Assembly (NCBI GenBank): GCA_027315345.1
Contig: DAHUYE010000088.1
Coordinates: 1 to 60,491, forward strand
DNA from: Actinomycetota bacterium
Lineage (GTDB): Bacteria; Actinomycetota; Acidimicrobiia; Acidimicrobiales; JAJPHE01
Direction: 5' to 3'
DNA: 60,491 nucleotides
In this document: one piece after another, positions 1-60,491 of the stretch
How the letters are laid out: the number at the start of each line of letters is the position of its first letter
How positions within the stretch are numbered: the stretch's first letter is position 1
Made by a program: the position numbers and the translations under genes
The notes under the pieces: generated by a model
The model's database searches: none
The model's input: only the letters and a program-made list of their open reading frames with translations
Told to the model about the DNA's origin: nothing

Positions 1-385
1 GGAGCCGGGCCGCCTCCCGGCCTATGGGCGGCAGCGGGTGCAGCTCCAGGCCGCGCAGGGCCATTCCGGGCCCGATGCGCCAAAGCCCGGCGGCGGCCGC
101 GGCGGTGAGGACGACCAGGAGGATGGGCGCCAGCCACCAACCCAGGACGGCCCCGATGACCACGGCCAAGACCAGCGACGGGAGGGCGGCGCCCAGCCCC
201 ACCGCCAACCGGGCCCGACGCCGATTGGCCACCGCCTGGCGGCTGAGCACTTCATTAGGCGATTCCGCCGGGGGAGGGGGCGGGGCCACCTCCCGGGCCG
301 AGGGCTGGGGCCGCGCCCGCCGGCCGCCCTGGTCCTTCCGGGGCGGGCGGCCGCGGGTGTTGCGGCTGCGGACGGGCTGGCTCAC
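1..385 (-). CDS. Partial membrane protein, N-terminal part, possibly an M48-type peptidase
   Basis: The reading frame opens with GTG at 385, overlapping the pimA stop by four bases (GTGA), and runs off the left edge without a stop, so only about 128 residues are visible. The first 45 residues are basic and proline-rich. About residues 60-100 form two hydrophobic segments around a Gly-Trp-Trp turn, followed by a polar stretch (LRGLELHPLPPIGREAARL). The two-helix start followed by an 'A-L-R-x-L' segment resembles the beginning of actinobacterial M48 metallopeptidases, but the HExxH motif would lie outside the window, so the family is a guess. Translational coupling to pimA places it last in this visible cluster. 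Confidence 0.6.
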   Translation of the reverse strand, partial: MSQPVRSRNTRGRPPRKDQGGRRARPQPSAREVAPPPPPAESPNEVLSRQAVANRRRARLAVGLGAALPSLVLAVVIGAVLGWWLAPILLVVLTAAAAAGLWRIGPGMALRGLELHPLPPIGREAARL

Positions 386-1500
386 CCGGCCATCCTCCCA
401 CCGCGCCGTCCCCCGGGGCGGCTCTTCTTCATTTCCGCCACCCGGGCGTAGAGATCCCCGTAGGCCTCGGCCAGGTGGTCCATGGAGAAGGTGGCGGCCC
501 GCTCGGAGCCACCCGCCCGCAGGCGGGCCCGCAACCCCGGGTCGGCCAGGGCCCTGGTCAGCGTGGCGGCCAGGGCGCCCGGATCGGCTGGGGGGACCAG
601 CAGTCCATCGACTCCATCCGTCACGACATTGCGGTAGCCGTCGATGTCCCCGGCCACCACCGCCGTCCCGGCCGCCATGGCCTCCAGCAACACCAGTCCG
701 AAGGACTCCCCCCGCTGGGAAGGGAAGCAGCACAGGTCGGCCCCCTTCAAGCGGGAGGCCCGCTCCACATCGCGGATGCGGCCCAGCCAGTGGAGCCGAT
801 TCATGGACCGGTAGCGGGCCTTGAGCTCGGCGGTCTGCGGGCCGTCCCCGGCCACCCAGAGTTCGGGCGGATCGGCCATGAGGCTCACCGCCTCCAACAG
901 GACGGCCAGGCCCTTGCGCTCCTCGTGGCGGCCGATGAAGAAGACGGTGGGTCCACGGGTTGGTGCCGGTGGCGGGGCGGTGAAGGCCTGCACATCCACT
1001 CCGTTGAACAGCATCTCGTAGTCACCGCCCAGGGCACTCTCGGCCGTGTGCCGGGCGTCGACGGAGACGGCCACCCGCACGTCGATGCGCCGGGCCCAGC
1101 GCACCAGCAGAGGCCCGAAGCCAGCGTAGGCGGCGCTGGCGCCGCTGCGGTGGAAGGTGCCGATGATGGGCAGATCCGAATACAGCAGGGCGGTCAGGGT
1201 GGGGCCGGGGACCATGGGCTCGTGCAGGTGCAGAACGTCGTAATCCCCGTCCCGCAGGGCGGCAATGGTCCGCCGGGCGCAGGCCAGGTCCGGGGCGATG
1301 GGGGCCACCGAACCGTTGGCGGCCAGGGGCACCGAACGCCCCAGGGTCCGCACCCCGGATTCGGGCGGCGGTCCGTCCGAGGGGGCCAGCACGGTCACGT
1401 GGTGGCCGTGGCGGCGCAGGGCCCGGGCCAGGCCGAGGACCTGACCCTGCACCCCGCCGGGGATGGAGAGGCTGTAGGGACAGACCTGCGCCACCCGCAC
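382..1500 (-). CDS. pimA: Phosphatidyl-myo-inositol mannosyltransferase (PimA-like GT4)
   Basis: 372 residues, a normal length for PimA, which transfers the first mannose from GDP-mannose to phosphatidylinositol on the cytoplasmic face of the membrane. Visible are the GGVQGQ loop (15-20), His118 in GTFHRS, GRHEERKG (190-197, donor-phosphate Arg and Lys) and ESFGLVLLEA (265-274, the E-x7-E motif of GT4 enzymes). These match the key positions known for mycobacterial PimA. I chose GTG at 1500 because the protein then starts directly with the first Rossmann strand. A longer reading would run into the RmlC-like gene with meaningless Arg/Pro/Gly sequence. Neighbouring patA and pgsA support the PIM role. 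Confidence 0.88.
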   Translation of the reverse strand: MRVAQVCPYSLSIPGGVQGQVLGLARALRRHGHHVTVLAPSDGPPPESGVRTLGRSVPLAANGSVAPIAPDLACARRTIAALRDGDYDVLHLHEPMVPGPTLTALLYSDLPIIGTFHRSGASAAYAGFGPLLVRWARRIDVRVAVSVDARHTAESALGGDYEMLFNGVDVQAFTAPPPAPTRGPTVFFIGRHEERKGLAVLLEAVSLMADPPELWVAGDGPQTAELKARYRSMNRLHWLGRIRDVERASRLKGADLCCFPSQRGESFGLVLLEAMAAGTAVVAGDIDGYRNVVTDGVDGLLVPPADPGALAATLTRALADPGLRARLRAGGSERAATFSMDHLAEAYGDLYARVAEMKKSRPGGRRGGRMAG

Positions 1501-1523
1501 GCCCGCACCGTAGCCCCCGGTTT

Positions 1524-2087
1524 TCAGACGGGCAGTTCCCCCAGGCGAGGCAGGGCGGCGTCCTTGGCCGACACCAGGCGACGGTCGTTCACATCCACCG
1601 GCACCGGCCAGGCGATGCCCAGGTCGGGATCGAAGGCGCTGACGGCCACCCCGGCCATGTCGGGCCGCCACTCATCATCGAAGCAGTAGAGATAGGCCGT
1701 CTCCCCCGGAGCGGTGGCCTGGAAGCCGTTGCACACTCCCCGGGGCACCAGCACGGCCCGCCCGGGGATCAGTTCCACCGTCACCGTCCGGGCGAAGGAG
1801 GTCGACCCCGGGCGGGCGTCGACATAGGCGCCCAGCGCCGATCCGACCGCCACCGACACCAGCTTGGTCATCGCCTCCCCATGCAGGCCCCTCACCACCC
1901 CCCGGTGGGAGGTGGTGAGATTGACCTGGCGCCAGGCGCCGACCGCGTCCAGGCCCACCTCGGCCAGGGCGCTGGCCCGGAAGAACTCCCGGACCACTCC
2001 CCTCTCATCGCCCACCGCCTTCAGCTGGAGGATGTGCAGACCGTCGATGGCGGTGGTCTCGGCCCGCAGCCGGTCGGCTCCGCTCAC
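1524..2087 (-). CDS. RmlC-like dTDP-sugar 3,5-epimerase family protein
   Basis: 187-residue cupin of the dTDP-4-dehydrorhamnose 3,5-epimerase family. Seen: RGLHGEAMTKLVSV (66-79, with the catalytic-position His69), an LVPRGVCNGFQ strand (113-123) and FDPDLGIAWP (152-161), all typical of RmlC. The usual 'Tyr-Tyr-x-Pro' after the LYK strand, which carries the catalytic Tyr, reads DEWRP here (138-142), so the acid tyrosine seems to be absent. It may be a single-epimerising or non-canonical family member. GTG at 2087 overlaps the upstream stop by four bases, so it is translationally coupled to the DinB-MOSC gene. Its place inside the PIM cluster hints at cell-envelope sugar work, but that is inference. 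Confidence 0.8.
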   Translation of the reverse strand: MSGADRLRAETTAIDGLHILQLKAVGDERGVVREFFRASALAEVGLDAVGAWRQVNLTTSHRGVVRGLHGEAMTKLVSVAVGSALGAYVDARPGSTSFARTVTVELIPGRAVLVPRGVCNGFQATAPGETAYLYCFDDEWRPDMAGVAVSAFDPDLGIAWPVPVDVNDRRLVSAKDAALPRLGELPV

Positions 2088-3070
2088 GGCTGGAGGACAA
2101 CCGGGTCGCCCGTCGCCACCGCTCCGGGGCGGCGGACCCAGGCGTACCAGCGCACCAGGCCGGGGTTCACTTCGTGGGCGATCCGCTTGAAGTCCCGGTC
2201 CGTGAACCATTGCGCCTGCTTCTGGCAGGGAATGGCCGGAAAGGAGAGTTCCAAAAGAGCAGTACCGGCCTGCAGGCGGGCGCCCGGACGCAGGCTGTCC
2301 CAGTCCAGGCCGGAGACGGTCAGGTTCTCCCCCGCGTATCCCGGTCCGATGGGATGGCCGTCTCCGCTGAGGCGGTCCAGTACTTCGGTCGACCACAGGC
2401 AGACGGCCTGGAAGGGCCGACCGTGATGCTTGCGGTCGGCCTGCCGATCGGCGGTGAGGCCATCCCAGCCGATGTCGGCGTCCGGCACCCGGTGCTTGGG
2501 CACCCCGCCCCCGGAGACATTGATCTGGGCCATTTGGCCGGTTCCGGCCGGCGTGCCCAGCCCGAGGGCGGCCAGGCCCCGCCCGACGTCCATGAAGTGA
2601 TGGCTGGCGTCGTGGGCAGCGTGGAAGAGGACCGCCTCGGCCTGGAGGACGGTCCCGTCGGGCAGGGCGGCCCGGTTGGCCCACCCCGGCTCGGGCCGGT
2701 GGGCCACGCCGGCCAGGGCCCGGCCCTCGCGCTCCAGGTCATCCAGGACCGGAGCAGGATCCAGGTCGGCAGCCGGCCCGCCTCCGTCCCCGACGGCGGG
2801 CGGGTCAGGCAGGCGGCCGCCGTCCTCGGCCAGGATCAGCTCGGCCCCGTACCGGTTGACGGCGGTGACCAGCCCGCTGTGCAGCCCGTATTCGAGGGCG
2901 GACCAGACCCCCTCAGCCGGCCGGCGGTTCAGGTCGGCCCGGTCGACCCCGTCCAGAGCCAGGGTCCACCAATAGCCGAGGGCCTCGAACAGAGAGGCAA
3001 CATCCCGGCGCCGCCATCGGGTGGAGTCGAAGCCGCATTCCTCACAGCATTCGGGCCGGGTGGCGTCCAT
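2084..3070 (-). CDS. DinB-like / MOSC domain fusion protein
   Basis: 328 residues with two recognisable parts. The N-terminal half (about 25-170) is a DinB-like four-helix domain with a likely metal triad of His64 and the His150/His153/His157 cluster, preceded by a Cys-rich start (CCEEC, 8-12). The C-terminal half (about 178-328) is a MOSC domain with the GQMAQINVSGGGVPK opening, GWDGLTADRQ (201-210), Cys224 and a PGYAGENL segment, as in YiiM-type proteins. MOSC domains bind molybdenum cofactor or sulfur carriers, and DinB-fold enzymes often use thiol cofactors such as mycothiol. A thiol-linked transferase is plausible, but the substrate is unknown. ATG at 3070 follows a GGGAG ribosome-binding site. 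Confidence 0.82.
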   Translation of the reverse strand: MDATRPECCEECGFDSTRWRRRDVASLFEALGYWWTLALDGVDRADLNRRPAEGVWSALEYGLHSGLVTAVNRYGAELILAEDGGRLPDPPAVGDGGGPAADLDPAPVLDDLEREGRALAGVAHRPEPGWANRAALPDGTVLQAEAVLFHAAHDASHHFMDVGRGLAALGLGTPAGTGQMAQINVSGGGVPKHRVPDADIGWDGLTADRQADRKHHGRPFQAVCLWSTEVLDRLSGDGHPIGPGYAGENLTVSGLDWDSLRPGARLQAGTALLELSFPAIPCQKQAQWFTDRDFKRIAHEVNPGLVRWYAWVRRPGAVATGDPVVLQP

Positions 3071-3118
3071 GCCCCATTCTCCCAGCCCGTCCCTGGGTCC
3101 GCAGCCCGGCCGACCCGC

Positions 3119-4081
3119 TCAAGCCCCGTAGCCCGGGTCGCTGGGCCAGTTGGGTTGCATCATGTGCCACTGTTCGGGCGCCACCCGGATGAGGTCCTCC
3201 AGCTCCCGGGCCAGGGCCTGGGTCACGGTGGTGATATCGGCCCGAAGGCCGCCGCCGGTGGGCGGGACGTTAAGGGGCGGGCGGATGACGGCGTGGCAGC
3301 GGCCCCGGGGCCGCAGATAGATGGCGGCGGGCAGGATGGCCGCCCCGGTGCGCAGGGCCATGGTGGCCGGTCCGGCCGGCAGCCGGGTGCGCTCCCCGAA
3401 GAACTCGACCTCGGCGCCGTTGCCGACCAGGTCCCGGTCGCTGACCAGGGCCACCAGGCGGTTCTGGCGCAAGGCCCGGCCCACCGCCGAGGCGGCCTGG
3501 GGGCCGAGGGGCACGACCTCCAGGCCCAGATCGGCCCGCATCTCCACGAACCAGTCGAACAAGGCCCGGGGCTTGACCTCCTCGGCCACCACGGTCAGGG
3601 GGTAGCCGGTGGAGGCGATCCAGGCTCCGCCAAAGTCCCAGCTGCCCAGGTGGGGCAGGGCGATGATGGCGCCCTTACCGGCGGCCAGGGCGGCATCGAT
3701 GTGGTCCAGGCCCTCCATCGACATCCGGGCCTCCAGTTCCCCGGCGTCGGTACCGGTGGCCCGGGTGGACTCCATCCAGTACCGGGCGTAGGTGTCGAAC
3801 GAGGCCCGGATCCCCCGGTCGAGCTCCTCTCGGCTGAGCGGACGTCCGGCCACCCTCTCCAGGTTCCGGCCCACCAGCACCCGGCGGTCGGCCATGGTGG
3901 CGGCGCAGGCCCGCCCGGCCGCCCAGGCCAGGGCGGCCGCCACCGGCCGCGGGGTCGCCCGGCCGATGGTGAAACAGCCCCGGTAGACGTAATAGGCCAG
4001 GCCCTTGTCATCCGGGCGGTCCGGTCCGGACCCGGCGACGGGCCCTACGGCGCCGCCCTCCCCCGACTCCGCTACGGCCAA
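3119..4081 (-). CDS. patA: Phosphatidylinositol mannoside acyltransferase (PatA/HtrB family)
   Basis: 320-residue LpxL/HtrB-family acyltransferase. The H-x4-D signature is HLGSWD (144-149), followed by a basic acceptor region and an SDRDL segment. In mycobacteria PatA acylates the mannose added by PimA, and the gene sits between pgsA and pimA as it does here. The start is a TTG at 4081, the only in-frame start upstream of the first conserved helix (GLAYYVYRG), so initiation may be weak. The stop of pgsA lies 22 bases upstream, indicating one transcript. No other acyltransferase family fits better. Confidence 0.86.
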   Translation of the reverse strand: MAVAESGEGGAVGPVAGSGPDRPDDKGLAYYVYRGCFTIGRATPRPVAAALAWAAGRACAATMADRRVLVGRNLERVAGRPLSREELDRGIRASFDTYARYWMESTRATGTDAGELEARMSMEGLDHIDAALAAGKGAIIALPHLGSWDFGGAWIASTGYPLTVVAEEVKPRALFDWFVEMRADLGLEVVPLGPQAASAVGRALRQNRLVALVSDRDLVGNGAEVEFFGERTRLPAGPATMALRTGAAILPAAIYLRPRGRCHAVIRPPLNVPPTGGGLRADITTVTQALARELEDLIRVAPEQWHMMQPNWPSDPGYGA

Positions 4082-4103
4082 GGCCGCTCAACCCGGCAGT
4101 GGT

Positions 4104-4910
4104 TCAGGGCCGGGTGCCGGCGCCGCGGTGGCGCCCGGAGGCCAGACGGCCGTGGCGGCGGGCGCCGGCCTGGCGAGCCAGCCGCCGGGTCCGCCAGGTG
4201 CTGTCGGGATCGCTGGAGCCGGCCAGCCAGCCGGAGCCGGCCGGGCGCATGGACTCCCGGCGGGCCCGCCACCTCTCCTCCATGGCCGCCATCGTCCAAC
4301 GGACCCGGGCCTCATCGGTGGCGGAGCGGGCCGGGACCCCGGCCTGGCGCCAGACCTTGACGAAGCGCTGAACGGCGGTGAAGAGGCTTCCGACCAGGAT
4401 GACCCAAAGGGCGATGACCAGCACCGGGAAGGCCAGACCGATGCAGAGGACGATGATCCGCTCGGCCCGCTCCATCAGGCCGCCCCGGGCCTCGAAGCCC
4501 AGCGATTCGGCCTTGGCCCGTTCGTAGGAGACCAGGGCGGCGGCGCCCATGACCGCGAAGGCCAGCAGGGCGGCGTGGGCGCCACGGGTGGAGTCCAGAT
4601 ACCAGGCCACCCCGCCCAGGACCACCGAGTCGGTGAACCGGTCTCCGACCGAGTCGAAGAACGCCCCCCGGGGACCGGCGGTGCCGGCCGCCTTGGCCAG
4701 CGGGCCGTCCAGCAGGTCGGGTACGGCCGCCGCCACCAGGGCCACCACGCCCCAGACCAGGTGGCCCGTGGCAATGGCATAGGCGGCGCCGAGCGCGACC
4801 ACGAGACCGCCGGCGGTGAGTTGGTTGGCCGTTATGCCGGTGCGATGCAGGGCCGATCCGATCGGCTGTGTGCCGCGGTCGACTCCGCTCCGCCAGCGTC
4901 CGTCGAACAT
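4104..4910 (-). CDS. pgsA: CDP-alcohol phosphatidyltransferase (phosphatidylinositol phosphate synthase-like)
   Basis: 268-residue integral membrane enzyme that would join CDP-diacylglycerol to inositol phosphate, the first step of PIM synthesis. The signature D-x2-D-G-x2-A-R-x8-G-x3-D-x3-D appears as D65-x2-D68-G69-x2-A72-K73-x8-G82-x3-D86-x3-D90, with Lys in place of the usual Arg. About six hydrophobic helices lie between residues 30 and 185, followed by a highly basic tail of about 80 residues. ATG at 4910 follows AGGAG with good spacing. It heads the pgsA-patA-pimA series. PI versus another phosphatidyl product is inferred from context. Confidence 0.85.
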   Translation of the reverse strand: MFDGRWRSGVDRGTQPIGSALHRTGITANQLTAGGLVVALGAAYAIATGHLVWGVVALVAAAVPDLLDGPLAKAAGTAGPRGAFFDSVGDRFTDSVVLGGVAWYLDSTRGAHAALLAFAVMGAAALVSYERAKAESLGFEARGGLMERAERIIVLCIGLAFPVLVIALWVILVGSLFTAVQRFVKVWRQAGVPARSATDEARVRWTMAAMEERWRARRESMRPAGSGWLAGSSDPDSTWRTRRLARQAGARRHGRLASGRHRGAGTRP

Positions 4911-4921
4911 GCATTCTCCTG

Positions 4922-4936
4922 GTCAGGAACCCTGAC
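4922..4936. promoter_or_regulatory. Short perfect palindrome upstream of pgsA
   Basis: GTCAGG-AAC-CCTGAC, a 6+3+6 perfect inverted repeat, lies 12 bases upstream of the pgsA ATG in the 127-base divergent region shared with the EF-G2 gene. It covers the likely 5' leader of pgsA next to its ribosome-binding site. It could be an operator or a short RNA hairpin, and I recognise no regulator for it. Confidence 0.35.
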
Positions 4937-5037
4937 TGCTAACTAAACCTACCACTGCTGATCGGTAATCTGAGGATCCGAGGACCGGGGGGCCCTCGGA
5001 TCGGCCTTCAGGGCCGGAGGAAGCGAGGTCATGGCCT

Positions 5038-7116
5038 GTGCAGATCTTCCCGCCGGAGCGGATCCGCAATGTCGCGCTGGTGGGCCACGGCGGGTGTGGA
5101 AAGACCACCCTGGCCGAGGCCCTGCTCCACTGCGCCGGAGTCGTCAACCGCCCCGGCCGGGTGGAGGACGGAAACACCGTCACCGACCATGATCCCGAGG
5201 AGATCAAGCGGGGCATATCCCTGTCCCTCGATCTGGCCCCCTTCGAGCGGGACGGCTACAAGATCAACCTGATCGACTGCCCCGGCTACGCCGACTTCAT
5301 CGGGGACACGGTGGCCGCTCTGTCGGTGGCCGACCTGGCCGTCTTCGTGGTCAGCGCCGTGGAGGGGGTCGAGGTGCAGACCCAGGTGGTCTGGGACATG
5401 GCCGCCGCCATGGGCCTGCCCCGGCTCATCTTCGTCAACAAGCTGGACCGGGAGCGGGCCAGCTTCGAACGCACCCTGGCCCAGCTCCAGGAAAGCTTCG
5501 GGGCCGGCGTGGCGCCCCTAGAGCTCCCGGTGGGCGAGGAGGTCGAGTTCCGGGGGGTGGCCGATCTGCTGACCGACACCGCCATCACCTACGAGGCCGG
5601 CCAGCCCAGCCGGGGCCCCATCCCCGATGACATGGAGAGTTCCGAGCGCGAGGTCCACGAGGCCCTGGTGGAGGGCATCGTGGTGGGCGACGACGCCCTG
5701 ATGGAGCGCTACCTGGATGGCGACGTGCCCAGCGCCAAGGAACTGGAGGACACCCTGGCCCTAGGGGTGGCGGCCGGCACCGTCTTTCCGGTGCTGTGCG
5801 GCTCGGCTGCCAAGGAGGTGGCCATCGACCGCCTGGCCGATTTCATCTGCGAGATCGGGCCCTCCCCCGCCGCCCGGCCCCCGGTGGAGGTGGAAGCGGG
5901 TGGGGCCCGCCATGAGGTCAAGGCCGATCCGGACGCCGAGCCGCTGGCCTATGTGTTCAAGACGGTGGCCGACCCCTACGTGGGCAAGCTTTCCCTGTTC
6001 AAGGTGCTGTCCGGGACGCTCAAGCCTGACACCGTGCTCACCAACCCCCGCACCCACGCCGAGGAGCGGCTCCACACCCTGTTCACCTTGCGGGGCAAGG
6101 AGCACATCGCCTTGACCGAGATCCGCGCCGGTGACCTGGCGGCGGTGGCCAAACTGGCCGACACGGCCACGGCCGACACCCTGGCGCCCAAGACCACTCC
6201 GGTCCGGGTCCCCGCTCCCGAGCCGCTCGAGCCGGTCCTGTCCATCGCCATCCGGCCCAAGTCCAAAGGCGATGAGGACAAGCTGATGACCGCCATCCAC
6301 CGGCTGCAGGAGGAGGACCCCGCCCTGCGGGTGCGCCGGGATGACGAGACCCATCAGACCGTCCTGTCCGGCATGGGCGAGACCCACCTCCAGATCGTGG
6401 CCGAGCGCCTTCACCGCAAGTTCGGCGTGGATGTGGAGGTCGAACCGGTCCAGGTCGCCTACCGGGAGACGATCACCCAGTCGGCAGAGGCCGAGGGCCG
6501 TTACAAGAAGCAGACCGGCGGCCACGGTCAGTTCGGGGTGGCCAACCTGATCCTGAGTCCGACCGAGCGGGGGTCCGGCTTCAGCTTCGAGGAGAAGATC
6601 GTCGGCGGCGCCATCCCCCGCCAGTTCATCCCGGCGGTGGAAAAGGGCGTCCTGGAGACGATGTCCAACGGCGGGCACTTCGGCTTCCCCGTGGTGGACG
6701 TGAGCGTGACCCTCACCGACGGAAAGTTCCACCCGGTCGACTCCTCCGAGATGAGCTTCAAGATGGCCGGCTCGCTGGGTTTCCGGGAGGCGATGGCCAA
6801 GGCCGGACCGGTCCTGCTCGAACCGGTGTCCTGGCTGGAGGTGACCGTTCCCCCCAACTACCAGGGCGATGTCATGGGGGATCTCAACTCCAGGCGGGGC
6901 CGGGTGCAGGGCACCGAGACGACCGAAGACGGCCGGCAGGTGGTCCGGGCCCTGGTGCCGACCTCGGAACTGGCCCGCTACGCCATCGACCTGCGCTCCC
7001 TCACCGGCGGGTGGGGCCGGTTCCGCCACGGCCACGACCACTACGACCTGTTGCCCCAGCACCTCTATGACAAGGTGGCCAAGGCCAAATCGGCCGATCC
7101 CGTGGCCGCCCACTGA
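5038..7116 (+). CDS. fusA2: Elongation factor G-like GTPase (EF-G2 type)
   Basis: 692 residues with the full EF-G layout: GTPase domain with P-loop GHGGCGKTT (16-24), DCPGY and NKLD, then domain II, domain III (LSGMGETHLQI), domain IV and domain V. The P-loop differs from the GHIDHGKTT/AHIDAGKTT of true EF-G, and 'RGIS' replaces RGITI. This is characteristic of the actinobacterial EF-G2 paralogue, whose role is uncertain (ribosome-linked GTPase, possibly recycling or stress). GTG at 5038 is the frame start, and GGAGG/GAGG stretches lie just upstream. It lies on the plus strand, splitting an otherwise minus-strand thrS-HIT-pgsA cluster. Confidence 0.88.
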   Translation: MQIFPPERIRNVALVGHGGCGKTTLAEALLHCAGVVNRPGRVEDGNTVTDHDPEEIKRGISLSLDLAPFERDGYKINLIDCPGYADFIGDTVAALSVADLAVFVVSAVEGVEVQTQVVWDMAAAMGLPRLIFVNKLDRERASFERTLAQLQESFGAGVAPLELPVGEEVEFRGVADLLTDTAITYEAGQPSRGPIPDDMESSEREVHEALVEGIVVGDDALMERYLDGDVPSAKELEDTLALGVAAGTVFPVLCGSAAKEVAIDRLADFICEIGPSPAARPPVEVEAGGARHEVKADPDAEPLAYVFKTVADPYVGKLSLFKVLSGTLKPDTVLTNPRTHAEERLHTLFTLRGKEHIALTEIRAGDLAAVAKLADTATADTLAPKTTPVRVPAPEPLEPVLSIAIRPKSKGDEDKLMTAIHRLQEEDPALRVRRDDETHQTVLSGMGETHLQIVAERLHRKFGVDVEVEPVQVAYRETITQSAEAEGRYKKQTGGHGQFGVANLILSPTERGSGFSFEEKIVGGAIPRQFIPAVEKGVLETMSNGGHFGFPVVDVSVTLTDGKFHPVDSSEMSFKMAGSLGFREAMAKAGPVLLEPVSWLEVTVPPNYQGDVMGDLNSRRGRVQGTETTEDGRQVVRALVPTSELARYAIDLRSLTGGWGRFRHGHDHYDLLPQHLYDKVAKAKSADPVAAH

Positions 7117-7147
7117 GGGGCGGGCGAACCGGGGGGGCCTGCGGCGG

Positions 7148-7666
7148 CTAGCCCGGCGGGGCCGGGCCGTCCCAGGCGGCCCGCAGCCGTTGGGCCGAAC
7201 GGGCCAGCGTCTCGGGCATGACCCGGGCCTCGGCCACCGAGGTCATGAAGTTGCTGTCCCCGGCCCAGCGGGGCAGTACGTGCACATGCAGGTGGCCCGG
7301 TATGCCCGCCCCGGCCGCCCGGCCCAGGTTGATCCCCACGTTGAGGCCTTCGGGCCGGTAGGCCTCCTTCACCGCCACCACGGCGGCAGTGACGGCCGAC
7401 CACAGCTGGGCCGACTCCTCCGGCTGTAGGGACTCCAGATCCCCCACGTGACGACGGGGCATGACCATCAGGTGGCCGCTGGTGTAGGGGTAGGCGTTGA
7501 GGGCGGCGGCCACCAACGAGCCCCGCCAGAGGACGTGGCCCTCCTCCATCGACTGACCGGGGTCGGCCAGCCGGCACATCACGCAGCCCTCCGTCCCGCC
7601 ATCGGGACCGGTGGCCCCCTCGATGTACTCGCTGCGCCAGCCGGCCCAGAGCCGCTCCAGGCTCAC
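7148..7666 (-). CDS. HIT family hydrolase, Ap4A phosphorylase-like
   Basis: 172 residues with the histidine triad HLHVHV (125-130), where the middle His is the nucleophile, and a Cys28/Cys31 pair near the start that may bind zinc. The family splits dinucleoside polyphosphates. The mycobacterial homologue next to pgsA1 (Rv2613c) is an Ap4A phosphorylase, and the same placement directly after thrS is seen here. Threonyl-tRNA synthetase is a known source of Ap4A, which makes the pairing functionally sensible. GTG at 7666 lies 16 bases after the thrS stop, suggesting one transcript. Confidence 0.87.
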   Translation of the reverse strand: MSLERLWAGWRSEYIEGATGPDGGTEGCVMCRLADPGQSMEEGHVLWRGSLVAAALNAYPYTSGHLMVMPRRHVGDLESLQPEESAQLWSAVTAAVVAVKEAYRPEGLNVGINLGRAAGAGIPGHLHVHVLPRWAGDSNFMTSVAEARVMPETLARSAQRLRAAWDGPAPPG

Positions 7667-7682
7667 GCCCCGGGGCCGTCGG

Positions 7683-9671
7683 TCACGGTCCGGACACCCG
7701 CTCTTCGACCATGGACGCCATCCGGTCGATGAGGGTCTCCACCGCCACGCCCCGCTCGGGTTGCTCGGAGCCCCGCTGGTTCACTCCTACCGATCCGGCC
7801 GCCACGTCATCATCCCCGACGACCAGGACAAAGGGGACCCGCTCGAGCTTGGCCTTGCGGATGCGCCCGCCCAACTTCTCCGACGCCGACGCCACCTCTA
7901 CGCGCAGGCCGGCCGTCTTCATCCGGGCCGCCACCTTCTCGGCGTAGTCCTGGTGGTCGTCCCGCACCGGCAGGATGCGGGCCTGGACCGGTGAGAGCCA
8001 GACCGGGAAGGCGCCGGCGTAGTGCTCGGTCAACACTCCGAAGAAGCGCTCGATGGATCCGAACAGGGCCCGGTGGATCATGATCGGCTGGTGGCGGGCG
8101 TTGTCGGCGCCGACGTATTCGATGCCGAAGCGCCGCGGCGTCTGGAAGTCGAGTTGGATGGTCGACATCTGCCACGACCGGCCGATGGCGTCCTTGGCCT
8201 GAACGGAGACCTTGGGCCCGTAGAAGGCGCCGCCCCCCTCGTCCATGACCAGTTCCAGGCCCTGGGCCAGGGCAACGGAGCGCAGGGTCTCGGTCGCCTC
8301 GTCCCACTCCTCATCCGTTCCTACGGCCTTGCCCGGCGGCTTGGTGGACAGCTCCAGGTAGAAGTCGGACAGGCCGTAGTCGCGCAGCAGGTCCAACACA
8401 AAGGTGAGAAGCGAAGCCAGCTCCTCTCCCATCTGGTCCCGCCGGCAAAAGATGTGGGAGTCGTCCTGGGTGAAGCCCCGCGCCCGGGTCAAGCCGTGCA
8501 CGACGCCTGATTTCTCGTACCGGTACACGGTGCCGAACTCGAACAACCGTAGAGGGAGCTCCCGGTAGGACCGCTGCCGACTCCGGTAGATCAGCACATG
8601 GAACGGGCAGTTCATGGGCTTGAGGTAGTACTTGTTGTCTCCGTCCACCTCGAGGGGCGGGAACATGCCATCGGCAAACCACTCCAGGTGCCCGGAGGTC
8701 TCGAACAGCTCGGCCTTGGTGATGTGCGGGCTGTTCACGAACTCGTAGCCGGCCTCCTCGTGGCGCCGGCGGGAGTAGTCCTCCATCAGCTTGCGGATGA
8801 GGCCGCCCTTGGGATGGAACACGGCCAGGCCCGAGCCGATCTCATCCGGGAAGGAGAACAGGTCCAGTTCCACCCCCAGCTTGCGGTGGTCGCGCTTCTC
8901 GGCCTCCTCCAGGCGGTGGAGGTGTTCGGCCAGATCGGCGGCGCTGGCCCAGGCCGTGCCGTAGATGCGCTGCAGCTGGGGGCGCTTCTCATCCCCCCGC
9001 CAGTAGGCGCCGGCCACCCGCAGGAGCTTGAAGTGACCCAGGCGCCCGGTGGAGGGCACGTGCGGGCCCCGACACAGGTCGACGAACTCCAGGCTGTTCC
9101 GATAGACGCCCACCGGCCGCTCCGGGGAGCCTCCCACCTCACCGGCGTCCTCGGCCTCGGCCCGGCCGGCGGCCACCCCTTCGATGATCTCGATCTTGTA
9201 AGGCTGATCGGCAAAGAGAGCCAGACCCTCCTCCACGCTGTGTTCCTCCCGGACGAAGCCCTGGTCCTCGGCCATGATCCGGCGCATACGCTCCTCGATC
9301 CGGCCCAGATCCTCCTCAGTGAAGTGGGCGCCGTCGGGGAGGTCGAAGTCGTAGTAGAAGCCGTCCTGCACCGGCGGACCGATGGCGTAGCGGGCCCCGG
9401 GCCAGAGCTGGGTGACGGCCTGGGCCAGGACGTGGGCGGTCGAGTGACGCAGCACGTGCAGGCCGTCGGGACTGTCGGCGGTGATGACCGCCACCTGGGC
9501 GCCGTCGGCCAGGAGCTCGGACAGGTCCCGCTCCTCCCCGTCGATGCGGGCGGCCACGGCTGCCTTGGCCAGCCGGGGCCCGATGGCAGCGGCCAGATCA
9601 GCGGTGGTCGACCCGGCGGGAAGCGATCGGGAGGAACCGTCTGGCAGCGTGATGGTGATATCGGCCGGCAT
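7683..9671 (-). CDS. thrS: Threonyl-tRNA synthetase
   Basis: 662 residues. In order: TGS domain (1-60), the second editing/additional domain with HSTAH (about 76-80), a class II catalytic core with zinc-ligand Cys in MNCPFH, motif 2 around [17 protein letters not shown], motif 3 [14 protein letters not shown], and a C-terminal anticodon-binding domain ([12 protein letters not shown] onward). It charges tRNA-Thr and edits mischarged Ser. ATG at 9671 has no Shine-Dalgarno but a TATCCT hexamer six bases upstream, so the mRNA is probably leaderless. No T-box leader is visible. Confidence 0.97.
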
Positions 9672-9677
9672 CGGCCG

Positions 9678-9683
9678 AGGATA
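9678..9683 (-). promoter_or_regulatory. -10 element of leaderless thrS promoter
   Basis: On the minus strand TATCCT is followed by six bases and then the thrS ATG, so transcription would begin at or next to the A of the start codon. There is no ribosome-binding site in this interval. This fits leaderless initiation, which is common in actinobacteria. Confidence 0.5.
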
Positions 9684-9731
9684 CCGGTCGCCTTCTGCGG
9701 GCTACACCGGTTTAGAACCGCTCCTGCCGAC

Positions 9732-10844
9732 TCAGAGCCGCACCCCGAGCAGGGTGGCGGCCGAGGAGATGCCGTGGCCGGCGGCGGCGGCGGCGTCGAT
9801 GGCGGCCAGCGCGGCCGGGGCGTCGAGGTCATCGTCCAGGGCGGCCCGGACGTCGTCCAGGGCGGCGTCCCCGGCCCCGGCCTCCCGCCAGCGGGCCAGC
9901 CGGGCAGCCGCCTCGGGCATGTCCCGGTCGGTCCACTCCCAGCCGAACCGGTAATGGTGGCCGATGACGGCCAGGCGGATGGCGTCGGGCTCCCACTCCT
10001 TGAGCAGGTCGCTGGCGAAGACCAGGTTGCCCAGGGACTTGGACATCTTCTCCCCGTTGAGGGCGACCATGGCGCAGTGCATCCAATGGCGGACGAAGGG
10101 ACGGCCCGTCACGGCCTCGGACTGGGCGGCCTCGCACTCGTGGTGGGGAAAGACCAGGTCGCCCCCGCCTCCGTGCAGGTCGATCTGATCCCCCAGCTCC
10201 CGCATGGCCAGGGCCGAGCACTCGATGTGCCAGCCGGGCCGCCCCGGTCCCCACAGCGAGTCCCAGGCCGGCTCGTCCGGGGCCGAGGGCTGCCACAGGA
10301 CGAAGTCCAGCGGATCGCGCTTGTTGGGATCATCAGGGTTGCCCCCCCGCTGAGCGGCCAGATCCAGCATCACCGAGCGGTCGAAGTGGGAGATCTGGCC
10401 GAAGTTGGCGAACGAGCTCACATCGAAATAGACGGCCCCCCCGGCCTGGTAGGCGTGCCCCGACTCCAGCACCATGCCGATGAAGCCGAGGATGTCGGGA
10501 ATGGCCGAGGTGGCCCGGGGCTCGCTCCAGCTCTCCAGCAGGCCGAGGGCCCGCATGGTCGAATCGAACCGGGCCATCTCCTCGGCGGCCAGGTCCAGGA
10601 AGTGCACGCCGAGGTCCCGAGCCTTGCCCAGGATGCTGTCATCGACGTCGGTCACATTGCGGACGCAGCGGGTGTCGTGGCCCAGGTCCCGCAGGCGGCG
10701 CTGGAGGACGTCATAGGTGACATAGACGGTGACGTGGCCCATGTGGGCGGCGTCGTAGGGCGTGATGCCGCAGGTGTACATAGTGACCACAGGACCGGCC
10801 TCGAAGGGCACGACCTCCCGCCGGGCGGTGTCATACAGGCGCAT
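9732..10844 (-). CDS. mshC: L-cysteine:1D-myo-inositol 2-amino-2-deoxy-glucopyranoside ligase (mycothiol synthesis)
   Basis: 370-residue CysRS-like ligase. Seen: TMYTCGITPYDAAHMGH (21-37, zinc Cys25 and the HIGH-equivalent), GRPGWHIECSALAM, the HHECEAAQSEA zinc histidines, KMSKS and a C-terminal LLGVRL, as in mycobacterial MshC. It lacks the tRNA anticodon-binding region of true CysRS, and GITPYD is the MshC form. The enzyme adds Cys to GlcN-Ins in mycothiol synthesis. It is slightly shorter than the usual 410 or so residues because the N-terminal extension is missing. ATG at 10844 is chosen, with GTG codons at 10847 and 10850 as alternatives. It is coupled to the upstream F420 reductase gene. 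Confidence 0.88.
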   Translation of the reverse strand: MRLYDTARREVVPFEAGPVVTMYTCGITPYDAAHMGHVTVYVTYDVLQRRLRDLGHDTRCVRNVTDVDDSILGKARDLGVHFLDLAAEEMARFDSTMRALGLLESWSEPRATSAIPDILGFIGMVLESGHAYQAGGAVYFDVSSFANFGQISHFDRSVMLDLAAQRGGNPDDPNKRDPLDFVLWQPSAPDEPAWDSLWGPGRPGWHIECSALAMRELGDQIDLHGGGGDLVFPHHECEAAQSEAVTGRPFVRHWMHCAMVALNGEKMSKSLGNLVFASDLLKEWEPDAIRLAVIGHHYRFGWEWTDRDMPEAAARLARWREAGAGDAALDDVRAALDDDLDAPAALAAIDAAAAAGHGISSAATLLGVRL

Positions 10845-10851
10845 CACCACT

Positions 10852-11529
10852 TCACGGCCCCTCGGAAGCGTCCTTGTCCAGGCCATGGAGGCGAATGGTG
10901 GTGCGGGTCTTGTAGCGCCGGTTGACCTGCAACAACACGGCGGTGAAGGCCTCGGTGGCGGCAGCGGCGGCCAGGCTGCCGGCCCGGAGGGACCGAAGCC
11001 CGGGGATGGCATCCACCAACTCGGCCGTGGCCTCGGCGGCGGCGGCCTGATCAGCGCAGATGATGACGTCACAGTCGACGGGATCGTCCAGCTGACCCAG
11101 CTCATGGGCCGGCACGTGGTGGAAGGCCCCGGCCACCATGGCGGCGGGGACGGCGGCCTGGACGGCGGCGGCAATCGATCCCCGGGGGGGGACCAGCGCC
11201 ACCAGTTCACTGCCCAGCCGGGTCAGGGCGTTGGCCATGCTGATCACGACCTTGCCGGCCAGGGCGGGGGCCACCGAAGAGGCGGTGGAGGCGGCCGCGT
11301 CCCACGGGGTGGCCACCACCACCAGCTCCGCCCAGGCGGCGGCGTCCTCGTTGGCGGCCCCGGTCAGATCCAGGCTCCGGTCCGGCCAGCGGCCCTTGAG
11401 CTCGGCGCAGACCTCCTCGGCCCGTTCCGCCGAGCGGGACCCGATCCGGACCTGGTGGCCGATGTCGGCCAGGCGCAGGGCCAGGGCTCCTCCGGCCGGG
11501 CCGGTCCCCCCCAGCACCGCGATCCTCAT
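10852..11529 (-). CDS. fno: NADPH-dependent F420 reductase-like protein
   Basis: 225 residues. The N-terminus is a Rossmann domain with GGTGPAGGALA (8-18) and the GSRSAERAEE segment (about 31-40) that reads the 2'-phosphate of NADPH. It is followed by a VVVATPWDA segment and the AFHHVPAHEL region where the family has AFNNxxA. The enzyme passes hydride between NADPH and the deazaflavin F420. Start: ATG at 11529 after GGTGAGGTGG; upstream in-frame sequence is non-coding in character. It heads the minus-strand unit fno-mshC and is divergent from fabI. Confidence 0.85.
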   Translation of the reverse strand: MRIAVLGGTGPAGGALALRLADIGHQVRIGSRSAERAEEVCAELKGRWPDRSLDLTGAANEDAAAWAELVVVATPWDAAASTASSVAPALAGKVVISMANALTRLGSELVALVPPRGSIAAAVQAAVPAAMVAGAFHHVPAHELGQLDDPVDCDVIICADQAAAAEATAELVDAIPGLRSLRAGSLAAAAATEAFTAVLLQVNRRYKTRTTIRLHGLDKDASEGP

Positions 11530-11638
11530 CGCCACCTCACCCCCCCAACGTAGAACACATGCGAGACTCCCCGATCGTCTGTCCGGGACGGGACGTGCCC
11601 CGGTGCCGACTCCCAGCCAGCCGACCAAGCGAGGAACC

Positions 11639-12415
11639 GTGGGCATCCTGGAGGGCAAACGCATACTGATCACCGGGGTCCTCACCGATGACTCCCTGGC
11701 CTTCGACGCCGCCCACGTGGCTCAGGAGGAGGGTGCCGAGGTCCTCCTCACCAGCTTCGGGCGGGTGATGTCCCTCACCCGCCGGGTGGCCCGGAAGCTA
11801 CCGGTGGAGCCCGATGTGCTGGAGCTGGATGTCACGGTCCCCGATCACATGGACGCCCTGGCCGCCGAGCTGGAGCGCCGCTGGGGCCGGGTGGACGGGG
11901 CCCTCCATGCCATCGGCAACGCTCCGCCGGAATGCCTGGGTGGGGACATGTTCCGGGCGGACTGGGACCAGGTGGCCAGTGCCATCCAGGTGTCGGCCTA
12001 CTCGCTCAAGGTGCTCGCCCAGGGTCTGCTCCCCCTCTTCCAGGCCGCCGGCGGAGGCTCGCTGGTCGGGCTCGACTTCGACGCCTCGGTGGCCTGGCCG
12101 GCTTACAACTGGATGGGGGTGACCAAAGCCGCCTACGAATCCCTCGCCCGGTACCTGGCCCGGGACCTTGGGACCCACGGGGTGCGGGTCAACCTGGTGG
12201 CGGCCGGCCCGAAGCGCACCATGGCGGCCAAGTCCATCGACGGCTTCTCCGCCTTCGAGGACGCCTGGGCTCCCCGCTCTCCGCTGCACTGGGACGTCAA
12301 CGACCCCGGCCGGTCGGTGGGCCGGGCCTGCGTGGCCCTGCTGTCAGACTTCTTCCCTATGACCACCGGGGAGATCGTCCACGTCGACGGCGGGTTCCAC
12401 GCCGTGGGGGCCTGA
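11639..12415 (+). CDS. fabI: Enoyl-[acyl-carrier-protein] reductase, InhA-type
   Basis: 258-residue SDR that performs the last reduction of each type II fatty acid elongation round. GILEGKRILITGVLTDDS (2-19) is the FabI/InhA NADH-binding opening. The catalytic pair is Tyr156 and Lys163 in YNWMGVTK, and Asp146-Phe147 (LDFDAS) correspond to the InhA region that holds Phe149. GTG at 11639 follows GAGGAACC. The spacing fits Tyr158/Lys165 of InhA shifted by two. A Wzt-type ATPase gene starts one base after its stop. Confidence 0.95.
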   Translation: MGILEGKRILITGVLTDDSLAFDAAHVAQEEGAEVLLTSFGRVMSLTRRVARKLPVEPDVLELDVTVPDHMDALAAELERRWGRVDGALHAIGNAPPECLGGDMFRADWDQVASAIQVSAYSLKVLAQGLLPLFQAAGGGSLVGLDFDASVAWPAYNWMGVTKAAYESLARYLARDLGTHGVRVNLVAAGPKRTMAAKSIDGFSAFEDAWAPRSPLHWDVNDPGRSVGRACVALLSDFFPMTTGEIVHVDGGFHAVGA

Positions 12416-12416
12416 C

Positions 12417-13655
12417 TTGCCAGCCGCAGTCACCATCACCGGTGTCTCCAAACGCTTCAAGCTCTACCACGAGAAGTACTCATCGCTGAAGGAGCGGGTC
12501 CAGCATCTCGGCCGCGTCCCCTACGAGGAGTTCTGGGCCCTGCGCGACATCGACGCCGAGATAGCCGAGGGTGAGACCTGGGGCCTGCTCGGCCACAACG
12601 GTTCAGGTAAGTCGACCCTGCTCAAGTGCGTGGCCGGCATCATTCAGCCCACCGAGGGCCGCATCGAGGTGCGGGGCCGCCTGGCCGCCCTTCTGGAGCT
12701 GGGGGCGGGCTTCCACCCCGATCTGACCGGACGCGACAACGTGTTCCTCAACGCCTCGTTGCTGGGGCTGTCCAAGCGCGAGATCGAGAAGCGCTTCGAT
12801 GACATCGTTGCTTTCGCCGAGTTGGAGCAGTTCATCGATAACCAGGTCAAGTACTACTCCTCGGGTATGTACATGCGGCTCGGCTTCGCCGTGGCCGTGA
12901 ATGCCGAGCCCGACGTCCTGCTGGTGGACGAGGTCCTGGCCGTTGGGGACGAGGCTTTCCAACGCAAGTGCCTGGACCGGGTGCGCCACTTCCAGCGGGA
13001 GGGCCGCACCATCGTGTTCGTCACCCACGCTCCGGATCTGGTCCGCCAGATCTGCCAGAAGGCCATCGTCCTCGATCACGGCCGGGAAGTTGCCTCCGGA
13101 TCCCCCGGGGTGGCCATCCGCTCCTTCCGGGAGCATCTCCTCACCACCGGGGACCGGCCCGAGGTGGCCGAGGCCATGGCCGCCGCCCTGGAAGGTGACG
13201 TGGAGGGTGCCCTCGACGGCCGCAACGACCCTGAGCGCAAGCGCAACTTCCGGGTCCGCATCACCGGGGTCCGCTTCGAGCACCCGGGGACCGAGGAGTG
13301 CCTGCGCCCGGGTGAACCTCTGACCATCGCCATCGGGTACGAGGCCAGGGAGCGGATCACCGCCCCCAACTTCGGCTTCGCCATCTATGATATCGAGGGC
13401 AATCTGCTCTCCGGAACCAACACCCGCATCCTCGGCACCGACATCCCCCACATCGACGGTAAGGGCGAGATCCGTTTCTCCTTCACCTCGGTACCCCTCC
13501 TGGATGGCACCTACTTCCTCACCCTGGCCGTCACCGACCAGGACGAGGACGTGGTCTACGACTGGCAGGAGCAGCGCCACCGCTTCGAGGTCATGAATCC
13601 CGGTCTGGCCCAGGGGATGCTGCACATGCCCACCAAGGTCGAGGTGCGGACCTAG
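12417..13655 (+). CDS. Wzt-like ABC transporter ATPase with C-terminal glycan-binding domain
   Basis: 412 residues. An ABC domain (about 1-245) has Walker A GHNGSGKST, the variant signature YSSGMYMRLGF typical of polysaccharide/teichoic-acid exporters, and Walker B VLLVDEVLAVGD. A C-terminal beta-sandwich (about 275-410) has the features of the Wzt carbohydrate-recognition domain (RITGVRFE, NFGFAIYDIEGNLLSGTNT, LDGTYFLTLAV). It should energise export of an undecaprenyl-linked or lipid-linked glycan. The start is TTG at 12417, one base after the fabI stop. No Wzm-type permease gene is adjacent, so the partner must be elsewhere. Confidence 0.9.
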   Translation: MPAAVTITGVSKRFKLYHEKYSSLKERVQHLGRVPYEEFWALRDIDAEIAEGETWGLLGHNGSGKSTLLKCVAGIIQPTEGRIEVRGRLAALLELGAGFHPDLTGRDNVFLNASLLGLSKREIEKRFDDIVAFAELEQFIDNQVKYYSSGMYMRLGFAVAVNAEPDVLLVDEVLAVGDEAFQRKCLDRVRHFQREGRTIVFVTHAPDLVRQICQKAIVLDHGREVASGSPGVAIRSFREHLLTTGDRPEVAEAMAAALEGDVEGALDGRNDPERKRNFRVRITGVRFEHPGTEECLRPGEPLTIAIGYEARERITAPNFGFAIYDIEGNLLSGTNTRILGTDIPHIDGKGEIRFSFTSVPLLDGTYFLTLAVTDQDEDVVYDWQEQRHRFEVMNPGLAQGMLHMPTKVEVRT

Positions 13656-13670
13656 CGGAGTCCCTCCCGC

Positions 13671-14093
13671 TCAGTCACGACGCTCCAGGTTGGCGATACG
13701 CACCTGGCCCCGGGCCACCAGCCGGTCGTCCTGGTCATGGATCTGGACCTGCCACAGCTGGGTGGTGCGACCCTGGTGGACAGGAGTGGCCGTGGCCGTG
13801 ATGGCGCCACTGCGCACCGGATGCAAAAAGTCGGTCTGGTTGGCCATCCCGACCACCTGGCCTCTCTCGGCGTACCACGCCCCGGCCCCCATGCTGGCCG
13901 AGCTCTCCACCAGGCTGCAGTAGACGCCGCCGTGGAGGATGCCAAAGGGTTGCTGGAGATGGGGCCCGACCTCCAGGCGCATGACCACCCGCTCGGGGGT
14001 CAGTTCCAGGAACTCGGCGCCCAGGGTGGCATCGAAGCCGACCGGGACGCGGCGGTCCCGCTCCGGCCCGGACATCCGACCGGGATCGGTCAC
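13671..14093 (-). CDS. PaaI-type hotdog thioesterase
   Basis: 140-residue hotdog-fold protein. HGGVYCSLVESSAS (54-67) is the PaaI/acyl-CoA thioesterase helix with the usual HGG start and an acidic residue (Glu63). The strands QTDFLHPV and GRTTQLWQVQIHD complete the fold. It would hydrolyse an aryl- or acyl-CoA thioester in the cytoplasm. Its start codon overlaps the stop of the upstream APH-DUF6285 gene by four bases (ATGA), so the two are translated together and probably work on related acyl-CoA intermediates. Confidence 0.86.
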   Translation of the reverse strand: MTDPGRMSGPERDRRVPVGFDATLGAEFLELTPERVVMRLEVGPHLQQPFGILHGGVYCSLVESSASMGAGAWYAERGQVVGMANQTDFLHPVRSGAITATATPVHQGRTTQLWQVQIHDQDDRLVARGQVRIANLERRD

Positions 14094-15511
14094 GGACCCG
14101 CCTCCGACTCCGGCGCCTCGGGTGTGACCAGGTAGGCCGGGTTGGCCACCTCCAGCTTGGAGCGCACCGTCTCGACCAGCAACGCCAAGACCTCCTGGTT
14201 ATCCGGGCCCAACTCCCCCGCCCGGATGGCGGCGGCCAGTCCGGCCTCGTCATCGAGGCCCAGGACGGCCAGGCCGGCCCGGTGGCGCTCCGCCTGGCCC
14301 GGGCCCAGGGCCAGCTCCCGCTCCACCATGCCCAGGACGTTGACGGCCACCCGGGCATGGAACCTGACCCGGCCCTCGGTGGCGGTCATGACGTCGTTCT
14401 CCAGGTACTCCCTCACCGCCTCGACCAGCCCGGCCGCGTCGGGACTGCCGTGGAGATAGCCGAGCCCGGGTGTCTCCGGGGCGGCCGGGCGGTCGGGCTC
14501 AAGGCCGGCAGGACTGTGGAGGACGCCCGGAGCGCTCCGGGCGCCGGGCAGGATGGCCAACAGGTCCCACTCGACTTCACAGACCCGACGGCCGATGGCG
14601 GCCAGCTCCACCGAGCGGATGGCCCGGCTGGTGTGGGCCGAGGCCTGCATCATGCAGATGATGCCCCAGCGGAGGTTCCCGAACACCTCCCACCACAGCA
14701 ATGCCGAACGATCGACCGGGTCGCCCCCGGCCTCCTCGTAGCCGGCCATGAGGTCCTCGTAGGTGCCGAAACCGCCCACCGGAAGGCCCACTCCGAAGCG
14801 CCAGGACTTGACGCACAGCCAGCCCAGGTCCTCCATCGGATCCCCGGCATGGGCCAGCTCCCAATCCAGCACGGCCCGGATGCCTTCGGGTCCGACTATC
14901 AGGTTTCCGTTCCGGAAGTCCCCGTGGACCACCGCCGGCGTCCGGGGGGCGGGGCGATTCCCCTCCAGCCACCGAAGGGTCAACTCGAAGACCGGGGAGG
15001 TGCCGTTGAGAGCCTTCAGGACGTCGCGGTACTGGTCCAGGGGATCGGGCGACTCCAGTCCGGGAACGGCCTCGACCGGGATGGCGTGGAGGGCGGCCAG
15101 GATTCGCCCACAAGCCCGGGCCAGGCCGGCCCGGGCCGGGGCCAGCTCGGGCTGGCGCAGGATGCGACGGGGGATGGTCTCACCCTCCAGGCGGTCGACC
15201 ACCATGAAGGAGGATCCGAGCAGGCTGCGGTCATCGCTGGCCATGACCAGGCCCGGGACGGGGACCCCGGCAGCCCCGGCGGCGGAGATGAGGGCGGCCT
15301 CCAGGGCCATGTTCCCCTTGGGTGCCGCCGGCGGGTCCCGGCGCAGGATCAGGGGCCGGAGTTGGCCATCGGATCCGACCAGATCGAACGACCAGGTCTC
15401 CCGGGAGGCCCCGCCCGAAAGCCGGCGAAGGTCCACCACGGACGCTCCGGAGTCTCCGGTCACCCCGGCCAGCACGGCACGGAGGCTCGATTCGAGTTCC
15501 GGGGCGGGCAT
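14090..15511 (-). CDS. APH-family phosphotransferase fused to DUF6285
   Basis: 473 residues. Residues 1 to about 330 form an aminoglycoside-phosphotransferase-like kinase: RLSGGASRETW (nucleotide loop), HGDFRNGN near 195 (catalytic Asp) and LDWELAHAGDP near 215 (metal Asp). This resembles the ACAD10/ACAD11 kinase branch rather than drug-resistance enzymes. Residues from about 360 (VEAVREYLENDVM, RFHARVAVNVLGMVERE) match DUF6285, usually a separate small protein beside such kinases. A role in acyl-CoA or hydroxy-acid catabolism is likely from the coupled thioesterase, and antibiotic resistance is unlikely. ATG at 15511. Confidence 0.85.
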   Translation of the reverse strand: MPAPELESSLRAVLAGVTGDSGASVVDLRRLSGGASRETWSFDLVGSDGQLRPLILRRDPPAAPKGNMALEAALISAAGAAGVPVPGLVMASDDRSLLGSSFMVVDRLEGETIPRRILRQPELAPARAGLARACGRILAALHAIPVEAVPGLESPDPLDQYRDVLKALNGTSPVFELTLRWLEGNRPAPRTPAVVHGDFRNGNLIVGPEGIRAVLDWELAHAGDPMEDLGWLCVKSWRFGVGLPVGGFGTYEDLMAGYEEAGGDPVDRSALLWWEVFGNLRWGIICMMQASAHTSRAIRSVELAAIGRRVCEVEWDLLAILPGARSAPGVLHSPAGLEPDRPAAPETPGLGYLHGSPDAAGLVEAVREYLENDVMTATEGRVRFHARVAVNVLGMVERELALGPGQAERHRAGLAVLGLDDEAGLAAAIRAGELGPDNQEVLALLVETVRSKLEVANPAYLVTPEAPESEAGP

Positions 15512-15576
15512 GACCGCTCAAGCTATCGGCCGGTCGACCACCGTTCGGTCGCCACCCGATGAGAGCCGAACCACGC

Positions 15577-15948
15577 TCACAGCCGCTTGGGTGGTCCGTC
15601 CCGGTGGCGGGCGAAGCGCCCGATGCCACCCACCTCGAGATCGTGTTCTATCGGATCGATGGGGGTGGCCTGACGGGCACCGAGCGAGCCGAGTAGGCGG
15701 GGAGGCCGGACCGGGTCCGATCCGTACCACAACAGGACCGCGCCGACATCGATGAGTACCCACACCGCCAGCAGCCTCTGCCTGCGCCCGGTGAGCCAGC
15801 CCTGTCCGGGCTCGGGTGCCGAGACCGTCCTGACCGCGGCGGTGTGACCGACCGGGGCGGAGGCGACAGCCCCGGCGGCCGATGCCGGCGCACCGACCCC
15901 CAACCCAACGGCCCCGGCCAGGAGCAGGATCCGCAGGGGTCGTTTCAC
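15577..15948 (-). CDS. Small exported/membrane protein of unknown function
   Basis: 123 residues. The first 30 residues look like a Sec signal peptide (MKRPLRILLLAGAVGLGVG...), and a hydrophobic helix with WVLIDVGAVLLWYG lies near residues 62-76, after a basic GRRQR stretch. The last 45 residues are polar. I recognise no family. The start ATG overlaps the LivF-LivG gene stop by four bases, so it is the last gene of the transporter operon and may be an accessory membrane subunit (inference). Confidence 0.6.
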   Translation of the reverse strand: MKRPLRILLLAGAVGLGVGAPASAAGAVASAPVGHTAAVRTVSAPEPGQGWLTGRRQRLLAVWVLIDVGAVLLWYGSDPVRPPRLLGSLGARQATPIDPIEHDLEVGGIGRFARHRDGPPKRL

Positions 15949-17939
15949 TCCCCGGCTACCGCCGAGGTCTCCGGACCCGGGCCCTGAAGGCTGTCCCGGG
16001 CCGAGACCCTCCTGGACGGATTCGCACTTTGGACGGGGACTGCCTTCTTCGTCCTGGAGACCACCGCTTTCGGACTCGGCGTGACCTTTCCCGACATCCC
16101 CTTGACCGGCGTCGCCCGCTTGACCGGCGTCGCCCGCTTGGCGATGGTCCTCCGTCCCGGCCGGCGAGTATCAGCGCCAGCGAGCGGAGCCGCTCCCCCG
16201 TCTTCAGCGGTCCCCGAGCGCTGGATCACCGCCGCGTCACCGCCCAGGTAGGAACTGACCACCCGGGGATCGCTGATGACGGCATCCGGTTCGTCTTGGA
16301 GCACCACCGCGCCCAGCTCGAGGGCGATTATCTGGTCCGACACGCTGGTGATGAGAGGCATGTCGTGCTCGATGACCAGGAGAGCGCAGTCCGTCTCGGC
16401 CTGGATGCGTTCCAAAAGCGGCCCCAGCGCCTCGGTCTCCCGCTGGGCGATGCCGGAGCTGGGCTCGTCCAGCAGGAGGACCATCGGGTCGTGGGCGATC
16501 GACATGGCGAGATCGACTATGCGCCGGCTACCGGTCGAGAGTTCAGAGACGAACTTGTCGCGAAAGGCGCCCAAGCTCATCAGTTCGATGAGATCGTCAA
16601 CCGTGTAGGCGACATCTGCCTCCGACTCCAGAATGGCCGGCAGGGAAAGCAGAGCGGCCAGATGGTCCCGGGTTTCGATGTGCCGCTCGAGTCCGATGGC
16701 GATGTTCTCTGCCACCGTGAGGGAGGGAAAGATGCGGGCGTCCTGGAACGAGCGACCCAGCCCGGCGGCGGCCCGACGGTCAGCGGGCCACTCGCTCACG
16801 TCGACGTCCTTCAGCCGGATCACCCCGGAATCGGGGATCAAGAGACCGGAGAGAAGATCGAAGATGGTCGTTTTGCCCGCGCCGTTGGGTCCGATCAAGC
16901 CGAGGATCTCGCCCTGATGGAGGGTGAAGGACACCCCGCTCACCGCGTTGATCCCCCCGAAGCGCTTGGTCAGGCCCTGGACCTCGAGGACGGCCGGCCG
17001 CGCCGTTACAGCTCGGCCCCGGCCAGGCCGGTGGGCCATGGCCAAAGCCTTGGCGGGACCGGAGCCGGCGGCCGGGAGCCCATGCCCGGCGGTACCCCCG
17101 CCGCCCGAGGCGGCCCCCTCCAGGAACACCGATCGGAGGATGTCCTCCCGGCCCAGCAGGTCGGCGGTAGGGCCCGAGAAGCGGACTTCACCCTTCTCCA
17201 TGAAATAGGCGCGATCAGCCACGGTCAGGGCGATGTTGACCGACTGCTCGACCAGGATGATGGTGCAGCCCTGGGCGTGGATGGCCCGCACGATGTCCAG
17301 GAGCTGCTCCACGATGGTCGGGGCCAGACCGAGGGACAACTCGTCGATGATGAGGAGCCGGGGCTTGGCCACGAAGGCCATGCCCAGAGCCAGCTGCTGC
17401 TGTTCACCCCCCGAAAGGTTGCCCGCCATCTGATCCCACCGTTCGCGAAGCCGGGGGAACAGTTCCAGCACACTCTGCGTCCGAGCGTCGATCTCGGCAG
17501 GGTCCTCGGCCGAATAGAGCCACGCGCTGGCCCGGAAGTGCTCGGCCACGGTGAGGGTTGGGAAGACAGCCTTGCCCCCGGGCACCTGGATGATGCCCAT
17601 CTTGGCGGTGGTCACCGCGTCGGCATGGGTGATATCCACCCCGTCGAAGACGATTCTTCCAGCTGTGGGGTCGACCAGACCCGAGATGGCCTTGAGCAGG
17701 GTCGACTTACCGGCACCGTTGGTGCCCAGCAAGGCGATGATCTCGTTGCGAGCCACCTCCAGGTCCACACCAAAGAGGATCTGGACCTTGTCGTAGGCGA
17801 CGTCGACCCCCCGGCAGGAGAGATACCCCCCTTCCGATCCGTCGCTCCGGGCCGGCACCCCACCGGGATGCCTATCGAGCACAGGCCCGCCCGACCCCGC
17901 GTCCTTGTCCCGCCGGCGCCCCCTCAAACGGAGGGCCAT
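15945..17939 (-). CDS. Fused LivF-LivG ABC transporter ATPase
   Basis: 664 residues with two complete ABC ATPase domains. The first (about 40-290) is LivF-like: Walker A GTNGAGKST (72-80), LSGGEQQQLALG, LLIIDELSLGLAP. The second (about 315-580) is LivG-like: Walker A GPNGAGKTT near 350, LSTGSRRIVDLAM, VLLLDEPSSGIAQ. It would power a branched-chain-amino-acid-type importer. The C-terminal 75 residues are Lys/Arg/Pro-rich, including a duplicated KRATPV unit. The ATG shares its A with the stop of the LivH-LivM gene (TGATG), so the operon is tightly coupled. Confidence 0.93.
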   Translation of the reverse strand: MALRLRGRRRDKDAGSGGPVLDRHPGGVPARSDGSEGGYLSCRGVDVAYDKVQILFGVDLEVARNEIIALLGTNGAGKSTLLKAISGLVDPTAGRIVFDGVDITHADAVTTAKMGIIQVPGGKAVFPTLTVAEHFRASAWLYSAEDPAEIDARTQSVLELFPRLRERWDQMAGNLSGGEQQQLALGMAFVAKPRLLIIDELSLGLAPTIVEQLLDIVRAIHAQGCTIILVEQSVNIALTVADRAYFMEKGEVRFSGPTADLLGREDILRSVFLEGAASGGGGTAGHGLPAAGSGPAKALAMAHRPGRGRAVTARPAVLEVQGLTKRFGGINAVSGVSFTLHQGEILGLIGPNGAGKTTIFDLLSGLLIPDSGVIRLKDVDVSEWPADRRAAAGLGRSFQDARIFPSLTVAENIAIGLERHIETRDHLAALLSLPAILESEADVAYTVDDLIELMSLGAFRDKFVSELSTGSRRIVDLAMSIAHDPMVLLLDEPSSGIAQRETEALGPLLERIQAETDCALLVIEHDMPLITSVSDQIIALELGAVVLQDEPDAVISDPRVVSSYLGGDAAVIQRSGTAEDGGAAPLAGADTRRPGRRTIAKRATPVKRATPVKGMSGKVTPSPKAVVSRTKKAVPVQSANPSRRVSARDSLQGPGPETSAVAGE
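16101..16136 (-). repeat. 18-bp tandem duplication within the LivF-LivG basic tail
   Basis: The 18-base unit CTTGACCGGCGTCGCCCG occurs twice back to back. It encodes two copies of the hexapeptide KRATPV (minus strand) in the basic C-terminal extension. The copies are identical, indicating a recent duplication in a low-constraint tail. Confidence 0.85.
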
Positions 17940-20254
17940 CAGCCACGCCCCCCGACTTGGACCGCCTCGGAGGCGGTTGGACCTCGCTCGAGATGGGCCT
18001 CGGCCTGCTCCACGATGTCGGCGGCCGCCTCGGCTTCGACCCGCCGGTCGGCCAGGAGCGAGGGAACCAGGATGTCGTGGCGGGCGGCCAGTCGGCGCAG
18101 CCAGTTGTCCCGCATCTGGTAGGCGCCGTCGGCCGTCCCCCCCGGGTACTGAGCCAGGCTGAGCAGCAGCCCTGGGCCGGTTAGAAGAAGGGGCAGAACG
18201 CTGGAAAGAGTCCCTCCCAAGAGATCATACAGCCGCGGACCGAAGGCCACCGACGCCTCGAGGGTCATGGCCCCGAACACGGCAAAGCCCACCGAGCTGA
18301 CCCCGCCGATGGCGGTGGCCAGGAACACGACGATGCTCCCGGTGAGGACGTCATAGCTGAGGGGCACCACGTTGCGCTGGGCGTAGGCGAAGAGCACTCC
18401 GGCCACCCCGCAGATGGCCCCCGACACGGCAAAGGCCGACAGCCGGGTCCGGGTCAGGTTGATGGTGTAGGCCGGGGCGGCCCGCTGGTTGTCCCGGGCG
18501 GCTATGAGCACCCGCCCACTGCGCAGCCGGCGGAACGAGAGAGCCGCGGCCATGCAGGCCACCAGGGCGATGAGGCAAACGAAATAGAACGTCTTATCGC
18601 TGTCCAGGTTGATGCGTCCGTAGAGCAGCGGCCGGCTGAGGTGGGCTGCCAGTCCACTGGGCATTATGTGGCGCCCGATGACGTAGTGGGTGTTCATGAA
18701 GTAGTACTCGATGGCGTAGCCGAAGGCCAGGGTGGTCACGGCCAGGTACAGCCCCTGGATGCGCACGGCCGGCAGCCCGATGAGCACGGCGGCCACGGCG
18801 CCGACCGCGATGCCGAGACCCAGGGCCACGAAGAAGTCGATGTTGTGGTTGGCCACCAGGCCGCCCGAGATGGCCGCCGCCACCCCCACCAGGCCGAACT
18901 GCCCCAGGCTGATCTGGCCCGCCCATCCGGTGAGCACGACCAGGGAGACGGCCACGATCCCGTACAGGGGCAGAAGGATGAGGTAGGGAACGTTGGGCCC
19001 TCCGACCACGAAGGGCAGAAGAATCATGAGCCCGGCCCAGGCGCCGAGCAGGCCGAAGCGACCGAGCCTTACCTCGACCAGGTGACGCAGTTCGGCCGGG
19101 ACGGGCCGGTACATCCGCACGGCTTGCCAGGTGCCCTCCCCGGTGTCCTGGGCCCGGGAGAGGCCCTTGCGCTGCAGCAGCAGCGCCACGATGATGATCA
19201 GGAGCATGAGGGCCTCGGCCAGGCTGCTGTCACCCGTGGTCCCGATGGTGGAGAAGATGATCACGCCGATGGCCATGCCGGCGCCGACGGCCAGGCCGAT
19301 GCGTTCCATGCGGGCGATGACCGCCGCCGCCAGCGCGTACAGCAGGGTGGTGAAGCCCAGGCTGGCATCGCTCGGCACCCCGATGAGGGGGCTCTGGAAG
19401 TAGATGGCGACCGCCGACAGCAGGCCGGCCAGGGCCCAGGCCACCGTGGTGACCCGCTTGACCGGGATGCCCAGAAGCGAGGCCCGGTCGGCGTTTTCCG
19501 CCGACGCCCGCAGGGCGATGCCCATGCGGGTGTAGCGCAGGAAGGCCCCGATGGCGGCGCCCATGATGATGACCACGGCTATGGCCGCCACTTCGTTGCC
19601 GGTGAGCAGGGGCTGGCCCCGGCCGTTGTGGATCATGAGCCTGTCCCAGGGAGTGGGCACCAACGACACGGTCTCGGCGTTGCTCTGCCCGAACATCTTG
19701 GGCAGGAAGAACCCGACCACGGCCAGGGTCTGGGCCACGCCGATGGTGACGACGGTCGTGATTACCCGGGCCGTCTTGGCGAAGTGGCGCATGACCAGGA
19801 TGTCCGTGGCCGCCCCGAACAGCGGCCCGCCCACCAAGGCGATGGGAAGGCAGACCAGGTAGCTGATGTGGTCCTGGACGTTGAGCAGCAGCGCCGCTAT
19901 GGCCGGGACAGCCCCGATCGCCCCGGCGGCGAAGTTGATGAGGCGGGCCGTGCGGTGGATCAGGATGAGGCCGACGGCAATGATCCCGTACAGGGCGCCG
20001 AGGGAGAGGCCCGAGACGAAATCGGCCGGGGAGGTCCCGAAGAGGGCCTCAACGACCGCTACGAAGGCCAGGGCCAGAGCGATGTAGCGGCCCGCCTGAG
20101 GGCCCAGCCCCGGGCGGCCGGCCAGCTCAAGAGCGCGAGCCCAGGCGGTCCGGGCCCCGGTCCAACCGGAGCCGAGCACACCCTCGCCCGGCCCTCCGAC
20201 CGCACCCGGGCGCAACGTAGGCGGTTGAACTTTGGAGTCCGAGTCGACGGTCAT
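17939..20254 (-). CDS. Fused LivH-LivM branched-chain-type ABC permease
   Basis: 771 residues carrying both transmembrane subunits. The first half (about 55-370) is LivH-like (LGALYGIIAVGLILIHRTARLINFA; RASAENADRASLLGIPV cytoplasmic coupling loop). The second (about 395-715) is LivM-like (YGIVAVSLVVLTGWAGQISLGQFG; GLPAVRIQGLYLAVTTLAFG; RDNQRAAPAYTINL coupling loop). Each half has about eight to ten hydrophobic helices. A polar 50-residue cytoplasmic tail follows. Its ATG overlaps the SBP gene stop by four bases. It forms the membrane channel of the importer with the downstream fused ATPase. Confidence 0.93.
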   Translation of the reverse strand: MTVDSDSKVQPPTLRPGAVGGPGEGVLGSGWTGARTAWARALELAGRPGLGPQAGRYIALALAFVAVVEALFGTSPADFVSGLSLGALYGIIAVGLILIHRTARLINFAAGAIGAVPAIAALLLNVQDHISYLVCLPIALVGGPLFGAATDILVMRHFAKTARVITTVVTIGVAQTLAVVGFFLPKMFGQSNAETVSLVPTPWDRLMIHNGRGQPLLTGNEVAAIAVVIIMGAAIGAFLRYTRMGIALRASAENADRASLLGIPVKRVTTVAWALAGLLSAVAIYFQSPLIGVPSDASLGFTTLLYALAAAVIARMERIGLAVGAGMAIGVIIFSTIGTTGDSSLAEALMLLIIIVALLLQRKGLSRAQDTGEGTWQAVRMYRPVPAELRHLVEVRLGRFGLLGAWAGLMILLPFVVGGPNVPYLILLPLYGIVAVSLVVLTGWAGQISLGQFGLVGVAAAISGGLVANHNIDFFVALGLGIAVGAVAAVLIGLPAVRIQGLYLAVTTLAFGYAIEYYFMNTHYVIGRHIMPSGLAAHLSRPLLYGRINLDSDKTFYFVCLIALVACMAAALSFRRLRSGRVLIAARDNQRAAPAYTINLTRTRLSAFAVSGAICGVAGVLFAYAQRNVVPLSYDVLTGSIVVFLATAIGGVSSVGFAVFGAMTLEASVAFGPRLYDLLGGTLSSVLPLLLTGPGLLLSLAQYPGGTADGAYQMRDNWLRRLAARHDILVPSLLADRRVEAEAAADIVEQAEAHLERGPTASEAVQVGGRG

Positions 20255-22065
20255 GGCCGGTTGGTGGGAACCGGGGGCTCGGACAAGGTCGGGAAGTTGG
20301 TCGTGAAGCGGGTCCCCTCGATCGGCACCATCGTCCCCGCGCTCCCGTTGTAGGGGGACGTCTTGGTCTTGTCCCAGTACACCGCTTCGACGTCCCTGGT
20401 CCAGTTGTACTCACCGGGGAGAAAGCCGACCTCGGCCACTCCAGAGGTCCCCCCGCCACGGAGGCCCATGGACGGCGCCGCCGCCTGCATGCGGGCCGGG
20501 TTCAGGGAAGGGCCGGTGTTCTCGATCAGACTGGCCATCATGTTGTAGTTCTCCCACACCGACGTGGCCGTGATGGCGCTCACCGGGAGGTTCGTCCCGC
20601 CCCCGGCCGTGTAGACCTTGGGCCCGGCCATCTGAGCCCCGGCCGGGTAGGGGTAGAGGTCGGACAGACCGAAGGCGTCGTCGTACTCGCACGAGCCCTT
20701 CTGGGGACAGCCCAGTCCGGACATGTAGGACTGGCTGGTGACATCCGTGGTCATCCCCTGGACGTCGGCCAGCACGTTCTCGGGCCAGTAGTTGTGGGAG
20801 GCCTCACCTTCGTAGAGAAAAGCGGGGGCTACCGGGTCGCACAGGCAGAGGACGTCAGTGGCCGGGTTGGTCGGGGTGTCCATGGCCGAGATGCCCGCCT
20901 CCACCTGCTGGGCGGCGGTGTTGATGTCCTGGGCGTAGAAGTAGGTGTGGTACACCTTGTCCCCGCAGTCCTTCTGCAGCGCCGGCTCCAAGACGTTGGT
21001 GACGGTGTTCTCGTTGTCAGGGTCGTTGGTGGAGATGACTCCCAGCACCCGGGGCTTGCCGTTGAAGTTCTGGGCCGGATTGTTGGGCTCGGCAAAGCTG
21101 ACCTTGCGGTTGGTGTTGACGCTGGTTAGCTGCTTGCACCAGAAGGAGGCGAAGTCGGTCTCCATCCGGCTCGAGCTCATACCGGCGCTGTAGTAGAAGG
21201 GGGCGTTGGCATCGGCGAAGCTCTGACTGAAGCCGGCTCCTCCGAAGGCCACCGTGTGGTCCTGGGCCAGACGGGCGAAACAGGCCGAGCACAAGGTCGT
21301 ACCCCAGTAGACGGCGTAGGGGTGGTATTGCGCCACCACGGAGTCCATCTCGGCCAGCAGGCAGGGGTAGTTCGGGGGAACGCTCTGGCACTGACCCTGG
21401 TAGGTGACGATCTTGATCTTCCGGCCCCAGAGCACGTAGTGCTGGTTGATGAAGTTCTGGAAGGCGGCATCGACGGTCTGAGCCTGGGCGTAGCTCTCGT
21501 AAAGGCCCTCGGCCTGGAGGATGGTGTTCACCTCGGCGCCGTAGTCGCTCACGTAGTCGACCAGGGTCACCGAGTTCCCGCTCACGCCCTGGTAGGTGGC
21601 CCCGCCATTGTTGGACATGGCGCCTCCGGGCACGCCCGGAGTGCAGGGCGGCGCGTAGTAGTCCAGGGAGGGGTCGAACTCGCGGCCACCGACACAGTGG
21701 CTGGTGCTGGCCGAGTTGGCCGCCGCCGTCGACCCCGTGCCCCCGCCGCCCGTCGGGCCCGTCGAGCCCCCCGAGCCGCCGCCCGAGGATCCCGCCAAGC
21801 TGCCTCCGGAAGCCCCGCCGCCACCGACTGACCCACCGCCGGAGCCCAGGGACGACCCCCCGCTGGCTCCGGCTGAGCCTCCGCCGGCTACTCCGCCGGC
21901 TGCCCCCCCCGAGGACCCGGTGGAGTAGCCGGCCACCGAGCCGCCGGCGGCAGATAGAGACGAAGAGTTGGATGCCGTGGAAGGCACCACGGCAATGATG
22001 AGGGCCTGCACGGCCACCACCAGAGCCAACGGTAGGTACCGTCGGGCCAATGTCGAACGGTTCAT
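20251..22065 (-). CDS. Anchored periplasmic-binding-protein-like substrate receptor (SBP 1)
   Basis: 604 residues. Layout: short basic start and a hydrophobic helix (ARRYLPLALVVAVQALIIAVV, about 7-27) that is a signal anchor or signal peptide; a Gly/Ser/Thr-rich linker of about 90 residues (30-120); then a Cys-rich receptor domain (CVGGREF, Cys pairs such as CLLAEM, CSACF, CLCDP) with the type I periplasmic-binding fold expected for Liv receptors. No lipobox Cys follows the hydrophobic helix, so tethering is probably by the uncleaved helix. ATG at 22065 follows GGGGGAG. A close paralogue lies at 25579-27369. Ligand unknown. Confidence 0.85.
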   Translation of the reverse strand: MNRSTLARRYLPLALVVAVQALIIAVVPSTASNSSSLSAAGGSVAGYSTGSSGGAAGGVAGGGSAGASGGSSLGSGGGSVGGGGASGGSLAGSSGGGSGGSTGPTGGGGTGSTAAANSASTSHCVGGREFDPSLDYYAPPCTPGVPGGAMSNNGGATYQGVSGNSVTLVDYVSDYGAEVNTILQAEGLYESYAQAQTVDAAFQNFINQHYVLWGRKIKIVTYQGQCQSVPPNYPCLLAEMDSVVAQYHPYAVYWGTTLCSACFARLAQDHTVAFGGAGFSQSFADANAPFYYSAGMSSSRMETDFASFWCKQLTSVNTNRKVSFAEPNNPAQNFNGKPRVLGVISTNDPDNENTVTNVLEPALQKDCGDKVYHTYFYAQDINTAAQQVEAGISAMDTPTNPATDVLCLCDPVAPAFLYEGEASHNYWPENVLADVQGMTTDVTSQSYMSGLGCPQKGSCEYDDAFGLSDLYPYPAGAQMAGPKVYTAGGGTNLPVSAITATSVWENYNMMASLIENTGPSLNPARMQAAAPSMGLRGGGTSGVAEVGFLPGEYNWTRDVEAVYWDKTKTSPYNGSAGTMVPIEGTRFTTNFPTLSEPPVPTNRP

Positions 22066-22134
22066 GTCACTCCCCCTGGAAGCGGTGAGGCTCCGCAGAT
22101 CCGATCCGCCCCTGGCTTAGGGCTCCTATGACTT

Positions 22135-23553
22135 CTACAACTGGAGGGACTTCACCTCTAAGAACTCCTCCAGACCGAACTTGCCCAACTCCCGGCCGTT
22201 GCCCGACTGCTTGTAACCACCGAAGGGCGCCACCGGGTTGAAGGAGCCGCCGTTGATCTCCACCTGCCCGGTCCGGATGCGCCGGGCCACCCGCCGGGCC
22301 CGGTCGGCGTCGCCCGACCAGACCCCGCCGGCCAGGCCGTAGACCGAGTCGTTGGCGATGGCGATGGCCTCCTCCTCATCGTCGTAGGGCAGGATGGCCA
22401 GGACCGGGCCGAAGATCTCCTCCTGGGCGATGGTCATGTCCGTACGCACCTCGGAGAACACCGTGGGCTGGACGAAGAAGCCCTTGTCCAGTCCGTCCGG
22501 TGCGTCGGCGCCGCCGGTCAGGAGCTTGGCCCCCTCCTCGACCCCCTTGTTGATGTAGCCCCGCACCCGGTCGCGCTGGACGGCCGAGACCAGCGGGCCC
22601 AGGCGGGTGTCGGCGGCGTCGGGAGCGCCCGGCTTGAAGGTGGCGGCCGTCTCGGCGGCGATCCTCTCCACCTCGGCCAGCTTGGACCGGGGCACGATCA
22701 TGCGGGTCAGGGCCGAACAAGTCTGGCCGGAGTTGAGGTAGCACTTGCCCACCCCGTCCCGCACCGCCTTCTCCAGGTCGGCGTCGTCCAGGATGACGTT
22801 GGCCGACTTGCCTCCCAGTTCCAGAGCCACCCGCTTGACGGTCTGGGCGGCCAGCTCGCTGACCCGCTTACCGGCCCGGGTGGAGCCGGTGAAGGAAACC
22901 ATGTCGACGTCGGGATGGGCGGCTATGGCCTCCCCCACCACCGGACCGAACCCGGTAACCAGGTTGAACACTCCGGCAGGCAGGCCGACCTCATCGATGA
23001 TGTCGGCCAGCACGAAGGCGTTGAGGGGAGCCACCTCGGACGGCTTGAGGACCACGGTGCACCCGGCGGCCAGGGCCGGCGCCACCTTGGCGGCTATCTG
23101 GTGCAGCGGGTAGTTCCAGGGCGTGATGCAGCCGACCACGCCGACCGGCTCCCTCACCACCAGGGAGTTGCCCACCTCCTCCTCGAAGGGGAAGGCGTCG
23201 AGGATCTGACCCATCGACCCGAAGGTCATGGTGGGCAGGCCGGCCTGGATCATCATTGAGAGGTTGGTTGGCATCCCCACCTCCTGGGACACCAGGGTGG
23301 CGATGTCACCCATTCGGGCCTGGAGGCCCTCGGTGATGCGCTGGAGGTACTTGGCCCGCTCCTCGACCGATACGGCCGCCCAGTCATCGAAGGCGGTCCG
23401 GGCGGCGGCCACAGCCCGATCGACGTCCTCAGGGGTCCCTTCCGGGACGTGGCCCATGATCTCTTCGGTGGTCGAGTTGATGACGTCGATGGTGCCGGTG
23501 CCGGTCGAGTCGACCCAGGCGCCGTTCACGTAGATCTTGTCCCGGTTGTGCAT
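22135..23553 (-). CDS. Aldehyde dehydrogenase family protein
   Basis: 472 residues, full length for NAD(P)-dependent aldehyde dehydrogenases. Visible are TPWNYPLHQ (cofactor site), [10 protein letters not shown], the general-base Glu in LELGGKS, the nucleophile Cys near 281 in NSGQTCSAL and EEIFGPVL. It oxidises an aldehyde to an acid. The substrate cannot be read from sequence, and its neighbours (crotonase, UbiA) suggest aromatic or lipid catabolism. ATG at 23553 follows GGGGAGGA. The upstream crotonase stop is 82 bases away, so co-transcription is possible. Confidence 0.95.
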
Positions 23554-23635
23554 CGGTCCTCCCCTGACGACGGTCCCGGCACTCTAGGCGGACTCGACCC
23601 AATCCTTCCCGCGCCCCCTGTACCGGCCGGGGTGA

Positions 23636-24496
23636 TCAGGAGAACTCTGGCTGCTCCCAGTCCGGGAAGATGTCGGGCAGGCCCTCGGAGACGGCCATCG
23701 GAAAGCGAGCCGCCCGCTTCTCCAGGAAAGCGGTCACGCCCTCCCGGGCGTCGTCGGAGGAGCCCCGTACCAGGATTCCCCGGCTGTCGACCCGGTGGGC
23801 CTCCATGGGGTGGGCCGCCCCGAGCATGCGCCAGAGCATCTGACGGGACAGGGCCACCGATACCGGGGCGGTGTTGTCGGCTATCTCCCGGGCGAGGTCC
23901 ATGGCGGCGGGTAGGAGCTCATCGGGCGGGTGCAGGCTGCGTACCAATCCGCCGGCCAAGGCCTCTTGGGCGCTGAAGACCCGACCGGTGAAGACCCACT
24001 CGGCCGCCCGGCTGATCCCGACCACCCGGGGCAGGAACCAGCTCGAGCAGGCCTCCGGCACCAGGCCCCGCCGGGTGAAGACGAATCCCATCCGGGCCTG
24101 ATCGGAGGCCAGGCGGACATCCATGGGCAGGGTCATGGTGATCCCGACTCCCACGGCCGGCCCGTTGATGGCCGCTATGACGGGCTTTTTCGACTCGAAG
24201 ATGCGCAGCACCACCTGGCCCCCGCCGTCCCGGCGGCCCACCCCGACCGCATCGCCCTGGGCGGCGAAGGTCTCGCCTCCGGCGGACAGGTCGGCCCCGG
24301 CACAGAAACCACGGCCCCGGCCGGTGACGACCACGGCCCGGACGTCATCATCGGCATCGGTCCGGTCGAAGGCGTCGATCAACTCGTGCTGCATCCGGGC
24401 CGTGAAGGCGTTGAGCTTCTCCGGGCGGTCCAGGGTGATGGTGGCGACCCCCTCGGAAGCCTCCAGGGCGATCGTCTTGTAATCCGGACCGCTCAC
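23636..24496 (-). CDS. Crotonase / enoyl-CoA hydratase-isomerase family protein (copy 1)
   Basis: 286-residue crotonase fold with the oxyanion-hole segments GRGFCAGADLS and INGPAVGVGITM. The two Glu residues of classical enoyl-CoA hydratase are not at their usual places (Met/Thr and Phe instead). An alternative Glu occurs in LVPEACSSWFLPR, as in isomerase-like members, so double-bond isomerisation or another acyl-CoA reaction is more likely than hydration. GTG at 24496 overlaps the UbiA stop by four bases (GTGA), so it is coupled to the prenyltransferase gene. Confidence 0.9.
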   Translation of the reverse strand: MSGPDYKTIALEASEGVATITLDRPEKLNAFTARMQHELIDAFDRTDADDDVRAVVVTGRGRGFCAGADLSAGGETFAAQGDAVGVGRRDGGGQVVLRIFESKKPVIAAINGPAVGVGITMTLPMDVRLASDQARMGFVFTRRGLVPEACSSWFLPRVVGISRAAEWVFTGRVFSAQEALAGGLVRSLHPPDELLPAAMDLAREIADNTAPVSVALSRQMLWRMLGAAHPMEAHRVDSRGILVRGSSDDAREGVTAFLEKRAARFPMAVSEGLPDIFPDWEQPEFS

Positions 24497-25518
24497 GTGT
24501 GGATGCGGATGCCGGCGGCGGCGGCCACGGCCAGGCCCAGCACCAGCAGGGCGCCGGCCCGGCGGGTGTGGACGAAGGCGATGGCGGCAAACCACAGGGG
24601 CCAGACCGGGAACTTGGGCGGGGGGGAGTCGGGCCGGGGCTCGTTCAACGACCGCCAGACCTTGACCAGGACGGGCAACCCCCCGACCACGACCAGGGCC
24701 GGCCAGGGGAGGGCCCGCAGGGCGACGCAGACGACCACGGCCACGTAGAAGCCGGCCATCATGGCCTGGGTGACCCGGCGGGCCGCCGACTCACCGAGCA
24801 GGACGGGAAGAGTCGTCGTGCCCTCCGGCTGGTCCCAGGGAATCTTGTCTATGTGCTTGCCCATCAGCACCGCCGTGCAGAGCAGGCCGTAAGGGATGGA
24901 GGCCAGGATCACCTGCCAGGGAATATGGCCCAGGGCGGCGTAGTAGGTGCCCCCCACCATCAGAGGACCCCACACCACCAGCACGTCAGGCTCACCCAGG
25001 GCCCGTTTCTTGAGCCGGAGAGGAGGGGCGGTGTAGGCGGCCGAGAGGAAGAACCCGCCCAGCCCGAAGACCAGGATCGGCCAGCCTCGGGCGGCGGTCA
25101 GCACGATCAGGATGGCCAGGTCCAGGACGTTGACGAAAAGCGCCGCCCCCATCAAGCCCTTCCTGGTCACCAGGCCAGAGAGGATGGGATGCGGGGCGTA
25201 GAGGGCCCGCGGATAGTTGGCGTTGTCGGTGCCGACTTCGGCGTCGAACAGATCGTTCATCAAGTTGTTGGATACGTGGGCCAGGACGATCCCGGCCAGG
25301 GCCAACAGGTACCAGCCCCAGGCGAAGCCGGTTTGGCGGACCGCCAGCAGGCCGGCCACCAGCCCGGCGGTGATGGTCATGGGCAGCACAGCCGCCCGGG
25401 TCAGCACCAGCCACTTGGACACGGGGTCCAGACGACCGGCCGGCGGGTTGGTGGTACGGAGCACCTCCCGCCATTTGGCGAGGAGGCCCGGCTCGGAGAC
25501 GGTGGGGGCGGCGCTCAT
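24493..25518 (-). CDS. UbiA-family prenyltransferase (MenA-like)
   Basis: 341-residue multi-spanning membrane protein with the first Asp-rich motif NDLFDAEVGTDN (NDxxDxxxD) and a second polar motif GKHIDKIPWDQPEG, the Mg-diphosphate sites of UbiA enzymes. About eight to nine hydrophobic helices follow. It resembles 1,4-dihydroxy-2-naphthoate polyprenyltransferases, but no men genes are near, so the aromatic acceptor is uncertain. Start ATG at 25518 has TAGGCT six bases upstream and no ribosome-binding site, consistent with a leaderless mRNA. A crotonase gene is coupled downstream. Confidence 0.9.
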   Translation of the reverse strand: MSAAPTVSEPGLLAKWREVLRTTNPPAGRLDPVSKWLVLTRAAVLPMTITAGLVAGLLAVRQTGFAWGWYLLALAGIVLAHVSNNLMNDLFDAEVGTDNANYPRALYAPHPILSGLVTRKGLMGAALFVNVLDLAILIVLTAARGWPILVFGLGGFFLSAAYTAPPLRLKKRALGEPDVLVVWGPLMVGGTYYAALGHIPWQVILASIPYGLLCTAVLMGKHIDKIPWDQPEGTTTLPVLLGESAARRVTQAMMAGFYVAVVVCVALRALPWPALVVVGGLPVLVKVWRSLNEPRPDSPPPKFPVWPLWFAAIAFVHTRRAGALLVLGLAVAAAAGIRIHT

Positions 25519-25524
25519 TGCCTC

Positions 25525-25530
25525 AGCCTA
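25525..25530 (-). promoter_or_regulatory. -10 element of leaderless UbiA promoter
   Basis: TAGGCT on the minus strand ends six bases before the ATG at 25518. A GAGG-like stretch overlaps the gap but is too close to act as a normal Shine-Dalgarno sequence. Confidence 0.45.
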
Positions 25531-25578
25531 AAGCGGTTGGGTCAGGGCCCGTAGAAGGGATGCCGCCCCGTCCCGGGC

Positions 25579-27369
25579 TCAGGGGCGGTTGGTGGGAATG
25601 GGTGGTTCGCTCAGGCTGGGGAAACCGGAATTGAACCGGGTCCCCTCCACAGGGACCATCGTCCCGGCGACCCCGTTGTAAGGCGATGTCCTGGTCTTGT
25701 CCCAGTAGACGACCTCCACGTCCTGGGTCCAGTTGTAGTCCCCAGCCGCGAACCCCACCTGCGCCAGCCCGGAGGCGCCGCCGCCGCGCTCTCCCAGCGA
25801 CGGGGCGGCCGCCTGCATGCGGGCCGGATTCAGATCGGGCCCGGCATTCTCGATCAGGCTGGCCAGCATGTTGTAGTTCTCCCACACGGTGGTGGCGAAG
25901 TCGGCCGACAGCGGCAGGGTGGCTCCGCCGCCGGCGTGGAAGACCTTGTAGCCGGCCAGCTGATCGGAGGCCGACTCCGGGTACAGATCCGACAGGCCGA
26001 AGGTGTTGTCATAGGCGCACTTGTTCCTGTCCGGGCAGGCCAGGCCGGCCATGTAGGACTGGCTGGTGGAGTCACTGCTCAACCCCTGCACGTCGGCCAG
26101 GAGGTTCTCGGGCCAGTAGTTGTTGGAGGACTCGCCCTCGTAGATGAAGGCGGCGGCCACCGGCCCACACAGGCACAACACATCGGTGGCCGGACTGGTG
26201 GGCGTGTCCATGGCCGACATCCCCGCCGCGGTCTGTTGAGCGGCGGTGTTGATGTCCTGAGAATAAAAGTAGGTGTGGGAGATCTTGTCCCCGCAGTCCT
26301 TCTGCAGGGCCGGCTCCAGGACGGTGGTGACGGTGTTCTCGTTGTCCGGGTCGTTGCTGGAGATGACGCCCAGCACCCTGGGCTTCCCATTGAAGTCCTG
26401 GGCTGGATTGTTGGGCTCGGCGAAGCTCACCCTCCGGCCCGAACCGACGCTGGTCAGCTGCCGGCACCAGAAGGAGGCGAAGTCATCCTCCATGCGGGTG
26501 GCGCTCTCCCCGGCGCTGTAATAGAAGGGGGCGTTGGCGTTGGAGAAAGCGTCGCTGAAGCCGACCCCACCGATGGCGACGGTGTGATCCTGGGCCAGCC
26601 GGGCGAAGCAGGCCGAACACAGGGTCGTCTCCCAGAACACCGCATAGGGCTTGTACTGGGAGACGATGGAGTCCATCTCGGCCAGAAGACAGGAGTAGTT
26701 GGGCGGTGAGCTGGCGCATTTGCCGGCGTAGGTGATGATCTGCAGCTTGCGGCCCCACAAGACGTAGTTCTGGTTGATGAAGTTCTGGAAGGCGGTGTCC
26801 AGCGTCTGGGCGGCCGCCACGCTCTCGTACTTGCCCTGGGCCTGCAGGACGGTATTGGTCTCGGCGCCGTAGTCAGTGACGTAGTCCACCACCGTGATGG
26901 TGGTGGCCGTGACTCCCCGATAGGTGGCCCCGGGGTTCGTCTGTTTCGACGCCGGGACACCCGGCGTGCACGGCGGGGCGTAGAAGTCAAGAGCGGGACT
27001 GAACTCGCGTCCGCCCACGCAATGGGCGGTCAGGCTGGCCCCGGACCCCCCGCTCGAGGAGTCCGAACCGGAGACCGACCCGCCCGGTATCGAGCCCGTC
27101 CCCCCGCCCGCCGTCACCGATGACTCTCCGGCCATGCCCCCGGAGTCCGAGATTCCGGACGGACCCGACGACGCCAAGGCAGTCGAACCGCCGGCCGAGG
27201 AGCCTGTGGTCCCGGAGCCGCCGGCGGAGTAACCCGAGACGGAGCCCCCGGACGAGGTGAGAGTGGAGGAGCCCGACCCGGAGTTCGGAACGATGGCGAT
27301 GATGAGGGACTGGACGGCCACCACCAGGGCCAAGGGCAAGTAGCGCCTGGCCAGCGTCGGGCGCCTCAT
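25579..27369 (-). CDS. Anchored periplasmic-binding-protein-like substrate receptor (SBP 2)
   Basis: 596 residues, a close paralogue of SBP 1: same hydrophobic start (ARRYLPLALVVAVQ), a Gly/Ser/Thr-rich linker of different sequence (about 30-115), the same Cys-rich receptor core and nearly the same ending (LSEPP[VI]PTNRP). It stands alone, with no permease in the same transcript. It could feed the four-in-one transporter at 32374, which lacks an SBP gene, or give a second specificity to the first system. Conservation is high in the receptor and low in the linker, so selection acts on ligand binding. ATG at 27369. Confidence 0.85.
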   Translation of the reverse strand: MRRPTLARRYLPLALVVAVQSLIIAIVPNSGSGSSTLTSSGGSVSGYSAGGSGTTGSSAGGSTALASSGPSGISDSGGMAGESSVTAGGGTGSIPGGSVSGSDSSSGGSGASLTAHCVGGREFSPALDFYAPPCTPGVPASKQTNPGATYRGVTATTITVVDYVTDYGAETNTVLQAQGKYESVAAAQTLDTAFQNFINQNYVLWGRKLQIITYAGKCASSPPNYSCLLAEMDSIVSQYKPYAVFWETTLCSACFARLAQDHTVAIGGVGFSDAFSNANAPFYYSAGESATRMEDDFASFWCRQLTSVGSGRRVSFAEPNNPAQDFNGKPRVLGVISSNDPDNENTVTTVLEPALQKDCGDKISHTYFYSQDINTAAQQTAAGMSAMDTPTSPATDVLCLCGPVAAAFIYEGESSNNYWPENLLADVQGLSSDSTSQSYMAGLACPDRNKCAYDNTFGLSDLYPESASDQLAGYKVFHAGGGATLPLSADFATTVWENYNMLASLIENAGPDLNPARMQAAAPSLGERGGGASGLAQVGFAAGDYNWTQDVEVVYWDKTRTSPYNGVAGTMVPVEGTRFNSGFPSLSEPPIPTNRP

Positions 27370-27437
27370 GGTCCGGTACCACCGCTCCCCACGGGGCGGC
27401 GGACAGGGTCACGGGGCCGGCCTCGGCCCCGGGCTGC

Positions 27438-28937
27438 TCAGCGAAGTCCTTCCCACAGCGCCCTCTCCTCCCCCATGGGGTCCTCCCGGACTCCGATGGA
27501 GTCACCCAGCACCATGGTGGCCCGGGTACCGGCCTCGTAAGCCGCCCAGTCCCCCAGGTCGCCCCCGGGCCGGCCGTCCCGGGCGAAGGCGGCCCAGGCG
27601 GCGTTCATGGCCCGGGCCAGTTCGGCCGGGGCCCGCTCCCCGACGAAGACGGCCGCACCGGGCTGGTGCAGGTTGTCGAAGACGAAGGGGATCTCCAGGG
27701 CGTGACATGACCCCAGCAGGCCGCCGAAGGCGGGTGTGGCCCAGTCGAAGAGGTACATCCACGCCTCTCCGCCGGCCTTCTGCTGGGCTTCGGCCAGGCG
27801 GACGGCGGGGACGCGGAAGACGCTGTCGGTGGTCATGGCCGAGAGGATCTGAGCGGGGGTGGCGCCGGGCCGGCCGGCCCGGTAGGTGGAAACGGCGGCG
27901 GCGCCCCCGTCCCCGAACAGACCCGAAGCGGCCGTCCCCAGGGCGGCGTCATCGGTGGCGGCGAAACGGGGGTCCATCACCGAGAAGAGGTTCCACTCAT
28001 CCCGGTTGGTGCCCACCAGGATCGGCACACCGGCCACCGAGCCCGCCGCCACCGAGTCAAGCGGTCGGTGTTCGAGCACGGTTCCGTCCACCACCGGCTG
28101 GAACATCATTCCCCGCTGGGCGTAGGCCAGGGCCAGCTTCCCCTGGGCTTCGAGCAGGGCTTCGACGGGAAGCTGCTGGAGGCGAGCCGTATCCCCCGGG
28201 CCGAGGTCCAGGGCGGCCAGCAACTCGGTGGCGTACCGGGTGGCCTGCTCCGGCTCCAGGCTGTTGCTGGACGCCCCGCTCTGCAGAATGGCCCGGTGGA
28301 ACAGGCCCGAGGCCTGGGGTAGGCCGAGCAGGGTGCCGACGCTCATGGCCCCGGCCGACTCCCCGAAGATGGTCACGTTGCCAGGGTCGCCCCCGAAGGC
28401 GGCGATGTTGTCCCGCACCCAACCCAGGGCGGCAGCCTGGTCCAGGATCCCGACCGACCCGCTGGCCTGGTAGTCCGACCCGGCCAACTCGGCCAGGTAG
28501 GTGAATCCGAGGACCCCCAGGCGATAGTTGATGGTCACCACCACCACGTCGTGGTGGGCGGCGAAGTTGGCCCCGTCGTACCAGGGCGTCGAGCCCGATC
28601 CGGTGATGAACGCTCCGCCGTGGATCCAGACCATGACCGGCCGCCGGCCCTCCCCGGCTCCGGGGGTCCAGACGTTGAGCGACAGGCAGCCGGACTCGTC
28701 GCTGACGATGGGGGCGGAACCCAGCATGTTCTCCAACGGGCTGGGCAGCTGGGGGGCGACCGGACCGAAGGCGGCAGCGGGGCGGATGCCCGTCCAGGGC
28801 GCCGCCGGTTCCGGAGGGCGGAAGCGGCCGGCCCCGGTGGGCGGGGCGGCGTAGGGGATGCCCATGAAGGCTTGGTAGCCGGTGCCGGCCCGGCCCTCGA
28901 TCCGGCCGCTGCTCGTTTCCACCACCGGTGCACTCAT
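27438..28937 (-). CDS. Type-B carboxylesterase/lipase family protein
   Basis: 499-residue alpha/beta hydrolase. GIPYAAPPTG and CLSLNVWTP near the start, HGGAF oxyanion loop, FGESAGAMS with nucleophile Ser near 194, and GSCHALEIPF carrying the catalytic His match the esterase B/para-nitrobenzyl esterase family. There is no signal peptide, so it is probably cytoplasmic. ATG at 28937 has TACCTT seven bases upstream and no ribosome-binding site, suggesting a leaderless mRNA. The substrate is unknown. Confidence 0.92.
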   Translation of the reverse strand: MSAPVVETSSGRIEGRAGTGYQAFMGIPYAAPPTGAGRFRPPEPAAPWTGIRPAAAFGPVAPQLPSPLENMLGSAPIVSDESGCLSLNVWTPGAGEGRRPVMVWIHGGAFITGSGSTPWYDGANFAAHHDVVVVTINYRLGVLGFTYLAELAGSDYQASGSVGILDQAAALGWVRDNIAAFGGDPGNVTIFGESAGAMSVGTLLGLPQASGLFHRAILQSGASSNSLEPEQATRYATELLAALDLGPGDTARLQQLPVEALLEAQGKLALAYAQRGMMFQPVVDGTVLEHRPLDSVAAGSVAGVPILVGTNRDEWNLFSVMDPRFAATDDAALGTAASGLFGDGGAAAVSTYRAGRPGATPAQILSAMTTDSVFRVPAVRLAEAQQKAGGEAWMYLFDWATPAFGGLLGSCHALEIPFVFDNLHQPGAAVFVGERAPAELARAMNAAWAAFARDGRPGGDLGDWAAYEAGTRATMVLGDSIGVREDPMGEERALWEGLR

Positions 28938-28944
28938 GGGCCCG

Positions 28945-28950
28945 AAGGTA
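28945..28950 (-). promoter_or_regulatory. -10 element of leaderless carboxylesterase promoter
   Basis: TACCTT on the minus strand lies seven bases upstream of the ATG at 28937. It fits the same TANNNT-plus-spacer pattern seen before other first genes of this window. Confidence 0.4.
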
Positions 28951-28961
28951 GCCCTCCGGAC

Positions 28962-30086
28962 TCAATCGGGCAGGACGAGGCTCTCGCTGCGCAGCGGCGC
29001 CACCTCGACCACGTGGAGGCGGGCCGAGCGGTAGTGCTGCTGGACGGCCAGAGCGATGGCCGTGATCGGGACGGCCACAAAGGCGCCGATGATGCCGAGC
29101 AGAATCGTCCCGGTGGCCAGGGCCAGCAGTATCGCCACCGGATGGAGCCGGACGGCCCGGCCCAGGACGAGGGGGCCCACCAGGTACCCCTCCAGGTTGT
29201 GGATCAGCACGGTCAGGCCGATCACCACCCCGGCCGCCACCGGGCCCTTGGCCACCAGGGCCACCAGGGCGGCCACGATTCCCGAGGCGATGGCGCCGAC
29301 CAGGGGGATGAAGCCGCCCACGAAGGTCAACAGGGCGATGGGGACCACCAGGGGCACACCCAGGATCAACAGCCCGCCGGCCAGCACCACCGAGTTGACC
29401 AGACCGTTGGCCGCCGTACCCCTGACGTAGCCCCCGAGGGTCGCCCAGGCCTTGGCCCCCACGACCCGTAGGTCGGCCCCCCGGCGCTCATCGAAGATGG
29501 CGAAGAACCACAGACCGATGGCATCCCCGTCCTTGACGAAAAAGAAGGTCAGGACCAGGGCCAGCAGGATCCCGCCCGCCCCCTGGAGGATGACGGTGAC
29601 TCCGGACAGCGCCCCCTGGATCAGTTTGGTGCGGTTGGTCGTCAATGAGCTCCGGGCTTTGGTCACATAACCGCTGACCTGCTTCTTGCTCAGGTGCAGC
29701 GGCCCGGTCTCCAGCCAGTGCTCGGCCTGCTTGATCCCCTGATTGAGCTCGTGGCCCAACTGGTTGAACTCGTGGCCCACGCTCGGGGCCAGGCCGAAGC
29801 CGATGCCGAACAGCGCCGCTAGGGCGACCAGGAAGACGATCCAGGTGGCCAGCAGCGGGGGGAGGCCGTGGCGCCGGAGCCAGCGAGTCGGGGGAGAAAG
29901 CACGGTGGTGAGGAAGAGGGAGCCGATGACCGGGACCAGGATGAGGCTCAATTTGCTGAAGGCCAGAGCCAGGACGACCAGGCCGGCACCGACCACCAGG
30001 ATCCGCCAGCAGTAGGCGGCGGCGGTGTTGAGCCAGGCCGGGACCACCTGTCTATCCGGCGGGTTGGCGGCGCCTCCGATGCTCAC
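28962..30086 (-). CDS. AI-2E family transporter (PerM-like membrane protein)
   Basis: 374 residues with about eight hydrophobic helices. Two helices near the start are followed by a large polar loop (about 110-165), then a GVPLVVPIALLTFVGGFIPLVGAI segment and the closing PLVLGRAVRLHPVAILLAL motif typical of the family. Members export small molecules or act as ion antiporters, and the function cannot be fixed here. The GTG start at 30086 is 15 bases after the DNA ligase stop, so it is probably in that transcript. Confidence 0.88.
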   Translation of the reverse strand: MSIGGAANPPDRQVVPAWLNTAAAYCWRILVVGAGLVVLALAFSKLSLILVPVIGSLFLTTVLSPPTRWLRRHGLPPLLATWIVFLVALAALFGIGFGLAPSVGHEFNQLGHELNQGIKQAEHWLETGPLHLSKKQVSGYVTKARSSLTTNRTKLIQGALSGVTVILQGAGGILLALVLTFFFVKDGDAIGLWFFAIFDERRGADLRVVGAKAWATLGGYVRGTAANGLVNSVVLAGGLLILGVPLVVPIALLTFVGGFIPLVGAIASGIVAALVALVAKGPVAAGVVIGLTVLIHNLEGYLVGPLVLGRAVRLHPVAILLALATGTILLGIIGAFVAVPITAIALAVQQHYRSARLHVVEVAPLRSESLVLPD

Positions 30087-30101
30087 GGGCGGCTTATGCC
30101 C

Positions 30102-31169
30102 TCAAGAGGAAGCCCCGAACACTGCCGCCAACTCGGCAGCCGGAGCCTGGTCCAGTTGGGCGTAGGTGCACGAGGCCGGATCCCGGTCGGGCCGCCAGCG
30201 CCGGAAGGTGGTGGCGTGACGGAAGCGGTCGCCCTGGAGGTGGTCATAGGCCACCTCGCAAACCAGCTCCGGGCGCAGCGGCTCCCACGATAGGTCCCGC
30301 TTGGCGTTCCAGCGGCTCTGTCCACCCGGCATCCGGCCGGTTTCCTCCGCCGCGGCCCAGGCCCCCCAGGGATGGCCATCCAGGGAATCGGCCCGGTACG
30401 TCTCCAGCTCCCCCACCAGCTCCCGGCGCCGGGCGGCGGTGAAGGAGGCGGTGACACCCACGTGATGGAGGGTGCCCTGGGCATCGAAGAGACCGAGAAG
30501 GAGAGAGCCGATGATGCCACCGGACTTGTGCCAGCGGAACCCGGCCACCACGCAGTCCGCCGTCCGTTCGTGCTTGACCTTGGCCATGACCCGTTCCCCC
30601 TCCCGGTACGGCCCGTCGGGTTTCTTGGCCACGACCCCGTCCAGGCCGGCCCCTTCGAACCGGTCGAACCAGTCCCGGGCCACGTCCGGGTCGGCGGTGG
30701 CGGGGGTGACATGAAGAGGAGGCTGAGCCCCGGCCAGGGCCTCGACCAGGCGGCGCCTCCGCTCGGCGAAGCCCAGGGGCCGGAGGTCCTCCTCGCCCAG
30801 GGCCAGCAGGTCGAAGGCGACAAAGGACGCCGGCGTCTCGGCGGCCAGCATCCGGACCCGGGAGTCGGCCGGATGGATGCGCTGGAGCAGGGCGTCGAAG
30901 TCCAGCCCGGCCCGGCCGGCTATGACCACCTCCCCGTCCATGACGCAACGGGGCGGAGCCTCCCGCCGGATGCACTCCACCACCTCCGGGAAGTAGCGGG
31001 TGAGCGGGCGCTCGTTGCGGCTGCCGAGCTCGACCTCGTCCCCGTCCCGGAACACGATGCAGCGGAAGCCGTCCCACTTCGGCTCGTAGATAAGGCCATC
31101 GGAGACGGGAAGGGTCCGGGACAGCTTGGCCAGCATGGGGCTGACCGGCGGCTGCACCGGTAGGCGCAC
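30102..31169 (-). CDS. ligC: ATP-dependent DNA ligase (LigC-like)
   Basis: 355 residues, adenylation domain plus OB-fold only. The nucleotidyl-lysine is Lys31 in EPKWDGFR. Further motifs are RNERPLTRYFPE, VMDGEVVI, FVAFDLLALG, GLDGVVAKK and a MAKVKHERTADCVV segment. It joins DNA nicks with ATP and resembles the LigC ligases used in actinobacterial repair. GTG at 31169 follows CGGAGCG; earlier in-frame sequence is not protein-like. No Ku or LigD gene lies in the window. A small 82-residue gene ends just upstream. Confidence 0.92.
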   Translation of the reverse strand: MRLPVQPPVSPMLAKLSRTLPVSDGLIYEPKWDGFRCIVFRDGDEVELGSRNERPLTRYFPEVVECIRREAPPRCVMDGEVVIAGRAGLDFDALLQRIHPADSRVRMLAAETPASFVAFDLLALGEEDLRPLGFAERRRRLVEALAGAQPPLHVTPATADPDVARDWFDRFEGAGLDGVVAKKPDGPYREGERVMAKVKHERTADCVVAGFRWHKSGGIIGSLLLGLFDAQGTLHHVGVTASFTAARRRELVGELETYRADSLDGHPWGAWAAAEETGRMPGGQSRWNAKRDLSWEPLRPELVCEVAYDHLQGDRFRHATTFRRWRPDRDPASCTYAQLDQAPAAELAAVFGASS

Positions 31170-31180
31170 GCCCGCTCCGT

Positions 31181-31429
31181 TCAGTCCGGGCCGGCCCCGC
31201 ACGCCGATCCGCACGGGACAAGGCCGATGTCGTCCAGGGCGAGGCGGGCCGGACCTGCGGATGCCTTCAGTTCCCGGCGCCAGTACGACTCGCCCGTCAC
31301 CTCGGCGCCCGCGTCCCGGGCCTGGCCCAGCGTCTCGGCGAAGTGACCGTCGGCCTCCTCGAAGCTGTGGAACCACCTGGGCTCCTCCTGGCCGAGGCCC
31401 TGACTGCTCACGGAGTAGTGATGGCGCAC
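31181..31429 (-). CDS. Small conserved-looking hypothetical protein
   Basis: 82 residues from GTG at 31429, ending 11 bases before the ligase start. Composition is protein-like (acidic, with Trp, His and Phe; EEPRWFHSFEEADGHFAE), unlike neighbouring shadow frames. No family recognised and no membrane segment or signal seen. It is divergent from the crotonase at 31468 and probably shares a transcript with ligC. Ribosome-binding site is weak, so the start is uncertain. Confidence 0.5.
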   Translation of the reverse strand: MRHHYSVSSQGLGQEEPRWFHSFEEADGHFAETLGQARDAGAEVTGESYWRRELKASAGPARLALDDIGLVPCGSACGAGPD

Positions 31430-31467
31430 GGCGATGTTCTTACCACCGCCGGGGGCACACTGGGGCC

Positions 31468-32304
31468 ATGCAGCTCAAGGTGGTCCGCTACCAAGTCACC
31501 GACCGGGTCGGGGTCGTGACCCTCAACCGCCCCGAACGGCTCAACGCCTGGACGGGGCGCATGCACACCGAGTACCGCTGGGCCCTGGCCCAGGCCGATG
31601 CCGATCCGTCCGTCCGGGTCATCGTGGTGACCGGGGCGGGCCGGGGCTTCTGCGCCGGGGCCGACCGCGCCGCCCTGGAGAGCCACGCCGGCCGGGGCGG
31701 CTACGACCCCGGGACGCCGGATGACATCCCCCGACCCGGCTTCGGGGTCGAGGCCGAGTTCGATCACGACTTCGCCTATCACTTCGGCCTGACCAAGCCG
31801 ACCATCGCCGCCATCAACGGGCCTGCCGCCGGGGTCGGCCTGGTGCTGGCCTGCTACTGCGACCTGCGCTGGGCGGCGGCCGGGGCCAAGCTCACCACCT
31901 CCCACGGACGGCTCGGGCTCCCGGCCGAGTACGGCCTGTCCTGGCTGCTCCCCCGGCTCATCGGCTTGACCCGGGCCAATGACCTCCTTCTCTCCAGTCG
32001 GGTGGTGCTGGCCGAGGAGGCCCTGGAGCTGGGCCTGGTCAACCGGGTGGTGGGCGCCGATGAGTTGATGCCGGCGGTGCTCGACTACGCCGCCCACCTG
32101 GCCGAAGGGGTGTCCCCGGCCTCCCTGCGGGCCACCCGCCACCAGATTTACCGGGACCTTCACGGCGGGGTGGGGGCGGCGGTGGAAGACGCCGGGCGGC
32201 GGCTCGGGGAGATGATGGGCGAACCGGACTTCGCCGAGGGGGTCTCCGCCCTGGTCGAGCGGCGTCCGCCCCGCTTCCGGGACCCCCGCCAGGGTCCGAG
32301 GTAG
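31468..32304 (+). CDS. Crotonase / enoyl-CoA hydratase-isomerase family protein (copy 2)
   Basis: 278 residues from ATG at 31468. GRGFCAGADRA and INGPAAGVGLVLA give the CoA/oxyanion segments. As in copy 1, the two hydratase Glu positions are not kept, and a Glu appears in LPAEYGLSWLLPR, so an isomerase-like or other acyl-CoA reaction is more likely. An insertion of about 20 residues after the first oxyanion segment (GGYDPGTPDDIPRPG) distinguishes it from copy 1. The four-in-one Liv transporter follows 69 bases downstream on the same strand. Confidence 0.9.
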   Translation: MQLKVVRYQVTDRVGVVTLNRPERLNAWTGRMHTEYRWALAQADADPSVRVIVVTGAGRGFCAGADRAALESHAGRGGYDPGTPDDIPRPGFGVEAEFDHDFAYHFGLTKPTIAAINGPAAGVGLVLACYCDLRWAAAGAKLTTSHGRLGLPAEYGLSWLLPRLIGLTRANDLLLSSRVVLAEEALELGLVNRVVGADELMPAVLDYAAHLAEGVSPASLRATRHQIYRDLHGGVGAAVEDAGRRLGEMMGEPDFAEGVSALVERRPPRFRDPRQGPR

Positions 32305-32373
32305 TCCCCCACCGCCCCGTTTCCGTCCCCGGGCCCCGGGCTACCATGCGCCCGCCCAAAGGGGGATCATCGG

Positions 32374-35300
32374 GTGATCGAGAGCGTACGGCGGGCAGCC
32401 GACCGGGGACCGGGCGGCCAGCCGGCAGCGCGGTTGGTCGGATGGGGGGCGGCGGCTCTTGTGCTGTGGGGCATCTCCAACGCCCTACTGCCCTCCGGCG
32501 TGCCCGCCGGGGTCATCCTGTGGGGAGCGGTGCTGGGCGCCCTCAGCTCCCTCACGGCCATGGGGATCGTGCTGGTCTACCGCTCCAGCCGGATCATCAA
32601 CTTCGCCCAGGCGGACATCGGAGGATTGGCCGCGGCCGTAGCCGTGGTCATGGTCACCGGCTGGCACGTCTCCTACTTCCTGGCCCTGCCCATCGGCCTG
32701 GCCACAGCCCTGGCAACCGGTTGGCTCATCGACGTGGTGGTGGTCCGCCGCTTCTTCAACGCCCCCCGGCTCATCCTCACCGTGGCCACCATCGGCATCG
32801 CCCAGATCCTCGGCGGCCTGGAGATCGGCCTGCCTTCCCTCTTCGCCCACCTCCAACCCCTGACCACCTTCAAGACCCCGTTCCGCTTCCAGTTCAGCCG
32901 GTTTCCCTTCATCTTCACCGGGGATCACGTCCTGGCCCTGGCCGTGGTGGCGGTGGCCCTGGCCGGCCTGGCCTGGTTCTTCCGCCGCTCCGACACCGGC
33001 ATCGGGATCCGGGCCGCGGCCGACTCCAGCGAGCGGGCCCTCCTCCTCGGGATACCAGTGCGCCGGCTCTCGACCATCACCTGGATCCTGGCCGCCGGCC
33101 TGTCCGGGGTGGCCTCCATGCTCTCGGCGCCGATCCTGGGCCCGAACCTGGGTGGGGTCAGCGGCCCCGAGAGCCTGCTGGCCCCCCTGGCCGCGGCGGT
33201 TATCGCCCGCATGGAGAGCCTGCCGGTGACCCTGGCGGCCGGGATCGGCATCGGGGTCTTCCAGCAGGCCGTCTTCTGGAACTACCCGCGCTCCTCCACA
33301 GTCGATCTGGCCCTGTTCCTGCTCATCACGGCCGCTCTGCTGCTGCAGCGCAAGCGCCTCTCGCGGGTGGACGACCGCGGTCTGGGCGGGTTCGTGTCGG
33401 TGAAAGAGGTCCGCCCGACGCCGCGCCTGTTGTCCGGTCTACCCGAGGTCCAGACCGCCCGCCTGGTGACCTGGCTGGTAGCCGGGGTGTTGGTGGTGAT
33501 CGTCCCCCTGTTCCTCAACAACTCCAAGCTCACCCTGATCGCCTACATCGCCATCTACGGCATCCTGGCCATGTCGCTTCTCATCCTCACCGGCTGGAGC
33601 GGGCAGATAAGCCTGGGTCAGTTCGCCTTTGCCGGCGTGGGCGCCGCCGTCACCTCGTCCCTGCTCGTGCACGCCGGGGCCGATCTGTTCCTCGCCCTGC
33701 TGGCCGGCACAGCCGTGGGGGCGGTGGTGGCGGCCCTGGTCGGTATCCCGGCCGTGCGCATATCCGGTCTCTTCCTGGCCGTGGAAACGCTGGCCTTCGG
33801 CGTACCGGTCAACACCTTCTTCCTCAACGCCGCCTACTTCCCCATCCTCACCCCGGCCCAGGTCTACCGGCCTGTCCTGCTCGACCGCATCGACCTGGCC
33901 GGCCCGTTGGCCTTCTACTACTTCTGCCTGGCCGTGCTGGTGATGGCGGTGGTGATAACCCGTAACTACCGGCGCACCCGGGTGGGGCGGGCGGCCCTGG
34001 CGGTACGCGACAACGAACGGGGCGCATCCGCCTATGCGGTGCCGCCGGTGCGGGCCAAGCTGGTGGCCTTTGCGGTGTCCGGTGGTATGGCCGCCCTGGC
34101 CGGGGGCCTCTACGTCATCGGCCTCCAGGGCATGCCCTTCAGCGGCTTCAACCCCGAGACCAGCCTGGTCATCTTCACCATCGTCGTGATCGGCGGCCTG
34201 GGCTCGATGACCGGCCCCATCCTGGGGGCCATCTATGTCGAGGGGGTCGAGTACTTCCTCCACGGCGCCCTCCAACTGCTGGCCACCGGAGCCGGCCTGC
34301 TGCTTCTGCTCATGTTCCTCCCCGGCGGCCTCGGGGAGGTCTTCTTCGGGTTCCGGGACCGCCTCCTGCGGATCATCGCCCGCCGCCGGGGCCTCAGTGT
34401 CCCGAGCCTGGCCGAGCGCCCGGATTACGCCCCGGAGCCCGACGCAGCCCGGTCCGAGACGGCGGAGGTGGCGGCCCCGGAGGTCCTCGAGGACGACGTC
34501 CGCCCGGCCCGCGCTGGTCGGGCCTCTCGGGACCCGGCGCAGGCCGCCGGCGTCGACCCTCTGATCTCCTGTGTCGACGTGGATGCCGCCTACGGCCAGA
34601 TCCAGGTCCTCTTCGACGTGGGCATGGAGATAGCCGAGGGCGAGATCGTGGCCCTGCTGGGGACGAACGGCGCCGGTAAGTCCACCGTGCTGCGGGTCAT
34701 CTCCGGGCTCATGTCCCCCACCCGGGGCCGGGTCTACTTCCGGGGCCGGGACATCACCCGGCTCAGCCCCATCGAACGGGTCAAGCTGGGCCTGGTGACG
34801 GTGCCGGGCGGCCGGGGCGTCTTCGGCTCTCTCAGTGTCGAAGAGAACCTGCGCCTGGCCGCCTGGCTGACCCGCCGGGACCGGGCCTTCGTGGAAGAGG
34901 CCCGCCGGCGGATCTTCGAATTGTTCCCGGTCCTGTCGGAGCGGGCCCAGACCAGCGCCTCGTCTCTCTCCGGGGGCGAGCAGCAGATGCTCACCATCGC
35001 CCAGGCCCTCCTGTGCCGGCCCAGCCTGCTCATGATCGATGAGTTGTCCCTCGGCCTGGCTCCGGCCCTGGTCGCCACCCTGCTGGGCGTGGTCAGGCAG
35101 ATAAATGCGACCGGTACGACCATCGTGGTGGTCGAACAGTCCGTCAACGTGGCCACCGAGTTGGCCCAACGGGCCCTGTTCATGGAGAAGGGCCAGGTCC
35201 GCTTCAGCGGGGCCACGGCTGACCTGGCCGGGCGCACCGATCTGCTGCGTTCGGTCTTCCTGAGGGGGGCGGCGCCGGCCCGACCGGCCCGATCCCCCCG

Positions 35301-36207
35301 CCGCCGCCAGCCAGCGGCTGAATCGGGCGTGCGACTGAGCGTCCGGGACATGTCCCGCTCCTTCGGGGGCGTAACCGCCGTGGCCGGCGTCGACTTCGAG
35401 GTCGGCTACGGCCAGGTCCTCGGCATCATCGGATCCAACGGCGCCGGTAAGACGACGCTGTTCGACCTCTGCTCGGGCTTCCTCTCCGCCGACCGGGGCC
35501 GAATCGTCCTGGAGGGGAGGGATATCACCGAGCTGCCGGCCTGGGCCCGAGCCCAGCGAGGCCTGGGCCGGGTCTTCCAGGACGCCCGGCTGTTCCCTTC
35601 CTTGACCGTGGCCGAGACCATCGCCGCCGCCTGTGAACGCCACGTCGATGTCAAAGAGCCCCTGGCCTGCCTGTTCCACGTCGGGGCGGTAGCGGACTCG
35701 GAGAAAGCGGTGCGGGCCCGGGTCGACCAACTCATCGCCGACATGGGTCTGGACCGCTACCGCGACGCCTTCGTGGCCGAATTGTCGACCGGCACCCGGC
35801 GCATCGTGGAGTTGGCCTGCGCCATGGCCCACCAACCCAGCGTGCTGCTGCTGGACGAGCCGTCCTCAGGCATCGCCCAGCGGGAGAGTGAAGCCCTGGG
35901 CTCGGTCCTGCTCGACCTGAAGGACCGCACCGGCGCCTCCCTGGTCGTAATCGAGCACGACATCCCCCTGGTCTCCTCCATAGCCGACACCCTGATCTGC
36001 TTGCACCTGGGTCAGGTTCTGGTGGCCGGGCCTCCGGCCCAGGTCCTCAAGGACCCCAGGGTCATCGCTTCCTATCTAGGCAGCGATGACGTCACCATCG
36101 CCCGTTCCGGCCGACGGCCGACCCCGGCCCGGGCGGCCAAAGCCAAGCCGGCCAAAGCCGCGGCGAGGTCGATCAGGAAGGCGACCGGCGGTCAACTCAA
36201 GAAGTGA
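32374..36207 (+). CDS. Four-in-one LivH-LivM-LivF-LivG ABC transporter
   Basis: 1277 residues in one uninterrupted frame. Order: LivH-like permease (about 1-330; GIVLVYRSSRIINFAQ), LivM-like permease (about 350-690; ILTGWSGQISLGQFAF, VGIPAVRISGLFLAVETLAFG), a polar linker (about 690-728), LivF-like ATPase (729-965; Walker A GTNGAGKST near 763, LSGGEQQMLTIAQ) and LivG-like ATPase (987-1230; GSNGAGKTT near 1019, LLLDEPSSGIAQ), then a Lys/Ala-rich tail. All catalytic motifs are present. GTG at 32374 follows AAAGGGGGAT. A full importer minus its receptor is thus one polypeptide; no SBP gene is adjacent, so SBP 2 is the nearest candidate. Confidence 0.93.
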   Translation: MIESVRRAADRGPGGQPAARLVGWGAAALVLWGISNALLPSGVPAGVILWGAVLGALSSLTAMGIVLVYRSSRIINFAQADIGGLAAAVAVVMVTGWHVSYFLALPIGLATALATGWLIDVVVVRRFFNAPRLILTVATIGIAQILGGLEIGLPSLFAHLQPLTTFKTPFRFQFSRFPFIFTGDHVLALAVVAVALAGLAWFFRRSDTGIGIRAAADSSERALLLGIPVRRLSTITWILAAGLSGVASMLSAPILGPNLGGVSGPESLLAPLAAAVIARMESLPVTLAAGIGIGVFQQAVFWNYPRSSTVDLALFLLITAALLLQRKRLSRVDDRGLGGFVSVKEVRPTPRLLSGLPEVQTARLVTWLVAGVLVVIVPLFLNNSKLTLIAYIAIYGILAMSLLILTGWSGQISLGQFAFAGVGAAVTSSLLVHAGADLFLALLAGTAVGAVVAALVGIPAVRISGLFLAVETLAFGVPVNTFFLNAAYFPILTPAQVYRPVLLDRIDLAGPLAFYYFCLAVLVMAVVITRNYRRTRVGRAALAVRDNERGASAYAVPPVRAKLVAFAVSGGMAALAGGLYVIGLQGMPFSGFNPETSLVIFTIVVIGGLGSMTGPILGAIYVEGVEYFLHGALQLLATGAGLLLLLMFLPGGLGEVFFGFRDRLLRIIARRRGLSVPSLAERPDYAPEPDAARSETAEVAAPEVLEDDVRPARAGRASRDPAQAAGVDPLISCVDVDAAYGQIQVLFDVGMEIAEGEIVALLGTNGAGKSTVLRVISGLMSPTRGRVYFRGRDITRLSPIERVKLGLVTVPGGRGVFGSLSVEENLRLAAWLTRRDRAFVEEARRRIFELFPVLSERAQTSASSLSGGEQQMLTIAQALLCRPSLLMIDELSLGLAPALVATLLGVVRQINATGTTIVVVEQSVNVATELAQRALFMEKGQVRFSGATADLAGRTDLLRSVFLRGAAPARPARSPRRRQPAAESGVRLSVRDMSRSFGGVTAVAGVDFEVGYGQVLGIIGSNGAGKTTLFDLCSGFLSADRGRIVLEGRDITELPAWARAQRGLGRVFQDARLFPSLTVAETIAAACERHVDVKEPLACLFHVGAVADSEKAVRARVDQLIADMGLDRYRDAFVAELSTGTRRIVELACAMAHQPSVLLLDEPSSGIAQRESEALGSVLLDLKDRTGASLVVIEHDIPLVSSIADTLICLHLGQVLVAGPPAQVLKDPRVIASYLGSDDVTIARSGRRPTPARAAKAKPAKAAARSIRKATGGQLKK

Positions 36208-37402
36208 AGCCGACCGGTGACCAGCTGTGGCCGCCGTCCCGGGTGATGTACAGGTGGGTGCGGCTGCCGGGTATGCCCACCTGTCCTTCGACCACGACAC
36301 CCTGAGAGGCGTCGGTGAAACCCAGGTCCTCCCACGGGAGTCCGCCGCCGCTCGTGTCCTGTTCCACCGTGGTCCAGGTCCTGCCACCGTCGAAACTGCC
36401 GTACAGCTCCGAAGCCCCGGAGGCGGCCGAAATGACCAGGCTGGAGGTGCTGGCCATGGCCAGGCCCAGGGTGTCTCCACCCTGGGGGGCGCTTCCGGCC
36501 GCCTTCCAGGAGGAGCCGGCGTCAGCTGAGACATAGACCAGCTTGGGCTGCTGGCCGGCGGCGGCGCCAGAGGCGCACACCACCGCCATGTCCACGGTGT
36601 CGGCGGCGGCAATGGCATCCCCGGAGGGGCCCTGACACGGAAGGGAACGGGTCGCCCACGTCCCACCGGAATAGGCCCGAAAGACGCTGGCGCCCGCGGC
36701 CGGCTGCACCACCATCCAGAGCGAGGGTCCGTGGACCAGCACCACCCCAGCTACGGCGTTGGGGACGGTACCGCCGGGCACGACCGACCAGGTGTCCGCC
36801 CCCGCCGGGGTGCGGTACACGGCGGCCGGGGCGGGGTTGGCTCCGTTACCGGTGATCACCAGGGCATAGGCGAACCCGGCGCCCGCCTCCAGCGATTGGA
36901 TCGACCCGCCGCCCGGGAGCGGGACATTCGACCAATGGGCGCCCCCGTCGTGGGTGGACTCCAGCACCTGGTGGCCGAAGACCCAGCCATCCATCGGATC
37001 GGCGAACCTGATCTCATCCGCCTCGGGTCCGCTGCCCACGCCGACCGACGGGGCCGGGATCCCGGCCCAGGTCCGGCCCCCGTCCATGGTGCGCAGGACC
37101 GCCGTGCAGGACGCGGCCGAGCAACTCGTCCGGCCCAGCACGTATCCCTCCTGGTCGGATACGAAGGTCACCGACTGTGCCTGGAAGCCGGCGGGCACCG
37201 GCCCCCCCGGTGGCCCGGCCGGGGCGGTGGTCGTGGTGCTCGAAGCGGTAGTGGTGGAGGAGGAAACGGCCGCGGCGGTGCTGGTCGTGGTGGTGGAGTG
37301 GCCCGATGCCACATGCGAGGAGGAGCAGGCGGCCAGGACCAGGACCAAGACGGTCAGGGAAGCGAACGCTCCGGGGAGCGGTGGATGCCGCCGTCTGGCC
37401 AT
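36197..37402 (-). CDS. Sialidase/BNR-like beta-propeller lipoprotein
   Basis: 401 residues. The signal peptide ends with a lipobox (VLAACSSS, lipid Cys26), then a Ser/Thr-rich linker (about 30-60), then repeated propeller blades with Asp-box-like motifs (TMDGGRTW, STHDGGAHW, SFDGGRTW, TRDGGHSW). Such folds include sialidases and photosystem-assembly-type propellers, and no catalytic sialidase set can be confirmed. It would be a membrane-tethered extracellular protein. Its 3' end overlaps the transporter gene end by 11 bases (convergent). TACGGT lies six bases upstream of ATG 37402, suggesting a leaderless start. Confidence 0.85.
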   Translation of the reverse strand: MARRRHPPLPGAFASLTVLVLVLAACSSSHVASGHSTTTTSTAAAVSSSTTTASSTTTTAPAGPPGGPVPAGFQAQSVTFVSDQEGYVLGRTSCSAASCTAVLRTMDGGRTWAGIPAPSVGVGSGPEADEIRFADPMDGWVFGHQVLESTHDGGAHWSNVPLPGGGSIQSLEAGAGFAYALVITGNGANPAPAAVYRTPAGADTWSVVPGGTVPNAVAGVVLVHGPSLWMVVQPAAGASVFRAYSGGTWATRSLPCQGPSGDAIAAADTVDMAVVCASGAAAGQQPKLVYVSADAGSSWKAAGSAPQGGDTLGLAMASTSSLVISAASGASELYGSFDGGRTWTTVEQDTSGGGLPWEDLGFTDASQGVVVEGQVGIPGSRTHLYITRDGGHSWSPVGFTS

Positions 37403-37408
37403 GGCCAG

Positions 37409-37414
37409 ACCGTA
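37409..37414 (-). promoter_or_regulatory. -10 element of leaderless propeller-lipoprotein promoter
   Basis: TACGGT on the minus strand ends six bases before the ATG at 37402; no Shine-Dalgarno is visible in the gap. Confidence 0.4.
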
Positions 37415-37475
37415 ACCGCCGCCACTCCTGCCGGGTGGGCATGGCGGTTGGGCGGCCGGTACCGCCCCGGGAGGG

Positions 37476-38072
37476 TCAGGCGGCGGCCGGGTCCGTGTTG
37501 CGCAGATGCAGACGACCCCGCCGGGCCGCCGGCGCGCTGCGCTCGGCCATCACCCGGCGGAAGGGGCTGATGGTGAGCAAGGTTCCGCCCAGCGCGGCCA
37601 GCACGATCCCCACTCCCAGGCTGTAGCCAAGGACGGTGACGAAGTCGGCCAGTGGGCCTCCCGAGGCCGCCCCGTAGGCCGGAGCGGCCGTCCCGTAGAA
37701 GATCGGGTAGATGGAGCGGCCCAGCACGAACCAGGCCCCGGAGGCCAGGGCCAGCAGGCCGCCCAGGCGATGGAAGGCCAGAGCCACCCCCGGCCCGGCC
37801 ACGGTCAGGAGCAGGCCGGCCGCCACCGCTCCGGCACCGGGCAGCAGGTTGAGCACGGTGTGGGGGGTGGTCCACTGCCACGCCCTGGCCCCGGCCGGAC
37901 CGTAGTGAAAGACGGGACCGGCGTAGGCGACCAGCGCACCCCAGGCACCGACCAGCAGGACCAGCAGGCCGTGGAAAGCCGCCCGGCCCCGGGCCGGTTC
38001 CGTGACCGGTCGGGAAGCCTCGACGGCGGGAATGGCGGTGGTATCGCTCATGGCGACGGGGTCGTTGGACAT
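37476..38072 (-). CDS. Four-helix membrane protein of unknown function
   Basis: 198 residues with a polar N-terminus of about 30 residues and four hydrophobic helices (about 33-52, 72-94, 98-118, 145-168). A PHTVLNLLPGAGA segment lies at the start of helix 2, and FYGTAAPAYGAASGGPL forms an outer loop. The C-terminus is basic and cytoplasmic. I do not recognise the family. ATG at 38072 follows AGGAGGAG, a strong ribosome-binding site, so this is a true gene. Confidence 0.7.
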   Translation of the reverse strand: MSNDPVAMSDTTAIPAVEASRPVTEPARGRAAFHGLLVLLVGAWGALVAYAGPVFHYGPAGARAWQWTTPHTVLNLLPGAGAVAAGLLLTVAGPGVALAFHRLGGLLALASGAWFVLGRSIYPIFYGTAAPAYGAASGGPLADFVTVLGYSLGVGIVLAALGGTLLTISPFRRVMAERSAPAARRGRLHLRNTDPAAA

Positions 38073-38133
38073 GGGACGCTCCTCCTGCTCGTACCGGTCC
38101 GGGCCCAGCCCGGCCAGGCGTTACTGCGTCGTG

Positions 38134-39099
38134 TCATTCCCAGTCGGAGCCGGAGTCAAGCCCCCGACGGGCCGCCCAGGCTGCCTGGCCGGCAGGTCCA
38201 CCTGGCTCCGCTCCCTTGGCCAGGTAGCTGCGGCCCCGGTACAGCTCTGCGTAGGTGTCAGTCAGCTCGGGGTGGGCTCTGGCCAACCAGGCCAGGTAGT
38301 GCTCCTTCACCCCGGGACGCAGATGCAGCCGGATCGGAGACACCGAGGAGGCTCCAGCGGCTCGACAGGCCTCCACCACTGCCGCCACCTGGTCTGAGCG
38401 GTCGGAGAGACCTGGGATGATCGGTGCCACCAGCACTCCACAAGGGATGCCCGCCTCCGAGAGGCGGCGAAGGGCGGCCACGCGCTGGCCGGGATGGGGC
38501 GTGCCGGGCTCGGTCTCTCGCCACACCTCGTCCTCGAGGGTCCCGATGGAGAAGCTGACGTGGGCCAATCCCCGGCGCGCCGCCTCGGCCAGTAGGTCCC
38601 TGTCCCGCAGGATCAGCGTTGACTTGGTCAGTATCGAGAACGGGTTGTCGGCCTCGAGCAGAGCTTCGATGATCCCTCGGGTCAGGTGGTACCTCCCCTC
38701 GCAGCGCTGATACGGGTCGGTATTGGTCCCCATGGCAATGGGCGCCCCGGCCCAGCGTCGGGCGGCCAGCTCCGCCCTGACCTTCTCCACCGCGTTGATC
38801 TTCACCACGATCTTGCGCTCGAAGTCCTCCCCTACGTTGAGCCCGAGGTACTCGTGTGTCGGCCGGGCGAAGCAGTACACGCACGCGTGGCTGCAGCCCC
38901 GGTAGGCGTTGATGGTGTATTCGAAGGGCAGCCGGGACGAAGCCGGGACCCGGTTGATCAGACGCTGGGCGTTTACGTGGAGGAATTCGGTGTCGGCGAA
39001 CTCCCCCGTGCCGACGTGTCGGTCGAGGAGAGCATCGGCGTCGAAGAGCGCACCCTGGCCGGCATCGTCCCCGGCCAACCGCCACCGCAGCTGAGCCAT
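38134..39099 (-). CDS. Radical SAM protein, Rv2578c/SplB-like
   Basis: 321 residues. The 4Fe-4S triad is C69-x3-C73-x2-C76 in CSHACVYC, preceded by YRG, as in spore-photoproduct-lyase-like radical SAM proteins. MGTNTDPYQ, SILTKSTLILRD and SFSIGTLEDEVWRETEPGTP follow along the SAM barrel. Family members are linked to DNA repair, though the reaction of this branch is not settled. The gene has TATAGT five bases before ATG 39099 and a perfect LexA-like palindrome directly upstream, so it is probably SOS-induced from a leaderless promoter. Confidence 0.9.
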   Translation of the reverse strand: MAQLRWRLAGDDAGQGALFDADALLDRHVGTGEFADTEFLHVNAQRLINRVPASSRLPFEYTINAYRGCSHACVYCFARPTHEYLGLNVGEDFERKIVVKINAVEKVRAELAARRWAGAPIAMGTNTDPYQRCEGRYHLTRGIIEALLEADNPFSILTKSTLILRDRDLLAEAARRGLAHVSFSIGTLEDEVWRETEPGTPHPGQRVAALRRLSEAGIPCGVLVAPIIPGLSDRSDQVAAVVEACRAAGASSVSPIRLHLRPGVKEHYLAWLARAHPELTDTYAELYRGRSYLAKGAEPGGPAGQAAWAARRGLDSGSDWE

Positions 39100-39104
39100 A
39101 TCCC

Positions 39105-39110
39105 ACTATA
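39105..39110 (-). promoter_or_regulatory. -10 element of the radical SAM gene promoter
   Basis: TATAGT on the minus strand, five bases upstream of ATG 39099 and directly abutting the LexA-like operator. A leaderless transcript is implied. Confidence 0.5.
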
Positions 39111-39126
39111 GCGAACACCTGTTCGC
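39111..39126. promoter_or_regulatory. LexA/SOS-box-like operator
   Basis: GCGAAC-ACCT-GTTCGC is a perfect 6+4+6 palindrome matching the actinobacterial and Gram-positive SOS box core CGAAC-N4-GTTCG. It lies 12 bases upstream of the radical SAM start, immediately upstream of its -10 hexamer, where LexA would block RNA polymerase. The upstream gene ends at 39150, so the site can only serve this gene. Confidence 0.75.
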
Positions 39127-39149
39127 CCGGTCGGAAGACGGAGTTCAGG

Positions 39150-40127
39150 TCACTTGATGACCAGGGCGTTGGGCGGGGAGGCGACCCCGGCGGCCAGGTT
39201 GAGAGGAGCTGAGGTGAAGAAGCCCTCGTAGACCCCGTCGGCGGCACAGTCCTCGGCCAGGGGCTCGAGATTCCACATCTCCCCGATCGGAAGGCCGAGC
39301 AGGGGCAGGATGGCGAAGTGGGCGAACAACTCGTAGGTCCGCTCGGGGTCCTCCCGGATGGCCTCGAAGGTCTCCGGGGTCGCCAGCGCACCCGGCGGCC
39401 AGACTTCCAGGGCGGGGTTATCGGCGGCCACGGCGGCGATGTGGAGGTCCCACAAGGTCTGCACGGTCTCGCGGGCCGGCCGCAGCCCCGGGGTCTTGAG
39501 CGCGCCGGCCAGTTCCTGGCGCTCGACGCCCGATAAACCGGTGTACCAGGCGATCCACCCGGTTCGGATCAGCAGGACGTCCCCGGTGGCGATCCGGGTC
39601 GCCTGGGCGTCCGCCGTGGCCAGGAGTTCGGAGGCGTCGATCGGATCGGAGGCGGTCATATCGAGAGGACGTCCCTGGGCTTGCCGCCAGCGCCCGACGT
39701 CCAGCAGGACGGCCCGGCCGGCCAGGCCCCGCCGGGCCCAGTGGTGAATGCCGTGATCCTCATCGTCCACCCCGCCGTAGAACCCGTGAGAGGCGCTCTT
39801 GATGTGGCGGAATCCGTCCCACTGGCTCGAGCTCTGGGTATTCCAGCCGCTGAGGCTGTCGTCGTGGCCCACCTCGTTGGCCAGCCACTCGACGTGGTGC
39901 TCGAAGGCCGCCCGGCCGAACAGAGGTGGGTCGGGGAGGTTCATCTCCCAGTTGAGGGCGAAGACCTTCCCACTCTTGACCAGCCCGGCCGCGGCCTTGG
40001 TCCGCTCTTCAGTCAGGAGGTTGAGGCACCCGAGGACATCCCCCTCGCCCCATACGCCCCAAGATGAGCCGGCCGGGGCACCCTCCCGCACCGGCAGCTC
40101 GTCATACGAAGGCAGTTCCTCAGGCAA
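39150..40127 (-). CDS. Cyclase-family metal-dependent hydrolase
   Basis: 325 residues of the cyclase/kynurenine-formamidase-like family. The metal region is SQWDGFRHIKSASHGFYGG (about 101-119), followed by ARRGLAGRAVLLDVGRW, GDVLLIRTGW and an LWDLHIAAVAADNPALEVWP segment typical of the long form of this family. It probably hydrolyses an amide or lactone; the substrate is unknown. The start is TTG at 40127 after GGGGGAA. It is divergent from the DUF72 gene across 57 bases. Confidence 0.88.
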   Translation of the reverse strand: MPEELPSYDELPVREGAPAGSSWGVWGEGDVLGCLNLLTEERTKAAAGLVKSGKVFALNWEMNLPDPPLFGRAAFEHHVEWLANEVGHDDSLSGWNTQSSSQWDGFRHIKSASHGFYGGVDDEDHGIHHWARRGLAGRAVLLDVGRWRQAQGRPLDMTASDPIDASELLATADAQATRIATGDVLLIRTGWIAWYTGLSGVERQELAGALKTPGLRPARETVQTLWDLHIAAVAADNPALEVWPPGALATPETFEAIREDPERTYELFAHFAILPLLGLPIGEMWNLEPLAEDCAADGVYEGFFTSAPLNLAAGVASPPNALVIK

Positions 40128-40184
40128 TTCTTCCCCCTAGTCTTTCGGCCCGGGCAGCGAGCCGTCGCAGGAACTTATCGGGAG

Positions 40185-41144
40185 GTGAGAGGACTGGGCG
40201 AGGTCCTGATCGGTACGGCGTCATGGACCGATCCGTCTCTGGCCAAGTCGGGTTGGTATCCGCCGGAGGCCAGCAGCCCGGCCGACCGGCTCCGGTACTA
40301 CGCCACCCGATTCCCTCTGGTAGAGGTCGACTCCACCTACTACTTCCTCCCCTCGGAGCGGAACTCGGTTCTGTGGGTGGCGCGCACTCCACCCGGTTTC
40401 GTCTTCAACATCAAGGCCTTCTCGCTCCTGACCGGCCACCCCACCAAGACGGCGGCCCTCCCCAAGGATGTGGCCACACCGGCCGACAAGAAGCGGGTCT
40501 ATCCGGACGCCCTAGACCCGAAGGCCATCGACACGATCTGGGACCGTTTCCTCGGTGCCCTGCAACCTCTGGACCGGGCTGGCCGCCTGGGGGCGGTGCT
40601 GTTCCAGTTCCCTCCGTGGTTCGGGATATCCAGGTCGAACAAACTCACCATCCTCGACTGCGCCCGGCGCTGCCATCCCTGGCCGGCGGCAGTCGAACTG
40701 CGCAACCCAAGTTGGTTCAACGAGGAGAACTGGGCCGAGACGGTGGACTTCCTGGAGGGCCACGATCTTCCCTTTGTCTGCGTCGACATGCCTCAGGGCC
40801 TGGAGGGGTCGGTGCCGCCCCGGGTGGCGGTCACCTCGGAGCTGGCTATGGTCCGCTTCCACGGGCGCAACGCCGAAGAGTGGAACCGGGGATCGGTGGA
40901 GAGCCGTTACGACTACGGATACCGCCCGGACGAGCTGGCCGAGTGGGTCCCGCGCATCCAGGAGATGTCGGCCCAAGCCGAGCGCACCCACGTTCTCATG
41001 AACAACCACGGCCACCACGCTCCCCGCAACGGAGCCGACCTGGCCGACCTTCTCCGGGCGGCCGGTACCAACCCACAGGCGGCCCCCTCGGTTCCCGCCC
41101 GACCGGGCGCCGAGCCGGGTCCGGATCAAGCCACGTTGCTCTGA
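40185..41144 (+). CDS. DUF72 (YecE-like) protein
   Basis: 319 residues of the YecE/DUF72 TIM-barrel family: IGTASWTDPSLAKSGWYPP at the start, LVEVDSTYYFLPS, FVFNIKAFSLLTGHPT, LFQFPPWF, ELRNPSWF and FHGRNAEEWN are all family segments. The biochemical role is unknown. GTG at 40185 directly abuts a GGGAGG sequence, too close for normal use, so either a poorly placed ribosome-binding site or the AGGA at 40169 is used. The start may be off by a few codons. Confidence 0.88.
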   Translation: MRGLGEVLIGTASWTDPSLAKSGWYPPEASSPADRLRYYATRFPLVEVDSTYYFLPSERNSVLWVARTPPGFVFNIKAFSLLTGHPTKTAALPKDVATPADKKRVYPDALDPKAIDTIWDRFLGALQPLDRAGRLGAVLFQFPPWFGISRSNKLTILDCARRCHPWPAAVELRNPSWFNEENWAETVDFLEGHDLPFVCVDMPQGLEGSVPPRVAVTSELAMVRFHGRNAEEWNRGSVESRYDYGYRPDELAEWVPRIQEMSAQAERTHVLMNNHGHHAPRNGADLADLLRAAGTNPQAAPSVPARPGAEPGPDQATLL

Positions 41145-41200
41145 GCGCGGAAACGGGTAGGACGAGGGGGCAAGTCGATCCAATAGGAGTGATTACGCCA

Positions 41201-41239
41201 ATGGCGAACGAGCTTTCTGGTTAGACGGTCGTATTCCTG
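41201..41239 (+). other. Expected first codons of the PfpI gene, broken by an in-frame TAG
   Basis: ATG at 41201 opens MANELSG, then TAG at 41222-41224, then TVVFLVANEGIEQ in the same frame. The residues after the stop form the first beta-strand of the DJ-1/PfpI fold, so the original start was almost certainly at 41201 and the codon was probably AAG (Lys). A single base change or a sequencing error explains it. Confidence 0.7.
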
Positions 41240-41767
41240 GTGGCCAACGAGGGCATTGAGCAGGTGGAGTTGACCAAGCCCTGGCAGGCGGTGGAAGAGG
41301 CCGGTGGACAGCCGGTGCTGGCGGCACCCAAGGGCGGAAAGGTGCAGGCCTTCAACCATTTGGACAAGGCCGGCACCTTCAAGGTGGATGTCACCACCGA
41401 CCAGCTGTCCGGGCAGCAGTTCGCCGGGGTCGTACTGCCGGGCGGGGTGGCCAACCCCGATCAGCTGCGCATGGACCGGCCGGCTATGGAGTTCCTGTCC
41501 AAGTGGACGGAAGACGATCGGCCGGTGGCCGCCATATGTCACGGAGCCTGGACCCTGGTCGAGGTCGGTGCAGTCAAGGGCCGCACCTTGACCTCCTGGC
41601 CCAGCCTTCAGACCGACATCCGCAACGCCGGAGGCACCTGGGTGGACGAAGAGGTGCACACCGACCAGAACCTGGTCACCAGCCGAAAGCCGGACGACCT
41701 GGAGGCCTTCTGTGCCGCCTTGGTGAAGCTGTTCAGTTCGGCCCGGGACGAGCACAAGGCCGCCTGA
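41240..41767 (+). CDS. DJ-1/PfpI family protein, N-terminus interrupted
   Basis: 175 residues from GTG at 41240. The fold continues with VVLPGGVANPDQLR and the nucleophile elbow AAICHGAW (Cys100, His101), followed by TSWPSLQTDIRNAGGTWVDEEV, as in PfpI/YhbO-type proteins, which act in protein or metabolite deglycation or proteolysis. Starting here removes the first beta-strand, so if the upstream TAG at 41222 is real the gene is probably non-functional or needs a poor internal start. It is flanked by DUF72 and a zinc-ribbon gene on the opposite strand. Confidence 0.75.
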   Translation: MANEGIEQVELTKPWQAVEEAGGQPVLAAPKGGKVQAFNHLDKAGTFKVDVTTDQLSGQQFAGVVLPGGVANPDQLRMDRPAMEFLSKWTEDDRPVAAICHGAWTLVEVGAVKGRTLTSWPSLQTDIRNAGGTWVDEEVHTDQNLVTSRKPDDLEAFCAALVKLFSSARDEHKAA

Positions 41768-41773
41768 GGATCT

Positions 41774-42085
41774 CTATCCGTCCAACTGACGCAGAACCTC
41801 GGCTTCCTGCGGGGACGCATCCGGGCCGTACTTGAGGGCCAGCGTGCCCCGGGCTGAACAGTTGGGGCATTCCAGCGCCACGACCAGCGCCATGTCGTCG
41901 GGGTCCGAGGCCCCCTCGGTACGGCGCTGGTCACGCAGCCGATAGCGGGCGGCCCGTTGGCTGGTACCACATGAGGCGCACCTCACCTCGGCCGTCCCGG
42001 CCAGAACCATCTCATCGGTGAAGCCCCGCTCCTCGTAGTGGGCGATCAGTTCCAAGACGCTGGATGCTCCCGAGGCGAAGGTCAT
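41774..42085 (-). CDS. Small zinc-ribbon-like protein
   Basis: 103 residues with two Cys pairs, C36-x2-C39 and C73-x2-C76, about 35 residues apart, which is the arrangement of a zinc ribbon. The N-terminal 30 residues are probably helical (SVLELIAHYEERGFTDEM). No enzyme motif is seen. The ATG at 42085 is divergent from the DinB/mycothiol-type gene 89 bases away. Function unknown; regulation or nucleic-acid contact is possible. Confidence 0.7.
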   Translation of the reverse strand: MTFASGASSVLELIAHYEERGFTDEMVLAGTAEVRCASCGTSQRAARYRLRDQRRTEGASDPDDMALVVALECPNCSARGTLALKYGPDASPQEAEVLRQLDG

Positions 42086-42174
42086 ATCGACCGCGATACC
42101 CGTCCGCGGGCGCCGCTACGCCGTACCCGAGGATGAGGGCTTGCCGCCCCTCCACAGCCGGGACATGCTGAATC

Positions 42175-42912
42175 ATGACGCCTTCGCCTGAGGACTACCT
42201 GGATCACATCCGCGCTGAGGCCAAGGCCATGGCCGCCGCCGCCCGGGCCGGGGATCTCGAGGCCCGGGTGCCGGGTTGTCCGGAGTGGAGCGTCTACGAC
42301 CTGGTCGCCCACACCAGTGGCGTCCATCGCTGGGCCACCGAGATGGTGCGGACCCGGGCCAGCCGGCCGGTGTCGCGCCGGGACATGCCGCCCGCCCCCG
42401 AGGGGGCGGCGGTCATCGACTGGTTCGCCCAGGGCGCAACCGAACTGGCCAGCGCGCTGGAAGAGACCGGCCCGGAGGCGGAGGTCTGGAACTGGTCCAC
42501 GGATACCCGGTCGGCCTTCTGGTTCCGCCGGCAGGCCCAGGAGACGGCCGTGCATCGCTGGGATACGCAGTCGGCCCAAGGTGGAGGTGAGCCGATCCCC
42601 GCCGCTCTGGCCATCGACGGGATCGAGGAACTGCTCAGCCTCTGGCTGCCCGGACTGGCGGCCGGGCAGGAAGGAACGGGACTGGGTGGTTCGCTTCACC
42701 TCCACGCCACCGATGAAAACGGCGAATGGACCATTCACAGCACCGGGGGCGCCGTCTCCGTCCAGACCGGCCACGGTAAGGCCGATGCCGCCATCCGGGC
42801 CCCCGCCTCCGACCTGCTGCTGTACCTCTGGGGCCGGCCCGTGGACGGGGCGGTAGAGGTGTTCGGGGACGGGGCCATCCCGTCCCGTTGGCGGCAGCAG
42901 GTCAGGATCTAG
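42175..42912 (+). CDS. Maleylpyruvate isomerase-type, DinB-fold mycothiol-dependent protein
   Basis: 245 residues. The N-terminal DinB/MDMPI domain (about 5-150) has CPEWSVYDLVAHTSGVHRW with His46, and QETAVHRWD with Glu123 and His127, the three metal-ligand positions. A C-terminal alpha/beta domain follows (about 170-245). Founding members use mycothiol to isomerise maleylpyruvate, but most homologues have no assigned substrate. Mycothiol synthesis is present in this organism (mshC at 9732). ATG at 42175. Confidence 0.87.
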   Translation: MTPSPEDYLDHIRAEAKAMAAAARAGDLEARVPGCPEWSVYDLVAHTSGVHRWATEMVRTRASRPVSRRDMPPAPEGAAVIDWFAQGATELASALEETGPEAEVWNWSTDTRSAFWFRRQAQETAVHRWDTQSAQGGGEPIPAALAIDGIEELLSLWLPGLAAGQEGTGLGGSLHLHATDENGEWTIHSTGGAVSVQTGHGKADAAIRAPASDLLLYLWGRPVDGAVEVFGDGAIPSRWRQQVRI

Positions 42913-42991
42913 CCGTGGCGGCCCGCCCGATGGTGCCTGCGTCACCCCGCCAGCTTGACCGCTTCCGCCGGGACCTGCGCCAGCCAGGGAG

Positions 42992-43690
42992 TCAGACCTC
43001 GGTTACGTCAGCGGCCCTACCGGTGGTCCCGAACACCGCCGCCACCGCCTCCTTGGCCACCATGAGCTTGTCTCTGACCGTGGCCAGCGTGGCCCGGTCC
43101 AGATCCAGGCCGGCGGCCCGCTCCATGATGTCCGAGGCGAAGGCGTCGAGGTCGTCCCGTAGGACCCGATGGCCGAGCCCGGATCCCTCCCGGCCCCCGC
43201 CTCCCCGCCGGCGGCCGGCTCCTTCGGACGGCCCCGCCGCCGCCCCGTCGGCCGACCAGGGCCGGGGGCGACGTCCCGCTCGGGAGGCGAAGCGGTCCTC
43301 CCGGCGGACATCGCGCATGGCATGGCGGAGGTCGTCCCGCAGATCCCGCACCGATTCCTTCATGTCCCCGCCGATGGCTCCGACCACCTTGCGGGCCGTC
43401 TCGGTGGCCCGGGCCTGCAGATCCTCCAGCTCGGAGCGACGGGATTCGAGCTCGGCCCGGCCGGCGTCGGTGAGGCGGTAGACCTTCTTCCCGTCCAGCT
43501 CATCGTGCTCGATCAGCCCTTCGTCCTCGAGGGACTGGAGCCGGGGATATACCGTCCCCGCCGAGGGTGTGTACATCCCGAGGAATCGGTCCTCGATGAG
43601 CCGGATCAGGTCATAGCCGTGACGGGGTGACTCATCGAGCAGCATGAGGATGAACAGGCGCAGACCGCCGTGACCGAATACTCGTCGCAT
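42992..43690 (-). CDS. PadR-family transcriptional regulator
   Basis: 232 residues. The N-terminal winged helix (about 5-85) is PadR-type: LRLFILMLLDESPRHGYDLI, TPSAGTVYPRLQSLEDEGLI and KKVYRLTDAG. A long charged helix (about 85-130) and a Gly/Arg-rich stretch precede a C-terminal helical part. ATG at 43690 has TATCTT six bases upstream embedded in a repeated AAGATATATC element, implying autorepression. It is divergent from an adenylate cyclase gene and probably controls it as well. The inducer is unknown. Confidence 0.9.
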   Translation of the reverse strand: MRRVFGHGGLRLFILMLLDESPRHGYDLIRLIEDRFLGMYTPSAGTVYPRLQSLEDEGLIEHDELDGKKVYRLTDAGRAELESRRSELEDLQARATETARKVVGAIGGDMKESVRDLRDDLRHAMRDVRREDRFASRAGRRPRPWSADGAAAGPSEGAGRRRGGGGREGSGLGHRVLRDDLDAFASDIMERAAGLDLDRATLATVRDKLMVAKEAVAAVFGTTGRAADVTEV

Positions 43691-43696
43691 ACAGAT

Positions 43697-43736
43697 AAGA
43701 TATATCGCGTGTCCGTACGAATCAAGATATATCTTG
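43697..43736. promoter_or_regulatory. PadR operator region with divergent promoters
   Basis: AAGATATATC occurs at 43697-43706 and again at 43724-43733. The second copy is part of the perfect 14-base palindrome CAAGATATATCTTG (43723-43736). TATCTT inside these elements lies six bases from the padR ATG (minus strand) and eight bases from the cyclase ATG at 43744 (plus strand), so repressor binding would cover both -10 sites. Confidence 0.7.
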
Positions 43737-43743
43737 TAAACCC

Positions 43744-44730
43744 ATGAGCAACTCACCACCCGAAGAGGTGACCGTGACCGAGGACGACCCGGACTGGGCG
43801 GAACTGGAGCGGGAGCTGGTCGGACGCCGTTACCTCGACGCCGAGGCCACGGCGGCGGCGGCCGGGGTGGAACGGGAGGTCTCCATCCGCCTCTGGAGGG
43901 CCATCGGCTTTCCGGACGCACCCGAGGGCGAGCTCCTCTTCGGAGATCTCGACGTGGAGATGCTGCGCTCCGCCTCCGGGCTGGTCACCGAGGGTCTGAT
44001 CGGCTTCGACACCCTGCTGGCCCTGGCCCGGGCCACCGGCCAGGCCCAGTCCCGGGCGGCCGAATCACAGGTCAAGGCCGTAACCGAAAGCGTGGCCAAC
44101 GCCGGGCCGGGCGCCGATCCCCTCCTCTACGCCCGCATGGCCATACCCGGCCTGGAACGCTTCATCACCTACACCTGGCGCCGCCACATGCTCGACGCCA
44201 TGTCCCGCGAACTCTCGGCCACCGCCGAAGGACTGACGACCGAGTTGGCCGTGGGCTTCGCCGACATGGTCGGCTTCACCGCCCTCAGCCAGCAGGCCTC
44301 CGAGATCGAATTGTCCGACGTGGTCGGCCGGTTCGAGGATCTCGCCTACGACATCGTGGCCGCCGGGGGCGGACGGGTGGTGAAGATGATCGGGGACGAG
44401 GTCTTCTTCGTGGCCGAATCGCCCCGGGCCGGAGCGGAGATCGCCCTGTCCCTGGCCAGCACCTATGCCTCCGACGATCGCCTCCCCGACATCCGCGTCG
44501 GGCTGTCGGTCGGCCCGGTGCTGCCCCGGGCCGGGGACTACCTGGGCCCGGCCGTGAACCTGGCCAGCCGGCTGGTCAACCTGGCCCGTCCCGCCACCGT
44601 GCTGGTCTCGGAGCAGCTGGCCGAAGCGCTTGGAGATCAACCGGACTATGAGTTCCGTCGCCTTCGGACCCGGAACCTGAAAGGCATCGGACGGGTGCCG
44701 ACCATCGTGCTGCGCCGGCGGGAGGCCTGA
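43744..44730 (+). CDS. Class III adenylate cyclase with N-terminal regulatory domain
   Basis: 328 residues. Residues 1 to about 155 are an all-helical regulatory domain like that of Rv1264-type cyclases. The catalytic domain (about 165-320) has metal Asp174 (FADMVGFTALS) and Asp218 (KMIGDEVFF), Lys214 for purine recognition, and Asn272/Arg276 (YLGPAVNLASRL) for the transition state. It should make cAMP from ATP. No membrane segment. Its promoter overlaps the PadR operator. A sulfatase gene follows after 16 bases. Confidence 0.92.
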   Translation: MSNSPPEEVTVTEDDPDWAELERELVGRRYLDAEATAAAAGVEREVSIRLWRAIGFPDAPEGELLFGDLDVEMLRSASGLVTEGLIGFDTLLALARATGQAQSRAAESQVKAVTESVANAGPGADPLLYARMAIPGLERFITYTWRRHMLDAMSRELSATAEGLTTELAVGFADMVGFTALSQQASEIELSDVVGRFEDLAYDIVAAGGGRVVKMIGDEVFFVAESPRAGAEIALSLASTYASDDRLPDIRVGLSVGPVLPRAGDYLGPAVNLASRLVNLARPATVLVSEQLAEALGDQPDYEFRRLRTRNLKGIGRVPTIVLRRREA

Positions 44731-44746
44731 GCGCGAAGCTGACCCG

Positions 44747-46318
44747 GTGAGCCGCTCCCCCACCGCCGGCCCCGGCACCGACGTCCGAAGTGGTGACGAG
44801 GACGCCACCGCCGGCCCCGGCCGGCCCGCCAACGTGATCCTGGTGCTGCTGGACAGCCTGAACCGCCACATGCTCGGCGCCTACGGGGGCAGCGAGTTCT
44901 CCACCCCCAACCTGGACCGGCTGGCCGCCTCGGCGGTGCGCTTCGACAACCACTACACCGGGTCCCTGCCCTGCATCCCGGCCCGCCACGACATCCTCTG
45001 TGGCGCCTGGGACTTCCTGTGGAAGCCGTGGGGGTCCATCGAGATATGGGAGGAGCCGATCACGGCCGCCTTGAGCGGGGCCGGGATCACCAGTGTCCTC
45101 TTCAGCGACCATCCGCACCTGTTCGAAGTCGGGGGCGAGAACTACCACACCGACTTCAGCGCCTGGGACTACCTGCGCGGCCACGAGAGCGACCCGTGGC
45201 GGTCCCGGCCGGATCCGAGCTGGACCGGCGCTCCCAGTTTCGGGCGGGGCTGGACCAACTATGACAACTCACGCGGATGGTTCCGGGGCGAGGAGGACTT
45301 CCCTGGACCCCGCACCATGGCCGCCGCCGCCGAGTGGGTCAGGCGCGACTCCCGCCACCATGATCGCTTCTTCCTCCTGGTCGACGAGTTCGACCCGCAT
45401 GAACCGTTCGACACGCCCGAGCCCTACGCCTCCATGTACGACCCGGATTGGCAGGGTCCCCACCTCATCTGGCCGCCCTATACCGAGGCGGCCCGGGCCC
45501 GGGGCGTGCTGGATGAGCACCAGGCTCGCCAGATCCGGGCCAGCTACGGGGCCAAGCTGACCATGATCGACCACTGGCTGGGCCGGCTGATGGACGACGT
45601 CGAGGAGGCCGGCCGGGCCGATGACACCGTCTTCATGGTCTGCACCGACCACGGCCACTACCTGGGCGAGAAGGACGTGTGGGGCAAGCCGGCCGTTCCG
45701 GTCTACCAGACACTCGGCCACATTCCGTTGCTGGTGCGCTGGCCCGGGACCGGCGGTGGTGACTGCCGCGCCCTGACCACCAGTGTGGACCTGTTCGCCA
45801 CCTTGGCCGACATCTTCGGCGTTACGGTCGAACACCGCACCCACGGGCGCTCGTTGGTTCCCCTCCTACTGGACGAGGCCGACTCGGTGCGGTCCTGGCT
45901 CCTCACCGGCGTGTGGGGACGGGAGGTGCACCTGGTCACTTCCGACCTCAAGTACTGCCGCGCCCCGGCCGCGGACAACGCTCCGATGTCGCTGTGGTCG
46001 AACCGGTGGTCGACCATGCCCGTTCACGGCCATCCCGAGCTCCGCTTGCCCCGTCCCGACCGGCGGGCCCAGCTCGACCGTATGCCCGGCTCCGAGGTCC
46101 CGGTCATCCGCCAGCCCTTCGCTTCCGGTGATCTCCTGCCCTTCTGGGGCTGGGCCCGCTTCAGCGGAAACCACCTGTGGAACCTCGGGGAGGATCCGGC
46201 TGAGGACGTCGATCTAGCGGACAGCCGGCACGAACCCGGTGCCGCTGACGCCCTGCGCCAGGCCCTGGTCGAGATCGAGTGCCCGGAGGACCAGCTCCAG
46301 CGCCTCGGCCTGGTGTGA
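44747..46318 (+). CDS. Sulfatase (formylglycine type)
   Basis: 523 residues, no signal peptide. The signature C-x-P-x-R is C76-I-P-A-R80, the Cys that a formylglycine-generating enzyme would convert. NVILVLLDSLNRH (metal Asp36), TDHGHYLGEKDVWGKP and a C-terminal LGEDPAEDVDLADS complete the alkaline-phosphatase-superfamily fold. It should hydrolyse a sulfate (or phosphonate) ester. GTG at 44747 lies 16 bases after the cyclase stop, so it is likely in the PadR-controlled transcript. The activating enzyme is not in the window. Confidence 0.92.
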   Translation: MSRSPTAGPGTDVRSGDEDATAGPGRPANVILVLLDSLNRHMLGAYGGSEFSTPNLDRLAASAVRFDNHYTGSLPCIPARHDILCGAWDFLWKPWGSIEIWEEPITAALSGAGITSVLFSDHPHLFEVGGENYHTDFSAWDYLRGHESDPWRSRPDPSWTGAPSFGRGWTNYDNSRGWFRGEEDFPGPRTMAAAAEWVRRDSRHHDRFFLLVDEFDPHEPFDTPEPYASMYDPDWQGPHLIWPPYTEAARARGVLDEHQARQIRASYGAKLTMIDHWLGRLMDDVEEAGRADDTVFMVCTDHGHYLGEKDVWGKPAVPVYQTLGHIPLLVRWPGTGGGDCRALTTSVDLFATLADIFGVTVEHRTHGRSLVPLLLDEADSVRSWLLTGVWGREVHLVTSDLKYCRAPAADNAPMSLWSNRWSTMPVHGHPELRLPRPDRRAQLDRMPGSEVPVIRQPFASGDLLPFWGWARFSGNHLWNLGEDPAEDVDLADSRHEPGAADALRQALVEIECPEDQLQRLGLV

Positions 46319-46330
46319 GCCGACCGCACC

Positions 46331-46816
46331 ATGTCTCAGCCGGGTGCAGGTCCGCTGCTGGTGGTCCGCCACTCGAGATCGGGATCGACCGACCGCCTGG
46401 TGGAAGCGTTCGGAGCCGGAGTGCAGATCGCCACCGAACAGATCGAAGATGCACCCCGACTGGAGGTCAAGGGCTGCTTCGAGGCCGGACCGGATGACGT
46501 TCTGGGAGCGGCGGCCGTCGTGCTGGCCACCCCGGCCAACTTCGGGTACATGAGCGGGGCCATGAAGGACTTCTTCGAGCGCATCTTCCACGCCTGTCTG
46601 GACCAGACGGTGGGCCGCCCCTACGCCCTCATAATCAAGGGGGACACCGACACCTCCGGGGCGGTGACCAGCGTCGAGCGGATAGTGGCCGGTCTCCAGT
46701 GGAAGGCCGTCCTAGCCCATCTCAGCGTCGTGGGCGACATCACCGACGCCCATCTGGCCGCCGCGGCCGAGATGGGGTCGACCCTCACGGCCGGACTGGC
46801 CGAAGGCCTGTTCTAG
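46331..46816 (+). CDS. Flavodoxin-family NAD(P)H:FMN-type protein
   Basis: 161 residues. HSRSGSTDRLVEAF (14-27) is an FMN-phosphate loop of the T/S-x-T/S-G-x-T kind. ATPANFGYMSGAMKDFFERI (66-85) is the flavin-ring loop of NADPH-dependent FMN reductase/WrbA-like proteins. Cytoplasmic electron carrier or quinone reductase. ATG at 46331 is 12 bases after the sulfatase stop, so it may belong to the same transcript. Confidence 0.85.
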   Translation: MSQPGAGPLLVVRHSRSGSTDRLVEAFGAGVQIATEQIEDAPRLEVKGCFEAGPDDVLGAAAVVLATPANFGYMSGAMKDFFERIFHACLDQTVGRPYALIIKGDTDTSGAVTSVERIVAGLQWKAVLAHLSVVGDITDAHLAAAAEMGSTLTAGLAEGLF

Positions 46817-46825
46817 ACCGACCGG

Positions 46826-47065
46826 TCAGAAGATCCGGCGCAGCAGAGCCACGATGGCGCCGATGATGACCACCACAATGGCCACCTTGACGGCGAAGAG
46901 AGCCAGGCCCAGTACGAAGGTCAACAGGTGCCAGGCCAGCACCACCGCCACCACACCGACGACCGTCCCGATCGCCGCCCGGGTGATTGATCCTCCGGAG
47001 AGGACCCGTAGGGCTCCCCCCGACTTCGGCTCCAATCCGGAACTGGTCGACTGCCATCTGCTCAT
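46826..47065 (-). CDS. Small membrane protein
   Basis: 79 residues from ATG at 47065, preceded by GGGAGGT at good spacing. A polar N-terminus of about 32 residues is followed by one long or two short hydrophobic helices (about 34-72) and a final LLRRIF. Family not recognised; proteins of this shape are common small envelope-stress or phage-shock-type proteins. It lies just downstream of the LiaF-like/HK/RR operon (113 bases away, same strand). Confidence 0.6.
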   Translation of the reverse strand: MSRWQSTSSGLEPKSGGALRVLSGGSITRAAIGTVVGVVAVVLAWHLLTFVLGLALFAVKVAIVVVIIGAIVALLRRIF

Positions 47066-47178
47066 CGCTGTGCACCTCCCGACGGCCGAAGAGGTCGTCT
47101 TGCCAACCAGCCTACGGATCCCCGACCCCATCTGTCGTCAGCCCTGGCGATGATCCTGCCTCCTACCGGAGGACTACA

Positions 47179-47880
47179 TCAGGATCGGCCCTCTCCCCCG
47201 CCGGCGGCCACCAGGCCCGACTCGTAGGCCAGCACCACGGCCTGGATGCGGTCCCTCAGGTCGAGTTTGGTGAGGATGTGGGCGATGTGGGTCTTCACGG
47301 TGGTCTCGCTGATGTACAACTCTTCGGCCATCTCGGAGTTGGACAGGCCCCGGGCCACGGCCTTCAGGACTTCCAGCTCCCGCTGGGTCAGGCTGTCCAG
47401 CTTGGCGTTGCCCGCCGTCGGTCCGGCCGGCTGACGGGCGAACTCGTCCAACAGCCTCCGGGTCATCCGGGGTTCGATAAGGGCGTCGCCCCGGGCCAGG
47501 GCGCGGATGGCATTGGCCAGCTCATCGGGCGGAACGTCCTTGAGGAGGAAGCCGCTGGCCCCGGCCCGAACGGCGTCGAACAGGTAGGCGTCCAGGTCGA
47601 AGGTGGTGAGGATCAGGATGCGGGTGTCGTCGCCAGCGGTGATCCGGCGGGTGGCCTCCACCCCATCCATGACCGGCATGCGCACATCCATGAGGACGAC
47701 ATCGGGCCGTCGGTCGGCCACCACTTCGATCGCCTCCCGGCCGTTGGCCGCCTCCCCCACCACCTCGAAGCCGGGCTCGCTCTGGAGGATCAGACGGAAT
47801 CCGGACCGGACCAGGGCCTCATCGTCCACCACCACGATGCGGATGGTTCCGGCCGGCGCCGGTCTCTCGGCTCCGCTCAC
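47179..47880 (-). CDS. NarL/LuxR-type response regulator
   Basis: 233 residues. The receiver domain (13-130) has acidic DD (19-20), phospho-acceptor Asp65 (VVLMDVRMP) and Lys in FLLKDV. The LuxR-type HTH (about 165-225) reads LTQRELEVLKAVARGLSNSEMAEELYISETTVKTH (split over positions 165-199). It pairs with the upstream kinase. GTG at 47880 overlaps the kinase stop by four bases (GTGA). Targets are unknown; the LiaF-like neighbour suggests an envelope-stress response. Confidence 0.95.
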   Translation of the reverse strand: MSGAERPAPAGTIRIVVVDDEALVRSGFRLILQSEPGFEVVGEAANGREAIEVVADRRPDVVLMDVRMPVMDGVEATRRITAGDDTRILILTTFDLDAYLFDAVRAGASGFLLKDVPPDELANAIRALARGDALIEPRMTRRLLDEFARQPAGPTAGNAKLDSLTQRELEVLKAVARGLSNSEMAEELYISETTVKTHIAHILTKLDLRDRIQAVVLAYESGLVAAGGGEGRS

Positions 47881-48881
47881 GCCTCACCGGGCAGGAGGGG
47901 CAGCCGGGCGTGGACCCGCCAGCCCGGGCCGGGCTGTCGGGGCCCGGCATCCAGGGTGCCGCCCAGGGCCGCCACCCGCTCCCGCATGCCCAGCAGCCCG
48001 TGGCCGTCGGTCCCCCTTGGCGCCGCCGATGAAGTCCCGTCGTCATCGACGAAGAGAATGATGAAACCGGGTGCGTAGGTGATCTCCACCTGTACCTTGG
48101 CCCCCGGAGCGTGCCGCATGGCGTTGGTGAGGGCCTCCTGCACCACCCGATAGATGGTCAGCCCGACGCTGCCCGGCGTCTCCGGCTCGACGCCGGAGAC
48201 ATTGAGCTCGACGCCCAAGCCGGCCTCGTTGGATTCCTTCACCAGAACGGGGATGTCCCCCAGTCCGGGCAGGGGCTGGCGGGCGGCGGCGCGTTCCGAT
48301 CCGGCGCCGGCGCGGCTGCCGGCCGCACCGATGGAGGCATCGGCACCGCGCAGCATGGACAACATGTTGCGCAACTCACTCAGGGCCCGTCGGCCGGTGT
48401 GCTCAGCGGCCAGGAGGGCCTCGTCGGCCTCGTCCGGCTGGCGGCGGTGGATGCGGCGGGCGGCGGTTATCTGGATCGTCATCAGACTCACACTGTGAGC
48501 CACGATGTCGTGCAACTCCCGGGCGATACGCACCCTCTCCTCGGCCACGGCCAGCTGGGCGCTGCGGTCGTGGTCGACCTTGGCCCGCTCCCGGCGGCCC
48601 ATGACGATCCAGATGCCGACGGCAATGAGGGCGAGCGGCCAGGCGTCCCCGGCCTGCACCTGCCAGAGATGCAGGCTGTCGAGCAGAAAGGCCGCCCCGG
48701 CGGCCAGGTAGACCACGCCGAAGATCACCCGTCCGGGCCGGGTGCGCCCCTCGTCACGGTGGCCCCGGCGGCGCTGATGGCGCCGGCCGTAGCCATGGGG
48801 CCCGTTACCGCCGTCCCAGTGACCCGACCCCCTCCCCCAGGTCCACTCCTGGGTGGGTTCGTAGGTGTCGGTGTCGGTCAT
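47877..48881 (-). CDS. Sensor histidine kinase (HisKA_3 type)
   Basis: 334 residues. A His/Gly/Arg-rich N-terminus (about 17-50), two hydrophobic helices (about 52-72 and 80-95), the HisKA_3 phospho-site ELHDIVAHSVSLM (His124), and an HATPase domain with EALTNAMRHAPGA and GLLGMRERVAALGG. It phosphorylates the adjacent LuxR-type regulator. With almost no extracytoplasmic part, it resembles intramembrane-sensing kinases of the LiaS type. Its ATG overlaps the LiaF-like stop by four bases. Confidence 0.94.
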   Translation of the reverse strand: MTDTDTYEPTQEWTWGRGSGHWDGGNGPHGYGRRHQRRRGHRDEGRTRPGRVIFGVVYLAAGAAFLLDSLHLWQVQAGDAWPLALIAVGIWIVMGRRERAKVDHDRSAQLAVAEERVRIARELHDIVAHSVSLMTIQITAARRIHRRQPDEADEALLAAEHTGRRALSELRNMLSMLRGADASIGAAGSRAGAGSERAAARQPLPGLGDIPVLVKESNEAGLGVELNVSGVEPETPGSVGLTIYRVVQEALTNAMRHAPGAKVQVEITYAPGFIILFVDDDGTSSAAPRGTDGHGLLGMRERVAALGGTLDAGPRQPGPGWRVHARLPLLPGEA

Positions 48882-49525
48882 GATCCGCTCTGGGTCACCC
48901 TGATGTCCCCGGTGTAGACGGTCAGGTCGAGCATTACGCCCTTACCGGCGGAGGCGTAGCCGCCGGAGACCCAACTGGAGTCGGAGTTGATCCCCCCGGC
49001 CACGTCATGGCCCAAGATGGTGACGTCCCCGATCCGATCCGTGTAGTTGACGTCGACCTTTGTGCCAGCGGGCACTACCACCGTGAGATTCCCGGCCCCC
49101 ACCGTGGCATGAACGGTGGGGTGGCTGGATAGGTCGAGTTGGCCCAGATCGATGGTCATGTTCCCAACTCCGAGGTTGTAGTCGTGCAGATCAGCCGGGG
49201 CCGCCGGGGAGTAGGACGGGTTGCCCACCGCCGATCCGGTCACGTGGATATGGCTGTTGGCGGCGGCCGAGCCGCCCATGAGGACGAAGAGGACGACGCC
49301 CCCGAGCAGGATCGGCCAGTGGTGGCGGCCGGAGCGGCGGGTGAGGAGCAGACCCGCCCCCACGCACATCAACAGGATGGCCAGAAGGGTGTCGGCGGCC
49401 AGGTGCAGGAGATTCATCCGGCCCAGCAGCCAGACCGCTCCCAGGAAGACCAGGACCAGGCCGAAGACACCCCGGTCCCCGCGCCGACGCCGGGTGCGGT
49501 ACATCTCCTCGGCGGGGGCTCCCAT
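48878..49525 (-). CDS. LiaF-like membrane protein
   Basis: 215 residues. Basic N-terminus, a compact set of three to four hydrophobic helices (about 20-90, FGLVLVFLGAVWLLGR...), then an extracytoplasmic or cytosolic beta-rich domain (about 110-215; MTIDLGQLDLS, VGAGNLTVVVPAGTKVDVNY, GDVTILG) typical of the LiaF/cell-wall-active-antibiotic-response C-terminal domain. In Gram-positives LiaF restrains the LiaS kinase, and the gene order here is LiaF-like, kinase, regulator. Start chosen at ATG 49525 because TACCCT lies six bases upstream; GTG at 49567 is an alternative. Confidence 0.82.
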   Translation of the reverse strand: MGAPAEEMYRTRRRRGDRGVFGLVLVFLGAVWLLGRMNLLHLAADTLLAILLMCVGAGLLLTRRSGRHHWPILLGGVVLFVLMGGSAAANSHIHVTGSAVGNPSYSPAAPADLHDYNLGVGNMTIDLGQLDLSSHPTVHATVGAGNLTVVVPAGTKVDVNYTDRIGDVTILGHDVAGGINSDSSWVSGGYASAGKGVMLDLTVYTGDIRVTQSGS

Positions 49526-49531
49526 AGCAAG

Positions 49532-49537
49532 AGGGTA
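49532..49537 (-). promoter_or_regulatory. -10 element of the LiaF-like operon
   Basis: TACCCT on the minus strand, six bases before ATG 49525; there is no Shine-Dalgarno, which points to a leaderless transcript. Confidence 0.45.
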
Positions 49538-49619
49538 ACGACGCCGAGCCCGGATGGCATCGGCCACCAGGACGGAATCGGCCTCATCCTGGGGGAGGAT
49601 GCCCGAGGCCCGCTTGGTT

Positions 49620-49625
49620 TAGGTT
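49620..49625 (+). promoter_or_regulatory. -10 element of the SCO6745-type gene
   Basis: TAGGTT lies seven bases before ATG 49633. It contains the alternative TTG start (49624) and so argues against that start. Confidence 0.45.
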
Positions 49626-49632
49626 GCCGCTC

Positions 49633-50496
49633 ATGAATCCCGAAATGGCCCGGAAGACCTGGCGCACCGTGGAGCCTCTCCACGGGATGATCTACTTCGT
49701 CCCGGAGGCGGCCGAGGAGTACGCCGCCGCCGGACTGGAGCCGAACATGGGCTACTTCGCCTCCCGCTCGGCGGCCATGGGACCGGTGGGGGCCGGGGTG
49801 GTGGTGGCCACCTTCTTCAACTTCGATCCCCGACTCGTGGAGGCCGCTCTGCCCGCCGCCTGGGAGAGGGCCACCCCCGCCGCCGTCCTGGCCGCCCGGC
49901 TCCGGGCCGCCGACCGGGCCCTCCGTCGCCTCCTCGGAGCGGCCGCCGGCTCGGCGGAGATGGAGGAGGCGGCCGCCCTGGCCCGCACGGCGGCCTGGGT
50001 GGCGGCGGAACGGCCGCAGGGACGGGCCCTCTTTGCCGCTCACGCCGGACTGGAATGGCCCGAGGCACCCCACCTCGTCCTCTGGCACGCCCAGACTTTG
50101 CTGCGGGAGTACCGGGGCGATGCCCACGTCGCCCTTCTGACCGCCGCCGGGCTCTCCCCGGTGGAGGCCCTCGTCATCCACGCCGCCTCGGGGGAGGTAC
50201 CGGCCGCCGCTCTGCGGGCCACCCGGGCGTGGAGCGATGTCGACTGGGAAGCCGGCGTGGAGTCTGTCCGATCCCGCGGGTGGTTGGAGCCGGGACCGGA
50301 TCTGGGGTTGTCCGAGGCGGGCCGGGCCCACCGCCGGGACATCGAGGACCGGACCGACCAGCTCTCGCTGGCGCCCTATGCCGCCCTGGGAGAGCAGTCC
50401 TGCGAACGATTGCGCCAGCTGACCCGGCCCATGTCCCGGGCCGTGGTCGACAGTGGGGCCCTGGCCACCATGTCGACCCGGCCGGTGCAGTCATGA
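49633..50496 (+). CDS. SCO6745-family protein (winged-helix-like)
   Basis: 287 residues. KTWRTVEPLHGMIYFVPEAAEEYAAAGL near the start, RSAAMGPVGAGVVVATFFNF and LWHAQTLLREYRGDAHVALL are the hallmark segments of the actinobacterial SCO6745 family. A helical N-terminal half is followed by a winged-helix-like C-terminal half (WLEPGPDLGLSEAGRAHRRDIE). Function unknown; secondary-metabolite homologues have been noted. The stop overlaps the dienelactone hydrolase start (ATGA). ATG at 49633 preferred over TTG 49624. Confidence 0.85.
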   Translation: MNPEMARKTWRTVEPLHGMIYFVPEAAEEYAAAGLEPNMGYFASRSAAMGPVGAGVVVATFFNFDPRLVEAALPAAWERATPAAVLAARLRAADRALRRLLGAAAGSAEMEEAAALARTAAWVAAERPQGRALFAAHAGLEWPEAPHLVLWHAQTLLREYRGDAHVALLTAAGLSPVEALVIHAASGEVPAAALRATRAWSDVDWEAGVESVRSRGWLEPGPDLGLSEAGRAHRRDIEDRTDQLSLAPYAALGEQSCERLRQLTRPMSRAVVDSGALATMSTRPVQS

Positions 50497-51287
50497 GCAA
50501 CCTGGACAGCTACGAGCGCAGCAGCTTCAGTCACGATGGCAAGCGGAGGGACGTCTTCCGGAAGGGCTCCGGACCGGCCGTGGTGGTGATCGAGGAGATG
50601 CCCGGCATAACCCCGGGCGTCCTCGAGTTTGCCGATCGGGTGGCCGGCCTCGGCTGCACGGTGGCGATACCCCATCTGTTCGGGACACCGGGAGCACCGG
50701 CCACGGCGGCGCACCTGCTCTCGTCCTTCGGTCCGGCCTGTGTCTCCCGGGAGTTCCATGTGCTGGCCACCGGTAGCACGTCCCCGGTCATCGACTGGCT
50801 GCGGGCCCTGGCCCGGTCCCTGCATGAGGAGTGCGGTGGGCCCGGGGTCGGAGTAGTGGGCATGTGCTTCACCGGGGGATTCGCCCTGGCCATGATGGGC
50901 GGGGCGCCGGTGCTGGCCCCGGTCTTGTCCCAGCCGTCCCTGCCCCTGCCGATCGGCTCAGCCCGCAAGCGGGCCCTGGGCCTGTCCGATGCCGACTTGG
51001 CCGCCGCCAAGGAGGCTTGCGCGGCCAGGAATCTGACCGTGCTGGGACTGCGCTTCACCGGGGATCGGGTCGTCCCGGCCGAACGCTTCGAGCGCCTGCG
51101 CCAGGAACTGGGCGACAACTTCGTGGCCGTGGAGATCGACTCTTCGCCGGGTAACCCGCACGGAAATCCCGCCTCCGCCCACTCCGTACTTACCGAGCAC
51201 CTGGTGGACACGCCCGGACATCCCACCCGGGATGCCCTGGATCAGGTGCTGGGCCTGTTCCGAGACCGGCTGCTGACCCCGGCCTGA
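50493..51287 (+). CDS. Dienelactone hydrolase family protein
   Basis: 264 residues, alpha/beta hydrolase. Catalytic Cys125 in GMCFTGGFAL, an EEMPGI segment (34-39) whose Glu primes the Cys in this family, Asp in FTGDRVVP (about 192) and a late His in ASAHSVL complete the triad. Dienelactone hydrolases open lactones in aromatic degradation, and many actinobacterial members have other ester substrates. It is translationally coupled to the SCO6745-type gene. Its 3' end overlaps the convergent GH30 gene by 46 bases. Confidence 0.9.
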   Translation: MSNLDSYERSSFSHDGKRRDVFRKGSGPAVVVIEEMPGITPGVLEFADRVAGLGCTVAIPHLFGTPGAPATAAHLLSSFGPACVSREFHVLATGSTSPVIDWLRALARSLHEECGGPGVGVVGMCFTGGFALAMMGGAPVLAPVLSQPSLPLPIGSARKRALGLSDADLAAAKEACAARNLTVLGLRFTGDRVVPAERFERLRQELGDNFVAVEIDSSPGNPHGNPASAHSVLTEHLVDTPGHPTRDALDQVLGLFRDRLLTPA

Positions 51288-52912
51288 GCCGGGCGCGTCC
51301 TGGTGCGGAGATCCCGAGCCACGGCCGGTCCGTAGACCAGCGTGGTGAGGGACTGGTTCGGACACTGGACGACCGGATCGAGATTGGTCCCGCCCAGCGT
51401 GGTGGTGGCCAGGTCGTGGTGGGCATCGGTCAGGTAGGCGTGCGGGGCCTGGCCGGCCGGATACGGCAGCTGCACGTGGACGGAGTAGGCGCGATCGGCG
51501 TTGTCGTTGATCAGCTCCACCACCCAGCCGGTGCGGGCCTCGAAGGCCACGCCCTTGAGCCCGTCGGGCAGGCCGCCGACCAAATGGAGGACGGAGCCGG
51601 GGCGGACGTAGCGGCTGAAGGCAGCCATCACCCAGTACCGCTTGGTCAGATAGAAGGTCTGGTTATCGTCGAGCTTCCAATAGGGATCGAAATAGATCAG
51701 CCCATCGTTGCGACCGCCGGGGTTGACCTGGTTCTGACAGCCGGCCACCTGATCCGGGTCGCAGCCCAGATTGGGCGAGGCGGCCACCCACCAGTCGAAG
51801 GCGGAGTCCTGGGCTTCGACCAGGTCGGCCCAGATGGTGTCAGCCAGCCATAGGCCGTTGGTCATGGTGGGGTCGTACTGCCAGCCGAATCCCCGACCGT
51901 TGAAGCAGCAGATCTCCGTGGTCCAGTGCTTGAGCGGGAGATCGGCCACCTGTTCCAGGGTGGCCGCGTCGGGGTAGTCATAGCCGTGGTGGGCAATGAC
52001 GGCCACCGAGGAACCGGCCTGAGCCAGCCACCCCGGGATCTGGGCCAGGAGCTGACGTACCAGGCTTGACTCATCGGCTATCACCTGGGTGTGGGTCGAA
52101 CCGGCGGCCAGGTCGGCAGCCAGGTCGTTGACCAACGGAGCCCGCTCCGCCACCGGAACGATCATGCCCTCCTGGTGGCACCGGGCCTGGGAGGTGACCG
52201 GCTCGTTCATGGGGCTGACGTAGGACAGGTCGATGTGGTCGGCTTTGTGGAGGTGGACGACCACGGCCGTCAGGTAGGCGGCGAAGGCGTCGATCTGGGT
52301 CGGATCCAGCGTCCCTCCGCAGCTCTTGTGGTTGGTGGTGAAGGCAGGCGGAGCGCTGTTGACAAAGCCGATCAGCTCGGGGACGTGATAGTCCGCCGCC
52401 AGCTTGAGAAAGGCCATCCCGGCCGGGTCGGCGTTCCAGTCATAGGCGCCCGACGCGGTCAGGACGGTGGGCGGGGCCTTGTATGGGTTGGTCACACCCA
52501 CGCCACCCCCGCCGATGTTGTAGCGGTACTGGCTCAGCTCCAACCCGGTCCTGGAGAAGAGGAGGTCGGCCAGCTGCCGCTGGGCGGCGATCGAGAAGTG
52601 GGAGACATCGGTGGGCCACCAGGCCCCCGACGCCCCGAAGCCGTCGATGCTCTGGGCCCCCTCGGATCCGACCACCCCAGTGGCGAAACCGACCTTGTCC
52701 CGATCGGCGGCGGAGCCGGCCGTCTTCCGGGTGGCGGCGGTGCCGGCCGTGTCCCGGTCGGTGGTGGTAGCCCGGGCTCGGGTGGGCGCCGGGGCCGACC
52801 TCGTTCCCGCCCCGAGAGCCGGACCCGCCCAGATGGGGAGGATGGCCAGGATGCCGGCCATCAGGCCGCCTAGCAGCCCGGCCTTCCTCGATCTCGAGGG
52901 TCCTACCCTCAA
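51242..52912 (-). CDS. Secreted GH30-like glycoside hydrolase
   Basis: 556 residues. A Sec signal peptide (about 1-35; GLLGGLMAGILAILPIWAGPALGAG) and an Ala/Thr/Arg-rich stretch precede a TIM barrel: QSIDGFGASGAWW (88-100), YRYNIGGGGVGV, acid/base Glu in SPMNEP, nucleophile Glu in TTEICCF, followed by a beta-sandwich. The layout matches GH30 endo-beta-1,6-galactanase-type enzymes, but the linkage specificity is inference. The start is TTG at 52912 after GGAAGAG. The last 46 bases overlap the convergent hydrolase gene. Confidence 0.86.
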   Translation of the reverse strand: MRVGPSRSRKAGLLGGLMAGILAILPIWAGPALGAGTRSAPAPTRARATTTDRDTAGTAATRKTAGSAADRDKVGFATGVVGSEGAQSIDGFGASGAWWPTDVSHFSIAAQRQLADLLFSRTGLELSQYRYNIGGGGVGVTNPYKAPPTVLTASGAYDWNADPAGMAFLKLAADYHVPELIGFVNSAPPAFTTNHKSCGGTLDPTQIDAFAAYLTAVVVHLHKADHIDLSYVSPMNEPVTSQARCHQEGMIVPVAERAPLVNDLAADLAAGSTHTQVIADESSLVRQLLAQIPGWLAQAGSSVAVIAHHGYDYPDAATLEQVADLPLKHWTTEICCFNGRGFGWQYDPTMTNGLWLADTIWADLVEAQDSAFDWWVAASPNLGCDPDQVAGCQNQVNPGGRNDGLIYFDPYWKLDDNQTFYLTKRYWVMAAFSRYVRPGSVLHLVGGLPDGLKGVAFEARTGWVVELINDNADRAYSVHVQLPYPAGQAPHAYLTDAHHDLATTTLGGTNLDPVVQCPNQSLTTLVYGPAVARDLRTRTRPAQAGVSSRSRNRPST

Positions 52913-53025
52913 CTGCGCTCTTCCACCGCGTCCGCCTCACTGTCCTGTCCCGGGCCGCCGGCACCGGCTGGAACCCGACGATGGCCCCGCGCCCATTATC
53001 GGTCGGTTAGGCCCACCAGGTTAGG

Positions 53026-53280
53026 TCATGAAGGATCGGGACCACCGGGCCCAGTACGGAGCCGGCCCATGATCGGGGAGGCCACCGCCCCGACCAGAAC
53101 GGCCACGGTCAGGGACCACTGGGCTTCGTCCAGGGATACGCGGTCGACCCGGGCGATGGTCGGCAGCAGGGGTGCCCCCAGGCTGCTGACCAGGGACGTA
53201 ACCATCCCGATAAAGACGAGGATCGACACCAGGAGGCGGTGCCCACCCCGGTCGGAGGAGGCCCCGTCCCGTCCGCTCAC
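53026..53280 (-). pseudogene. MFS transporter remnant (N-terminal two helices)
   Basis: 84 residues from GTG at 53280. SILVFIGMVTSLVSSLGAPLLPTI (split at 19-42), DEAQWSLTVAVLVGAVASPIMGRL match the first two helices and the start of motif A of drug-efflux MFS proteins, which are normally over 400 residues. After GRL the frame turns into RTGPGGPDPS and stops; no further MFS helices follow in any minus-strand frame down to the GH30 gene. A leaderless-type promoter (TAGCAT six bases upstream) remains. This is a truncated gene. Confidence 0.65.
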
Positions 53281-53286
53281 GCGCGG

Positions 53287-53292
53287 ATGCTA
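53287..53292 (-). promoter_or_regulatory. -10 element of the MFS remnant promoter
   Basis: TAGCAT on the minus strand ends six bases before the GTG at 53280, the same spacing as at intact leaderless genes nearby. Confidence 0.4.
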
Positions 53293-53312
53293 AGTCGTTA
53301 ACCTCCGGGCCT

Positions 53313-54080
53313 ATGACCTCGTCTCCCCCACCCCCCCCATCGGGTGAACTGGCCGGCCGGGTGGCAGTGGTGACCGGCTCCTCCAGCGGTATCGGCGCCG
53401 CCACCGCCCGGCGTCTGGCCGGATTGGGAGCAGGCGTCCTGATCAACTCGCACTCCACCGGGGCCGAGGGCGAACGGGTGGCCGCTTCTCTGCCCGACGC
53501 CGTCTATGTGCAGGCCGATGTGTCCGAGGCGGAGGGCTGCGCCGCCCTGGTGTCGGCCGCCTTGGAGCGTTGGGGGCGGATCGACATCCTCATCAACAAC
53601 GCCGGTACCACCAAGGTCATCCCCCACCACGACCTGGCGGCGGCCTCCCCGGAGGTCTGGAGGCGCATCCTCGAGGTCAACGTCATAGGGACCTGGCAAA
53701 TGACCACGGCGGCGGTAGATGCCCTACGGGCCGGCGGAGCCGGCTGTGTCATCAACATCACCTCGGTGGCCGGGGTGCGCTGCACGGGAAGTTCCATCCC
53801 CTACGCCGTATCCAAGGCGGCCCTCAACCACATGACCGCCCTCCTGGCCAACGTCCTCGGACCGGAGGTGAGAGTCAACGCCGTCGCCCCCGGGCTGGTG
53901 GACACACCCTGGACCGCCGACTGGGACGCCATCCGTCATCACGTCACCAGCACCGCTCCTATGCGGCGGTCGGCCGAACCCGAGGACATTGCCGAGGCCT
54001 GCCTGGGCCTGGTCCGCAGCCGCCACGTCACCGGCCAGGTCCTGGTGGTGGACGGAGGCATGCTCCTGCGCCAGGGGTGA
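53313..54080 (+). CDS. Short-chain dehydrogenase/reductase
   Basis: 255 residues of the FabG-like SDR family: TGSSSGIGAATA (cofactor loop), INNAGTTK, ITSVAG (catalytic Ser), YAVSKAALNH (Tyr/Lys pair) and a VNAVAPGLVDTPW segment. It oxidises or reduces an alcohol/ketone with NAD(P)H; the substrate is unknown. ATG at 53313, with TAACCT eight bases upstream and no clear ribosome-binding site. The crcB gene is coupled downstream (GTGA overlap). Confidence 0.93.
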   Translation: MTSSPPPPPSGELAGRVAVVTGSSSGIGAATARRLAGLGAGVLINSHSTGAEGERVAASLPDAVYVQADVSEAEGCAALVSAALERWGRIDILINNAGTTKVIPHHDLAAASPEVWRRILEVNVIGTWQMTTAAVDALRAGGAGCVINITSVAGVRCTGSSIPYAVSKAALNHMTALLANVLGPEVRVNAVAPGLVDTPWTADWDAIRHHVTSTAPMRRSAEPEDIAEACLGLVRSRHVTGQVLVVDGGMLLRQG

Positions 54081-54616
54081 GTCCGCCCGACCCGATCTCA
54101 GGACGGAGCGGCCGGAGGCCCCGCCCCGCCGAGCCGTTCGACCCCGACCTCGACCCCTCCGATCCGGCCCAGCCCCACGCCGCCGGCACGCCGGCGCCGC
54201 CCTGGTCCTGGCGCCAACGGGCCCGGCCCGACACCCTGGCGTCGGTGGCCATCGGCGGGGCGGTTGGGGCCGGGGCCAGAGATTGGATCTCCACCGCCTG
54301 GCCGGCCGGGCCGGCCGCTTTCCCCTGGGCGACGCTGTGGATCAACCTGAGCGGCGGCTTCCTCCTCGGCCTGGGCCTGGTGTTGATCATCGAGCGCCTC
54401 CGGCCCGGCCGGCATCTCCGCCCCCTGTTCGCCACCGGCTTCTGCGGGGGTTTCACGACCTTTTCCACCCTGGCCGTTCAGTCCGACCTGCTCGTGCATC
54501 GGGGGCGGCTCGGCCTGGCCCTGGCCTACTTGGCCGGCTCGACGGTGGCCGGCCTGGGCGCCACCGTCCTCGGCATGGCCATCGCCCGGTTGTCCCCGAC
54601 CCGTAGCTGGACCTGA
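54077..54616 (+). CDS. crcB: CrcB/Fluc fluoride channel subunit 1
   Basis: 179 residues. After a polar, proline-rich N-terminal extension of about 55 residues come four hydrophobic helices. WINLSGGFLLGLGL and TGFCGGFTTFSTLAVQ carry the conserved Asn and the Gly/Phe-rich fluoride path of Fluc channels. GTG at 54077 overlaps the SDR stop by four bases. The extension is unusual for CrcB; a later start would remove it but none shows a better ribosome-binding site. It should pair with the next gene product. Confidence 0.9.
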   Translation: MSPPDPISGRSGRRPRPAEPFDPDLDPSDPAQPHAAGTPAPPWSWRQRARPDTLASVAIGGAVGAGARDWISTAWPAGPAAFPWATLWINLSGGFLLGLGLVLIIERLRPGRHLRPLFATGFCGGFTTFSTLAVQSDLLVHRGRLGLALAYLAGSTVAGLGATVLGMAIARLSPTRSWT

Positions 54617-54993
54617 TGCCCTTTCCCTACGTGGTCCCAGTGCTCATCTTCGGCGCCGGGGGCGCCGTCTCGCGGTATCTGCTGGACGGCTTCATCGGGA
54701 GCCGGTTTCCGGCCGTCCTCCCCCGGGGGACCTTCCTCATCAACGTCACCGGCAGCCTCCTGCTCGGCCTCCTCACCGGTCTGGTGTTGTGGGGCCACGG
54801 GCCGGCGTGGTCCACCGACGTCCTGGGGACGGGGTTCTGCGGCGCCTACACCACCTTTTCCACCTTCACCTTCGAGTCAATGCGCCTGATCGAGGATGGG
54901 CACTACCGCCAGGCCGTCCTAAACATCGGCGGCAGTCTGGTCCTGGGTTTGGGGGCGGCCGCCGCCGGGCTCGCCGTGGGCGCCTGGTTGTAA
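54616..54993 (+). CDS. crcB: CrcB/Fluc fluoride channel subunit 2
   Basis: 125 residues, standard CrcB length. FGAGGAVSRYLLD, FLINVTGSLLLGLLTG and TGFCGAYTTFSTFTFE are the Fluc signatures. Its ATG shares one base with the stop of subunit 1 (TGATG), so equal amounts of the two are expected. Gram-positives often encode two homologous subunits that form an antiparallel heterodimer exporting fluoride. No fluoride riboswitch was recognised upstream. Confidence 0.94.
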   Translation: MPFPYVVPVLIFGAGGAVSRYLLDGFIGSRFPAVLPRGTFLINVTGSLLLGLLTGLVLWGHGPAWSTDVLGTGFCGAYTTFSTFTFESMRLIEDGHYRQAVLNIGGSLVLGLGAAAAGLAVGAWL

Positions 54994-55068
54994 CGGGGGG
55001 CGAGGCGGGTGGTTCAGGCCTGGGGAGCGCGGACCGCCGACAGGGCCGGCGCGGGCCGAACGGTTAGG

Positions 55069-55416
55069 TCAGGCCCCCAGGGCCCGGCGCACCTCCGCCA
55101 GCCGGCCGGGTACGGCGCTCCACCACGTCCACTTGCCGCGCTTCTCGCCCGAGATCAGACCGGCCTCGGCCAGGATCCGGGTGTGGTGGGAGATGGTGGG
55201 CTGGCTGCGCCCCAGCGGTGCCTCCAGATCGCAGGAGCAGACTTCACCCTGGCCGGCCACCAGGGACAGCAGGCGGAGCCGGACCGGATCAGCCAGGGCG
55301 GCCAGCACCTGGGCCAGTCCTTCGGCCTCGGCCTCCCCTAGGGGCGCCTCGAGCACCGAGGAGCAGCACAGGCCGTCGGCGGCCAGTTCCACCCGGGCAC
55401 CCTGTCTGATCGTCAC
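55069..55416 (-). CDS. arsR: ArsR/SmtB-family arsenic-responsive repressor
   Basis: 115 residues, winged helix: ALADPVRLRLLSLV, GRSQPTISHHTRILAEAGLI, WTWWSAVPGR. Cys17-Cys18 at the start and Cys60/Cys62 (VCSCDLE) resemble the three-Cys As(III) site of corynebacterial-type ArsR. It should release DNA when As(III) binds. GTG at 55416 follows AATAGGAGG, a strong ribosome-binding site. It is divergent from the CadI/ArsI gene across a large inverted repeat. Confidence 0.93.
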   Translation of the reverse strand: MTIRQGARVELAADGLCCSSVLEAPLGEAEAEGLAQVLAALADPVRLRLLSLVAGQGEVCSCDLEAPLGRSQPTISHHTRILAEAGLISGEKRGKWTWWSAVPGRLAEVRRALGA

Positions 55417-55427
55417 CGAATCCTCCT

Positions 55428-55476
55428 ATTGACAATCATCGATGTGAGATGGATACTCCCATCGATGACTATCAAT
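55428..55476. promoter_or_regulatory. ArsR operator: 17-base imperfect inverted repeat
   Basis: ATTGACAATCATCGATG (55428-55444) and its near-complement CATCGATGACTATCAAT (55460-55476) match at 15 of 17 positions, separated by 15 bases. Each inner end is the palindrome CATCGATG. It fills the space between the arsR and cadI-like genes and fits an operator bound by a dimeric ArsR on both promoters. Confidence 0.8.
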
Positions 55477-55493
55477 CTTACAGGAGACCCCCC

Positions 55494-55955
55494 ATGTCTC
55501 GAGTCCAGTTGGCCCTCAACGTTTCCGACCTCGACTCAGCCATCGACTTCTACACCAAGCTCTTCGCCACTCCACCGGCCAAGGTCCGGCCCGGATACGC
55601 CAACTTCGCGATAGGAGAACCGTCCCTCAAGCTGGTTCTGATCGAGGGCGCCGGTGAGCCGGGCACGCTCAACCACCTGGGGGTGGAGGTCGAACGGCCC
55701 GAGCTGGTCGGCGCCGCCCAGAGCCGCCTGGCCGGCGAAGGCCTGGCTACGGCCACCGAGGACGGCGTGGCCTGTTGCTACGCCGTGCAGGACAAGGTGT
55801 GGGTCGACAGTCCGGACGGCACCCCCTGGGAGATCTACACGGTTCTGTCCGACGCTGAGACGCCGGCCGACCGGCTCCGCGTCGATGACCCGTCCGGGCC
55901 GGCCTGCTGCGCCGAGCGCCCCGAGGCGGCGGTCCAGACCCCGGCCTGCTGCTGA
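55494..55955 (+). CDS. cadI: CadI/ArsI-type glyoxalase-fold protein
   Basis: 153 residues of the vicinal-oxygen-chelate fold. MSRVQLALNV at the start, His61 (LNHLGVEV), Cys94-Cys95 (GVACCYAVQDKVWV) and Glu113 (PWEIY) match CadI/ArsI proteins. ArsI cleaves the C-As bond of trivalent organoarsenicals with a vicinal Cys pair. The first metal position is Gln5 instead of His, as in mycobacterial CadI. The tail has two more Cys pairs (CC at about 137-138 and 152-153). ATG at 55494 after AGGAG. Induced by arsenic or cadmium via ArsR (inference). Confidence 0.9.
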   Translation: MSRVQLALNVSDLDSAIDFYTKLFATPPAKVRPGYANFAIGEPSLKLVLIEGAGEPGTLNHLGVEVERPELVGAAQSRLAGEGLATATEDGVACCYAVQDKVWVDSPDGTPWEIYTVLSDAETPADRLRVDDPSGPACCAERPEAAVQTPACC

Positions 55956-56725
55956 TGGACGAAGCTGGTCAGCTCGGCCGGCGGATGCTGGGCGAGTTCC
56001 TCGGCACTGCTCTCCTGGTAGCCGCCGTGGTCGGTTCCGGTATCGCCGCCGTCAAGCTCTCCCCCGGCAATGTCGGCCTGGAGTTGTTCGAGAACGCCAC
56101 CGCCACGGCCGGAGCGCTGGTGGCCATCATCCTGGCCGTCGGCCCGGTATCCGGTGCCCACCTCAACCCGGTGGTGACCATGGCCGACCGATGGTTCGGA
56201 GGGCTGACGACCCGAGCTGCCGCCGGGTACATAGGGGCCCAGCTGGGCGGGGGCTGGACGGGGGCGGTCATCGCCAACCTCATGTTCTCCCGGGCCGCCT
56301 TCGAACTCTCCGAGAAGACCCGGTCAGGTGGAGGGCTGTGGCTGGCCGAGGGGCTGGCGACCTTCGGCCTGCTCCTGGTCATCTTCGGTGTGGTGCGCTC
56401 GGGACGCTCCTCGGCGGCGCCGTTTGCGGTGGGTGCCTACATCGGCGGGGCCTACTTCTTCACCTCGTCCACCAGCTTCGCCAACCCGGCCGTGACCTTC
56501 GCCCGCATGTTCACCAATACCTTCGCCGGCATCCGGCCCTCCTCGGCCCCGGCCTTCATGGCCGCCCAGCTGGCCGGGATGGTGGCGGCGGTGGCGGCGG
56601 TGAGAATTCTGTACCCCAGGATGGCCGAGGTGGCTCAAGAGGTGCTGATCCCCCATCCCCAACCGCGATCCGACCTGCTCCTCGACGGCTCGGCCGTCGT
56701 CGAGCCGCTCAGGGAGAACTCATGA
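55955..56725 (+). CDS. aqpS: Aquaporin (MIP family), AqpS-like
   Basis: 256 residues, six helices with two half-helix motifs: HLNPVVT (NPV, 69-75) and FANPAVTFAR (NPA, from about 175). In arsenic operons such channels let As(III) or methylarsenite leave the cell downhill after ArsC reduction, as described for rhizobial AqpS. The first motif is NPV rather than NPA. The ATG shares one base with the cadI stop; its own stop overlaps the arsC start (ATGA). Confidence 0.9.
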   Translation: MDEAGQLGRRMLGEFLGTALLVAAVVGSGIAAVKLSPGNVGLELFENATATAGALVAIILAVGPVSGAHLNPVVTMADRWFGGLTTRAAAGYIGAQLGGGWTGAVIANLMFSRAAFELSEKTRSGGGLWLAEGLATFGLLLVIFGVVRSGRSSAAPFAVGAYIGGAYFFTSSTSFANPAVTFARMFTNTFAGIRPSSAPAFMAAQLAGMVAAVAAVRILYPRMAEVAQEVLIPHPQPRSDLLLDGSAVVEPLRENS

Positions 56726-57144
56726 CCGGCGTACCCGAGGTCCTGTTCGTGTGTGTCCACAACGCCGGGCGCTCCCAGATGGCCGCCGCTCTGCTCGACC
56801 ACTACGCCCAGGGCCGGGTGCGGGTCAGCTCCGCCGGTAGCGCCCCGGGGCCGGAGGTCAATCCCGCCGTCCGTCAGGTGATGCAGGAAGTCGGCATCGA
56901 TCTGTCCAAGGAGTTCCCCAAGCCGTTGACGGATGCGGCGGCTCTGGCCGCCGACGTCATCGTCACCATGGGGTGTGGCGACGCCTGTCCTGTCTACCTG
57001 GGCAAGCGTTACCTGGACTGGGAGCTACCCGACCCGGCCGGCAGGCCGGCCGAGGAGGTCAGAGAGATCCGCGCCGAGATCGACGGTCTGGTCCGGGGCT
57101 TGCTCGAAGACCTGGCACCATCGGGAGGTCCAGCCTCGTTTTGA
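56722..57144 (+). CDS. arsC: Mycothiol-type arsenate reductase (low-MW phosphatase fold)
   Basis: 140 residues. The phosphatase-type loop is C11-V-H-N-A-G-R17-S, with Asp in DWELPDPAG (about 104) and further Cys85/Cys89 in GCGDACP. The form FVCVHNAGRSQM with GCGDACPVYLGKRY is that of the mycothiol-transferase ArsC enzymes, which make an arseno-mycothiol adduct to be reduced by mycoredoxin. It converts As(V) to As(III), which could exit through the adjacent aquaporin. Coupled to aqpS by ATGA. Confidence 0.92.
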   Translation: MTGVPEVLFVCVHNAGRSQMAAALLDHYAQGRVRVSSAGSAPGPEVNPAVRQVMQEVGIDLSKEFPKPLTDAAALAADVIVTMGCGDACPVYLGKRYLDWELPDPAGRPAEEVREIRAEIDGLVRGLLEDLAPSGGPASF

Positions 57145-57330
57145 GGGTCCTGCGGCCTGGATCCTGAGCATCCGAGGTCCGGGGCCCTCCGGAATGTCGG
57201 CATGGCTACCAGGCGCGGCCGCGGTGGCCTGGGCGGGACATCGAGCGGCCGTGCCCGGACCGCTGAGGCCGGCCACCGGGCGGTGGAGCGGGACTAGTCC
57301 TGGGCGAAGGCGGTTCCGGCCCTTATCCGA
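57145..57330. other. Largest intergenic stretch: nothing recognisable
   Basis: Together with the promoter that follows, this is the longest gene-free stretch (57145-57408). I see no RNA gene, terminator or start-bearing frame with protein-like content in it. Confidence 0.5.
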
Positions 57331-57361
57331 TAGAATGAACACCACAGCGTGTCTCCGCTGT
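57331..57361 (+). promoter_or_regulatory. Desaturase promoter with 5'-leader hairpin
   Basis: TAGAAT (57331-57336) is a good -10. Transcription would begin near 57343, where a perfect hairpin ACAGCG-N6-CGCTGT (57344-57361) follows, then about 47 bases of leader to the desaturase ATG. The hairpin may be an operator or stabilise the mRNA end. Confidence 0.4.
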
Positions 57362-57408
57362 CAGTTGCCCCGGTCCCCGGTGACGGTTCCTATCCGCCGA
57401 GGTGATCG

Positions 57409-58452
57409 ATGCCAGCGACAGCCGAACTATCCCCCGCCCGCAACGCCCGGCCGGCCGATGACCTCGCCCCGGAGGGGACCCTCGCCCCGCCGCTGACCCC
57501 TGGGCCGCCTTCTGGCTGGAACCCCCAGCAGCTGGTGACGGCCCTGATCGTGTTCGGTCCCCTGGCTGCAGTCCTGGCGGTGGCGTTGGGTTTCTTCAGC
57601 CGGCGCATCACCTTGGTCGACCTCTGTCTGGCCGTCGGGCTTTTCCTGATCAGCGGGCACGGACTCTCCGCCGGCTTTCACCGCCTGTTCGCCCACCGGT
57701 CCTTCAAAGCCGCCCGCTGGCTCAAGATCACCCTGGCCGTGTCCGGGTCCCTGGGACTGGAGGGGAGCGTGAACAGCTGGGTCGCCAACCACCGGCGCCA
57801 CCATGCCTACACGGATCGCCCCGGTGATCCGCATTCCCCTCACCGGTACGGCGCCAAGCCGGTGGCGCTGCTCCGGGGAGCCGCACACGCTCACATCGGT
57901 TGGCTATTCCACGCTCAGCCGACGGAGGAGGCCCGATGGGCTCCCGATCTCACTGCCGATCCCGATCTCGTCCTCATCAGCCGCCTCTTTCCCCTCTTGG
58001 GCGTCGCTTCGGTCGGTCTGCCCATGCTGGCCGGGTGGGCCTTGACCCGGACCTGGGCCGGCGCCCTCGGTGGCTTGATCTGGGGTGGAGCGGTGCGCAT
58101 CTTCGTACTTCACCAGACGACCTTTGCCGTCAACTCGGTGTGTCATCTGTGGGGAAAGCGACCTTTCCTCACCCGGCGCGAGGATCGAGCCACCAATTTC
58201 GCCCCCTTGGCGGTGCTGGCCATGGGCGACAACTGGCACAACTTCCACCACGCCAGCCCAAGATCTGCTCGCCATGGTGTCGATCCCCATCAACTCGATT
58301 CGACCGCCCGCCTCATTTGGATGTTTGAGCGCATAGGCGCCGCCACCGATGTCCACTGGCCCGATTCCGAGACGGTCGAGCGCCGTCGGGTCGTCTTACC
58401 TTCAGTCAACCTGATGAGCGGGACGTCCTTCCCGACTCCGGTGGTAGAATGA
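57409..58452 (+). CDS. Acyl-CoA/lipid delta-9-type desaturase
   Basis: 347-residue membrane di-iron desaturase of the SCD1/DesA3 type. The three His boxes are H91RLFAHR, H128RRHH and HNFHH near 278. Hydrophobic helices lie at about 45-64, 70-88, 185-205 and 210-230. It introduces a cis double bond into fatty acyl chains using electrons from a reductase not encoded here. The first 35 residues are polar and Pro/Ala-rich. ATG at 57409 follows GAGGTG. A TAGAAT promoter lies upstream. Confidence 0.92.
   Translation: MPATAELSPARNARPADDLAPEGTLAPPLTPGPPSGWNPQQLVTALIVFGPLAAVLAVALGFFSRRITLVDLCLAVGLFLISGHGLSAGFHRLFAHRSFKAARWLKITLAVSGSLGLEGSVNSWVANHRRHHAYTDRPGDPHSPHRYGAKPVALLRGAAHAHIGWLFHAQPTEEARWAPDLTADPDLVLISRLFPLLGVASVGLPMLAGWALTRTWAGALGGLIWGGAVRIFVLHQTTFAVNSVCHLWGKRPFLTRREDRATNFAPLAVLAMGDNWHNFHHASPRSARHGVDPHQLDSTARLIWMFERIGAATDVHWPDSETVERRRVVLPSVNLMSGTSFPTPVVE
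58445..58450 (+). promoter_or_regulatory. -10 element for the zinc-ribbon/LapA genes
   Basis: TAGAAT just before the desaturase stop, followed by GACCAC; the desaturase promoter has the same hexamer followed by GAACAC. Fifty bases downstream is the zinc-ribbon ATG with its GGAG site. Confidence 0.35.
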
Positions 58453-58499
58453 CCACATCCCATCGTCCCCTCTCATCCCAGATCAGTCCACTGGAGATC

Positions 58500-58696
58500 A
58501 TGCGGGCGGAGAGACGCTTCCCCTTCGGATCTGCGGACGATGCCGCAGCCAGTTCGATGTCGAGCCCGGACAGGACTTACTCACGTTGAGGGATTGGTGG
58601 CTGTGCGAGCCGTGCCGCGACAGTCTGATGGGTCCTCGGGAGGACAAGGCGGTTCCGTCACCGGTCATAGCGCCATCGGCCGGCTCCCATGGCTGA
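58500..58696 (+). pseudogene. Small zinc-ribbon protein gene with an apparent one-base frameshift
   Basis: ATG at 58500 follows CTGGAGATC and reads MRAERRFP. The +1 frame from 58520 on then reads P-L-R-I-C-G-R-C, SQFDVEPGQDLLTLRDWWLCEPC and on to a stop at 58696, with C-x2-C ... C-x2-C about 25 residues apart and Trp-Trp before the second pair. Neither frame alone gives both a start and the ribbon. Adding one C to the run CCCC (58520-58523) joins them into a protein of about 65 residues. A sequencing or assembly error is as likely as a real mutation. The end overlaps the LapA start by eight bases. Confidence 0.55.
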
Positions 58697-59057
58697 TGTG
58701 CAGAGCGAAGCCGTAGAGCCGGCCACCGACATTCCCGTCACCCTGGATCCCGCGCCCTCCATCGCAGCCAGTCCGGATGTCCCTTCCAAGCGGGGGTTGA
58801 CCCGCCTGTCCAGTCTTCACACCGGTCTCATCGTGGCCGCCGTGGTACTGGTGCTCCTTCTGGTGTTCATCCTCGAGAACGACCACTCCGTCAACGTCCG
58901 GTTCATCGGTCTGAGTTCGCACCTGCCTCTCTCGGTGGCCTTGCTTCTATCCGCCGTAGCCGGGGCCCTGCTGGTCGGAACCATCGGAGCCGCCCGGATC
59001 ACCCAACTCCGCCGGGCCGTCGCCCGACAGGCGCGTCGCGCCGATCGGCACCGCTGA
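58689..59057 (+). CDS. LapA-domain (DUF1049) membrane protein
   Basis: 122 residues. A polar N-terminus (1-40) is followed by two hydrophobic helices (about 45-65 and 80-102) around ENDHSVNVRFIGLSSHLPLSVALLL, the LapA/DUF1049 signature, and a basic cytoplasmic tail (RRAVARQARRADRHR). Function in actinobacteria is unknown; in proteobacteria LapA is tied to envelope lipid homeostasis. ATG at 58689 overlaps the end of the zinc-ribbon gene, implying coupling. Confidence 0.85.
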   Translation: MADVQSEAVEPATDIPVTLDPAPSIAASPDVPSKRGLTRLSSLHTGLIVAAVVLVLLLVFILENDHSVNVRFIGLSSHLPLSVALLLSAVAGALLVGTIGAARITQLRRAVARQARRADRHR

Positions 59058-59079
59058 TCACCACGAAACAGTTCCGGCG

Positions 59080-59484
59080 GTGAGCACATACGGCATGGCC
59101 CGGACCGAGTCCGTCCCGACCTGCACCGTGACCACCGACTCTCAACCCGGCGCCACCGTCTTTCTCTTGACCGGAGTCGTGACCGCCGCCACCGCCGCTG
59201 ACGTCCGGCTGGAACTGCGGTCCGCCATCGGCCCGCCGGCGGTCTTGCTGGACCTGAGCGCCGTCCAGTTCATCGACAGCATCGGGTTCGGCTCCCTGGT
59301 CTGGGTCCTCAGGAAGATTCACGAACACGAAGGCTTGGTCACCATCACGGGTGCGGATGCCCGACGCGGCGTGGCGGCCGCGCTTTCCGGCGCCGGTCTG
59401 GACCAGGTCGTTCATCTGGCCGGGACCAACGCGGAGGGTCTCGCCTGGCTCCTGAGCGCCCGCGACCCCGTCTCGCCCGGCTGA
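59080..59484 (+). CDS. STAS-domain anti-sigma-factor antagonist-like protein
   Basis: 134 residues. STAS fold: VFLLTGVVTAATAADVRLEL, VLLDLSAVQFIDSIGFGSLVWVLR, with phospho-acceptor-position Ser67 in DSIG. Such proteins release sigma factors from anti-sigma kinases when unphosphorylated. No anti-sigma kinase or sigma gene is in the window. GTG at 59080 is used; ATG at 59095 is an alternative. Followed immediately by the GAF-ANTAR gene. Confidence 0.87.
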   Translation: MSTYGMARTESVPTCTVTTDSQPGATVFLLTGVVTAATAADVRLELRSAIGPPAVLLDLSAVQFIDSIGFGSLVWVLRKIHEHEGLVTITGADARRGVAAALSGAGLDQVVHLAGTNAEGLAWLLSARDPVSPG

Positions 59485-60222
59485 GTGGCCCCCGACCGGC
59501 TGACCCGCATCCTCACGCAATTGTCCGTGGCCGGAGTCGATGGCTGGTCCTCGGCTCGGCTATGCGAGGTGTTCCCAGACATCGTGGGCGCTACCGGGGC
59601 TGGGATCATGTTGATGACGGGGGATATGCGGCGGGGTTCACTGGGCGCCACCGACGCCGTCAGCCACTTGATCGAGGACCTGCAGTTCAGTTTGGGTGAG
59701 GGTCCTTGCGTCGATGCCTATCACCAGGTGCAGCTGGTGGCCGAGCCGGACCTGGCCAACCCCGCCGCCCGCCGCTGGCCCGCCTTCAGCCCGCCGGTAC
59801 TCAAGGCGGGAGCCCGGGCCATCTTCGGCTTCCCCTTGCGGGTCGGCGGGATCTGCCTCGGGGCCCTCAATCTCTACCGGGCGTCAGCCGGGCCGCTGAA
59901 TGAAGACCAGGCTGCCGATGCCCAGGTGCTGGCCGACGTCGCCGCCAGCTGGGTGCTGGAGGCCCAGGCCGGGGCGGAGCCCGACACGGTGGCGGAAGCC
60001 CTGGAGCTCGGGGCCGAGTTCCATCTCCGGGTTCACAACGCCGCCGGTATGGTCTCGGTCCAGCTGGGGGTCAGCGTCAACGAAGCGCTCATCCGCCTCC
60101 GGGGCTACGCCTTCGGCCAAGGCCGCCTCTTGGCCGACGTGGCCGACGATGTCGCGGCCCGGCGGCTGCGGTTCAACCCATCCGGCGGCGTCGAGCCCGC
60201 AGGCGGCCGCCCGCCCCGATGA
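59485..60222 (+). CDS. GAF-ANTAR RNA-binding antiterminator-type regulator
   Basis: 245 residues. GAF domain (about 10-160; LGEGPCVDAYHQVQLVAEPDL, FGFPLRVGGICLGALNLYR split over the core) and a C-terminal ANTAR three-helix domain (about 180-235; AAGMVSVQLGVSVNEALIRLRGYAFG). ANTAR domains bind RNA hairpins to prevent termination; actinobacteria have many GAF-ANTAR proteins with unknown signals. GTG at 59485 directly follows the STAS stop, so both are made together, probably as part of a general-stress set. Confidence 0.9.
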   Translation: MAPDRLTRILTQLSVAGVDGWSSARLCEVFPDIVGATGAGIMLMTGDMRRGSLGATDAVSHLIEDLQFSLGEGPCVDAYHQVQLVAEPDLANPAARRWPAFSPPVLKAGARAIFGFPLRVGGICLGALNLYRASAGPLNEDQAADAQVLADVAASWVLEAQAGAEPDTVAEALELGAEFHLRVHNAAGMVSVQLGVSVNEALIRLRGYAFGQGRLLADVADDVAARRLRFNPSGGVEPAGGRPPR

Positions 60223-60382
60223 ACCCGGCTGCGCCGCGCCCACACCGAATGGTCCGACCGCCTCGACCGTCTCGGGGCCGGCCCTGGAGTGGCCGGATTC
60301 CTTCCCCGCCGAAGCCCGGTTCTCCCAGGGCTGGTCCGAACAGCTCGATTAAAGAGGTTGCACTAATACCTTGACATAACGG
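60223..60382. other. Convergent intergenic region, AT-rich at its right end
   Basis: No gene recognised. The stretch 60351-60395 is strikingly AT-rich compared with its surroundings and contains TTGACA (60371-60376) and a weak CGGTC/GACCG inverted repeat (60380-60398) that reaches past the stop of the next gene. This may be a termination region between convergent genes. Confidence 0.35.
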
Positions 60383-60491
60383 TCATAAAGAAAGACCGGT
60401 GTGCTCCAGGAATTTGAAGCACAGCTGTGTGTCAACCCCGGCCCGCTCCAGCGCCGTCTCCGCGGCCGCGCGGGCCTCCTCAATGGTCTTG
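60383..60491 (-). CDS. C-terminal end of an unidentified gene
   Basis: The frame enters from the right edge and ends with TGA at 60385-60383. About 35 residues are visible: KTIEEARAAAETALERAG followed by VDTQLCFKFLEHTGLSL. The acidic/alanine-rich helix and codon use look like coding sequence. No family can be assigned from this tail. Confidence 0.5.
   Translation of the reverse strand, partial: KTIEEARAAAETALERAGVDTQLCFKFLEHTGLSL

Follow-up and report, generated by a model that had tools for sequence, protein, structure and literature searches.

A single reading frame in the 60,491-nucleotide stretch of DNA analysed here (the window) very probably encodes a genuine and conserved single-chain importer core, in which two Liv-type permease domains (H and M) are followed by two Liv-type ATPase domains (F and G), as judged from sequence. 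The frame starts with GTG, 8 bases downstream of the end of an AGGGGG motif, and encodes 1277 residues with no stop inside it. Pfam assigns two BPD_transp_2 domains, two ABC_tran domains and a BCA_ABC_TP_C domain at the C-terminus, and the best NCBIfam models for the domains scored singly are, in order, UrtB/LivH, LivM/UrtC, UrtE/LivF and LivG/UrtD, so the order H-M-F-G is right and the preliminary description of a whole Liv-type core in one uninterrupted chain of 1277 residues holds. The features are collected in Table 1.

Table 1. Features of the single chain and of the nearby system in the window
Feature	Position	Strand	Basis and remarks
Nearby system, separate F-G fusion (comparison)	15945..17939	-	domains; 1-base overlap TGATG, other frame
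Nearby system, separate H-M fusion (comparison)	17939..20254	-	domains; not sister of the single chain (tree)
Binding-protein-like gene of the nearby system, apart from the single chain	20251..22065	-	similar to single-chain neighbours; own tree branch
Another binding-protein-like paralogue, sharing 75% identity with the 20251..22065 gene	25579..27369	-	similarity, tree
AGGGGG, probable ribosome-binding site for the GTG start	32360..32365	+	sequence
Putative single-chain H-M-F-G ABC importer core, 1277 aa	32374..36207	+	open frame, domains, 37 loci of the same architecture
H, LivH-like permease domain	32518..33324	+	PF02653 match; UrtB/LivH best NCBIfam models
H, predicted coupling helices, residues 207-224	32992..33045	+	low-confidence AF2 H-M model
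M, LivM-like permease domain	33532..34317	+	PF02653 match; LivM best NCBIfam model
M, predicted coupling helices, residues 536-553	33979..34032	+	low-confidence AF2 model
M-F linker, varies among relatives	34378..34557	+	alignment
F, LivF-like ATPase	34573..35226	+	UrtE/LivF models; PDB 1ji0
F signature LSGGEQQ, residues 865-871	34966..34986	+	alignment
F H-loop position, Glu-Gln in place of His, residues 921-922	35134..35139	+	alignment
F-G linker	35269..35328	+	alignment
G, LivG-like ATPase with BCA_ABC_TP_C tail	35335..36081	+	Pfam, NCBIfam
G signature LSTGTRR, residues 1137-1143, degenerate	35782..35802	+	alignment, motif counts

A search for full-length H-M-F-G chains and their taxonomic spread, which the preliminary description had suggested, returned 37 distinct loci in 33 sampled genomes with the four domains in one frame, mostly within the order: at least 28 of the 99 genomes of the order carry one, as do 4 of 75 in the same class but outside the order and 1 of 149 in a draw from the phylum, the window's own genome apart. 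Twenty-nine of the 37 frames are closed at both ends and 8 leave the fetched stretch, 4 of these holding just 111–168 residues of G. The window genome also encodes a paralogous single chain on contig C103, next to a binding-protein-like gene of its own, and a relative from another genus (G001) is 66% identical to the window copy and shares its flanks, with a carboxylesterase and a DNA ligase before and a BNR-type propeller protein after. Genomes with single chains also contain members of this subfamily as separate H-M and F-G genes. Among the frames found in the best 80 of at least 565 named-genome relatives, scanned with two ATPase patterns only, none was H-M-F-G, an absence that says little; the top two of these 80 by E-value were an Actinomycetota MAG (L066) and an Acidimicrobiales MAG (L067), which makes an actinomycetote the probable host. 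At least 5000 plasmid records matched and, among 10 listed, 3 (Embleya included) aligned with 80% of the query at a single site, while a scan of viral sequences for relatives gave no matches. Among the titles and abstract starts listed from the open-licence literature, none concerned a single-chain importer core.

A binding-protein-like gene adjoins 16 of the 20 single-chain loci inspected, and distances among these proteins track transporter distances (Mantel r 0.889, with 0 of 9999 permutations as high), which makes an importer the best reading. Two paralogues in one genome are each accompanied by the binding-protein-like version of their own lineage. The adjacent gene is absent from the window copy and from 4 of the 20 inspected loci, two of which are contigs of 10 and 6 kb. 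Peripla_BP_6 matched 1 of the 9 family members tested (L161, 30.1 bits, under the cut-off of 31.7), neither of 2 members matched an NCBIfam model, and the 20 neighbour proteins, like the window proteins that were tested, gave no Pfam hint of a common substrate.

That a sequencing or assembly error fused an ordinary H-M / F-G pair is extremely improbable. Although the assembly comprises 106 contigs and the same domain order occurs in the window as two genes, the architecture recurs across the sampled genomes, the copy from the other genus with its common flanks among them, and the coding signal of the window's M-F linker is unbroken, with a third-position G+C of 0.90 in the true frame. This linker signal can be relied on in the window copy but not in all relatives (0.62 in the linker versus 0.95 in M for L064, and 0.67 versus 0.85 for L053). 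Since one frame spans the four domains at 37 distinct loci, assembly artefact and chance are excluded for the architecture, and error as the source of the family architecture is refuted. It is also quite unlikely that the whole chain is later cut, or that F-G is additionally made from an internal start, so that separate subunits do the work. The long and variable M-F linker is a plausible protease site, both linkers varying across single chains where the domains are conserved (29–122 aa for M-F and 14–174 aa for F-G in the same 36 chains, between BLAST-defined domain ends). Yet one frame is retained through the M-F linker at 36 of 36 loci measured, despite the split genes in the same genomes, and the 5 in-frame start codons in 34300–34640 all lack a well-positioned ribosome site, judged by the motifs tried.

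For the window copy itself, loss of the neighbouring binding protein could have left a chain that acts alone, exports or is decaying, which we regard as unlikely. Its close relatives L152 and L155 (the latter on a 9.8 kb contig) likewise have no adjoining binding-protein-like gene, and the second single chain of the same genome has one; however, the window copy retains its ATPase motifs along with the residues that are invariant across 23 chains, and two orphan binding-protein-like genes from the matching clade are present in the genome. Their contigs are C80 and C22, which hold none of the genome's 41 PF02653 matches, and in the tree these genes belong to the clade accompanying that of the window transporter; they are candidate partners for the window copy.

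The F signature is LSGGEQQ in 34 of 36 single chains and LSGGQQQ in the other 2, and all 36 single chains and all 15 split F proteins have Gln at the F H-loop position, as do 68 of 75 named unfused F proteins (His in 3 of the 75), the named unfused proteins being restricted to 200–320 aa. The Walker-B Glu is residue 890 in F and residue 1162 in G. The motif counts omit L009, L023, L151 onward (L163 included), L015 and L065, and 3–4 of the 36 single chains are unreadable in G, where the locus ends. The two ATP sites of the chain are not both of the consensus kind, with LSTGTRR as the G signature and Gln at the F H-loop; one ATP site is therefore expected to be degenerate, and this pattern is, on the aligned sequences, a family trait. 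The earlier statement that all Walker and signature motifs are intact stands for the most part, loosely, as is usual in LivF/LivG, and fails at these two positions.

The halves were modelled with AF2, H-M from 5 sequences and F-G from 4. The H-M model has a mean pLDDT of 61, with modest confidence in H and long stretches of M below 50, and the F-G model has a low pTM (0.49). The H half is predicted to adopt the type II importer permease fold (BtuC/FhuB): model residues 1–295 matched eight chains of BtuC, HmuU, BhuU, PsaC and similar importers at Z 12.8–16.7, and FhuB (PDB 7lb8) aligned across H and M together (Z 12.4, 422 residues), the next structure after it scoring Z 8.0. The M half was matched through FhuB only, since structures aligned to residues 346–549 alone reached at most Z 5.3, in a half whose model has stretches below pLDDT 50; Foldseek on the H-M model found no match reaching E 0.001. 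In the alignment, invariant R221, A222, L225 and G226 lie near the predicted coupling helices of H, and invariant G538, R539 and R545 lie at those predicted in M.

In the proposed mechanism, the H and M halves would form the transmembrane pathway, F and G would pair beneath them, and the linker of about 60 residues would let F-G sit below the membrane domains. The binding protein, probably anchored through an N-terminal hydrophobic segment, would bring the solute, and ATP would close F onto G. Hydrolysis is expected mainly at the site formed by the G Walker motifs and His with F LSGGEQQ; the other site, formed by the F Walker motifs and Gln with G LSTGTRR, would be expected to bind ATP and turn it over poorly. 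Assembly would be intramolecular and transport would run in the import direction. A fixed 1:1:1:1 stoichiometry can reasonably be inferred, and the chain may also form swapped dimers.

The nearby H-M / F-G pair has the TGATG junction noted in the preliminary description (17941–17937, − strand), and had been put forward as a model for how the complete fusion arose by losing a stop. For this pair the proposal is not supported, as the trees do not make either of its proteins a sister of the single chain, its F-G branching within a group of F-G frames that have an extended N-terminal part, and because its F-G frame is offset from its H-M frame at TGATG, loss of the stop would not join them in frame. 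Direct descent of the single chain from this pair was therefore rejected, on both the trees and the offset.

The single-chain form is not one clade (AU p = 0.00063, for 36 single and 14 split rows with L065 omitted). As a label it changes 4 times on the H-M tree, at least 2 of these forced by starred branches, and 5 times on the F-G tree, at least 3 of them forced, a count that includes L015, whose frame is open at the contig end and may be a cut single chain. The trees are quick searches with SH-aLRT only, and omit L009 and L023 (copies of window rows), L151 onward (copies and the 37th single chain, L163) and segments shorter than 550 aa (H-M) or 450 aa (F-G). On these sequences there appears to have been more than one gain or loss of the form, and because the trees are unrooted, they are as compatible with the splitting of single chains as with repeated fusion. 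The Liv subfamily also contains H-M + F-G, H-M + MFS-F-G, and MFS-F + H-M-G arrangements. A broader account, to which we give about even credence, is that single-gene TMD-TMD-NBD-NBD cores are widespread in the order and have repeatedly evolved or been broken up from a fast-rearranging Liv subfamily, some having lost a dedicated binding-protein gene and sharing binding proteins encoded at other loci.

A one-gene importer core would allow each ATP site and each permease half to be mutated separately in a particle of fixed 1:1:1:1 composition. Such mutants could reveal how import is driven by asymmetric ATP sites, a question less easily addressed with importers that are homodimeric or encoded by four genes. 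Repeated gain or loss inside one subfamily would open the order and benefit of the fusion steps to comparative study.

The four kinds of domain are those of the Liv/HAAT system of E. coli (LivHMGF with LivJ/K), whose core consists of four separate proteins. The single chain has the core domains of this broad family, with two BPD_transp_2 domains, one LivF-like ATPase and one LivG-like ATPase with BCA_ABC_TP_C, and shares the F H-loop Gln and a non-LSGGQ G signature with named unfused Liv relatives. It differs from the E. coli system in its unsplit core and its Pfam-poor binding-protein family, and scores below the NCBIfam equivalog cut-offs for E. coli-type Liv (LivH 41 of 379, LivM 79 of 366, LivF 190 of 441 and LivG 188 of 362 bits). 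Its domains score about equally on models of the urea importers UrtABCDE, again below the equivalog cut-offs (UrtB 49 of 250, UrtC 75 of 296, UrtD 186 of 304 and UrtE 199 of 286 bits). Identity as a urea transporter was rejected: the UrtE cut-off is exceeded by the whole chain only through the addition of two ATPase stretches, F alone giving the 199 bits.

FhuB of the ferrichrome importer FhuCDB likewise has two permease halves per chain, and is not known to carry ATPase domains. Two ATPase domains per chain, as in the single chain, occur in RbsA and NupO of B. subtilis and in Rv1281c and DppD of M. tuberculosis, the last two being among the best PDB matches of the ATPase half; the permeases of these systems are separate proteins. 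PMC11466899 describes one degenerate site each in RbsA and NupO. Like the single chain, the full-length eukaryotic exporter ABCB1 combines its core domains in a single polypeptide of about 1280 residues. ABCB1-type exporters have the order TMD-NBD-TMD-NBD and a different membrane fold, whereas the single chain has the order TMD-TMD-NBD-NBD and permeases predicted to be BtuC/FhuB-like.

The window single chain is not an artefact. It is encoded by a frame of 1277 residues without internal stop, which begins with a GTG codon preceded by AGGGGG, the end of which lies 8 bases away. Pfam finds BPD_transp_2 and ABC_tran twice each, with a BCA_ABC_TP_C tail on the second ABC_tran, and the best models for the separately scored domains are, in order, UrtB/LivH, LivM/UrtC, UrtE/LivF and LivG/UrtD, in agreement with the preliminary description, which had placed LivH, LivM, LivF and LivG parts (H, M, F and G), in this order, within a single frame. 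Third-codon-position G+C across the M-F linker is 0.90, and the genome assembly (3.84 Mb, 106 contigs), in which the window is contig C95, is 97.7% complete. By its domains the protein lies in the broad Liv/Urt group and would work like a Liv-type importer core; its domains reach none of the curated cut-offs for E. coli-type Liv and for Urt proteins, and a substrate is therefore not claimed.

The same description had proposed looking for full-length chains and mapping their taxonomic spread, and 37 distinct single-chain loci were read in 33 genomes (36 via searches, plus L163). Within the window's family, all three genomes searched contain single chains, five in total (two in the window's own genome, two in its relative G001 and one in G002); the second chain of the window's genome, on contig C103, is 62% identical to the window protein. 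At E <= 1e-190, matches were found in 28 of 99 genomes sampled from the order, in 8 of 100 drawn from the class (4 of these among the 75 outside the order) and in 2 of 149 drawn from the phylum (the window's own genome and one from another class). At least one locus was read per matching genome and encodes all four parts in a single frame, which makes these counts lower bounds; more divergent chains could escape the threshold. The frame is closed at both ends in 29 of the 37 loci and runs past the fetched stretch in 8, of which 4 have just 111-168 residues of G. Between BLAST-defined domain ends, the M-F and F-G linkers span 29-122 and 14-174 residues respectively (36 single chains). Full-length alignment of 23 of 31 loci, window included, leaving out those cut at an end and L011, whose start is uncertain, gave 43-67% identity to the window protein for the 22 other chains. 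Chains of this kind may well be listed in annotation databases with generic names; in open-licence literature, covered by titles and abstract starts, nothing on single-chain importer cores appeared among the matches listed.

Coordinates of the transporter and binding-protein-like genes discussed
Feature	Location	Strand	Remark
Single chain (H-M-F-G)	window 32374-36207	+	
Nearby pair, H-M	window 17939-20254	-	
Nearby pair, F-G	window 15945-17939	-	
Binding-protein-like paralogue	window 20251-22065	-	other tree branch than window single chain's
Binding-protein-like paralogue	window 25579-27369	-	other tree branch than window single chain's
Orphan binding-protein-like gene, single-chain type	own genome, C80:40767-42539		branch matching window transporter clade
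Orphan binding-protein-like gene, single-chain type	own genome, C22:26602-28353		branch matching window transporter clade
Binding-protein-like gene	own genome, C12:22406-24108		matched as two pieces in different frames
Split F-G protein	L066:3120-6155	+	1011 aa
Three-gene locus	L065:4501-10971		Embleya sp. NBC_00888 plasmid

The full fusion had been suggested to arise by loss of a stop, as pictured from the nearby pair of H-M and F-G genes, which overlap at TGATG. At this junction the F-G frame begins one base ahead of the next H-M codon, so stop loss alone would not join the two. The trees also assign the pair to another lineage, with its H-M clustering with L035 and L037 and its F-G falling among F-G proteins that bear long N-terminal parts, and this origin is not upheld. 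In the H-M tree, 23 single chains form one clade (SH-aLRT 100), the window protein and the copy from another class among them. The remaining chains are found elsewhere, some adjoining split systems (L148/L149 beside L066/L067). Constraining the tree's 36 single chains to one clade was rejected (AU p 0.00063), so that the architecture was acquired, or lost, repeatedly.

The closest relative of the window locus, on contig C160 of G001, shares neighbours on both flanks, namely a carboxylesterase and a DNA ligase on one and a BNR-type propeller protein on the opposite flank; it lacks the AI-2E transporter and enoyl-CoA hydratase genes of the window region and has an additional 506-residue gene 3' of the chain.

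Other fusions of these parts were observed. In the L066 split F-G protein the long N-terminal part is an MFS transporter domain (Pfam). Of 16 split F-G proteins in the tree, 12 have a long N-terminal part, with similar ones in L014, L016-L018, L021, L025-L028, L034 and L067, with the MFS identity coming from L066 alone. Such a joining of MFS and Liv-type ATPase domains, with an H-M permease and a binding protein alongside, is a stranger arrangement than the single chain itself. L065 is an alternative split of the same parts, encoding a 754 aa fusion of an MFS-like domain with a LivF-like ATPase, after which come H-M-G in one protein of 937 aa and a binding-protein-like protein of 451 aa (MFS and binding-protein identities assigned by eye only). 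The window's genome contains a large number of Liv-type domains, with 41 BPD_transp_2 matches in 3.84 Mb, many of them paired within frames long enough for H plus M.

Binding proteins may be free, membrane-tethered or permease-fused, according to PMC9045158. Among 20 single-chain loci selected for wider flanks, 16 have, adjoining the chain, a gene similar to the window's two binding-protein-like paralogues, on the opposite strand in L163 and L167; none lies beside the chain in L152, L155 (10 kb contig), L158 and L168 (6 kb contig). Eleven adjoining genes with a clear frame encode 531-617 residues, and inspected members show, by eye, an N-terminal hydrophobic segment and, further on, a binding-protein-like domain, in most with a Gly/Ser/Ala-rich stretch in between; Peripla_BP_6 (Pfam) was found in one of nine tested, slightly below cut-off. 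Pairwise distances among the 16 proteins follow those of their transporters (r 0.889; none of 9999 permutations as high), with shared descent of neighbours contributing to r. A better control is the same-genome pair in G005, in which each paralogue sorts with its own transporter lineage. Together, the covarying distances and this pairing tie single chains to binding-protein-dependent import.

The window single chain has no adjoining binding-protein-like gene. The window's two paralogues are 75% identical, carry long Gly/Ser-rich stretches after the N-terminal hydrophobic segment and have no Pfam match. The two orphan genes of single-chain type lie on contigs with none of the genome's 41 BPD_transp_2 matches; the gene on C12 is perhaps broken or misread.

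The two ATPase sites are, judged by their motifs, unequal. F contains GTNGAGKST, LSGGEQQ, Walker B DE and EQ at the expected H-loop His, and G contains GSNGAGKTT, LSTGTRR, Walker B DE and EH. Gln occupies the F H-loop in 36/36 single chains, 15/15 split F-G proteins and 68/75 unfused F proteins from named genomes (His in 3/75). The third residue of the G signature is Thr in 31/33 single chains that could be read there and in 15/15 split proteins; in named unfused G proteins it is mostly Tyr (39/59) or His (11/59). As split and, for the F H-loop, unfused proteins have the same pattern, the asymmetry did not come from the fusion. In the usual head-to-tail pairing, the Walker motifs of one domain meet the signature of the other, and the consensus site is thus predicted to combine the G Walker motifs with the F signature. 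In the model of F-G the domains themselves are fair (pLDDT 76), and the pTM is 0.49, too low to judge F-G pairing.

HAAT permeases have about 10 membrane segments, as stated in PMC3654945. The AlphaFold2 model of H-M (5 sequences) has a mean pLDDT of 61, with H better than M, and places short helices at the expected coupling-helix positions, putatively residues 207-224 (H) and 536-553 (M). In Foldseek, FhuB was the top match (E 0.0085), with no match as good as E 0.001. The H half was matched by HmuU, BtuC, BhuU, PsaC and one more (Z 12.8-16.7; next row 8.0), and the M half by FhuB only. FhuB is a natural double permease, which aligns across both halves of the model (Z 12.4, 422 residues). Unequal ATPase sites within one chain are also reported for RbsA and NupO (B. 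subtilis), whose two fused ATPases include one degenerate site (PMC11466899).
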